Positions 1-47,238 of a stretch of 47,238 nt of DNA are shown here, one piece after another. Below the pieces are notes generated by a model. It worked only from the letters and a program-made list of their open reading frames with translations. It was not told where the DNA came from and did no database searches. The stretch lies in the NCBI GenBank assembly GCA_023245415.1, contig JAHFKJ010000010.1, positions 1 to 47,238 on the forward strand, written 5' to 3'. The DNA comes from Candidatus Gottesmanbacteria bacterium. Lineage in GTDB: Bacteria > Patescibacteriota > Microgenomatia > UBA10105. Each line of letters begins with the position of its first letter. Within the stretch, counting starts at the first letter, position 1. The translations under genes and the position numbers were made by a program.

Positions 1-42
1 GATTGACTTGAGTGGCAAGAAGGGCACCGATATTTTTTTCAT
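1..42 (-). CDS. 5' fragment of a CDS running off the left edge (MKKISVPFLPLKSI...)
   Basis: ATG on minus at 40-42, open to the window edge; lies beside repeat-rich DNA resembling an IS end. Product not identifiable. Confidence 0.3.
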   Translation of the reverse strand, partial: MKKISVPFLPLKSI

Positions 43-109
43 ATACCCCATTGATGCATAGTTTGGTACAATAGGGCAAGCAGAAGTATTAATTCTGGGT
101 GCCAGTTTT

Positions 110-249
110 GATACGCTGCCACTGAAAGAGAAAAAGTTAACAAAAAGTTAACAGGTAGCGTATCTAGTCCACCGAGCAGGTGGAAATCCTCATTACTGTC
201 CGATTGCGCCGTCAAAAAACGCAATTCCACTTAAGCTAAGTCCACTTAA
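110..249. repeat. Inverted and tandem repeat cluster at left edge, possible IS terminus
   Basis: GATACGCTGCC (110-120) / GGTAGCGTATC (154-164) 10/11 inverted repeat; AAAAAGTTAAC twice (131-141, 142-152); TCCACC/GGTGGA hairpin 168-184; TCCACTTAA twice (226-234, 241-249). Confidence 0.5.
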
Positions 250-325
250 ATTTATTTCACAGAAGATTTTATCGAACAAGAAAAAAACACCTTCGTACGT
301 GTAAATTTCTATTTAGGTTCGTGCT

Positions 326-580
326 TTAACCCTTGTGGAAGATGAGTTTTATTCCTATTGCCAAAGCGCAAACGAACAGGTTGGCAACAAATAATCCCCA
401 TTTCTTTTGTCTGAAACTATGATACGCACCATAAATACCCATTAAGATACCAATGCTGTATAGAGCAAAAGGGAGAATAAATATTGATGCCACAGATGCA
501 ACTGCACCCCAAATTGCTGTTTTTTTAGGATCTTTCATTTCACCAAAGAAATTATCCCATTTTGATGGTTTATCTGCCAT
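326..580 (-). CDS. Small two-TM membrane protein, hypothetical
   Basis: 84 aa ORF with two hydrophobic segments, 2 bp from the next same-strand ORF. Confidence 0.6.
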   Translation of the reverse strand: MADKPSKWDNFFGEMKDPKKTAIWGAVASVASIFILPFALYSIGILMGIYGAYHSFRQKKWGLFVANLFVCALAIGIKLIFHKG

Positions 581-581
581 A

Positions 582-1226
582 TTATTTTTGATTCACCCCC
601 TCAATACATGCACTCCTTTGCGCTCCGGCTTTTTCGCAAAGTGATGCGTTTTTACTATTTTGGCCAAGAAATGCATAACAACTTTGGGTAGAGACATTTA
701 AGGGAACCTTACTTGGATTGTGAACCTTGAGTGAAATATTGTCACAAAGTGATGCGTTAAGAGCTTCCATAGCGACGTTCTGTATGCAAAAGTCTTTATT
801 TATCAATACTTGACCACCATTTATATCAATTGCGTATTGACTAGTAATATTGCTACATAAATCTACATTTTTTGTTTTAGTAGCAATGTTGAGATAACAA
901 GTGTCTTTTGATCCATCACCACTGACTTTCTGAATTTTTGCACAAAGTTCTGGTTTTTGTAATGCTTCGGCTACATTGCTATAACAATTGTCTTTAGAAT
1001 CAGCTTTTGGATCACTAGATTGCACACTGATCTTCTCGCACAAAATGGGATCTTTTTTCTTTTGAGCCGCACTATTGAAACATGCATCTCGGTTCGACGT
1101 AAGACTTTCGCAGTTATCTGTAATTCGGTCAGAAATTACCTCAAGAAGAGTATCTTTAGAAACAAATAAAAAAAGTGCCATTGCGACTACAAAAGCAATT
1201 AGCAAATAAATTTTTGTTTTACTCAT
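582..1226 (-). CDS. Membrane-anchored/secreted Cys-rich repeat protein
   Basis: N-terminal TM/signal (IYLLIAFVVAMALFLFV) followed by repeats of about C-[YFI]-x2-[VIA]-A-x(5-10)-LC-x2-I. Confidence 0.75.
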   Translation of the reverse strand: MSKTKIYLLIAFVVAMALFLFVSKDTLLEVISDRITDNCESLTSNRDACFNSAAQKKKDPILCEKISVQSSDPKADSKDNCYSNVAEALQKPELCAKIQKVSGDGSKDTCYLNIATKTKNVDLCSNITSQYAIDINGGQVLINKDFCIQNVAMEALNASLCDNISLKVHNPSKVPLNVSTQSCYAFLGQNSKNASLCEKAGAQRSACIEGVNQK

Positions 1227-1465
1227 TCTATTTAATAGTTACACTTACAACTCCTAAAATCAATAACTATTTTTGATACAATGCGGGGAAAAGAGGTTGT
1301 TTTTCGCGCATGTGAGAGCGGGGTAAGTAAAACTAAAAATAAATTCCTTGCTCAAGCGAAAGACGAGAAAATAGCGCGCAAAAAATAACTGAAGTGAGGT
1401 CGCGTTTACCCTGAGCGAAGTCGAAGGGATGCGGCGAGTTGACTACTTTGAAATTCAGTTCTAAT

Positions 1466-1561
1466 CCTTCGGCAAGCTCAGGACAAGTTCCTTCGGCAAG
1501 CTCAGGACAAGTTCCTTCGGCAAGCTCAGGACAAGTTCCTTCGGCAAGCTCAGGACAAGCT
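1466..1561. repeat. Four tandem copies of 24-bp CCTTCGGCAAGCTCAGGACAAGTT
   Basis: Units start at 1466, 1490, 1514, 1538; a related 20-mer CCCTGAGCGAAGTCGAAGGG lies at 1410-1429. Confidence 0.95.
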
Positions 1562-1632
1562 TTTTTATAAATCTCGACCAATAGAAAAAAATTAACACGC
1601 GGTTTATCTCGTCCATCTAACAGATGTAAATG

Positions 1633-2949
1633 CTATTTGGCTTTCCACAACTTACGAACTTCACCCACCAAATATAATGAACCAGTTACCAAAAGTGGTA
1701 ATTGCTTCTCAAAACTTAAACGTTTCGCAGTTTCTACTGCAGAAATTGGATCTGCAATGATTGCAGTTGGTTTTCGCGTATATTGCGCTAACTGTTGCGG
1801 ATCTAATGCCAAATTTTTCCCAACGTCAATCATTTGAGTAAAACGGGTAAAGACATAATGATCAGAAATTTGATCAAGCTCTCTCAACATGGATTTAACC
1901 GATTTATCGCCTTTCACGGCTACGATCGAGACAAATTTCTGTTTGGAATAAAGATGTTTAACAGAACTTACTAACGCTTGCATTTTTGCTCTGTTATGGG
2001 CTCCATCAAGGATTGTGAGTGGATGCAAATTAACAATCTCAAATCTACCGGGAATAAAAGCAGTTTGAGCAGCTACCCTTATTGCCGTTTTTAATTCCTT
2101 TTCTTTTTTAGGGAAAAAATTATGTATAAAACGCGTTGTTGCTTCCACCGCCAAGGTGAAATTGATATGTTGAAAATCTCCAGGCAAGGCCAATAACTCT
2201 TGGCGTACTTTAAAGTTTTGACCATGTAGCAAAAGAGGCACTTTAAGATCTTTGCAACGCTTCGCAAGCATCTTCCGAAGCAACGGCTGAGTAATTCCAG
2301 AAACAACAAATGGTGCACCTTTTTTTATAATCCCAATTTTATCTTTGCAGATTTTAGCCACTGTTTTTCCTAAAATCGCAGTGTGATCTAGACTCACGTT
2401 AGTCAAAATAACTCCTGAAGCCGGAATAATATTGGTTCCATCCAAGGTTCCACCAAGTCCAACTTCAATAACAGCTGCTTGCACTTTCTCATGAGCAAAA
2501 TAGAGGAAACTCATTGCGACTAATAGTTCGAAATAAGTCGGTGACCCGAATTGTTGCGCTATATTTGTTGTATTAATATCCTTATCAACTTCATCGAGAA
2601 CTTGATCGAACGTTTTTTCTGAAATAGGGCAGTTGTTTATTTGCATCCGTTCAGTTAAAGATTCAAGATGCGGACTCAGATGTAATCCGGTTTTAATTCC
2701 TAATTGACTTAAAATTGCGGCGGTAAACGTGGCGGTCGAACCTTTACCGCTCGTTCCTCCCACATGAATAATGGGATATTTATTTTGCGGATCTCCCAGA
2801 AGTTTACATAAGATCCGGATTCTCTCAAGCTGCATTGTTTTATGTACTACAGTCGGAAGTGGAATAAACGTCTCCAAATATGCTCGAGCGCTCGCGAAAT
2901 TTCTAAACATTCGCGCTATTGTAGTCGCTTTATATATGTGGTTCAACAA
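1633..2949 (-). CDS. folC: Folylpolyglutamate synthase / dihydrofolate synthase (Mur ligase family)
   Basis: IHVGGTSGKGSTATFTAAIL P-loop, HLSPHLESLTERMQIN, TILDGAHN; true start may be the internal Met at 2910. Confidence 0.93.
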   Translation of the reverse strand: MLNHIYKATTIARMFRNFASARAYLETFIPLPTVVHKTMQLERIRILCKLLGDPQNKYPIIHVGGTSGKGSTATFTAAILSQLGIKTGLHLSPHLESLTERMQINNCPISEKTFDQVLDEVDKDINTTNIAQQFGSPTYFELLVAMSFLYFAHEKVQAAVIEVGLGGTLDGTNIIPASGVILTNVSLDHTAILGKTVAKICKDKIGIIKKGAPFVVSGITQPLLRKMLAKRCKDLKVPLLLHGQNFKVRQELLALPGDFQHINFTLAVEATTRFIHNFFPKKEKELKTAIRVAAQTAFIPGRFEIVNLHPLTILDGAHNRAKMQALVSSVKHLYSKQKFVSIVAVKGDKSVKSMLRELDQISDHYVFTRFTQMIDVGKNLALDPQQLAQYTRKPTAIIADPISAVETAKRLSFEKQLPLLVTGSLYLVGEVRKLWKAK

Positions 2950-3002
2950 GATTTATACATTCTTTACACTTGATCAGTTTTGTGGTTTCATATGCACAAC
3001 CT

Positions 3003-4169
3003 ATGAACGACAAAGTAACTGTTCTTTGCCCACACTGTCAACGCGAAATTCCTCTCGATGACGTGCTTACCCATCAAATTGAAGGAAAATACAAACATGA
3101 TTTTGACATCCAACTCCAACAGGAAAAAATAAAACTCTGGAAAGTAGCCCAAGAAAAGGCAGCTGAAAAAATTAACGCGGAAAAAGAGGTGGAAATGAAA
3201 CTTCTTAAAGAAGATCTTTCAGAAAAAACAAAGAAACTCGTAGAAGCCCAAAGTGTAGAATTGAACCTAAGAAAGCAGCGTGTGCAACTTGAAGAAGATA
3301 AAAAAGAATTTGAACTAAAATTACAACGCCAAATTGATTCCGAACGAAATAAAATTCAGGAAAATACTGCTCGAAAAATAACTGAAGAATTTCGACTCAG
3401 ACAAGCTGAAAGTGAAAAGAAATTACAAGATGTACTAAAAGCAAATGAAGAGCTGCGTCGAAAAATTGAACAAGGATCACAACAAACTCAAGGTGAAGTG
3501 CTGGAATTAGAAGTGGAACATACTTTAAAGTCTGAATTTCCCTATGATGTAATAGTTCCGGTAGATAAGGGAGTACGAGGAGCAGATGTCATACAAAAAG
3601 TTCACGATACTTCAGGAAGACTGGCAGGAACAATCATCTGGGAGTCGAAACGAACTAAAGCATGGAGTGAAGGTTGGATATTGAAACTGAAAGATGACCA
3701 ACGCAGTGCAAAAGCTGAAATCGCTGTACTTATATCCAATATACTTGCGAAAGATATAAAATACTTTGGATTTAAAGATGGTATTTATATCTGTGATTAT
3801 CAATCATATTTGGGATTAGCCAAACTTTTACGCTCAACACTTATACAGCTAGCATCAGCAAAACTGGCTAATGTGGGGAAAAAAGAAAAAATGGAAGTGC
3901 TGTGGAATTATCTGACGAGTGTCGAATTTCAAGGACGCATGGAATCTGTTCTTGATTCATTTAAAACAATGAAGCAAGATCTGGAACAGGAAAAGCGTGC
4001 ATACACCAAAATTTGGGCTAAGCGTGAAAAACAAATCGAGCGGGTTATTCAGAACACCGTTGGATTAAGAGGTGATCTTGAAGGAGTTATGGGCAATGCA
4101 TTGCCTCAGATAAAACAACTTGAGTTATCAAGTAACGAAGAACTTGAGCAGATAATAGAAAAAATTTAA
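3003..4169 (+). CDS. DUF2130 domain-containing protein
   Basis: N-terminal CPHC zinc motif, long coiled coil, then GEVLELEVEHTLKSEFPYDVIVPV...GRLAGTIIWESKRTKAWSEGWILKLKDDQR typical of DUF2130; ATG at 3003. Confidence 0.85.
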   Translation: MNDKVTVLCPHCQREIPLDDVLTHQIEGKYKHDFDIQLQQEKIKLWKVAQEKAAEKINAEKEVEMKLLKEDLSEKTKKLVEAQSVELNLRKQRVQLEEDKKEFELKLQRQIDSERNKIQENTARKITEEFRLRQAESEKKLQDVLKANEELRRKIEQGSQQTQGEVLELEVEHTLKSEFPYDVIVPVDKGVRGADVIQKVHDTSGRLAGTIIWESKRTKAWSEGWILKLKDDQRSAKAEIAVLISNILAKDIKYFGFKDGIYICDYQSYLGLAKLLRSTLIQLASAKLANVGKKEKMEVLWNYLTSVEFQGRMESVLDSFKTMKQDLEQEKRAYTKIWAKREKQIERVIQNTVGLRGDLEGVMGNALPQIKQLELSSNEELEQIIEKI

Positions 4170-4190
4170 CAAAACAGTTATTATAAGTGT

Positions 4191-4592
4191 ATGTCGGAAA
4201 AAATAATTGGCTATGGATTGTTAATAAGTGGAATTATTATCATCGCATTGTCTGGTTATAGTGTGTATAGCGTTTTTACCAAACAGGGAGAACCGGTCAA
4301 ATTGTTTAATTTTAAAGGAATTGGTATAAATATCAGTCAAATAGCAGTGAACAGTTTACCTCAGGGAATAAGCCAATTTGCTCCTAAAAACGATAATCCG
4401 CAGACTACAGAAATTATTAGTGCCGATATGTTAAATGAAACTTCAAATTTTATCGCTCACTACATTCTCATGGGATTTATCGCAAGTATTGGATTTAAAA
4501 TTGCTACTTTGGGAACAATGATGGTTCGTCCTATTGTAGTTAAACTGCGTGCTCAACCCATCTCTGAATCACAATTACCAGCACAACAATAA
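4191..4592 (+). CDS. Two-TM membrane protein, hypothetical
   Basis: 133 aa ORF just downstream of the DUF2130 gene; N-terminal and C-terminal TM segments. Confidence 0.65.
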   Translation: MSEKIIGYGLLISGIIIIALSGYSVYSVFTKQGEPVKLFNFKGIGINISQIAVNSLPQGISQFAPKNDNPQTTEIISADMLNETSNFIAHYILMGFIASIGFKIATLGTMMVRPIVVKLRAQPISESQLPAQQ

Positions 4593-4701
4593 GAAGAATC
4601 TATTACCTCTTTGGACTTTGCCCCAGAATAATCCTTACTTGCTCCCAAGGTCTACGTCCTTGCTTCGCAAGCGCGGCTGTTGAGGGACTACAGTCAAAAA
4701 A

Positions 4702-5187
4702 TTAACGTTTTGGACTTTGCTTTTTCTTACGTGCTTTACCTGCGAACCCGGCTTTGCGCCGCTGCTTCATACGGGAATCGCGGGTCAGAAATCCGCGTTT
4801 TTTAAGAATAGAATGATATTTTTCGTGATCAACTGTATCTAAGGCTCGCGCCAGTCCATGAATAACTGCTTCCAGTTGACCGGTAAGTCCTCCGCCTACA
4901 ATTTTTATAGTTGTAACAAATCTGCCCAAATTGTTGGTAGTGCGAAATGGTTCAAGATAGCGTTTTTTGGCTGTTTCCCCGATGAAATAATCTTCGATTG
5001 GTCGCTGATTGACCATGATAACTCCCTTTTCATAGGATTTATCTTGGACTATGATTTTTTCTTCAGTTGTAGAAACATACAACCTCACCCGAGCAGAGGC
5101 TTCTTTTCTTCTGCCCACAGCATAATAATAGTGATTGCTAGCTGTTTCTTTCGAACTTTCTTTTTCTATTATTTTAGTAGTTACCAT
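4702..5187 (-). CDS. rpsI: 30S ribosomal protein uS9
   Basis: YYYAVGRRKEASARVRLY ... LTRDSRMKQRRKAGFAGKARKKKQSPKR. Confidence 0.98.
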   Translation of the reverse strand: MVTTKIIEKESSKETASNHYYYAVGRRKEASARVRLYVSTTEEKIIVQDKSYEKGVIMVNQRPIEDYFIGETAKKRYLEPFRTTNNLGRFVTTIKIVGGGLTGQLEAVIHGLARALDTVDHEKYHSILKKRGFLTRDSRMKQRRKAGFAGKARKKKQSPKR

Positions 5188-5204
5188 ATAAGTGACTTTT
5201 TTAT

Positions 5205-5621
5205 TTATTTAAACTTACTCGTATAGGGATGAGCTTCTTCTTTATATACATACAGTCGCTTTAGCAATGCATCCCGCAATTTATTCTTAGGCAGCATTCC
5301 GGTAACTGCGCGCTTGATCACATCTTCAGGAAATGAAGCTAGTTTTTTACCTAAAGATTCTTTACGCAATCCCCCAGGATAGCCTGAATATGTAGTATAT
5401 ATTTTCTGAACGAGCTTTTTGCCTGTAACTTTGATATAAGCTGCGTTAATCACTACAACATTATCACCGCAATCCAAATGAGGCACATAATAAGATTTCG
5501 ACTTACCCATAAGTAACTGAGCGATTTTCGTGGCACTACGACCGAGTATTTGGTTTTTAACGTCAATAAGCTGCCACTGGTGAGTAAGGTCTTCATCTTT
5601 AGTAGTACGAGTATATCTCAT
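5205..5621 (-). CDS. rplM: 50S ribosomal protein uL13
   Basis: WQLIDVKNQILGRSATKIAQLLMGKSKSYYVPHLDCGDNVVVINA. Confidence 0.98.
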   Translation of the reverse strand: MRYTRTTKDEDLTHQWQLIDVKNQILGRSATKIAQLLMGKSKSYYVPHLDCGDNVVVINAAYIKVTGKKLVQKIYTTYSGYPGGLRKESLGKKLASFPEDVIKRAVTGMLPKNKLRDALLKRLYVYKEEAHPYTSKFK

Positions 5622-5622
5622 C

Positions 5623-6108
5623 TTATTTAGTTATTTTTTTAACTCTCACCTTTTCGTTTTTCTTCATATCTTTAACTCTCACCTTTTTGGCAGAAGATTG
5701 TTTTTCTTTTTTTACATTAGATTTCTTATCAATAACAACTTCCTCTGCTTCTACGATTTTTTCGACCAATTCAAATCTTACTTGCGGACCATTATTACCT
5801 TCACTTGGTGCTGACCGAATAATTCGCGTATATCCACCAGGTCGTAACTTAAACAACTCACCCAGCGCTTTTAACTTTCTTGCAACTTTAATATCCCCAC
5901 ATTCCTGTATTAAACGCTTATAACTAGCCAAATCTTTTTTCTTAGCCAGAGTAATCAGTTGTTCGAGTTGTGGTCGTACCGCATCTGCTTTAGCGCGTGA
6001 TGTGGTGATAGCATTGTATGTAACGACCGCTTTGATTATGTTGCGAAACAATTGTTTCCGCTCGTTGGTGTTACGGGATAATTTTTTCCCAAAAATCCGC
6101 TTTTTCAT
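5623..6108 (-). CDS. rplQ: 50S ribosomal protein bL17
   Basis: FGKKLSRNTNERKQLFRNIIKAVVTYNAITTSRAKADAVRPQLEQLITLAKK; ATGA overlap with rpoA. Confidence 0.97.
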   Translation of the reverse strand: MKKRIFGKKLSRNTNERKQLFRNIIKAVVTYNAITTSRAKADAVRPQLEQLITLAKKKDLASYKRLIQECGDIKVARKLKALGELFKLRPGGYTRIIRSAPSEGNNGPQVRFELVEKIVEAEEVVIDKKSNVKKEKQSSAKKVRVKDMKKNEKVRVKKITK

Positions 6109-7022
6109 ACTGATAAAGCTACCCCTTTGTCGCGCAATTTCTCTTCGATAATCGTCAGTGATTTACCTCCTAAATTTTTGAGCTTCAGTAACTCCTGTCT
6201 TGGAGTACCCAAAAGTTGCCCTACCGTCTCAATTCCACCATTAGCTAAAGAATTGGCTATTCGAGTCGGAATATCCAACTCTTCAATCCTCATCTTGAGA
6301 ATTTCATCTGATACTGTTGGTGTAACTGCCACTCCCTCTGCAATTTCTGCTTTTGGCTCATATACTTGTAAGAAATACGACACCAATATTTTGGCAGATT
6401 CTTCCAAAGCAGATTCAGCGGTAACTGATCCGTCAGTCCAAATTTCTATAACCAATTTATCTAAATTGGTCATCCGTCCCACGCGAGTCGCCTCAACTTT
6501 ATAATTCACACGACGTATTGCATTGTAGATACTGTCAACCATTATGATGCCTATTTCTTCGCTTTTGCGTTGATCTGCAGTTTCGTAACCATAACCGGTT
6601 TTTGCAGTAAACTCGACATCTAACTTCGTTTTTTTGTCAGAGAGCGTCGCCAAATAAAGATCAGGATTAACGATTGTTACTCCAGATGGAACCTCAATGT
6701 CTCCGGCAAATACTTCTGTAGAACCGCGCTTATTCAACTTAAGTTTTACAGGTTTATCATCACTTATCTGTAATCTTACCTTCTTGATATTAAGTATAAA
6801 TTCAACAATATCCTCTTTTAATCCAGTAAGAGTTGAAAATTGATGTTTAACTCCATCAATTTTTACACTCGTGATCGCCGCCCCTTTTATAGAGGTTAAA
6901 AGGACTCGCCGCAGACTTGTGCCGAGCGTCTGACCATATCCTTCCTCAAGAGGTTCAATGATAAATTTGCCGTAACCGGCAGTTACCTTTTCGGTTTTGA
7001 CTTTAAAATGTGGTTCACGCAT
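6105..7022 (-). CDS. rpoA: RNA polymerase alpha subunit
   Basis: FIIEPLEEGYGQTLGTSLRRVLLTSIKGAAITSVKIDGVKHQFSTLTGLKEDI; C-terminal HhH domain. Confidence 0.99.
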   Translation of the reverse strand: MREPHFKVKTEKVTAGYGKFIIEPLEEGYGQTLGTSLRRVLLTSIKGAAITSVKIDGVKHQFSTLTGLKEDIVEFILNIKKVRLQISDDKPVKLKLNKRGSTEVFAGDIEVPSGVTIVNPDLYLATLSDKKTKLDVEFTAKTGYGYETADQRKSEEIGIIMVDSIYNAIRRVNYKVEATRVGRMTNLDKLVIEIWTDGSVTAESALEESAKILVSYFLQVYEPKAEIAEGVAVTPTVSDEILKMRIEELDIPTRIANSLANGGIETVGQLLGTPRQELLKLKNLGGKSLTIIEEKLRDKGVALSV

Positions 7023-7033
7023 ACAATTTTTTT

Positions 7034-7077
7034 TTGGAAATAAAACAATAACATTATTGAAATTTCCAACCTCCTTT
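7034..7077 (-). promoter_or_regulatory. Shine-Dalgarno plus hairpin in rpoA leader
   Basis: Minus strand AAAGGAGGTT (7068-7077) followed by stem TTGGAAAT/ATTTCCAA (7034-7041 with 7062-7069) and inner CAATA/TATTG; rpoA ATG 11 nt after the hairpin. Confidence 0.65.
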
Positions 7078-7113
7078 AACTTGTGAATTTATAATTAGTA
7101 ATCATGTCTAGTG

Positions 7114-7734
7114 TTAACGCGAATAATATTCAACAATTAATTGTTCATTAATTTCTTCGGTAATATGAGTGCGATCCGGAATATGCAGCATTTTCCCAAC
7201 TGGCCCGACTCGTTCCAGCCAGTCAGGAAGGGCCGGTGGCTTTTCGGTAATTAGCTTGCTAACTGCAGGTATATCCATACCGCGCTTCGTCAGACTGACA
7301 ACATCGTCAATTTGCAACTGGTAAGAGGGTATATTTACTTTTTGATTATTAACGCAAACATGTCCATGAGTCACTATTTGTCGAGCTAAGTTCCGAGTAG
7401 GAGCAATAGACAAACGATACAAAATATTATCTAATCTTCGTTCTAACTGCTGCAATAAAACTTCCCCGGTATTTCCGGAAACTTTAAGCGCTTTTTCATA
7501 ATAATTGCGGAATTGTTTTTCTAAAACTCCGTAGATGCGTTTTGCTTTTTGCTTCTCTCGAAGCTGTAAACCAAAGTCTGACATTTTGCCTTTTCCGCGA
7601 TGACTGTGGGATCCAGGAATAATATTTAAGCGCTTAAGTAGCTGAGCGTGTGCATGACTTCCGGGTGTTTTAAGTCCGAGATCAACATGCTCTCTTCGCG
7701 CTAAACTGTTTTTTGGTCCAGTGTATCGTGCCAT
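7114..7734 (-). CDS. rpsD: 30S ribosomal protein uS4
   Basis: KQKAKRIYGVLEKQFRNYYEKA...LERRLDNILYRLSIAPTRNLARQIVTHGHVCVN. Confidence 0.98.
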   Translation of the reverse strand: MARYTGPKNSLARREHVDLGLKTPGSHAHAQLLKRLNIIPGSHSHRGKGKMSDFGLQLREKQKAKRIYGVLEKQFRNYYEKALKVSGNTGEVLLQQLERRLDNILYRLSIAPTRNLARQIVTHGHVCVNNQKVNIPSYQLQIDDVVSLTKRGMDIPAVSKLITEKPPALPDWLERVGPVGKMLHIPDRTHITEEINEQLIVEYYSR

Positions 7735-7829
7735 AATTAGTTAATAGATATTAGTTAGTAGTTCACAGTTTAAAAAAAATAAATAGTAATTTTTCTACTA
7801 AAATCTTTAAACTATCAACTATGAGCTAA

Positions 7830-8201
7830 CTACACTCTTCTTTTTTTCTTGGGTCTGACTCCGTTATGAGGCATAGGTGTCACATCAGCAATCATTATTA
7901 TATTGAGTCCCGCTGCTTTGAGTGCTCTAAGTGCTGCGTCTCTACCAGCGCCAGGCCCTTTGATAAATACCTCTACTTCTTTAAGTCCTTGGGCAACGGC
8001 TTTTTTGGCAGTGGCTTCAACTGCTGTCGTTGCCGCAAACGGAGTTGCCTTACGGGCACCTTTAAATCCTACTGCACCGCTTGATCCCCAGCAAATCGCA
8101 TTACCATTTTTATCAGTGATAGTTACGATTGTATTGTTAAAGGTCGCAGTTATATAAACTCGACCTGACTGATGAACTCGTTTAAGTTTTGTTTGCGTCA
8201 T
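7830..8201 (-). CDS. rpsK: 30S ribosomal protein uS11
   Basis: [45 protein letters not shown]...[10 protein letters not shown]. Confidence 0.99.
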
Positions 8202-8202
8202 A

Positions 8203-8619
8203 TTATTTTGCAGCCGGTTTTGCGGCCGGTGTATCCAATTTCACCCGATCTTCTTTTTTCATGGCTCCAATTGTTACGCGTTTTCCGCGTTTAGTCCGGG
8301 CGTTGGATCTGGTGCGTTGACCATGTACTGGCAATTTTTTAATGTGTCGAATACCCCGGTATGACCCTATCTCTTTGAGTAGTTTGATATTATTTTGAAC
8401 TTCTTCCCGCAGATCACCTTCGACTTTAAACAGTTTTTCAAGCGCTTTTTGAATACTGCTTGATTCATCGTCCGTTAAATCTTTAACTCGTTTACCAGGT
8501 GGAATTTTCACGACTTCCATAACTTTACGTACGTTATTCCTACCTATTCCATAGATATAAGTAAGTGCGATATCAATACGCTTTTGCGGTAATAAATCTA
8601 TTCCTGAAATTCGTACCAT
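8203..8619 (-). CDS. rpsM: 30S ribosomal protein uS13
   Basis: [28 protein letters not shown]...[28 protein letters not shown]. Confidence 0.99.
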
Positions 8620-8768
8620 ATATTAAAATTTAATATTCTAATTTCGAAATCTGAAATAATTTCAAAACTCAAATAATTTAAAATGTTCTAGAATTTAGCT
8701 TCTAAAATTAGTTATAAGCTTCGTAAGTTAGATTTGGATTTTCCATTCTTGCATTATTGAAAAGATGG

Positions 8769-8882
8769 TTATCCTTGTCTTTGCTTATGTTTTGGATTAT
8801 CACAAATAATCATGACATGTCCATTGCGATTTACAATCTTACATTTGCGACATCGGATACGAACTGACGCTTGAACTTTCAT
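8769..8882 (-). CDS. rpmJ: 50S ribosomal protein bL36 (not in the ORF track)
   Basis: Own translation of minus 8882-8769: [37 protein letters not shown]; CxxC...CxxxxH pattern and canonical infA-rpmJ-rpsM position. Confidence 0.97.
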
Positions 8883-8885
8883 AGT

Positions 8886-9110
8886 TTATTTCACTCGAAA
8901 TATAATTCTACCCCGAGTCATATCGTAAGGAGTCATTTCCATTTTCACTTTATCTCCTGGTAGAATCCTGATAAAATTAATTCGCATTTTTCCAGACAAA
9001 TGACACAATACAATTCTGCCATCTGGAATTTTTACCCGGAAAAGCGTATTTGGCAGTGCCTCGGAAACAATACCTTCAACTTCAAAAGATCCTTGATGTA
9101 CCATCTTCAA
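8886..9110 (-). CDS. infA: Translation initiation factor IF-1
   Basis: [64 protein letters not shown]. Confidence 0.98.
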
Positions 9111-9137
9111 AAGATCAATTCTACCTAAAATTTGCCT

Positions 9138-9896
9138 TTAGGTCAATATGATCGGCCCATTTTCACTAATTTGTACTGTTTGCTCGAAAAGACCTGATAA
9201 ACTGCCATCGGCGGTAACAAGCGACCAGTGATCATCATTTTTATACACAAGCTCTGGCTTTCCCAAGCAATAGATAACTTCAATAGCCAATACCATACCA
9301 ATTTCCAATTCAGGCGTCTTTTTCAGCGGTTTTGTCAGCAACCCGGGCACTTGCGGCGACTCATGCAATCTTTTGCCTACCCCATGACCTACAAGACTTG
9401 CAACTACACTGAATCCGGCAGATTCTATTGTATCTTGAATTGCGCAGGAAATGTGCCCAATGCGATTACCAAACTTTGCCTGACTAATAGCTTTTTTTAA
9501 AGCCTTTTCCCCAGTTTTAACAAAATTTTTCGTTTTACTATCAACCTCTAACTGTGAACTTTGAACTATCTTGGTCCAACTCGTATCTGTATGAAATCCT
9601 TGATACAAAAGTCCGACATCTAAACCAACCACATCTCCTTCCTGGAAAGGTTCGTCGGTTGGCACCCCGTGTACCACTCCATCGTTCGTTGAAATACAAG
9701 TAGCCCACTTATAGTCGCCAACGGTCATAAACGAAGGTGAACCACCAGCTACAGAGATTAATTTTTTGGTCAATTCATCAATCGCTAAAGGCACTACTCC
9801 TGGGTTGATTTCTTGCAACAACCGCTCTCGAATTGAATGCAGCTTCTTTCCGCCTGAGCGCATGATTTGTATTTCCTTCGGACTTTTAATGTGCAT
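9138..9896 (-). CDS. map: Methionine aminopeptidase type I
   Basis: SPKEIQIMRSGGKKL...CISTNDGVVHGVPTDEPFQEGDVVGLDVG...HGVGKRLHESPQVP. Confidence 0.97.
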   Translation of the reverse strand: MHIKSPKEIQIMRSGGKKLHSIRERLLQEINPGVVPLAIDELTKKLISVAGGSPSFMTVGDYKWATCISTNDGVVHGVPTDEPFQEGDVVGLDVGLLYQGFHTDTSWTKIVQSSQLEVDSKTKNFVKTGEKALKKAISQAKFGNRIGHISCAIQDTIESAGFSVVASLVGHGVGKRLHESPQVPGLLTKPLKKTPELEIGMVLAIEVIYCLGKPELVYKNDDHWSLVTADGSLSGLFEQTVQISENGPIILT

Positions 9897-10446
9897 GATA
9901 ATACTTAAAATAAATCTCTAATTCCTGTATAAATTCAACTTCAGAACCTTCATTCTTTATTAAATAGTCTGCTATCGCAATAGGGCCACCTTTATTTGTA
10001 TCTTCAATTTCATGAAAATCTCGCTGACGTGCCTCTGCAATCGTCAATGGCCGTATTTGTCGACGCCCTAAACGACCATATCTTATTTCAGATCTCGTAT
10101 AAATACAAAGCAATTGTAAATCTGAGAATTTCTCAATCAAATAGAGATATTCCTCCCAACTATACAACCCATCAAGAACTATTAATGCGTTATTTTTCTT
10201 GATTGCATTTATTCTAGGTTCAATTTTGATCGCCATCGCTGCCATACCCAACTCTTGTCTTATTTTTTTTCGATACCAACTTTCGTTTACTTCTGTCAAA
10301 GACTTCGTCAGCTCTTTCAGACCAATATCTGTTTGATCTCCAAATCTGAGAATCGGTATTCCCTTTTTTTTAAAAAAATTAGCCGCGGTTGACTTTCCAG
10401 AACCGGGCATTCCAACTATAGCAACTATGTTAGACTTTACATTCAT
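9886..10446 (-). CDS. P-loop kinase, dephospho-CoA kinase/adenylate kinase-like
   Basis: Walker A VGMPGSGKSTAANFFKKKGIPILRFGD; VLDGLYSWEEYLYL; overlaps both adk and map. Confidence 0.75.
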   Translation of the reverse strand: MNVKSNIVAIVGMPGSGKSTAANFFKKKGIPILRFGDQTDIGLKELTKSLTEVNESWYRKKIRQELGMAAMAIKIEPRINAIKKNNALIVLDGLYSWEEYLYLIEKFSDLQLLCIYTRSEIRYGRLGRRQIRPLTIAEARQRDFHEIEDTNKGGPIAIADYLIKNEGSEVEFIQELEIYFKYYHAH

Positions 10447-10985
10447 TTACTTAGATCGCTAAAAATTTCAGTTGTCACTTCACTGATGGGTTTCTCACCA
10501 TCAACTTCAATCAGTCGCCCCTTTTCACGATAAAACCCAAGCACCGGCTCAGTAACATCATGAAACAGTTTAATCCGCTGACGAATTGCCTGCAGTGTAT
10601 TATCTTCACGAACCCCCTCCTCTATTCGACCGCTTAATCTCCATAATGCTTCTTTGTCTGAAACTTTCAGATAAATAACTTTGTCAACGCCGTTGGTAAA
10701 CGCCTGGGCCTGGTTTAAGGTTCTGGGGAAACCATCTAGTATATAGCCCTTTTGGTATTCCACTCTTTGTAAGTATTCTTCAATAATAGAAATAGTTTTG
10801 TCGTCTGGAATTAAATATCCGGCATTAAGGGTTTCTTTAACATATCTGCCCCAGGGAGATTTATCTTTGGACATTTCACGGAAAATATGCCCCGAAGATA
10901 GATAGGGAACGCCCATTTTTTGGGAGAGAATATTACCCTGAGTAGATTTTCCCGAACCCTGAATACCTATAAGGATGACTTTCAT
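10443..10985 (-). CDS. adk: Adenylate kinase (short-lid form)
   Basis: VILIGIQGSGKSTQGNILSQKMGVPYLSSGHIFREM...GYILDGFPRTLNQAQAF. Confidence 0.96.
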   Translation of the reverse strand: MKVILIGIQGSGKSTQGNILSQKMGVPYLSSGHIFREMSKDKSPWGRYVKETLNAGYLIPDDKTISIIEEYLQRVEYQKGYILDGFPRTLNQAQAFTNGVDKVIYLKVSDKEALWRLSGRIEEGVREDNTLQAIRQRIKLFHDVTEPVLGFYREKGRLIEVDGEKPISEVTTEIFSDLSK

Positions 10986-11014
10986 AAAGACTTGCTCCTT
11001 TTTAGAATAATTTT

Positions 11015-12298
11015 TTATAAAAATCCGTCGTAGTTTCGCATCACCAACTGTGCTTCCAAAGCCTTTACTGTTTCTAACACAACAGAAACCACAATTAAAA
11101 CTCCGGTACCCCCCAACAGTAATGTATTTATTCCAGTAACCTGCCGGGCAATTGATGGCAAAATTGCAATTATTCCTAGAAATATAGCTCCAGCCAATGT
11201 CAGCCGGTTTAGAATAAACTGCAGATATGTGGCGGTCGATTTCCCCGGCCGAATTCCGGGAATAAAACCCCCGTATTTTTGGATTTCGTCAGCTATCTTT
11301 TGCGGATTGAAAGTCACTGCTGTGTAAAAGTAGGTAAACCCAACAACCAGCAGGAAATAAAAAATATTGTAGGTTATCCCATTTGGATTAAAAAAACGAG
11401 TTAATCCGCTACCGATGGCGATCAGCTGCTGATTTTTAGTCTGTGCTAGGAATTGACCGATGATTTGCGGCAACAAAACTAAAGATACGGCAAAAATTAT
11501 TGGAATCACTCCTGCCTGATTGATGCGCAAAGGCAAATAACTGGTATTTCCACCATACATGCGATTACCGCGAATCCGCTTGGCATACTGAATATGAATT
11601 TGCCGCACGGCCTCATTTACCACAACTATTGCTGCAATCACAACCAATGCTAGAAGCACAAATACCAGCATATTCGTTATTGATTGGCTTGTGACTGTAG
11701 TTGCAGTTTGACTCAAACTAACCGGCAGACGACCAACTATCCCCGCAAATATTAATAACGAGATTCCATTTCCAACCCCCCGTTCAGTAATGAGTTCTCC
11801 AAGCCACATCAGGATTAAAGTACCTGCCATCATAGTAGTTACCAGAGTTATAAGCGGTAGGGGTGAAAAATTTGCAATAATTCCCTGATTACGTAGGAGC
11901 GCATACATTCCAATCGACTGTAAAACTGATAATGGAACTGTTATCATTCTGGTGTATTGATTAATTTTTTGGCGTCCGTATTCTCCTTCTTTGGATAGTT
12001 CTTCAAGTTTTGGGAAAACCATCGTCAGAAGCTGTAATATGATTGAAGCATTGATATAAGGATTTAATCCTAAAGCCATAACTGAGAAATTGACCAATGT
12101 TCCGCCCGAGAATATATCCAGAAGTCCCAAAAATTGATTTGATTTAAAAAGTTGAGCTAATTTTGCTACATCAACGCCCGGAATCGGAACATGAGCAAAT
12201 AATCTAAAAACAATGAGAATTCCCAGCGTGAAGATTATTTTGTTTCTGAGCTCTGGAGTTTTAAAGCTTTCAACCAGAGGTTTAAGTAAGGACGACAT
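11015..12298 (-). CDS. secY: Preprotein translocase subunit SecY
   Basis: IPGVDVAKL...[30 protein letters not shown]...[17 protein letters not shown]. Confidence 0.99.
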
Positions 12299-12307
12299 AA
12301 TTTCTAT

Positions 12308-12754
12308 TTATACCTGATTTTTAACTTCTCCACCTGACTTTTCAATTTTGACTTTAGCACTTTTGGACGTCGGCAAACTAACTGTTAAAGCATGTTCAAG
12401 TATTCCATCTCCAAGTATCTTTATTTTACTTTTTAAATCACTCTGGCGTATCAGTTGATATTTCACCAATATTTCTCGGGTAACGTTCGTGTTTTTCGGC
12501 AATCGATTGAGTGATTTAAGATTGATAACCAGTGCTTTTTTAGATGCAGGTTTATTTCTTCCTCTACCACGATACAAGGGCAAGCGTTTTACGAGTGACA
12601 ATTGTCCGCCTTCAAAACTCACAGGAATTTTACCTCGAGCTTTTTGACCCTTAGTACCCCGACCGGAAGTTTTACCTCTACCGCTACCCTCACCTCTACC
12701 GAGTCGTTTGACTTTTTTAGTCACTGATTTTGACAAAGTTGTTAAACTAACCAT
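12308..12754 (-). CDS. rplO: 50S ribosomal protein uL15
   Basis: KRLGRGEGSGRGKTSGRGTKGQKARGKIPVSFEGGQLSLVKRLP. Confidence 0.98.
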   Translation of the reverse strand: MVSLTTLSKSVTKKVKRLGRGEGSGRGKTSGRGTKGQKARGKIPVSFEGGQLSLVKRLPLYRGRGRNKPASKKALVINLKSLNRLPKNTNVTREILVKYQLIRQSDLKSKIKILGDGILEHALTVSLPTSKSAKVKIEKSGGEVKNQV

Positions 12755-12757
12755 GAA

Positions 12758-13237
12758 TTAAATTTTCCCTTTCTTAACCTGACGTAAGTGTTTTAAGGCC
12801 TCCAGCGTTGCATAGACGTTTGAGGCTTGATTTTTGCTGCCTAGTATTTTGGATACGATGTTGCGAATTCCGGCAGCTTCAACCACAGCTCTGACTGCGC
12901 CGCCGGCAATGACTCCGGTACCGACTGGGGCCGGCTTAAGTAAAACTTTTGCTGCACCAAGTTTTAGGTACACGTCATGCGGAATAGTAAAATCATTAAG
13001 CGGAACTACTATCAAATGTTTTTTGGCATAACTTACGCCTTTTTGAATCGCGGAAGATACATCCGGAGCTTTACCCAAACCGACTCCGACTCTACCTTTC
13101 TTATCACCAACTACAATCAGTACTGAGAATCCAATTCTGTTTCCACCTTTAGTCTTTTTTGATACCCGATTTATCTGGACCACTTTTTCATCAAATTCTT
13201 TTGGTTCTAAGCGGTAATTACCCATTCGATTTCTCAT
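12758..13237 (-). CDS. rpsE: 30S ribosomal protein uS5
   Basis: [53 protein letters not shown]. Confidence 0.98.
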
Positions 13238-13240
13238 ACT

Positions 13241-13585
13241 TTAAAAGTTTAAACCTCCTTCACGCAATCCTTCGGCCAATGCTTTAACTCTACCATGGTA
13301 CGCATAACCGCTGCGATCAAAAACCACTTTTGTAATCGGTATCTGCAAAGCTTTCTCGGCAATAAGCTTGCCCAATACTTTTGCTTTTGTAATTTTTTGT
13401 TTTTCCCCAATATTTTTGTCATTTATACCCAGCAACGTAATCCGTTTCTCGTCATTTATCAGTTGCACAAACAAGTGTTTTTGGGAACGATAAACCGACA
13501 AGCGCGGGATTTCGAAAGATCCGAATATTTTTGTCCGTATTCGTTTATGTCTTCTAGTTCTTAAGTTAATATGGTGTTTTTTCAT
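13241..13585 (-). CDS. rplR: 50S ribosomal protein uL18
   Basis: RTRRHKRIRTKIFGSFEIPRLSVYRSQKHLFVQLINDEK...FDRSGYAYHGRVKALAEGLREGGLNF; start set at MKKHHINL (13585). Confidence 0.97.
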   Translation of the reverse strand: MKKHHINLRTRRHKRIRTKIFGSFEIPRLSVYRSQKHLFVQLINDEKRITLLGINDKNIGEKQKITKAKVLGKLIAEKALQIPITKVVFDRSGYAYHGRVKALAEGLREGGLNF

Positions 13586-13592
13586 ATATATA

Positions 13593-14141
13593 TTATGCTG
13601 GTACACCAGCTGCTTTAACTGCTTTACCGGCTTTTTTTCGCACTATTTCACCTGCGTAACGGATACCTTTACCCTTATACGGTTCCGGTGGTTTTACATT
13701 TCTTATCTTAGCTGCGATTTCCCCTACCATCTTCTTATCAATTCCAGAAATAGTAATTTTAGTATTATCGGTAACAGTAAACGAAATATTTGCTGGAGCT
13801 TGAATTTTTACCGGATGTGTAAATCCAACCAGCAACGTTATTTCATTACCCGTTCCTTGAGCTTTGTATCCTACTCCAACTAACTCGAGATTTTTATTCC
13901 AACCGACAGACACTCCCAAAACGGCATTACTTATCAGCGATCTATACAGGCCATGTATATTCGCGTTATCCGGAATTTCTTCAGACAGCGTAATGCTGTT
14001 GTTTTGAATTTGCATCTTAAGCATTGACGGCAATTTTAATTGCAAACTGCCTTTTGGACCTTGAACGCTAATTTGTTCATCGGCCAAAGAAACCGTGACT
14101 CCACCTGGCAACATGATTGGTGTTTTTCCGATTCTTGACAT
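13593..14141 (-). CDS. rplF: 50S ribosomal protein uL6
   Basis: SRIGKTPIMLPGGVTVSLADEQISVQGPKGSL...PPEPYKGKGIRYAGEIVRKKAGKA. Confidence 0.98.
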   Translation of the reverse strand: MSRIGKTPIMLPGGVTVSLADEQISVQGPKGSLQLKLPSMLKMQIQNNSITLSEEIPDNANIHGLYRSLISNAVLGVSVGWNKNLELVGVGYKAQGTGNEITLLVGFTHPVKIQAPANISFTVTDNTKITISGIDKKMVGEIAAKIRNVKPPEPYKGKGIRYAGEIVRKKAGKAVKAAGVPA

Positions 14142-14147
14142 AATTAT

Positions 14148-14534
14148 TTACCAGACTAAACAAATCAGTTCTCCACCGATGTGCTGTTGTTTTGCCTCCA
14201 CATGTGTTTTTATACCTCTTGACGTTGAAATAATGTAAAATCCAAGTCGGTTATGAATTTTTGTTAATGATTTCGTATCTGCATACTGACGTCTTCCCGG
14301 TTTACTAATCCGTTTAATTTCAGTAACTGCCGGCACACCTTCTAAGTAAAGCAGTCTTACTATTAAATTTTTACTATCTGCTGATTTAACCACTTCATTT
14401 ACAAAAGATTTTTTTTGTAAGACTTGCAAAAGTTCTGATTTCATTTTACTAAACGGCACGTCTATTTCTGCCTTTCTAGCCAAGTATCCGTTTTTGATTC
14501 TACTGATAAGATCTCCAATTGAATCGCTTGTCAT
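14148..14534 (-). CDS. rpsH: 30S ribosomal protein uS8
   Basis: SIGDLISRIKNGYLARKAEIDVPFSKMKSELLQVL...ISTSRGIKTHVEAKQQHIGGELICLVW. Confidence 0.98.
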   Translation of the reverse strand: MTSDSIGDLISRIKNGYLARKAEIDVPFSKMKSELLQVLQKKSFVNEVVKSADSKNLIVRLLYLEGVPAVTEIKRISKPGRRQYADTKSLTKIHNRLGFYIISTSRGIKTHVEAKQQHIGGELICLVW

Positions 14535-14582
14535 ATGTTTTAATATTTTAAATAATATTTTTTATATAAATTAATACATATC

Positions 14583-14768
14583 CTACCAGGAAGCCTTGAC
14601 AACACCGGGTAATTCACCTCTATGCGCTCGGTCTCTAAAACAAAGCCGGCATAGACCAAACTTACGCATATAGCCTCGTGCTCTTCCGCACAAATTACAG
14701 CGATTTCGGTGTCTGACTGCAAATTTTTGTTTTCTAGAAAATTTAACAATGTCAGAAAGTTTTGCCAT
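14583..14768 (-). CDS. rpsZ: 30S ribosomal protein uS14 type Z
   Basis: [41 protein letters not shown] with CxxC...CxxC; start at MAKLSD (14768). Confidence 0.97.
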
Positions 14769-14769
14769 A

Positions 14770-15309
14770 TTATGTCTCCTTTTCAAAAGGCATTCCTAAT
14801 TTACTCAATAATTTAAATGCTTCTTCACGAGACTTGGCCGTTGTCACAATTGTTATCTCTAAACCTCTAAGTTTATCAATTTGTGAATATTCAATTTCCG
14901 GAAATACTGTTTGCTCCTTAAGTCCTAATGTATAATTTCCCTGATCGTCAAACCCCTTCCGGGAAATTCCGCGAAAATCCCGAACTCGAGACAACACAAC
15001 CGTCACCAGTTTCTCAAGAAAATCGTACATCCGCTGACCACGAAGTGTTACTTTAAGTCCGATGACTTCTCCAGCTCTTAGTTTAAAATTTGAAATAGAA
15101 CGCTTCGCAGTTGTTGGCGCGGGTTTTTGTCCCGTAATAAGTGCCAACTGCTGTCTCACTTTTTCGATAACTTTTTTATCTAATAATGCTTCACCTAAAC
15201 CTACATTAATAACAACTTTAATCATTTTCGGAACTGCCAAAATATTGGCCTTTCCCAATTCTTTTTGCAGTTCCTTTTTTATTTCAGAATTATATTTTTG
15301 TGCTAACAT
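14770..15309 (-). CDS. rplE: 50S ribosomal protein uL5
   Basis: [53 protein letters not shown]. Confidence 0.98.
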
Positions 15310-15315
15310 AATTGT

Positions 15316-15621
15316 TTAAATCATTTGCTGACATTTTTTACATATTCGATGTTTATCTTTTTCAGACATAACATAACCCGCCCGAGTGGGCTTTTGACAC
15401 TTAGGACAAATTAGTTGCACTCGATTTATCGGTAAATTACGCGGGAAATCAATAATACCACTTGGCCGTCCTTCCCCCTGCTTTTTTACATGACGCTTGT
15501 AAACGTTTAACCCGGGGAGCAAAATTGTGTCCTTTTTTACATCTATCTCTTCTATTTTGCCTTTTCTACCCCGATCTTTACCTTGGACAATCATTACTTC
15601 ATCGCCTTTTTTTAGTTTCAT
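15316..15621 (-). CDS. rplX: 50S ribosomal protein uL24
   Basis: LKKGDEVMIVQGKDRGRKGKIEEID...LICPKCQKPTRAGYVMSEKDKHRICKKC. Confidence 0.97.
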   Translation of the reverse strand: MKLKKGDEVMIVQGKDRGRKGKIEEIDVKKDTILLPGLNVYKRHVKKQGEGRPSGIIDFPRNLPINRVQLICPKCQKPTRAGYVMSEKDKHRICKKCQQMI

Positions 15622-15636
15622 ATTTATTAACTTTTA

Positions 15637-16011
15637 TCAATAAACTTCTTCTGACATGGAAATAATTTTATTAAAACCTAATTCTTTAAGTTCGCGGGCA
15701 ATTGGACCAAAAATCCGCGATCCTTTAGGATTTTTAGTTTTTGCATCTTCAATAATCACGGCTGCGTTATCATCAAATCTTATATAAGATCCATCCGGTC
15801 GTCTTCGCTCTTTACGGGTCCTGACTATAACTGCTTTCACTTTCTCATGTGCTTTTACGAGTCCGATTGGGCTGGCTTTTTTGACAACAGCGTGGACAAT
15901 ATCTCCAATGTAGCCAAATTTACGCGTCGAACCGCCGTAAATATGCATTACCGAAATTTCGTGTGCGCCTGTATTATCCGCTACGTGTAAAATTGTTTTT
16001 AACTGAATCAT
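15637..16011 (-). CDS. rplN: 50S ribosomal protein uL14
   Basis: [27 protein letters not shown]...[28 protein letters not shown]. Confidence 0.98.
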
Positions 16012-16247
16012 ATTTCATCCTCTTTAAAGACTTCGAGAATTTCAAAATGTTTGTCTTTAGAAATCGGCCGGACTTCCTTTATTTTTACTCTTGTCCCTAA
16101 TTGTATTTTAGTTGTCGAATGAACTTTGATCCTACGCGTTTTTCTAATGATTTTCTTAAACAGTGGATGCCGATATGTAATTTCCCGTTCGACCACGACA
16201 GTATTATTCATTTTATTGGAAATTATTTTTCCTGTATAAGTTTTCAT
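16008..16247 (-). CDS. rpsQ: 30S ribosomal protein uS17
   Basis: [44 protein letters not shown] overlaps both sides. Confidence 0.97.
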
Positions 16248-16459
16248 TTTGCTTTTTTCTCCTTTAATAAAATCTCTTGCATTACCGTAAATATCCGAGC
16301 TATATCGGAATGTAGCATCCGAAAAATACGTGTATTTTTTTGCGGCTTCACTTTACGTTCTAACTGTAATCTGGTCAATTCTTTTCGCTTTGCTGCCAAT
16401 TCTTTTTTTAATTGCTCAAGATTTTTTTCGTGTAATGCGTGAATTTCATTCTGTTTCAT
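16244..16459 (-). CDS. rpmC: 50S ribosomal protein uL29
   Basis: NLEQLKKELAAKRKELTRLQLERKVKPQKNTRIFRMLHSDIARIFTVMQE. Confidence 0.94.
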   Translation of the reverse strand: MKQNEIHALHEKNLEQLKKELAAKRKELTRLQLERKVKPQKNTRIFRMLHSDIARIFTVMQEILLKEKKAK

Positions 16460-16460
16460 A

Positions 16461-16868
16461 TTATTCCTTCACAATAAATTTAGTTCTAACAGGAAGTTTA
16501 GCTCCTGCTCGACGCATCGCTTCCTCAGCTACCCTTTGAGTGATTGCACTCATTTCAAACATAATACGACCGGGTCTGACTACAGCTACATATTCAGATA
16601 CGTCGCCTTTACCACTTCCCATGCGCGTTTCCGGAGGTTTTTTGGTGATTGGCTTATCAGGAAAAATTCTGATCCAAATTCTACCACCACGCTTGGTATA
16701 GTGAGTCAAAGTTTTGCGGGCTGATTCAATTTGCCGGGCGCTCACCCAACCTGCGGTTAATGCCTTAAGCCCAAATTCACCAAAATCTATAGTACTTCCC
16801 CGTATGGACAAACCTCCCATGGCTCCGCGAAAACTTTTGCGATATTTAGTTCTTTTTGCTACTAACAT
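16461..16868 (-). CDS. rplP: 50S ribosomal protein uL16
   Basis: [19 protein letters not shown]...[28 protein letters not shown]; start set at 16868. Confidence 0.98.
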
Positions 16869-16873
16869 GCTAT

Positions 16874-17527
16874 TTAGAGTGGTTTCCTTTCTCCTTTGGC
16901 AACCCAAACTTTAACACCGATATATCCCGACTTAGTCAAAGATGGAATTTTGGAAAAATCTATTTCTTCACGAATTGTAGAAAGCGGTACAGTGCCTTTT
17001 TGAAATTTTTCGCGCCGGGAAATTTCAGCTCCAGCAATTCTTCCTGAAAGCATAATTTTCACACCTTTAGCTCCAGCTCCCATGATGCGTTCAATTGCCT
17101 GATTAACGACGCGTTTATGCGGCAGTCTTTTAGTTAATTGTTCTGCAATATTACTGGCGATAATGTGAGCGTCTAAATTAGGTTCTTTAACCGGTTCAAC
17201 ACGCAATTCAATTTTTAAATTGTCTCTCTTACCGTTCCGCTTGAGAAAGTCAGTGACGAATTTTTTGAGTAATTCCAGACCAGTTCCTCCTCTACCAATT
17301 ACTAAACCCGGACGCGAAACCAAAATGATTACGTCGATTTTATTTATTGACCGTTCAATCTCAATTCGAGACAACCCCGCTGATCTTAAACGTAACGTAA
17401 GTGCTTCGCGAAGTTTTATATCTTCAAAAAGCAGATTTTTGTAATATTTATCCTGAGCGTACCAGCGTGAACTCCAGGTAAATAAAGTTCCCAATCTAAA
17501 TCCATGAGGATTTACTTTTTGTCCCAT
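16874..17527 (-). CDS. rpsC: 30S ribosomal protein uS3
   Basis: [24 protein letters not shown]...[22 protein letters not shown]. Confidence 0.98.
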
Positions 17528-17595
17528 AAATTTTTTATTGAAATTAAGAATAAAAGGATCAAGTATACAAGTATAAAAATTTCCTTTTCAGACCT

Positions 17596-18009
17596 TTATT
17601 TCTTAGTTTCTTTTTCTCTTAACTTCTTATTCTCTTTGTTTATTTTCTGACCTACATTTTCCTGTTTAACTTTATTCTCGATTTTAGTCGTTAAAACAAT
17701 TTTTATGTGGCTCATCCGCTTCTTATAAGCATGCGCCATCCCCCGGGAAACTGCACGAAATCTCTTCAATGCCCCGCCTGGTACAACGCTAATATTTTTA
17801 AATAGTAACGCATCTTTATTCATGCCATTAAGTTGCGCATTCGCTATAGCTGACTCGAGTAAGTTTAATAATTGTTTTGCACCATTTTTAGGTAAAAAAT
17901 TAAGCGTTGCAACAGCTTCTACGGGCGACATTTTTTTGATACTTTTTATAATGAGCGCCATTTTTCTTGGAGCTACCCGTACGTAATTACTTGTTGCATG
18001 TGCGTCCAT
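17596..18009 (-). CDS. rplV: 50S ribosomal protein uL22
   Basis: NYVRVAPRKMALIIKSIKKMSPVEAVATLNFLPKNGAKQLLNLLESAIANAQ. Confidence 0.97.
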   Translation of the reverse strand: MDAHATSNYVRVAPRKMALIIKSIKKMSPVEAVATLNFLPKNGAKQLLNLLESAIANAQLNGMNKDALLFKNISVVPGGALKRFRAVSRGMAHAYKKRMSHIKIVLTTKIENKVKQENVGQKINKENKKLREKETKK

Positions 18010-18014
18010 AATAT

Positions 18015-18299
18015 TTATGTTTTTTCCAGTACACGCTTAGTTACTTGTCCGTGACCTCTAAACGATCGTGTTGGAGAAAATTCTCCTAAACGATGTCCCA
18101 CCATATCTTCGGTCACATAAACTTCAATGAAATTCCGTCCGTTGTGAACTTGAAATTTAAAGCCGACGAAATCAGGTGCAATTTGACAGGCACGTGCCCA
18201 TGTTTTAATAGGGGATTTTCTACCGCTTTCGTTCATTCGAGTGACTTTTTTAAATAAATTCTTATCAATGTAGGGTCCTTTTTTGCTAGATCTGCTCAT
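18015..18299 (-). CDS. rpsS: 30S ribosomal protein uS19
   Basis: [17 protein letters not shown]...[43 protein letters not shown]. Confidence 0.98.
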
Positions 18300-18301
18300 A
18301 T

Positions 18302-19069
18302 TTATTTGGTTTTTTTGTTTGATATTATATAGCGATCACTATACTTATGCGGTTTACGAGTTTTTTTACCCAACGTCGGCTTTCCCCAAGGGCTTTTTGG
18401 TGATGGCATACCAATTCCAGATCGTCCTTCTCCACCTCCGTGCGGATGGGATCTTGGATTCTGGGCTACACCGCGTACCTCAGGTCGATTACCCAAACGT
18501 CGAGCTCTACCCGCAGTAGCAAGCTGAATAGATCGCCAATCTACATTTCCAACTTGACCTACTGTAGCGTGACACTCATCGACAAATCGGCGAATTTGAC
18601 CACTGGGCAACCTCACCTGCACATGTTTATCCTCTTTGGCTAAAACTACTGCGGCGACACCCGCAGAACGAATTAATTTCGCTCCTTTTCCCGGTATTAA
18701 TTCAATATTATGAATTTGTGTACCAATCGGTATAGCTTTTAACGGTAAAACATTCCCCGAGCGCGCATCTACTTGTTCGCCCGTTTCGAGTCTATCCCCG
18801 ATTTTTAACCCTGTTGGGGCTAAAATAAATCGCTTCTCTCCATCAGCATACTGAAGCAGAGCAATGTCAGCAGTGCGATTTGGATCATATTCAATTTCTT
18901 TAACATCAGCCCCAATACCTGGTTTGTCACGCTTAAAATCAATACTGCGAAAGTAGCGTTTTTTTCTGCCCCCTTGATGGCGAATTGATATCTGACCAGT
19001 ATTATCTCTTCCGGACTGTTTTGGAAGAATAAACATAAGTTTCTTGTGTTTTCGCTGTGAGTTTAACAT
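18302..19069 (-). CDS. rplB: 50S ribosomal protein uL2 (N-terminally short)
   Basis: [31 protein letters not shown]...[40 protein letters not shown]. Confidence 0.98.
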
Positions 19070-19075
19070 ATCTTT

Positions 19076-19372
19076 TTACTTAGGACTTGAATCCACTTGA
19101 AAGAGTTCAATTTTTTCGGTTGGTTTTAAACGCACCATCGCCTTTTTCCAATTTGATTGCGAAGTTAATGCTCTACGTTTACCAACCCGTTTTGTTTTCC
19201 CTTTTACGAGAGTAGTTCTGACATCAACTACATGTACTTTAAACTGGTCTTCAACTGCTTTCGCAACTTCAGTCTTATTACTTTCTAAGTGTATCGCAAA
19301 TGTATACCAGCCCTTTTGTATGAGTTGTGTTGATTTTTCGGTAATGATGGGACTTATTAATACGTTATTCAT
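19076..19372 (-). CDS. rplW: 50S ribosomal protein uL23
   Basis: LISPIITEKSTQLIQKGWYTFAIHLESNKTEVAKAVEDQFKVHVVDVRTTLVKGKTKR. Confidence 0.97.
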   Translation of the reverse strand: MNNVLISPIITEKSTQLIQKGWYTFAIHLESNKTEVAKAVEDQFKVHVVDVRTTLVKGKTKRVGKRRALTSQSNWKKAMVRLKPTEKIELFQVDSSPK

Positions 19373-19381
19373 GTATCTGTT

Positions 19382-20116
19382 TTAAGAATCAATTTTTAGT
19401 GACAACTCATTGATTGCTTCCTGGGCAAAAATTATATGGTCATTTTCCAAAATATCAACGGCAGACAAATCTTGTAAAGGCTTCACCGTCACTCTATCGA
19501 TATTACGTGCTCCTTTAGCAGAGAGCTTCAATTCAGGCGTCAAAACTAATAATAGTCGTTTTCCCAATATACCCATAGCTTTGAGTAATCCGGCTACGTC
19601 TTTTGTTTTTCCAGAAATTTCTGTAAGTCCACCAACTACGGAGATACTATTATCACGGACTTTTTGCGTCAATGATCCATACAAAGCTTTACGGCGCATT
19701 TTCTGGGGTAGTTTTGCGACAAAATTTCTCGGATGCGGACCAAAAACTACTCCGCCACCTACAAAAATCGGAGCAGTAATACTTCCATGCCGGGCTCGTC
19801 CAGTACCTTTTTGGCGGTATATCTTTCGTGTTGAACCAGTCACTTGGCCACGTGTTTTAGTTGACTGAGTTCCCTGGCGCATATTTATGCGATGTACACG
19901 CAACGCCTGTGTCAAGAGTTCTGGTTTTGCTGACAGTCCAAAAACGGTTTTTGTTAAAACTTGTACCCCAATTTTTTCACCCCTTATATTAAATAGTGTT
20001 GTTTCAAAAACATTCTTTTTTGCTATCTTAGTCGTATCAGATAAATTACTTTTTAATTTATTACCAGTCTTTTTAAGTTTTGGTTTTACTGTAACACTTG
20101 TTTTTTTTACCGGCAT
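19382..20116 (-). CDS. rplD: 50S ribosomal protein uL4
   Basis: [53 protein letters not shown]. Confidence 0.98.
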
Positions 20117-20120
20117 ATAT

Positions 20121-20771
20121 TTAGCTTTGTTTCTGAATTTTTATAAGTCCTGTCACACGACCTGGAATTAATCCTTTCAAAGTCAACAGGTGTTTCTCAG
20201 TATCTATTTGAACAACTTTTAATCCTATTGTAGTAACATTGCCACCACCCATACGTCCAGCCATACGCTTCCCTTTATAAACACGCCCTGGCGTGGTTGT
20301 TTGTCCAATTGATCCTGGAGCGCGTTCTCGATCCGATTGACCATGTGTTCGGGGACCTCCCTTAAATCCGTAGCGTTTAACACCGCCTTGAAAACCTTTA
20401 GATTTGGAAGTTCCAGTTACTTTAACCAAATCGCCAATTTGCAATACTTTTTCGATCCCAATTTGTTCACCTAATTTATAAGGAAAATTTTCTTCGCCAT
20501 GCCAAGTCCGAAGGCGGATTTCCCGTAAAAAACGGGGTAAGTAATTTCCTTGCCCCGTCTTTTTAAGATGCCCTTTTAGCGGTAGTGTTATGTTTCGGCT
20601 GACTCTTTGATCAATACCCACCTGCAGCGCCCAATAACCATCTTTGTCACCTTTTTTGAGCTGTACCACTGTACAAGGCGCGACAAATACGTTAGTAACG
20701 GCAATTCTATTTCCGTTATCTATATATATTTGTGACTGATTGACTTTTTTTCCAAAAAAAGTATCTAACAT
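20121..20771 (-). CDS. rplC: 50S ribosomal protein uL3
   Basis: VTGTSKSKGFQGGVKRYGFKGGPRTHGQSDRERAPGSIGQTTTPGRVYKGKRMAGRMGG. Confidence 0.98.
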   Translation of the reverse strand: MLDTFFGKKVNQSQIYIDNGNRIAVTNVFVAPCTVVQLKKGDKDGYWALQVGIDQRVSRNITLPLKGHLKKTGQGNYLPRFLREIRLRTWHGEENFPYKLGEQIGIEKVLQIGDLVKVTGTSKSKGFQGGVKRYGFKGGPRTHGQSDRERAPGSIGQTTTPGRVYKGKRMAGRMGGGNVTTIGLKVVQIDTEKHLLTLKGLIPGRVTGLIKIQKQS

Positions 20772-20779
20772 ATTTTAAA

Positions 20780-20807
20780 CAAAAAATCGACCTCGGTTGA
20801 GGTCGAT
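20780..20807 (-). terminator. Intrinsic-terminator-like hairpin between rpsJ and rplC
   Basis: 9-bp perfect stem ATCGACCTC/GAGGTCGAT (20786-20807), 4-nt loop, followed on the minus strand by T6, about 10 nt before the rplC start. Confidence 0.7.
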
Positions 20808-20965
20808 AACGCTCATCCCGAGACTTTTGGTTACTGATTGCGATATGTCAGAATATGCGGCATATCTATCTCTAAGTATACCAAAGTATCTCAATTGATA
20901 CTATCGTGATACGAAATATGCGAAATGCGATATGTTTTCATATATCACGTGTCGCTTATCACGTA

Positions 20966-21274
20966 TTACATCTTTATCTCAACATCAACACCGGCTGGCA
21001 ACTCTAGATGCATAAGTTGATCAATAGTTTTATCGGTCGGCTCGAGTATATCAATCAGTCGTTTATGAGTACGAATCATAAAATCTTCACGTGCATCTTT
21101 ATCTGTAAACGGTGATTTAGCTACATTATAATGCTGTCGATCGGTAGGCAAAGGAATCGGTCCCACTACTTTAGCCCCGGTTCTTATAGCTGTATCTAAT
21201 ATATTTTGACAGCATGCATCAATAATGCGTGCGTCATAAGCTTTTAAGCGTACCCGAATTCTTCCTTTAGGCAT
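20966..21274 (-). CDS. rpsJ: 30S ribosomal protein uS10
   Basis: [46 protein letters not shown]. Confidence 0.98.
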
Positions 21275-21300
21275 ATTCAGTTGTTAAGTTTAAAGACTAA

Positions 21301-21331
21301 ATACACGAATACTCTGTAAGTATTCGTGTAT
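21301..21331. repeat. 12-bp perfect inverted repeat between tuf and rpsJ
   Basis: ATACACGAATAC-TCTGTAA-GTATTCGTGTAT. Confidence 0.9.
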
Positions 21332-21363
21332 CTATATTTATTATTCTAACAATCTAAACTAGA

Positions 21364-22551
21364 TTAGACAATAATTTTGGTGATAACTCCGGCTCCAACT
21401 GTATGTCCGCCTTCACGGATCGCAAACCGCAATCCTTCTTCCAAAGCTACTGGCACTATCAATTTGACCGTTGCTTTCACAGTATCTCCCGGCATGACCA
21501 TTTCCACACCCTGAGGCAATGTTACTTCTCCTGTCACATCTGTCGTACGAATGTAGAATTGAGGTCTGTAACCGGTGAAAAAGGGAGTATGTCGACCACC
21601 TTCTTCTTTGGCTAAAACATAAATTTCGGTTTCAAATTCGGTGTGTGGTTTAACACTACCGGGCTTAGCCAGCACTTGACCTCTTTCAACCTGATCTTTT
21701 TCAACACCCCGTAATAAAACTCCAATGTTATCCCCGGCCAGACCTTCATCGAGAATTTTCCTGAACATTTCTACCCCCGTAACGACCGTGGTGACTGTAG
21801 CTTTTATACCTACGATTTCAATCGTTTCGTTAACTTTTACTTTTCCTCTTTCGACTCTCCCGGTAACCACTGTCCCTCTACCCTTAATAGAAAATACATC
21901 TTCTACTGGCATCAGAAATGGTTTATCTAAATCTCGAACCGGAGTTGGTATATATTCATCGACTTTGTCCATAAGCGCCATTACCTGTTTTTGGGCCTCT
22001 TCGTCTCCTTGAAGTGCTTTAAGAGCTGAACCTCTAATTATAGGTACCTGATCACCGGGATACTGATATTTTGTGAGAAGCTCCCGCACTTCCATCTCAA
22101 CCAGATCTAGCAATTCGGAATCCTGTACCATATCGACTTTGTTTAAAAAGACAACAATTGCCGGTACGTTTACCTGCCGGGCAAGTAAAATGTGTTCGCG
22201 GGTTTGCGGCATCGGACCATCAGGAGCCGAAACAACTAATATAGCTCCATCCATCTGCGCAGCACCTGTGATCATGTTTTTGACGTAATCAGCATGTCCT
22301 GGAGCATCAATATGGGCATAATGTCTTTTTGCAGTCTCATATTCTCCGTGATGTATGTTGATGGTAACACCTCGAGCTTTTTCCTCTGGTGCATTGTCAA
22401 TATCCTCATATTTCTTAGCTTCTGCCCAACCTTTTTTAGCAAGTACCTGAGTAATAGCTGCAGTAAGTGTGGTTTTTCCGTGATCGACATGTCCAATCGT
22501 GCCAATGTTAACATGTGTTTTTGTGCGTTCAAATTTTTTCTGATCAGCCAT
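21364..22551 (-). CDS. tuf: Elongation factor Tu
   Basis: [22 protein letters not shown]...[55 protein letters not shown]. Confidence 0.99.
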
Positions 22552-22575
22552 AAGGCCTCCTTAATAAAATAAATA

Positions 22576-22648
22576 CCAATCATCCAACTTTCAAATAATC
22601 CAATTTCCTAAAAGTAAGATAATTAGATAATTTGATGATTGGATTATT
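22576..22648 (-). promoter_or_regulatory. tuf leader with two mutually exclusive stems
   Basis: CCAATCATC (22576-22584)/GATGATTGG (22634-22642) versus AATAATCCAAT (22594-22604)/ATTGGATTATT (22638-22648); right arms overlap at 22638-22642. Confidence 0.6.
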
Positions 22649-22669
22649 GGATAATTTCTAATTTCCTAT

Positions 22670-22698
22670 ATTATACAAAACTTAATTAGTCTTTGCAA
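22670..22698 (-). promoter_or_regulatory. Sigma70-like promoter for tuf at the 3' end of fusA
   Basis: Minus strand TTGCAA - 17 bp - TATAAT. Confidence 0.55.
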
Positions 22699-24793
22699 TG
22701 ATTTTCTCCTGGATGTTTTTCGGGACTTCCTGATAATGACTCGGCTCCATATAGTACGTCGCTCTACCCTTGGACATACTGCGCAAAGTGGTAGCATAAC
22801 CCGATAGTTCGGCTAAAGGAACCTGTGCCAAAATCACAGTTACAGTACCTCGCTTTTCAGATCCCATAATTTGCGCTCTCTTGGCGCCTAAATCTCCAAT
22901 TACGTCTCCCATAAATTCATCGGGTGTGGTAATTTCTACCTTCATTATAGGCTCAAGAAGTACGGGATCAGCTTGTTTTACACCACTTTGGAGTGCCATT
23001 GAACCTGCAATTTTAAAGGCAATTTCTGAAGAATCAACGTCATGATACGATCCATCATAAACCGTCACCTGCATATCAACCAAAGGATAACCAGCAATCA
23101 CTCCATTTTCCATCGCTTCTTTAACACCCTTGTCGATCGGAGTAATAAACTCAGCAGGTATTGCTCCGCCTTTAATCGCATTTACAAATTCGTATCCTTC
23201 TCCTCTATTTTTAGGTTCAAGACGCAAAAAACAGTGGCCATATTGGCCTCTGCCGCCGGACTGGCGAATATATTTACCTTCTGCCTCGGCCATTTTTCGA
23301 ATCGTCTCTTTGTAAGCTACCTGTGGAGCTCCCACCCCAGCCTCTACCTTAAATTCCCGTTTCATCCGGTCCACCAAAATCTCTAAATGAAGTTCACCCA
23401 TGCCTGAAATTATCGTCTGACCGGTCTCCGGATTTGATTTAATTTTGAATGTCGGATCTTCTTCTGCTAGTCTTTGCAGAGCAAAACCCATTTTTTCCTG
23501 ATCTGCCTTGCTTTTAGGCTCAATCGCGAGAGAAATAACCGGATCAGGAAAAGAAATTTTTTCTAAAATAATTGGATGGTTCTCATCACATAAAGTATTA
23601 CCGGTTATAGTTTCTTTTACTCCCACTAGTGCCACAATTTCACCGGCATAAGCTTCTTCTATTTCTTCACGTTTATTTGCGTGCATGAGTAAAATTCGTC
23701 CAACCCGTTCCTTTAGGCCTTTGTTGGCATTGTAAACATATGAACCAGCCTTGATCGTACCTGAGTATATTCTTACGTAAGTCAATTTTCCCACATGCGG
23801 ATCAATTTGAATTTTAAAAGCCAACCCTGAAAATGCTTCGTCATTCTGTGGCTTACGGACGAGTTTACTATCAGGGTTTTTGGGATCTACTCCCAACACC
23901 GGCGGTAAATCGAGCGGTGAAGGCAGGTAATCAATAACTGCATCTAATAATGGTTGAACACCTTTATGTCTTAGAGACGTACCACAGTAAATAGGAACTA
24001 ACTTATATGCAATCGTTGCCTTACGTAATCCTTTTTTAATTTCGTCTACTGTTAATTCACCGCCGCTTAAATACTTCTCCAATAACTTGTCGTCGGTCTC
24101 TGCAACTTTCTCGATCAACTCATGTCGGGATTTTTCAACTTCTGCTTTTATTTCCTCAGGTATTTCATCAAGTACATCGAATTTAGCACCCAGTTCACTT
24201 TCACCCCACACATACGCTTGACGAGTCAATAAGTCAACTGCGCCTTTGAATGTTGATTCAACGCCAATCGGCACTACCATCACCGCAGTTCTGGCACCCA
24301 GCCGCTCTTCAATCATTTTGATAGTGTTTCGAAAGTCTGCACCAACCTTGTCCATTTTATTAATAAAGCATATACGGGGAACATTATATTTATCAGCCTG
24401 ATGCCAGACTGTTTCTGATTGCGATTGAACCCCTTCTTCAGCATCAAGGACGGTTATACCTCCATCCAATACCCTAAGCGACCGCTCAACTTCTGCAGTA
24501 AAATCAACATGTCCGGGGGTATCAATAATATTGATACGTACATCTTTCCAAAATGTGGTGGTGGCAGCTGAAACAATGGTGATACCACGCTCGCGCTCCT
24601 GTTCCATCCAGTCCATCACTGTTGTTCCTTCATCGATATCGCCTATCTTATAAGTTCTACCTGTATAAAATAAAATTCGCTCGGTTGTCGTAGTTTTACC
24701 TGCGTCAATATGAGCGATAATCCCGATATTGCGCACTTTATTTAGTGGCATATTCCGATTTTTTGTGATAATTGCTTGTTGTGCTTGAGCCAT
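22682..24793 (-). CDS. fusA: Elongation factor G
   Basis: [25 protein letters not shown]...[14 protein letters not shown]...[14 protein letters not shown]. Confidence 0.99.
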
Positions 24794-24875
24794 AATTACA
24801 AAAAAACGATCTAATGTACGAAATTTTGAAAAGAGAAGATAGAATTTCTTGAAATTGATCTGTTTGCTGAATATT

Positions 24876-24964
24876 GAACTCTTGATGAGGTTATAAAATC
24901 AAAAACTTCAATTCATCTCGAATTCAAGTTCAAGAAAATCAAGTATATCTAACCTCAAGAATTC
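24876..24964. repeat. Nested inverted repeats in rpsG-fusA spacer
   Basis: Outer GAACTCTTGATGAGGTTATA (24876-24895) / TATATCTAACCTCAAGAATTC (24944-24964), imperfect; inner ACTTCAATTC-ATCTC-GAATTCAAGT (24905-24929) 9/10 paired. Confidence 0.75.
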
Positions 24965-25018
24965 CGTCTAGTAATAGATATATAACTCCTGTTTCTTGAT
25001 TCACCTCTATATTTGCTT

Positions 25019-25498
25019 TTACCATCTAAAGTGGGCAAATGCACGATTAGCTTCTGCCATTCGGTGGACCGTGTCTCGTTTCTTAATTGCATCACCCTGA
25101 TTTTTTAATATATCGCTGATTTCAGCAGCCAGTTTATCGGAGAAACTATGGTATTCTCTATTAGAACGTCTTTTAGCTGCGGCGATTATCCAACGTATCG
25201 AGAGAGACACCCGTCGATCTCCTTTAACCTCTGTTGGTACTTGATATGATGCTCCTCCCACTCGACGCGCCCGAACTTCAAGCCGCGGTCCAATCATATG
25301 CAGCGCTGTTTCAAAGGTTTTGAGCGGATCAACTCCGCTAGATCTAAGAATATCTAAAGCTTTATAAACTTGAGTTTGCGCGGCACTTTTCTTACCACTG
25401 TGCATCAATCTATTGATAAATCTTGCCAGTGTTTTATTTCCATACAACGGATCTGGTTGAATAATTCTTTTTTTGATAATTTTTACTGATCGAGCCAT
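25019..25498 (-). CDS. rpsG: 30S ribosomal protein uS7
   Basis: DPLYGNKTLARFINRLMHSGKKSAAQTQVYKALDIL...RVGGASYQVPTEVKGDRR. Confidence 0.98.
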   Translation of the reverse strand: MARSVKIIKKRIIQPDPLYGNKTLARFINRLMHSGKKSAAQTQVYKALDILRSSGVDPLKTFETALHMIGPRLEVRARRVGGASYQVPTEVKGDRRVSLSIRWIIAAAKRRSNREYHSFSDKLAAEISDILKNQGDAIKKRDTVHRMAEANRAFAHFRW

Positions 25499-25510
25499 AA
25501 TCTAGTACAT

Positions 25511-25978
25511 TTAAATAACTGCTGCTGCAACTGGCTTTACTACAGCTGGAGCGCTAGTGCTTGTTTTTTTAGTTCCATATCTTGAACGGCCTTTTTTTCG
25601 GTTAACGACCCCAGTTGTGTCATATTTTCCCCGAACTACATGATACTTTACACCTGGTAAATCCGGTACTCTGCCACCCTCAACTAAAACTATCGCGTGT
25701 TCAGCCAGTTCATGACCGATGCCGGGAATATAGGCAGTAATTTCCTGTTTATTCGAAAGTCTAACACGGGCAATTTTCCGGAGTGCTGAATTTGGTTTTT
25801 TGGGAGTCATGGTTTTTACCAGCGTCACCACACCCCGTTTTTGCGGAGCAAACAATTGTTTAGTAACTCGGTCTTTAGAATTAAAATAACGTCTTAAAGC
25901 AGTTGCTTTAACTTTCTTCCTAGATTTGACCCTGGCATGTTTAACTAATTGGTTAATCGTTGGCATACTTCTTTGCAA
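25511..25978 (-). CDS. rpsL: 30S ribosomal protein uS12
   Basis: [20 protein letters not shown]...[30 protein letters not shown]...[23 protein letters not shown]. Confidence 0.98.
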
Positions 25979-26007
25979 GGAAGTGATTATACATTACTTC
26001 ATCAATT

Positions 26008-29000
26008 CTACTCAAGTTGAGCTTTTTCAGCGGTCACTGGTATCAGTTTTCCGATTATGACATTTTCTTTTAGTCCTACCAATTTGTCTTCCTTACCTGA
26101 TAATGCAGCATCAGTAAGCACATTTGTCGTTTCCTGAAACGAAGCTGCCGAAAGCCATGACTGGGTATACAATGAAGCCCTGGTTACACCTAAAATAATG
26201 ACTTGAGCCGTCGCTGGTTCTCCACCTTCAGCCAGTACCCGCGAATTTTCTTCTTCAAAACCTAATTTGTCAACTAACTCTCCAGGTAAAAGTATCGTAT
26301 CGCCTGATGTTTCTATTCTTACTTTATCGCTCATTTTACGGACAATAACTTCAAAATGTTTATCGTTAATTGGAATTCCTTGAGATTCATACACGCGTTG
26401 AATTTCATCAATCAAGTACACTTGGGCCCCTCTTAGACCCCGGGTAGTTAGTACAGCTTTAATGTCTAAAAATCCTGATGCTAACTGTTGTCCAATGCTT
26501 ACGAGTTCTTCATCCTTAACTAACACTTCGCTGGTAGCCGGAATCTGACATTCCCATTCTTCAACAGGTTTAATACCGACACTTTTAATACGTACTGTTT
26601 TACCTTCTTCTTTTTCGATAATTTCAACCTTGCCCGCAATTTCAGCTATCGGTGAGAGCACTTTTGGAGTACGTACTTCAAACAACTCCTCCACACGCGG
26701 TAAACCTTGTGTAACATCAAGTCCAACAATTCCCCCCGCGTGTTTAACCCGCATGGTTAACTGTGTTCCTGGTTCTCCAATCGACTGAGCCGCAACGATC
26801 CCCACCGGCACTCCTAATTCCACAAGCTGCCGGGTAGAAAAATCCCGGCCATAACACAATTGACAAAGTCCATATTTAGCTTTACAGGTAAGCGGAGATC
26901 GAACTATGATTGCGCTTATTTCTGCTTCTTCTAATTTTGTCACTATATCAGCGGTAATTTCCACTCCTTCTACAAAAAGCGGTGATTTCGACTTTGGCTT
27001 CATTACTGGTTCTGCCAATATTCTACCTAAGATGCGCGTCGAAAACGTCGCTTGGCGCAGATCTTTTTTATTTATTTCAACACCTTCTGATGTATGACAG
27101 TCTTCAATACGAACAATCGCATCGTGCGAAACATCTACAAGTCTCCTTGTTAAGTATCCAGCGTCTGCAGTTTTTAAAGCTGAATCAGTGAGACCCTTGC
27201 GTGAACCTCTCGTTGATGTTACGTATTCAAATATCGATAACCCTTCTCTAAAATTTGATTTGGTCGGCAACTCCACAATCTTCCCCAATGGATCTACCAC
27301 CAGTCCTCTCATTGCTGCCAACTGTTTCAGTTGATCTTTTGAAGCACGAGCTCCCCCTGATTCTATAATGATCCGTACAGGGTTATCTTTTGGAAGTCTT
27401 TTCCATGTTTCATCAGCAATTTTTTCGGTAACTTCAATCCAAATTTGATTTGAAAGTCGCCGTTTTTCATCAAGCGTTAAAAATCCCTGCTCATAATTAT
27501 TTTCAACTTCAGTTACTCTGGTTTCTGCTTCGTTAATAAGATCCTGTTTGTGGGGAATCATTTCATTATCAAATACGGAAAGTGATACACCTCCGGCAAT
27601 CGTGGCACCCCAAAAACCGAAGTTTTTCAGATTGTCAATCAAAGATACAACTTCTTGCGGAGACAAAATGTCAAGAGCCTTAGTAATCATCTGTTTTATG
27701 GTGACTGCTTTGACTGGTTCATTGAAATACCGAAGAGATTCAGGTAAGAGTTCATTAAACAGTACTCGTCCCACCGTCGTAACGATTAAACCATTATGTA
27801 CTTTAACCTTAATAGGTACACGCAACTGTAATTTATTGATTTGATAAAGATAAATCGGGTCTGTTCCAATACCGAAAACCTGCAGCTCTTCTTCTTTATA
27901 GTTCTCAAAATTAGGATCAATGGTTGTTACGTAAAAACAGCCTAATGCCATATCTTTATTCGGAACGGTAATCGGAGATCCATCAGCAGGTTTTAACACG
28001 TTGTTAACGGGCATCATTAAATGCTTGGCTTCTGCTTGTGCTTTTTTGGAAAGCGGGATGTGAACGGCCATTTGGTCGCCGTCAAAATCAGCATTATAGC
28101 CGGCACATACACAGGGATGTATCCTAATCGCAGATCCTTCGATAAGAATTGGATAAAATGCTTGTATACCCAACTTATGCAGTGTAGGCGCTCGATTAAG
28201 AAGTACTGGATGGTCCTTGGTAATTTCTTCTAAGATATCAAATACTTCCGGTTCTCGTTTATCGAGAATATTTTTAGCGCTTTTTACATTAGGAGCAACA
28301 CCACGAGCAATTAATTCTCGCAACACAAATGGCTTAAACATTTCTAATGCCATTTCCTTTGGCAAACCACATTGGTATAAATTTAATTCAGGACCGACGA
28401 CAATGACTGACCTGCCAGAATAATCAACACGCTTACCCAAGAGATTCTGTCGAAAACGTCCCTGCTTGCCACGAAGCATGTCGGAAAGTGACCTTAAAGG
28501 TTGAGTGGTAATTCTCGATGCTGGTCGCTGCGTTGTGTCGATTAATGAATCAACTGCTTCCTGAAGCATGCGTTTTTCATTGCGCAATATAATTTCTGGG
28601 GCACCTAAGTCAATTAAGTGTTTTAAACGATTATTCCGGTTAATAACGCGTCGATAGAGATCGTTAAGATCACTGGTAGCAAACCTTCCACCGGTAAGTT
28701 GCACCATAGGCCGTAAATCCGGGGGGAGTACCGGTAAAATAGTAATGATCATCCATGTCGGATCCATGCCCGATTTTTTCAATCCTTCTACTATACGTAA
28801 TCTCTTCGTGGCTTTAATGTGTCGTTGTCCTTTAGATTGTTGAGCTTCTTCACGCATTTCGACAGCTAAAGTATTCAGATTGAGAGATTTCACGATAGAT
28901 AAAATTGCTTCTGCCCCCATACCAACCGTGAAAAATGAACCAACTTTGTATTCTCCAAGTTTTAAGTATTCATCTTCTGAAAGTAAAGACTTTATTTTTA

Positions 29001-29727
29001 TAGAATTGACAAGATCGGCAATTGCTTTCTGAACTTCTTCGGTTTTACCTTTTTCACGAGTAATTTCATCATCAAACTGAGTTAAACGTTGTTTTTCTTT
29101 CAGATCGACATCTGATAAAGCCATATCACGTGACTCTATAGATGTAATCTTATCTTTTATTGCTTTGCGTTCAATATCGAATTCCTTTAAGGCTTTCTTC
29201 CTATTTCCTTCAATTTCCTCAATTATTTCTTTGTTCTTTTCAGAAATTTTCTTATCCAATGTCATTAAGGCTTCTTTGCGTTTATCTTCATCTACGGTCA
29301 AGACAACATATTGAGCAAAATAGATAACACTTTCTAAAGTGCGCGGTGTCATATCCAGAAGCAGTGATAATTTTGAAGGCGCACCTTTGAAAAACCAAAC
29401 GTGGGCGATGGGTGCTGAAAGGGTAATATGTCCCATTCGTTCACGGCGGACTTTTGATTGAGTTACTTCGACACCACATTTATCACAAATAATACCTCGA
29501 TATCGTATACGTTTGTATTTTCCACAGTAACACTCCCAATCTTTGGTAGGACCAAAAATTCGTTCATCGAATAATCCGTCTTTTTCAGGCTTTAAAGTCC
29601 GATAATTTATAGTTTCGGCCTTGGTAATTTCTCCATATGACCACTCTTTGATAACTTGCGCAGAAGCAAGCGTCAGTTTTAGCCCTGAAAAATCAATAAT
29701 GCTACTGAGTAAGTTTTTTTTATCCAT
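26008..29727 (-). CDS. rpoC: RNA polymerase beta' subunit
   Basis: [43 protein letters not shown]; start set at [13 protein letters not shown] (29727). Confidence 0.99.
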
Positions 29728-29731
29728 ACAA

Positions 29732-32700
29732 TTATTGTGAAATAACTTCGACCATTTCTTTTTCTGTCCCTTTAATTTCCTGATCTTTCTTTTCATCAAG
29801 AGTATTTGCATCATCAGTTAAACTTACATGTGAAGCACTTACTATACCGGTTGGGGTCACATTCAGACCTAGAGCTTGCAACTCTTTTACTAGTACTTTA
29901 AATGATTCAGGCACATTTGAAGCTGGAATATCGACCCCTTTCACAATCGCCTCAAATGCTTTTGCCCTACCGACTACATCATCACTTTTTAGTGTCAGCA
30001 TCTCTTGTAATGTATGTCCAGCGCGATGAGCTTCCAATGCCCAAACTTCCATCTCTCCTAACCGTTGACCTCCCATTTGTGCTTTTCCACCCAAGGGTTG
30101 CTGTGTTACGAGTGAATAAGGTCCTGTAGAACGTGCATGAGTTTTATCTTCAACCATGTGGATCAATTTCATAACATAACCAACACCAACGGTCACCGTT
30201 AAATCAAATGGTCTTCCATTGCGTCCATCATAGAGAATAGCTTTTCCCGATACAGGAACACCGGCTCGAGCAAGTTCTTTGGAGATATTATTTTCGGCGA
30301 CTTTTTCAAATACCGGGATAGCTACTTTATAGCCAAGTTTTTCTGCAGCTATACCTAAATGCGCCTCAAGTAACTGACCCAAATTCATCCGCGATAGAAC
30401 TGATAATGGAGAAATAATGATATCAACCGGCGTTCCATCATCCATATATGGCATGTCAGCTTGAGGTACTATTTTGGAAATTACACCTTTATTGCCGTGT
30501 CTGCCAGCGAGTTTATCCCCGACGACAACTTTTCTTACCTGAGCTACCTTAATAATTATTTTTTTATTGGTTCCCGGCTCAAGTTCATCGTCTTTTTCCC
30601 GATCTAGTATTTTAATATCAATAACCGTACCCTTCTCCCCATGAGGCATTCGAAGTGATGTGTCTCTAACTTCCCGAGCTTTTTCGCCAAAAATAGCACG
30701 CAACAGCCGTTCTTCAGCCGTCAATTCTGTCTCACCTTTGGGAGCAATTTTTCCAACCAAAATATCATTTGGTCCAACTTCAGCTCCAATGACTACAATA
30801 CCTTCTTCATCTAAATTTCGTAGTGCGTCTTCTCCAACATTAGGAATATCTCGGGTAGTTTCTTCACTTCCCAACTTCGTATCAACAACAGCTGATTCAT
30901 ATTCCTCGATATGTATCGATGTTAATACATCATCTTTTACCAATCTATTTGAGATAACGATGGCATCCTCATATCCCAAACCATCAAAACTCATATATGC
31001 AATGAGTACATTTTGTCCTAAAGCCAGTTCACCAGCTTCACATGCAGGACCATCAATAATAATATCTCCGGCTTTTACTTTTTGTCCTGGTTTAACGACA
31101 GGCTTTTGGGAATAACACGTAGATTGGGCACTGCGTTTAAATTTTTCTATCGTATACAGATCCTCGCCTTTTTCATTAAGAGGCTTAATTATTACTTGGT
31201 TTGCATCTACATAGGTGATAATCCCTGACCGTTTCGCATGTACTACCCTTCCCATGGCTGATGCCGCAACTGTTTCCATACCCGTTCCCACAATTGGTGA
31301 GTGAGGAGTGATTAACGGAACTGCTTGACATTGCATATGTGTACCCATAAGTGCCCGGTTCGCCTCATCATGCGCTAAAAACGGAATTAACGAAGCTGAA
31401 GTACCAACAACTTGACGCGGAATTAAATCAATGTAGTCAACTTCATCCCGTCGAGACTCTAAAAATTCGCCTTTGTGCCTTACAGGTACGCGTTCTTCGG
31501 TAAGCATACCCTCTTTATTAAGAGATACCCCTGCATGAGTAATTCGATATCCCCATTCGTCATCAGCGGACAGATATGCAATCTCATCGGTAACTTTTAC
31601 ATCTAGATTACTCCCCTGTTTGATTTTGATTACTTTTCGATATGGGCTTTCCAAAAATCCAAATTCGTTTACCCGAGCATACAGCGCCATATATGTAACT
31701 AAACCGATATTCGGTCCTTCAGGGCTTCTCACTGGATCAATGCGGCCATATTGTGAAGAATTGATATCCCGAATAGAAAATGAAGCTCTTTCACGCGAAA
31801 TACCTCCGGTACCCATTACAGTCAGGCGGCGTAAGTTATCTACCTCGGATAACGGATTGGTTTGATCAAGTATCGTCGATAATTGACTGGTGCGGAAAAA
31901 ATCATTAATGGCGGCGATGACGGGACGAGCATTCACTACCTGGGTAGGTGTCAATTCTCCCTCTAAAGTTCCCGCTAAACTCATTTTTTCACGAACAGTA
32001 CGTTCAAGCCGTAGCAACCCTACTCTAAACGCATTGTTGGAAACTAATTCTCCCACTCGGCGTACCCGGCGGTTACCAAGATGGTCGATATCATCAACAA
32101 CTCCCAGTCCGGATGCCAGTCCAATTAAATAAGTAATAGTGCCTACTAAATCATCTTTATTTAATACCCAATTCTCTTTTATATTTAAAATGTCATTATT
32201 CAATTTTTTATTCATTTTATAGCGGCCAACTCTACCTAAATCATACCGTCTACCATTAAAAAACATATTCGACAAAAGTTCTTGTGCATTTTCAAGTACC
32301 ACTGGTTCTCCAGGACGCATTTTTCTGTAGATTTCTAAAACAGCTTCAACTTGACTTTGGGTAGGATCTTTGGCGATTGTTGAAGTAATATAATCGTGGT
32401 CAGAATTAGTATTAACGTGTTTAAATAAATTTTCCAGCTCATCGTTTGACCCGTAGCCAACTGCTCTCAGCAACGTAGTTGCCGCTAATTTTCTCCGTCG
32501 GTCAATCCGTACTGAAATCACATCGTTTCTGGAAATGGCAAATTCCAACCATGAACCATGCAACGGACGTATCTCTGCTCCAAACAAGGTTCGACCGGTA
32601 ACCGGATCAATTTCGCCGGTAAAATAAACTCCCGGTGACCTAACTAATTGATTTACTACACAACGTTCGATACCATTAATGATAAACGTACCATTAACCG

Positions 32701-33043
32701 TCATCGCCGGTATATCACCTAAAAATACTTCTTGTGTAATTTTTTTGCCAGTTTGTTTGTTGGTCAAAGTAGCTTCAACTTTTAGGGGCATATCATATGT
32801 CACCCCTTTTTCCAATGCCACAATGGGAGTATATCGGGATTTGCCAAATGAATAATCACCAAATGATAGCGACCAATTTTTCCCTGTAAAGTCATCTATC
32901 GGGGAAATTTCTGCAAGCAATTCTTTAATTCCATGTTCAAGAAACCACTTATAAGACTCTCGCTGAACATCTGTTAAATCTAGTCGGGGAAGATTGTTGA
33001 TGTGTTGTCCCCAATATTGGCGCGGCTGATGATGTGAATCCAT
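29732..33043 (-). CDS. rpoB: RNA polymerase beta subunit
   Basis: [57 protein letters not shown]. Confidence 0.99.
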
Positions 33044-33084
33044 TTGCTTTTTTAATAAGCTGGCTTTTTCTTAAACGACAAAAT

Positions 33085-33112
33085 AAAGCGTACGTCACCA
33101 GTTGTACGCTTT
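33085..33112. promoter_or_regulatory. Hairpin in rpoB 5' leader
   Basis: AAAGCGTAC-(10 nt)-GTACGCTTT, 9-bp perfect stem just after the predicted transcription start. Confidence 0.65.
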
Positions 33113-33131
33113 TTCTATTTAACTACAGTAA

Positions 33132-33160
33132 TTTATACCACTTTCTGTTAAGTCTGTCAA
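33132..33160 (-). promoter_or_regulatory. Sigma70 promoter for rpoB
   Basis: Minus strand TTGACA - 17 bp - TATAAA (followed by T). Confidence 0.75.
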
Positions 33161-33280
33161 TACTTTGTAATTGGTGCTGTTAAGCTGTAATTTTATCTCT
33201 CAACTGTTGCAAAAACGAACATCTAAAATATTGCATCATTTTTCACAAATTGATTATCAGAAACTGGAATCAATAAATAT

Positions 33281-33430
33281 GAAGCTCCTACGGGCTTGAT
33301 GCCCGGGCTATCTTCTCCGTGTAGCTTCGTCGGGAGCGAAATCCCTCCGAAGCGAAAATTCTTCGCTTTCATCCTCAAGCTTGTGGCTCGCGGTTTTTCG
33401 CGAAGGGGGATAAAATTACTTCGCAAAAAA
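33281..33430. other. Hairpin-rich GC island, candidate structured RNA or repeat element
   Basis: CGGGC-TTGAT-GCCCG (33291-33305); AAGCGAA-AATTC-TTCGCTT (33350-33368); TCGCG/CGCGA (33388-33403); GCGAAG/CTTCGC (33400-33424). Confidence 0.55.
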
Positions 33431-33433
33431 CAC

Positions 33434-34406
33434 TTATTTTAGAAACTTTGTAATATTCTGATTATGTTCCTCAAATGACACCGCGTAATGCGCCTCGCCT
33501 TTGGGGTCATGTAGATAATACATGTAGTCTGTTTTTTGAGGTAAAGCAACTGCTGTTATTGATAATAATCCTGGATTACAAATCGGTAGTGGAGGCAACC
33601 CGACATTTTTATATGTATTATATGGAGAATCAATGGATTTATCTTCCTCATCGAGAGTTTTTTTCCACCATGATTTATTTTCCGCTTGATATCCTAACGC
33701 GTACTGTACTGTAGCATCTACTTGCAACGGCCAATTTTTTTTCAATCGATTCAATAAGATTCCGGCAATTATCGGCTTGTCGGAATTTGATTTCCCTTCT
33801 CGTTCAACTAACGAAGCCAGAACAATACTTTGACGAAAACTTAAACCGTTCAATTTTAGATTTTCCGTTAAACTAGGAGTTACCCGTCTATAAAGATTTT
33901 CTTCAAATATCTTGACTATCGCTGCACTAGTGGCATCACGCGGAATCAGATATGTGTCCGGAAACATATACCCCTCTTTGGCATATTTTAAAAATTCAAT
34001 TTCAGGCAAGGCTAATTCCTGATTCAGTTTAAGTGCAATTTCCTCAACTCGCCACCCTTCAAGCGTCGTGACACGAATATCCATTTTGCCAAGCGTTAAT
34101 GCTAAGATAATTGAATTGGTATTCATAGAAGGACTCAGAAGAAAATCACCAGCCTGAATTTTGTTATCAAAACCAGTAAATTTTATCCTTAAAAAAAAAT
34201 CCAATCTGGTTTTTGATTAATCCTTCATTTTTAAGTCGAGTAGCAATCGTTCGTATATTTTCGCCCTTAGTTATAGTGAAAGTTTTGCTTGAGACATCCA
34301 TTGAATTTACTGGAGAATTAGCATCTGTCCACCAAAGTGACGTTCCTCCTATAACAAATATCAACAAAACGATAAAGACGAAAATACGGACTATAAACTT
34401 ATGCAT
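33434..34406 (-). pseudogene. mltG: Endolytic transglycosylase MltG (YceG-like), interrupted by an apparent +1 insertion in a T9 run
   Basis: N-terminal part in ORF 34167-34406 (TM, FTITKGENIRTIATRLKNEGLIKNQIGFF), rest in 33434-34204 (IQAGDFLLSPSMNTNSII...EGYMFPDTYLIPRDATSAAIVKIFEEN...LASLVEREGKSNSDKPIIAGILLNRLK). Removing one T from the T9 run (34191-34199) joins them as NQIGFFLRIKFTGFDNKIQAG. Confidence 0.88.
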
Positions 34407-34432
34407 GAATATAAGTCACTCTAAGTTAAGCT

Positions 34433-34651
34433 TTAAACTTCAGACAATAACGCACGTCGATATGTCCCTTTCTCTTCATTGTATATATACATCCGTTTAC
34501 ACTTACACAACACAACATTATTAGCCTGCTGATTACTTTTTGTCCCTTGCACAAGCGACGTTCCACAACCAACGCAGCGTTTTTGGCTGAGTAACCAGGA
34601 TTGAACTGGTGTAATTATATTTTTTAGCATAATTAAACAGAAATTAAGCAA
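34433..34651 (-). CDS. Small zinc-ribbon-like hypothetical protein
   Basis: RCVGCGTSL...VVLCKCKRMYIYN Cys pairs; 72 aa. Confidence 0.5.
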   Translation of the reverse strand: MLNFCLIMLKNIITPVQSWLLSQKRCVGCGTSLVQGTKSNQQANNVVLCKCKRMYIYNEEKGTYRRALLSEV

Positions 34652-34721
34652 TAAAGAAATGAAGGAGATAAGAATATCTAATTCCTTTTTTATGTTTTTC
34701 TTTTTTTCCTTGATTTCCTCG

Positions 34722-35984
34722 CTATTCTATAGTATAGATCGGGACATGTTTAACAGTTTCTATCGCTTCCTGTAATCTCCATTTATCAGAACTATACAGT
34801 GTACATAGTATATCATTAGTGTCTAATTTATCTTCAAGTTTTCGCTCTAAGTAGACACCGGCTTTTTTATCATGGGGACTTCCCAATATTCTTGCCACAA
34901 CAGATACATCGCGATTATTAAGCCCAGATACTCTTCCTGATCGCCAACTTTTAACTTCATGTCGATAAATTCCCAAACTTAAATTTGTACACGAACATTC
35001 AGGATCACCGCCCTGAACTTTTATTATTTCGCGCATTTTTGTGAGCGCTTTGCCTGTTGTAAGAATTTCTGTAGCGACTGCTTCTCCCATACCAGGTTTA
35101 TAGGGGCCTTTAATATCAACAAAACATAAATCCAATAATTTACTCGCAAGCCGCAAAGCTTTCTGTTCAAGTTTAAGCGGTCTTTCTTTTTGTTGCTCTA
35201 ATACTTGAAATACGTCTCTGACTTCAAGCACTGGACCAATACCTCTTCCTGCTGGCTGTCTCGCTTCGTTTACATCAACTATCAATTTAAGGCCAAATCG
35301 GTTACCCAAACGCATAAATTTTTTTTCGATAATCGCCCCGTCCTTTATATGTCTGATTTTCATATTAGGGCCAACTGGAACATCAAATATGACATGTGTT
35401 GCTCCTGAGGCAATTTTCTTAGCCATTATGGAAACAATGATTTTATCAAAGGATTCAAAAGCCAATGGCTCTTCAACCTGAATTATAATATCATCTGCAG
35501 GAGCCAACCCTAAATGTCCACCCCAAACAATACACCCACCGACTTTTTCTACAATCTGCTTGATTTGTTTAGGAGAGAATGTAACTGGCGCAACTACTTC
35601 CATAGTGTCAGCTGTTCCAGAAGGTGACGTTATCGCTCGAGACGAATTTTTGGGGATTTTGATTCCGGCTGCGGCAACAATAGGCACAATAATCATCGTC
35701 GTACGCGTTCCAGCCATGCCTCCTGTCGAATGCTTGTCTGCAACCACTCCTTTGAACTTAAGTTGTTCACCCGTTTCTGCCATGGCTTTGGTCAGATAAT
35801 ACAACTCTTCATTGTCAAAGCCTTCGGTAAACCCGGCTGCTGCAAAGTAAGTTGTTAAAACATCACCAAGACGACGATTTGCAATTTCATCCATCAAGGT
35901 AAACACCTCATTGTACGTCAGCTTTTTACCCACGAGTTTTTTCTTGATGGCTTCTATGGCAATGCGATGCTTATCAGAACTCAT
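34722..35984 (-). CDS. Thymidine/AMP phosphorylase family protein
   Basis: KHSTGGMAGTRTTMIIVPIVAAAG, TSPSGTADTMEVVAPV, GGCIVWGGHLGLAPADD, KKIASGATHVIFDVPVGPNMKI; 420 aa. Confidence 0.88.
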   Translation of the reverse strand: MSSDKHRIAIEAIKKKLVGKKLTYNEVFTLMDEIANRRLGDVLTTYFAAAGFTEGFDNEELYYLTKAMAETGEQLKFKGVVADKHSTGGMAGTRTTMIIVPIVAAAGIKIPKNSSRAITSPSGTADTMEVVAPVTFSPKQIKQIVEKVGGCIVWGGHLGLAPADDIIIQVEEPLAFESFDKIIVSIMAKKIASGATHVIFDVPVGPNMKIRHIKDGAIIEKKFMRLGNRFGLKLIVDVNEARQPAGRGIGPVLEVRDVFQVLEQQKERPLKLEQKALRLASKLLDLCFVDIKGPYKPGMGEAVATEILTTGKALTKMREIIKVQGGDPECSCTNLSLGIYRHEVKSWRSGRVSGLNNRDVSVVARILGSPHDKKAGVYLERKLEDKLDTNDILCTLYSSDKWRLQEAIETVKHVPIYTIE

Positions 35985-36363
35985 GAATTTTATTTTGTTT
36001 TATAAACGTATCTAACATAATCGCCGCAGCAGTTTGATGAATTTTTTGACGTCGATTTTTTTGACCGGAACTGATCTGAAGAAGTTGCATTTGTGCCTCA
36101 TATGAGGATAATGTTTCATCCCATAACGTTATCGGTAAAGGCAATACTTTTTTGAGTTGGGCAACGAAATCTTTTATTTTAACAGCTATTTTCCCTTCAG
36201 GTATACCAATAACTAATCTTTCAATGCCCATTTGTCTACAAAGTGAAACAATCTCGACCGTTGCTTGTTTACGCGAAACGCGTCTTACTCCCTGGCTTAA
36301 AATGCCTTCTGAAAATGCAATTCCTATCCATTTCTCACCATAGTCTAATCCTAGTAGTTTCAT
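35974..36363 (-). CDS. ruvX: Putative pre-16S rRNA nuclease / Holliday junction resolvase-like (RuvX/YqgF)
   Basis: MKLLGLDYGEKWIGIAFSE; LVIGIPEG; LWDETLSSYEAQ; IHQTAAAIMLDTFI. Confidence 0.9.
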   Translation of the reverse strand: MKLLGLDYGEKWIGIAFSEGILSQGVRRVSRKQATVEIVSLCRQMGIERLVIGIPEGKIAVKIKDFVAQLKKVLPLPITLWDETLSSYEAQMQLLQISSGQKNRRQKIHQTAAAIMLDTFIKQNKIHEF

Positions 36364-36368
36364 GAGCC

Positions 36369-37085
36369 TTAATTGTCGCTAAACTGGACACGTTTAGCAG
36401 TTAACCATAAGCGCTCCCAGTATGTACCTGGTGGAACACAGGTTACCAGCGTCAAATACGAATTATCATACCGTTGTTCAAGCCCAGACACATCATCCGG
36501 CGTTACTACACGCTTGTCCATCACTTTATAACGATAGTCTATTCCATCGAAACGTACAAATATGTCATCCCCGATTTTCAGTGTAGGAATTAATGAAAAG
36601 ATCGTCAAATAGTCTTTAGGGTTATAAAAAGAGGGCAGGACTGAATGTCCAAAAATCACTGCGTTCCCGTATTTACCAGGCAAACCTGTGCCGCCATAAT
36701 GGATGAGATTTTTAGTCAAATCGTTCGAACCAATTTTCACAATCGCACCAGTTATCCGCACCTTGGGAATAGAAATGGTGTATGTGTCAATCGGTGAATC
36801 AGTCTTTTTTGAACTATGAGGCATCCATGAGTTAACTTTTTTTAAATCAATTGGTATTTTTTGTTCGCTCGCGTAAGATTTGGCTACAAAATCTTCAGAG
36901 ATGGGTGTAACTAGATGGTCTGAAGGAGCAATATATACATACTTAAATGCTAAGATCGGCCAGATAACCCACAAAAGTAAGGCGATCCCAAGACTTATTG
37001 ACATCAGGGGTACTACAGGTATCGTTATCGTAACTGGCAACATTTTTACATAGCGAGAGTGCTTCATATATTTATCATGACACAA
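36369..37085 (-). CDS. Sortase family transpeptidase
   Basis: N-terminal TM; SIPKVRITGAIVKIG; NAVIFGHS; LTLVTCVPPGTYWERLWLTAKR (TLxTC + Arg). Confidence 0.9.
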   Translation of the reverse strand: MCHDKYMKHSRYVKMLPVTITIPVVPLMSISLGIALLLWVIWPILAFKYVYIAPSDHLVTPISEDFVAKSYASEQKIPIDLKKVNSWMPHSSKKTDSPIDTYTISIPKVRITGAIVKIGSNDLTKNLIHYGGTGLPGKYGNAVIFGHSVLPSFYNPKDYLTIFSLIPTLKIGDDIFVRFDGIDYRYKVMDKRVVTPDDVSGLEQRYDNSYLTLVTCVPPGTYWERLWLTAKRVQFSDN

Positions 37086-37138
37086 ACACTGAAATTATTG
37101 CAAGCAACTTCTTGATTGAAATTAGCTTTTGGGGATAA

Positions 37139-37474
37139 TTATTTTGCAATTGCTTGAAGAAACCAGCTTACAATCGAAAGAACAAAACTGAAAATAAGTG
37201 CCCAACCAAATCCAGCCACATGAAATTCCGGTACTAATGCACTTACCAGAAGCACCAAAAAAGCATTTATAACAAACGTAAATAAACCTAGTGTGAGTAA
37301 TGTAATAGGAAGAGTTAATATAATAAGAATTGGTTTAAGAATTGTATTAACGATGCCTAATAAGGCTGCAACAATCATTGCCGTAAGAAAATTTCCCACC
37401 CGAACCCCCGGTAAAATATATCCGGTAATAAAAACTGCCAGTCCATTTATGAGTAAATAAATTAATAATTTCAT
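37139..37474 (-). CDS. Phage-holin-family (PF04020-like) membrane protein
   Basis: 111 aa four-TM protein; LINGLAVFITGYILPGVRVGNFLTAMIVAALLGIVNTILKPILIILTLPITLLTLGLFTFVINA. Confidence 0.87.
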   Translation of the reverse strand: MKLLIYLLINGLAVFITGYILPGVRVGNFLTAMIVAALLGIVNTILKPILIILTLPITLLTLGLFTFVINAFLVLLVSALVPEFHVAGFGWALIFSFVLSIVSWFLQAIAK

Positions 37475-37585
37475 ATGTTAATTATAGTATATGCGTTTTT
37501 ACGGTTTTAATAAAACACTAACAAGTATATTTTCAATACATTATAAATTTTTGAAACTGACTCACCTTTATCGCAGCTTGTAGTG

Positions 37586-37635
37586 AGAAATTCACCTGGC
37601 CCGTTGCTCTACGTAGATATTGCCGGTGAATTTCT
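37586..37635. repeat. 11-bp perfect inverted repeat spanning the glycosyltransferase stop codon
   Basis: AGAAATTCACC (37586-37596) / GGTGAATTTCT (37625-37635). Confidence 0.85.
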
Positions 37636-39085
37636 TATTCCAGACATTTTTCCCATCTCCATCTCGCTCTTTTAACCAATTTAATCGTCTATCAGGATAA
37701 AGTGGATTTGGTTCAACGACCAGAAATACTTGCGATGTAACGTGTTCTCTGTCTGGAACCTGTTCATATTTTCTTGTACCCAACCATAAAAATAAATATT
37801 GATACTGATAGTCAATCAGGGCTGGTGAATAAACTTGCACATTAAACGGTTTTCCAGTTGTATGATCAAATATCTCTTGTACAGCGGCAAGTTGATTCCT
37901 AAAAACAGATGAGTCTCCTTCCCATGGAGGAATCATCAATCTCCATGGTTCCCAAATGATAATCATGTAGACTCCAACCAGGAGTACTCCAAATACTTTG
38001 AAACGCTCTATAACTGAATTAAGACACACTATAAAAGGTATTAAAAATAGCGCAGGCAAACCGATAAGATAATGGTTCCAAATTTGTCCAGGAAAGAAAA
38101 GCAATTCGCAAAAGAGAATTAGAATAGTAAAAATAATCAGTTTAATGAATATAGTAGTGAATTTAGAGTAAGTCGCCCAATATTTTTTCAAAACTAAGAT
38201 TGTTAAAAAGACATATAACCCTCCCAACATTTTATTACCATTCGCTGTTAGATCTGTAAAAATACCCAAAAACAGTTGCCCTGTAGATGTAAATTGGTCA
38301 ATAAATCCTTTTGATCTGCCTGGCGACCAGTGAATATAGTTAACGACTGACTTAAGTTGCAGAAAATCATGTCGCATGTCAAAAATTAGCCTGGGTATTG
38401 CCCAAAATATAAATCCTCCGATACCTAATGCGATTTCTTTAGAGGTTGGTCTGATCCCTGATAACAGAAGAGCGATTAAAAAAGCCGGCACGAAAAATGT
38501 TCCGAAACCGATATGAAACTCAAAAATAACTCCAAGAAGAATTCCGATCATGAAAAAAGGGCTGCATTTCTTCAAATATAGTAAGACAGTTAAAAATAAA
38601 CCCAGCATTGCAATAGGCACAATGTTTGGATGCCAAATTTGAGATGAATAGCGTATAAATGTTGGTGAAATAGCTATAAAAAAGGCACCGATAATCCCAC
38701 AGACTCTATTTTTAATGGTATTGCATATATAAAAAAACAAAAAAATTATTAATGTTGAGCTAATATTATAAATGGTAACAAGCTGCTCGGGATTTCCTTT
38801 TACTAAGTAGAAAAATGGGGCCAAAAACCAAAACCACCAAACACCATGAAACACACCGTCAATCGGGCCAGTCGGCGGTCCAATTAACTGCAATTTGTGT
38901 TCATTTACTATTTTAGATAACGTTAAGAAATCTCGTCCCTGATCAAAAGTGAATGCAAACCCGCCATCCAATCCTGATAGACGCGGGTATAACCCCACTA
39001 GATAAATAGCAACTAGAAATAGTACCGCTTTTTTATTTTTGAAGAGAGTAGTAAATAGAGACTTACGAACTGACGAATAAATCAA
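37592..39085 (-). CDS. Multi-TM GT39/GT83-like glycosyltransferase
   Basis: 497 aa, about 10 TM; FTFDQGRDFLTLSKIV motif near the N-terminus, typical of ArnT/PMT-like enzymes. Confidence 0.75.
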   Translation of the reverse strand: MIYSSVRKSLFTTLFKNKKAVLFLVAIYLVGLYPRLSGLDGGFAFTFDQGRDFLTLSKIVNEHKLQLIGPPTGPIDGVFHGVWWFWFLAPFFYLVKGNPEQLVTIYNISSTLIIFLFFYICNTIKNRVCGIIGAFFIAISPTFIRYSSQIWHPNIVPIAMLGLFLTVLLYLKKCSPFFMIGILLGVIFEFHIGFGTFFVPAFLIALLLSGIRPTSKEIALGIGGFIFWAIPRLIFDMRHDFLQLKSVVNYIHWSPGRSKGFIDQFTSTGQLFLGIFTDLTANGNKMLGGLYVFLTILVLKKYWATYSKFTTIFIKLIIFTILILFCELLFFPGQIWNHYLIGLPALFLIPFIVCLNSVIERFKVFGVLLVGVYMIIIWEPWRLMIPPWEGDSSVFRNQLAAVQEIFDHTTGKPFNVQVYSPALIDYQYQYLFLWLGTRKYEQVPDREHVTSQVFLVVEPNPLYPDRRLNWLKERDGDGKNVWNKKFTGNIYVEQRAR

Positions 39086-39279
39086 TTTTATAGATTGTAT
39101 TTGTAACCGAAAGGAAATAATTATCTATCTTTACTCTTGTTTTCACAACAATCTATTTGAGATTTTAACATATATGGCCAATCACTTTTTTTCAAGATTT
39201 ATGAATATTCGTATAAACGTCAATGCTTTAGATAAACAAAGTCTAAATTACAAATCAATGGTGGCGTAATCTTGTCGTT

Positions 39280-41496
39280 TTACAATGAAGTGATAACAAT
39301 GCTTATTTTTTGAGGATTGATCGGTAAAGACTTTTTCATACTTTCGAGTGGCGCATTCACATTAAATTCCACACCGGATACATTTGTCGTTGCACGAAGC
39401 AGTTCTGTCGCTTCAACTACAGATTTTCCCGCCAATTTTTTAGGCAAATCTTTTGTATCTAACTTAGGATATAGTTTAAGTTTCATATCGATTGTCAAAC
39501 TATAAACTCCATCTTTAGCCGTAATATCTTCAACGCTAATATCTGCTTCATCAGCTTTATATTCATAGTTTGGCGGAATATGTTCCTTTACTACTGAATC
39601 GAGAAGTTGTAAAAAATCGCTCTGACTATAAGTCAAAGCTGTAACTTCTACTGTCATTTCCAATCCTAATTGATCTCCTTCTTCGCCGACTTCTTTGTTA
39701 AAAATTTCTTTAGAAATTTTACTCTTGATTGATTCTGACAATACTTTTTCAGATGCAGTTATCTTTTGTGAAAGATTTTGTTGTGCCTGTTTTTCCAAAT
39801 CTTTTTGCAATTTATCTCTCGCGCTTTTTTGGTCGTCACGGGAAACAACAGCAACCTCTTTACTCGTTCCGCCAGAGAAAGCCTTTTCGTTACGCGCTGA
39901 ATACAGATTGGTAGGTAAGTCTGCAAAAGCCAGTTCAGTGCCTGGCCCAATGTTGGCGGCAGTTCCAATGTCTACAGCTGTAATGGATGTGTTCACCGTT
40001 CCATAAGAAAGCGACCCGACATTTTCTGAGGCTGATGCAATTTTAGTATCGTCATCCAATGTAAATTTGAGCTTACCCGCAATAATAATTGTTCCTTTCT
40101 TAAACTGCTTTGTATTTAAAGTTTTGTTGTAAATAGTAACTTCACCCTTTGCTTTTTCTCCAATGGTTTTTTTACCTGAAGTTTCAATCGATTTGGTACC
40201 CTTTGATTCAACATTGATTTCTTTTCCCGGTAAAACTTTGTTTCGCGTGTCAACGCTTGAGGCTTTTAAGTCTACGGTTATGCGTTCTGTCTGGTTTAAG
40301 TTTTGATGTGAAACTAATAAAGTGATTTGAGCATAAGGCAAACTCCAATAGGCAAATATACCCGCTGCCCCTAAAATAATTAAAATTATTAATATGGTAA
40401 CTATAACTAAAGCATTTGTGTTACGTGGCAGTTTTAACTTGAATGTAAGTTTTGACAATATACAACTTAATGACAGTTTTTTTTCCAGTTTACGTGAAGG
40501 TAATGGCAATTCAGATGTATTTTCTGCCAATTCAGAAACTGCCTCGACATTAGATATTTCTTCACCAGTTAGATCGGTCTCAATTTTTCCGTTTTCCCCT
40601 GTGACGTCTTTATCTTTGATAAAACCTAAATCTTGAGCAATTTCAGCAACTTCATCAGGTTCCTTTTGTTTTTCATTCTCCAACGCTGTTTTCACTCGGT
40701 TATTTGTGATTTCGGCTGCGGAAGAACTGCTATCTAAATCTGCATGCTCTTCTTGAGTATGAGGTATAATTTCGCTGCTACTGGCAATCGCGACGGCTTT
40801 TACGGAAAAATCATTTTTTAATACTTCTATCCTGGGAAAGTGTATAAAATTAGCCTTTTTTTGCCACGGATAATTGAGCATTTCATCTTTCAATTTTTCT
40901 AATTCACCACTTGTTCCATACAAGAGAACTCGTGAAGGTAACACTTCAACATCCATAAATGAACCTAATGCCTTCTCTACGTCCGTAGTCACATTTTCGG
41001 TACGCTCGGAAGTCACTGATCCACAAGACTTTCCGATTTTAAATAAGGACACGGTTATGTGTTTACTTTCAACACCAACTAAAACTACTGTTTGCTGAGT
41101 CCCTTCGTCACGATGGAGCAAATGTTCAATAGCAAGCGGCAACTCCACAAAACCCATAGGTGTTAGTGAAAGACTAGTAGTTAACTGTTTGAGTTTTTTA
41201 AGATACGTGTCTTTAATTCGGTCTTCATGAAGCCACTCTGGAAAAAGTCCGAATATAACTTTTGTTAACTCTTTACCCTCAGGTAAAATATCTTCAATTT
41301 CTGTAACCGCAGCATCAGCTGCGTTGATTGCATTGTCCCAACTGTCCAGATATTCTTTGATTGAGACTTTCAAAACATTTCCGGAACCATCCTTACCAGT
41401 TTCTAAAATTGCTGCATCAATCCGGTCTTCAGAAACTAATAATGCACACAGATACTCTTTCTCTTCTTTTTTATGATGGAATAGTCCTTCAAGCAT
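39280..41496 (-). CDS. PilM/FtsA-like N-terminal region, single TM, baseplate-J-like extracytoplasmic region
   Basis: QTVVLVGVESKHITVSLFKIGK and SRVLLYGTSGELEKLKDEM (actin-like fold signatures); TM NALVIVTILIILIILGAAGIFAYW; KGEVTIYNKTLNTKQFKKGTII...IGTAANIGPGTELAF. Confidence 0.65.
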   Translation of the reverse strand: MLEGLFHHKKEEKEYLCALLVSEDRIDAAILETGKDGSGNVLKVSIKEYLDSWDNAINAADAAVTEIEDILPEGKELTKVIFGLFPEWLHEDRIKDTYLKKLKQLTTSLSLTPMGFVELPLAIEHLLHRDEGTQQTVVLVGVESKHITVSLFKIGKSCGSVTSERTENVTTDVEKALGSFMDVEVLPSRVLLYGTSGELEKLKDEMLNYPWQKKANFIHFPRIEVLKNDFSVKAVAIASSSEIIPHTQEEHADLDSSSSAAEITNNRVKTALENEKQKEPDEVAEIAQDLGFIKDKDVTGENGKIETDLTGEEISNVEAVSELAENTSELPLPSRKLEKKLSLSCILSKLTFKLKLPRNTNALVIVTILIILIILGAAGIFAYWSLPYAQITLLVSHQNLNQTERITVDLKASSVDTRNKVLPGKEINVESKGTKSIETSGKKTIGEKAKGEVTIYNKTLNTKQFKKGTIIIAGKLKFTLDDDTKIASASENVGSLSYGTVNTSITAVDIGTAANIGPGTELAFADLPTNLYSARNEKAFSGGTSKEVAVVSRDDQKSARDKLQKDLEKQAQQNLSQKITASEKVLSESIKSKISKEIFNKEVGEEGDQLGLEMTVEVTALTYSQSDFLQLLDSVVKEHIPPNYEYKADEADISVEDITAKDGVYSLTIDMKLKLYPKLDTKDLPKKLAGKSVVEATELLRATTNVSGVEFNVNAPLESMKKSLPINPQKISIVITSL

Positions 41497-41747
41497 ATGG
41501 CAGATGTTTCTATATTAAACAAATGGTTTCATATTTGCAAAAAAACAACCATTCATATAAATGGAAAATGCAATACTAATCGCATTTTCGTCATATATGG
41601 CTCATCGCAGCAGTTTTTGGGGTGTGGTTTCCAGTAATATCTGGGATTGTAAAAAAAACGAAAAAACCTGGAAGGCGTGTTTATATTATTTATTCGGAAT
41701 TACCATTTATTCGCTGATTGAGTTAAGATCTTCCTATACAGAATTTT

Positions 41748-42086
41748 TTAAGTTTGATACTGAATTGATCTCAATTTCTGTATTAAATGATTAATCAGAC
41801 TTTGACGATAAACAATAAAACTTTTTTTAATTTTGACGAGAGGTCGATTTTTTTCTCTAATTACCAGTTGTAACGCGTATTTTTCTTTGATAAGCAACCG
41901 TCTTTGCCAAACCAAATCTCTGGTTAATTTTAAGTGGTTATTTTGATCTGAACTTACATCACTTAAAGGTGACTGGAATCTTGAATTTGAACTGTTTTTT
42001 GATTGTTTTGAGGGCGACAAAATGGAGATAATTACCCATCCCAACAACAAAATAAATAATATAATAAATCCTAAATCCATAGTCAC
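41748..42086 (-). CDS. Small TM-anchored hypothetical protein
   Basis: 112 aa, N-terminal TM then basic tail. Confidence 0.5.
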   Translation of the reverse strand: MTMDLGFIILFILLLGWVIISILSPSKQSKNSSNSRFQSPLSDVSSDQNNHLKLTRDLVWQRRLLIKEKYALQLVIREKNRPLVKIKKSFIVYRQSLINHLIQKLRSIQYQT

Positions 42087-42174
42087 TACTTATTATTTTC
42101 TCTCGACTGTAATTTATTGAGTTTTTCTGGTTATAATCAGGTTTGATTTTTCTGCCCCAGCATAGCTATTTTTT

Positions 42175-42507
42175 TTATCTGCCAAGACGCGTGATGTAAT
42201 TAAAGGCATAGAAATATTTTCGCCAGAGTCCAGCAGAAGAACTATACGAGTTTTTTCCAAAAAAATAATCGACCAAACATTCGCGCAATCTAGTCAATTC
42301 TTTGAGTTGAGAATAGGTATAGTCACATGCAATGGTGAGGTCTAAAAGTTCCAGACATCTAAAAAAAGCAAACTGTGAATATTCAATATTACCTTTTTCT
42401 TTCCAGTTGATTGCCCGCTCGACTTCGCTCCCTACATGCGCAAGCTGCTCGCAGAGTTGAATTTTTTTCCAGCGACCGGCAATGAGTTGCGGATGCTGTG
42501 TATTCAT
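42175..42507 (-). CDS. Helical hypothetical protein paired with DUF5674
   Basis: 110 aa; EQLAHVGSEVERAINWKEKGNIEYSQFAFFRCLELLDLTI; 4 bp from the next gene. Confidence 0.7.
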   Translation of the reverse strand: MNTQHPQLIAGRWKKIQLCEQLAHVGSEVERAINWKEKGNIEYSQFAFFRCLELLDLTIACDYTYSQLKELTRLRECLVDYFFGKNSYSSSAGLWRKYFYAFNYITRLGR

Positions 42508-42511
42508 GTAA

Positions 42512-42853
42512 TTAATCTTTAATTAAGCTTTGTACTACGACTATTATTTTCTTTTTAATCGTCTGATCATCCACACCACGGCTCAAGTTTTTTTGGCCCG
42601 GCCGAACGTTAATCATTGAGTCAAATTCAATAAATTCATCACCCTGTAAATCAGGATATAGATTTATTCCCCAAATATTCTTTTGATTTGATCCATCCGA
42701 AATAAGCATTGCTTCCTCATCAGAGTGCAGTTCAGCATCAAGCGTCATGATATTTCTCTCAATGTCCACAACCGCTTTGACTAAATTCCCAAAACTCTTT
42801 TGGGCAATCTGGTGTAAATCCTTACGGTATATCGGCTGACGAATAATTTGCAT
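42512..42853 (-). CDS. DUF5674 family protein
   Basis: FGNLVKAVVDIERNIMTLDAELHSDEEAMLISDGSNQKNIWGINLYPDLQGDEFIEFDSMINVRPGQKNLSRGVDD; start set at MQIIRQP. Confidence 0.85.
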   Translation of the reverse strand: MQIIRQPIYRKDLHQIAQKSFGNLVKAVVDIERNIMTLDAELHSDEEAMLISDGSNQKNIWGINLYPDLQGDEFIEFDSMINVRPGQKNLSRGVDDQTIKKKIIVVVQSLIKD

Positions 42854-42895
42854 ACAGCAAGTATTATAACTCACAAAAGTTGAAAAGAGGCGATT

Positions 42896-42927
42896 GCATA
42901 TCAACACCTGGAAGCTGTTTTAAATAT
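42896..42927. repeat. Direct repeat copy A flanking the SET gene
   Basis: GCATATCAACACCTGGAAGCTGTTTTAAATAT. Confidence 0.75.
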
Positions 42928-42952
42928 TGTAGTCCAAAGACACTTCTGCTGA

Positions 42953-43453
42953 TTAGGCACCCATGATCTTCGTGCGAAGGCGGATAAACTCAACTGTCCA
43001 ACTCGGTAAATGTCCTTTATATGTGTGTTGAAACTGCGGATTTAAACAGTCGTCGGACTTAATTATCTTTCGGCAATTAAGACTATGACAATTACAATCC
43101 CAATTTGCTCTAAAATCGCTATTTATCTCGGCAGTGGCATAATCATATGTAACTTCATCGCCAATATTTATATCTTTTCTGGCTACGAGAGTCTCATCAT
43201 CGGTATTCCAGGTATTTGGATCGCAGCTGTGATTCATATATTCACTACCATCAGAAACAATAATAAACTTATCATTATATTGATAAGCGAGTTTTTGTCT
43301 TAAAGGCGGAAGCTGATGAAGTTCTTCCAGAGTAAGTTGCTTTTCGTGGGAATCTAATTTCCATACGATTGCACCTTTCGGAATAAATGCGGTAGCTACT
43401 ATTCCTATACCGTTTATTGAACTATTACTAACTTTAACATTTGCATTTAGCAT
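42953..43453 (-). CDS. SET-domain lysine methyltransferase-like protein
   Basis: GIGIVATAFIPKGAIVWKL; GSEYMNHSCDPNTW; DINIGDEVTYDYA; post-SET WDCNCHSLNCRKII; start at MLNANV. Confidence 0.9.
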   Translation of the reverse strand: MLNANVKVSNSSINGIGIVATAFIPKGAIVWKLDSHEKQLTLEELHQLPPLRQKLAYQYNDKFIIVSDGSEYMNHSCDPNTWNTDDETLVARKDINIGDEVTYDYATAEINSDFRANWDCNCHSLNCRKIIKSDDCLNPQFQHTYKGHLPSWTVEFIRLRTKIMGA

Positions 43454-43491
43454 ATGAACACCTGTTAACACCTAGGGAGTGTTTTAAATAT
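43450..43491. repeat. Direct repeat copy B flanking the SET gene
   Basis: GCATATGAACACCTGTTAACACCTAGGGAGTGTTTTAAATAT; last 25 nt match copy A at 20/25 ungapped with identical ends. Confidence 0.75.
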
Positions 43492-43555
43492 AACATACAT
43501 CAAATGTCATATTATATCTTGTAACATATTCCAATATCTTCTAATATCTTCCCAA

Positions 43556-44536
43556 ATGAAAACTCCGCCAGATTATCAAACTACTTTACAGATCACAAAA
43601 CTGTTGCGGGAAATTGAGATTTTAAAATCTGTTTTTAGCTTAATTCCGATCAATCCTCAAATTATTACCAATATCCGTCGCGCGTCATTTCTCAAGAGTT
43701 CCCTTTATTCTGCCCGGATAGAAGGCAATCCTCTTGAACTAAGTGACGTTACAAACGCGACATTTACCCCTTCCAGTTCAATGAAAAAACGCGAAGTTGC
43801 CAATATTTTACACGCGCTCACTTTTATTTACGAAGAATCACCACAAAAAATGTCTCAAGATTTTTTGAAAATACTTCACCGTATTGTTCTTACTGATATT
43901 TCACCTGATGCAGGTATATTTCGTACCGAAGTTTCTGCTATTTTTAATACCGCGGGGGTAGCTATGTATATGACTCCGCCGCCGCAAAAAATTGCTGAAC
44001 TCGTGGGCAACTGGTGTAATTGGACCAACGCCAGTAACGAACCGGGTCCAGTCAAAGCTGCTTTGGCTCATTATTGGTTTGAAAAAATTCATCCGTTTTT
44101 GGACGGAAACGGCAGGGTGGGAAGACTGGTTATTTCATGGATTCATATACACTCTAATTTTGATTTTGGAGGCCTTGTAGCTATAGAAGAATATATTGAT
44201 GAACACAGGCAAGACTATTATGACGGTTTAAATACCTCGGGAAATAATATCACGGCTTTTGTTGAATTTTTTCTTACTGCCTTTGTAGTACAAGTTCAAA
44301 AAGCACTGAAACTGATAAAAAATCCGCCACCCCAGACGCAAAGCAATTTACTTCCCCGCCGGCAGGAAATCGTTGACACCATCAAAGATCATACTCTGGT
44401 TTCATTCGATATGCTTTGGCGCAGGTTTCAAAAAGTCCCCAAGAGCACACTACATAATGATCTAAAACAACTAATTAAAGGCAATCACATCAAAAAATTG
44501 GGAACGACTAGAGGGGTGGTGTATACACTTGAGTAA
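43556..44536 (+). CDS. Fic family protein with C-terminal winged-helix-like region
   Basis: HPFLDGNGRVGRL (HxFx[DE]GNGRxxR); SARIEGN matches the [S/T]xxxE[G/N] inhibitory motif. Confidence 0.95.
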   Translation: MKTPPDYQTTLQITKLLREIEILKSVFSLIPINPQIITNIRRASFLKSSLYSARIEGNPLELSDVTNATFTPSSSMKKREVANILHALTFIYEESPQKMSQDFLKILHRIVLTDISPDAGIFRTEVSAIFNTAGVAMYMTPPPQKIAELVGNWCNWTNASNEPGPVKAALAHYWFEKIHPFLDGNGRVGRLVISWIHIHSNFDFGGLVAIEEYIDEHRQDYYDGLNTSGNNITAFVEFFLTAFVVQVQKALKLIKNPPPQTQSNLLPRRQEIVDTIKDHTLVSFDMLWRRFQKVPKSTLHNDLKQLIKGNHIKKLGTTRGVVYTLE

Positions 44537-44567
44537 AAAATACAATTTAAGTTGCAAACCGTCTAAA

Positions 44568-44933
44568 TCATGGAGTAGCTAATCTTTTTCTGAAGTCTGC
44601 TTCTGCCTTATCACCAAGTTTTATCAATCTGGTGTAGGATGGTTTAGACCTCTCCTGTCCATCTTCAGGCCAAAATTCATCCATATATAAATTGGGGATA
44701 TTTGTCGGAAATCTTTTTATTTTTCCTTGCGTATGCTTAGATACTTTGCCAACATGCCAGCTGGATATTGGATCTTTCCCTACTCCAAATTGTTGTATTG
44801 CAGTCACGGTAGCTTCTTCCGTTCCCAAACCTACATCCATAAATCCAAACCCTTTTGAATGCCAATTTCCAAGTTCCGGAAATTTATTCGTAGCCGCTCT
44901 TGTAAGTGACGCAGGATTATCTGCTTCGACCAT
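44568..44933 (-). CDS. Hypothetical protein
   Basis: 121 aa ORF with balanced composition, no recognised motif. Confidence 0.45.
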   Translation of the reverse strand: MVEADNPASLTRAATNKFPELGNWHSKGFGFMDVGLGTEEATVTAIQQFGVGKDPISSWHVGKVSKHTQGKIKRFPTNIPNLYMDEFWPEDGQERSKPSYTRLIKLGDKAEADFRKRLATP

Positions 44934-45073
44934 AAAGTTTATTCTTTATGGCCAATATTACTATCTCTCTCTGTCAAAGTCAATTTTAAAGTAGCAGAAA
45001 CACCGCATGGCAAAAGTACTGTATATTCACTTAATTTTGATTTTTATTCAAAAATTGCATATGTATAATATCG

Positions 45074-46933
45074 CTAAGGTGTCTTGCTCACGGTCGCATA
45101 AATTCTTCTCGTTCCGGCCCCAAGCGCTTCTTCTTTCATAATTTTAAATCTCCCTAAAATACCCGTGTGCTCAACATGCGGTCCACCGCAGATCTCGCGA
45201 CTAAATACTGAGTTGCGAGACCCTGAGCTTGCCGAAGGGTTTCCCACTGAATACACTTTTACTTTTTCCGGATAGCGTTCGCCAAAAAAAGCCAGAGCGC
45301 CATCTTTGATCGCATCAGTATACGTAGTAATTTTAAATGAAACCGGTAAATCTTTTTTAATCTGCTCATTGATTAAGTTTTCGATTTTTTTTATTTCTTC
45401 TTCTGATAACTTTGATGGATGTGAAAAATCAAAGCGCAGACGCTCGGCCGTGATATTACTTCCTTTTTGTTGGACATGATTTCCTAAGATGATTCGCAGT
45501 GCTTGATGCAGAAGATGCGTCGCGGTATGGAGTTTCACAACTTCCTCGCTATGATCAGCTAACCCACCTTTAAACATACCTCTAGCTGCAGTCCGTGACT
45601 TATCCTGATGGGTTTTAAATGCCTTGGCAAATTCGCCTTTTTCGACAACTTGTCCACGACTTCGAGCAATCTCTTCAGTCATTTCCCACGGAAAACCAAA
45701 TGATTCATATAGTTTAAATGCTTGTGTTCCATCAAGTTTTTCAATTTTTTCAATTTTTTTGAGCCCTTTTTCCAATGACTTCCCAAATCTGTATGCTTCT
45801 TCTTCAAGTAACAATTTAATTTCTTGAGCCTTTGTCACCACTTCCGGATATGCATCTTCGTAAATTTGGGCAACCGGCGTCACGAGTTGACCGACGTATT
45901 TCCAGTCACCCGCAAGTCCGAGACTTCGTCCGTGCAAAAGTGCCCGGCGGACGAGCCGACGCAGGACATATCCTTGTAACTTATTTGAAGGCAACACTCC
46001 ATCCGCCAGCATCATCACCGAGCATTTTATATGGTCTGCCACAATTCGCATTGCACGAGTAGTTTTTGGCTCATCTGTATAATTTTTTTTTGACAATCCT
46101 TCGATTATTCGAATAATCGAAGAAAATAAATCAGTTGTAAATACATCGGGATTATCATTTGAAGCCGCTGTCAGTCGCTCAAGTCCCCCGCCAAAATCGA
46201 CATTTTTTTGAGATAATTCTTTGAGTGTTCCATCTGCTTGTTTTACAAATTGCATAAAGACGCTATTACAAATTTCCATATAGCGACCGCAATCGCAGTT
46301 GGGATGGCATGTTTCGTCTTTCCACGGAGAATGCTCGTGCAGGTGTAATTGCTCCCCAAAGTCATAAAACATTTCACTGTCGGGTCCACCCGGTTCACCC
46401 GGAGGCATCTTATCCGGCTCACCAGCACGTGACCACCAATTTTTCGCTGCTGGATAAGCAAATATGCGCTCATTTTCTTCAGCTTCGATCCCCACGTTCG
46501 AAAAAATCTCCTGCCAAACTTTGATTGACTCAGTATCTTTGGGAACTGAATTGTTTCCCGCAAAAACTGTCACGTACAAGCGACGCGGATCGAGTCCCAA
46601 TTCACGTGTGACAAATTCAAAAATCCACGGCAGTTGTTCTTTTTTGAAATAGTCCCCGAGAGACCAATTGCCGAGCATTTCAAAAAAGATCGTATGCCGA
46701 TTGTCCCCCACCTCATCAATATCCTGCATACGAACTCCTTTTTGACTATTTACCAATCGCTTCCCTTCCGGATGTTCCTCCCCTAATAAATAAGGGATAA
46801 GCGGCTGCATGCCCGAAGAATTAAATAGGGTAGTTGGATCATTTTCCGGTACGAGCGCGGCGGAAGGGATTTCTTTATGTCCCCTTTTTACGAAAAATTC
46901 AATATATTTACGCCTCACGTCTGCTGATTTCAT
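45074..46933 (-). CDS. alaS: Alanyl-tRNA synthetase, short form
   Basis: DVRRKYIEFFVKRGHKEIPSAALVPENDPTTLFNSSGMQPL...HTATHLLHQALR...FSREICGGPHVEHTG. Confidence 0.97.
   Translation of the reverse strand: MKSADVRRKYIEFFVKRGHKEIPSAALVPENDPTTLFNSSGMQPLIPYLLGEEHPEGKRLVNSQKGVRMQDIDEVGDNRHTIFFEMLGNWSLGDYFKKEQLPWIFEFVTRELGLDPRRLYVTVFAGNNSVPKDTESIKVWQEIFSNVGIEAEENERIFAYPAAKNWWSRAGEPDKMPPGEPGGPDSEMFYDFGEQLHLHEHSPWKDETCHPNCDCGRYMEICNSVFMQFVKQADGTLKELSQKNVDFGGGLERLTAASNDNPDVFTTDLFSSIIRIIEGLSKKNYTDEPKTTRAMRIVADHIKCSVMMLADGVLPSNKLQGYVLRRLVRRALLHGRSLGLAGDWKYVGQLVTPVAQIYEDAYPEVVTKAQEIKLLLEEEAYRFGKSLEKGLKKIEKIEKLDGTQAFKLYESFGFPWEMTEEIARSRGQVVEKGEFAKAFKTHQDKSRTAARGMFKGGLADHSEEVVKLHTATHLLHQALRIILGNHVQQKGSNITAERLRFDFSHPSKLSEEEIKKIENLINEQIKKDLPVSFKITTYTDAIKDGALAFFGERYPEKVKVYSVGNPSASSGSRNSVFSREICGGPHVEHTGILGRFKIMKEEALGAGTRRIYATVSKTP
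45221..45239. repeat. Short interspersed repeat inside alaS
   Basis: CCCTGAGCTTGCCGAAGGG; same 17-bp core as the array at 1466-1561. Confidence 0.9.
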
Positions 46934-46999
46934 ATCTAAATAACTTGATAAATTATATCATGAGAAACACCCAAAAACCGTTTCCAGTATAATTGAAAA

Positions 47000-47173
47000 A
47001 TGCTTTGGCTGTGGTTATCTCTCTTATCAGCGCTCATTTTCAGTGTCTTACCGCTCTTCATGCGTGTATTTGCAGCATTGGGAGGAATCCTTATTCTTAA
47101 AGAAAGAACTCAACTTACCAAAAAAATCATCGCCGGATTTTTAGTGTTTATTGGAGTTTTACTTTTGCGGTAA
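47000..47173 (+). pseudogene. Internally deleted EamA/DMT transporter remnant
   Basis: Own translation: MLWLWLSLLSALIFSVLPLFMRVFAALGGILILKERTQLTKKIIAGFLVFIGVLLLR*; EamA-like start joined to an EamA-like last-helix pair. Confidence 0.6.
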
Positions 47174-47197
47174 ACATACAAAATGCTACAATATCAT

Positions 47198-47238
47198 ATG
47201 GGTTATTTTATAGAACTTAATACATTACTTAGACTTCC
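47198..47238 (+). CDS. Possible CDS start at right edge (MGYFIELNTLLRL...)
   Basis: Open ATG-initiated frame running off the window. Confidence 0.25.
   Translation, partial: MGYFIELNTLLRL

Follow-up and report, generated by a model that had tools for sequence, protein, structure and literature searches.

This locus raises two questions, namely what the two short direct repeats flanking a SET-domain gene are, and how they came to bracket that gene. The window, i.e., the whole stretch of DNA that was analyzed, comprises 47,238 nucleotides of a Candidatus Gottesmanbacteria contig, and an earlier note made from its letters reported one repeat copy at 42896-42927 (copy A) and another at 43450-43491 (copy B); both are present there letter for letter. 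The 25-mers at 42903-42927 and 43467-43491 are the sole matches in the window to the pattern AACACCTNNNNNNTGTTTTAAATAT with up to three mismatches allowed, and as many matches were obtained in one of 100 shuffled controls. The two copies have the same orientation and are 564 bp apart, and the bare pair (20 of 25 positions identical, ungapped) is borderline, because 17 of 300 simulated 1.8-kb regions reach the same value. Two points missed in the earlier note are that the core of A and B is a degenerate palindrome, AACACCTnnnAGGTGTT, and that each copy is a degenerate form of the same longer element, approximately 31-45 nt in length. As REP-like elements on the minus strand, copy A covers 42896-42931, 3' of SET and between the SET stop codon and the promoter/start of a DUF5674 gene, and copy B, which has an extra AGGTGTT half-site, covers 43450-43496, 5' of SET and overlapping its start and likely Shine-Dalgarno sequence. 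Elsewhere in the window, a short ORF with four tandem TCPELAEG peptide repeats is found at 1333-1581, which indicates that a small DNA unit is repeated there.

The window belongs to a genome of 1.55 Mb (G000, whose contigs are denoted C18, C26, and so on), which was covered by searching and by inspection of chosen stretches, and the 19 specified bases of A/B have one other zero-mismatch match in it, located on C18 at 28 nt past the end of a transposase ORF, in its downstream flank. The 25-mer is thus not frequent at random sites, a possibility that the earlier note had considered, since its sole other exact match in the genome adjoins a transposase gene. When zero or one mismatch is allowed, the core AACACCTnnnAGGTGTT occurs at six places in G000, four of which are on C18: the copies at C18:17226, 19393, and 20688 are exact, and those at C18:21454, at C44:2950, and in copy A have one mismatch. 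Both strands of the window were scanned with a 31-base core taken from the hairpin region on C18, TGTTATATTTAAAACACCTCCCAGGTGTTAA, which matched best at copy B (28/31) and next best at copy A (25/31, ungapped, 42901-42931); the third place reached 19/31, and the maximum over 300 simulated 47-kb windows was 23/31. Against this independent C18 element, the A/B pair is highly significant, unlike the bare pair. A covariance model trained on five other hairpin copies, with A and B left out, found copy B genome-wide with 35.7 bits (E = 2.1e-4), and the next site that was neither a training copy nor its reverse strand had an E-value of only about 3. Copy A by this model alone (16.7 bits) is not significant genome-wide, and its probable assignment rests on the direct 31-base match and the company of copy B. 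A chance repeat in A+T-rich DNA, which the simulated 1.8-kb regions would allow for the bare pair, is extremely improbable in view of the match of both copies to C18, which exceeds all 300 simulated windows, and of the genome-wide E-value of copy B.

The hairpin family to which A and B were compared is intergenic, with about seven copies per 1.55 Mb. The internal AACACCT duplication pointed out in copy B by the earlier note recurs at C44 (AGGTGTTGTCAGGTGTTCA vs. AGGTGTTAACAGGTGTTCA), and it therefore looks like a variant of the element, not an accident; the extra half-site of copy B (AGGTGTTnnCAGGTGTTCA) is also found at C44:2950. An ATATGC tail is common to A and B and is absent from the other copies of the family. 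Of three intact copies tested, two fold better than shuffled sequence, but neither A nor B does, and for this reason A and B are probably no longer good substrates. In A, B, and the intact copies alike, no GT[AG]G tetranucleotide precedes the hairpin on its 5' side, and we use the name "REP-like" because of this absence; the REP tetranucleotide is likewise missing from classes 2.6 and 3, which are atypical members of the Y1 superfamily (PMC6006769).

The C18 transposase gene (L009:8740-9417, where L009:5200-9500 corresponds to G000:C18:17200-21500) codes for 225 amino acids with a Y1_Tnp domain (PF01797, 9.6e-9, above the cut-off), and it matches the NCBIfam model REP_Tyr_transpos (NF047646) with 3.6e-13 and 49.6 bits, below the curated cut-off of 80. 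Its HuH and Tyr motifs, NH(F/Y)H and RYIH(L/I)NP, are kept in nine aligned proteins. The sequence YHVFNRG has no Thr at the position that we take to be that of the N-terminal Thr of RAYTs, and NPFKSF is found in place of NP(L/V)(R/K)xG. That motif and the N-terminal Thr are marks specific to RAYTs (PMC2817692). Because these marks are missing and the NF047646 score is below the cut-off, the gene is called "RAYT-like". Two REPs, the hairpins at C18:20688 and 21454, flank it, one on each side. The same region, G000:C18:17200-21500, forms a 4.3-kb island with four REP-like hairpins. Going along it, these bracket a HEPN/nucleotidyltransferase pair with an uncharacterised ORF, then a 343-aa gene, and then the RAYT-like gene; the hairpins at 17226 and 19393, on the two sides of the HEPN/nucleotidyltransferase pair and its neighbouring ORF, are near-identical and have about 70 bp of flank in common. 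No Y1_Tnp match was found on the contig bearing SET.

Seven Y1_Tnp matches were found in G000. Perfect hairpins of other sequence lie on both sides of the transposase genes on C26 (CAAAGCTTAGCTTTG on both sides) and C34 (TCCACCTGTTAGGTGGA and TCCACCTAACAGGTGGA on the two sides), and a single hairpin lies beside each of those on C38 (TTAGGGTTCAACCCTAA) and C60 (ACACCCCGGGGGTGT); the differences in hairpin sequence between these genes point to one hairpin type per transposase. A second hairpin family of G000, CCACCTnnnAGGTGG, is of the type that flanks the RAYT-like gene on C34 and has 12 exact copies, and with up to one mismatch it is found at 19 places, compared with none for a reversed-pattern control. 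Its copies are distributed on C22, C29, C34, C41, C42, C44, and C60, and the three on C60 (L027) have the same orientation and are 2.1-2.4 kb apart. In related genomes, the A/B hairpin type with other loops tightly flanks RAYT-like genes in G040 (C13), G048 (C5), G013 (C22), and G238 (C6), and in G013 the RAYT gene on C22 is bracketed by doublets of hairpins (spacing about 61 bp, similar middles). A survey of 374 genomes of the class detected the A/B type in 50, and its table contains no match to the reversed-pattern control; further copies fetched from this survey were mostly single and had no transposase nearby, and one more hairpin-RAYT-hairpin unit, that of G238, was obtained.

Both copies are homologous to the RAYT-flanking hairpin, and the hairpin-gene-hairpin layout is present in G000 and its relatives. 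Because of the homology to the C18 hairpin, the E-value of copy B, and the tight placement of hairpins around RAYT-like genes in relatives, we consider A and B to be decayed REP-like elements of a Y1/HuH RAYT-like (TnpA-REP) family whose intact member is on C18, with a probability of roughly 0.85. Counterpoints to this identity are the non-significance of copy A alone in the covariance model, the failure of both copies to fold better than shuffled sequence, a number of about seven copies rather than hundreds, the missing canonical 5' GTAG, the score of the RAYT model below its cut-off, and the lack of a Y1_Tnp match on the contig of SET. The RAYT-like transposase would recognise the hairpin in single-stranded DNA and cut beside it, and would disperse REP copies, or segments with REP ends, into intergenic DNA. 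Two copies of the same orientation would have come to lie on either side of a horizontally acquired SET gene, most probably through insertion of a REP and local copying; A and B would then have decayed, and the tail of copy B would have been recruited as the ribosome-binding site and start of SET. The earlier note had proposed a one-gene cassette bounded by recombination-like sites, and the part of this proposal that stands is the relation to a mobile-element family; the sites are REP hairpins of a Y1/RAYT-like transposase, not recombinase core sites. Core sites of a site-specific recombinase were rejected, as the hairpin family tracks Y1 transposase genes. For SET itself, mobility is a tentative proposal.

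Among known systems, the REPs and REPtrons of RAYTs (PMC2817692, PMC8266576, PMC6006769) are alike in having hairpins that are cognate to a Y1/HuH transposase gene and flank it, that are dispersed in intergenic DNA with local clustering, and that occur as several transposase/hairpin families per genome. The present elements differ from them in the patescibacterial host, in a perfect 7-bp stem with a 3-nt loop and extra half-sites, in the lack of the 5' GTAG, in the very small number of copies, and in the bracketing of a SET gene by two decayed copies. IS200/IS605 elements and their non-autonomous derivatives are similar in the Y1 transposase, in hairpins near both ends, and in that no terminal inverted repeats were seen. 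They are distinguished from the case here by the transposase, which at about 225 aa is RAYT-like and not of the short IS200 type, and by the fact that no tnpB was seen.

The bracketed gene (42953-43453, minus strand) codes for a SET-domain protein of about 166 aa from its ATG (Pfam PF00856, 1.4e-11). In its catalytic NHSC (within NHSCDPN) and YDY motifs and its post-SET-like Cys cluster it resembles bacterial SET lysine methyltransferases, from which it differs as a small stand-alone protein in a small-genome bacterium, and its PDB matches are the SET domains of KMT2D, KMT2A, and KMT2C. Since the protein groups with an Anaerolineae (Chloroflexota) SET (98/95; 45% identity) and apart from the SETs of its own order, horizontal acquisition of the gene is suggested. 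Downstream of copy A and outside the element is a DUF5674 gene (42512-42853, minus strand; PF18924, 1.2e-33), a normal gene with its start at 42853 that the earlier note missed. In the region 42512-42880 on the minus strand, a TATAAT is located only about 9 nt before its ATG, and given this distance the gene may be transcribed leaderless. Together with the gene at 42175-42507, it forms a pair conserved in nine relatives, in none of which SET is upstream of the pair, and the upstream neighbours vary. On the other side, a Fic/DOC-family gene (43556-44536, plus strand; PF02661, 2e-20) is divergent from SET across copy B, and its membership in the element is putative.

The positions of the copies relative to these genes bear on the second proposal of the earlier note, a duplicated leader or operator. 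As described there, copy B holds the SET ATG (43453-43451, minus strand) and an AGGTG stretch, and the ATG of copy A opens an 11-codon ORF. The AGGTG of copy B, five bases before the SET ATG on the minus strand, is by its position a plausible Shine-Dalgarno sequence, so that the leader proposal holds to the extent that copy B contains the probable ribosome-binding site and start of SET, as a by-product. Copy A is unlikely to be a leader of DUF5674, because DUF5674 has a TATAAT and an ATG of its own, with copy A lying upstream of both. A duplicated operator or leader co-regulating SET and DUF5674 (or Fic), with the likeness to the hairpin due to the site of a shared regulator, would fit the palindromic core and the location of copy B between the divergent SET and Fic genes, where it overlaps the SET start. 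We regard it as improbable, because other copies are found downstream of genes, between convergent genes, and, in several genomes, close against transposase genes at either side, and because promoter-like matches did not exceed the number in shuffled sequence and no terminator-like site was detected. Operator or leader was rejected as the primary meaning on similar grounds: the sequence flanks transposase genes on each side, it occurs between convergent genes, and the promoter and terminator scans were at background level.

With the REP identity of A and B kept, two accounts of the bracket differ in its origin. In one, SET was a passenger: a RAYT/Y1 transposase acting in trans would have moved a non-autonomous unit made up of a REP end, SET, and a second REP end. 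The layout and orientation are the same as those of the hairpins around RAYT-like genes; with about seven family members per 1.55 Mb, two that lie 564 bp from each other are hardly independent; the ATATGC tail is peculiar to A and B; and SET falls with a protein from Chloroflexota and apart from SETs of the same order. A parallel case is found in G013:C7 (L059:1079-2502), where REPIN-like doublets bracket an ICMT-type methyltransferase and a RibD_C-domain gene, mirroring the doublets around the C22 RAYT, and the class has at least two places where hairpins of RAYT type bracket ordinary genes. An empty site was not found in the relatives compared, the upstream neighbours of the DUF5674 pair being variable and the flank of the G013 pair, an M23 peptidase gene, having no match in six other genomes of the genus; the comparison at the DUF5674 pair fits an insertion and the lack of one alike. 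Moreover, REPs of G000 are commonly located in spacers between accessory genes, singly or in runs. No A/B-type hairpin was found at other SET genes in 21 loci checked, most of them with 1.5-3 kb of flank. Movement of SET as a passenger is a tentative reading that we consider somewhat unlikely. In the other account, to which we give about even odds, the REPs landed separately, or one was copied locally, around a resident SET gene, and the bracketing is incidental. REP multiplication near an existing copy has been described (PMC8266576), runs of same-orientation REPs in successive spacers are present on C18 and C60, and A and B have decayed to differing degrees, although a single event accounts somewhat better for the tight spacing and for the ATATGC tail that both copies have.

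RAYTs are usually seen as domesticated enzymes that spread only tiny hairpins. A wider reading, which we consider quite unlikely, is that RAYT-type transposases of Patescibacteria move single accessory genes bracketed by REP ends, forming cassettes of one or two genes that are mobilised as single strands by Y1 enzymes and in which a REP half-site can serve as the ribosome-binding site of the cargo; the cargo meant is SET here and the ICMT and RibD_C genes in the relative. Literature searches that combined RAYT or REPtron with Patescibacteria or the candidate phyla radiation yielded no paper describing elements of this sort, and the A/B hairpins would extend the known REP/RAYT kind into a bacterial group for which we found no description of them. 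If cargo mobilisation is true, small genomes would gain a simple route to genes such as a SET methyltransferase; if it is false, the repeat is still explained, and the case illustrates how a REP remnant can become a region of translation start.
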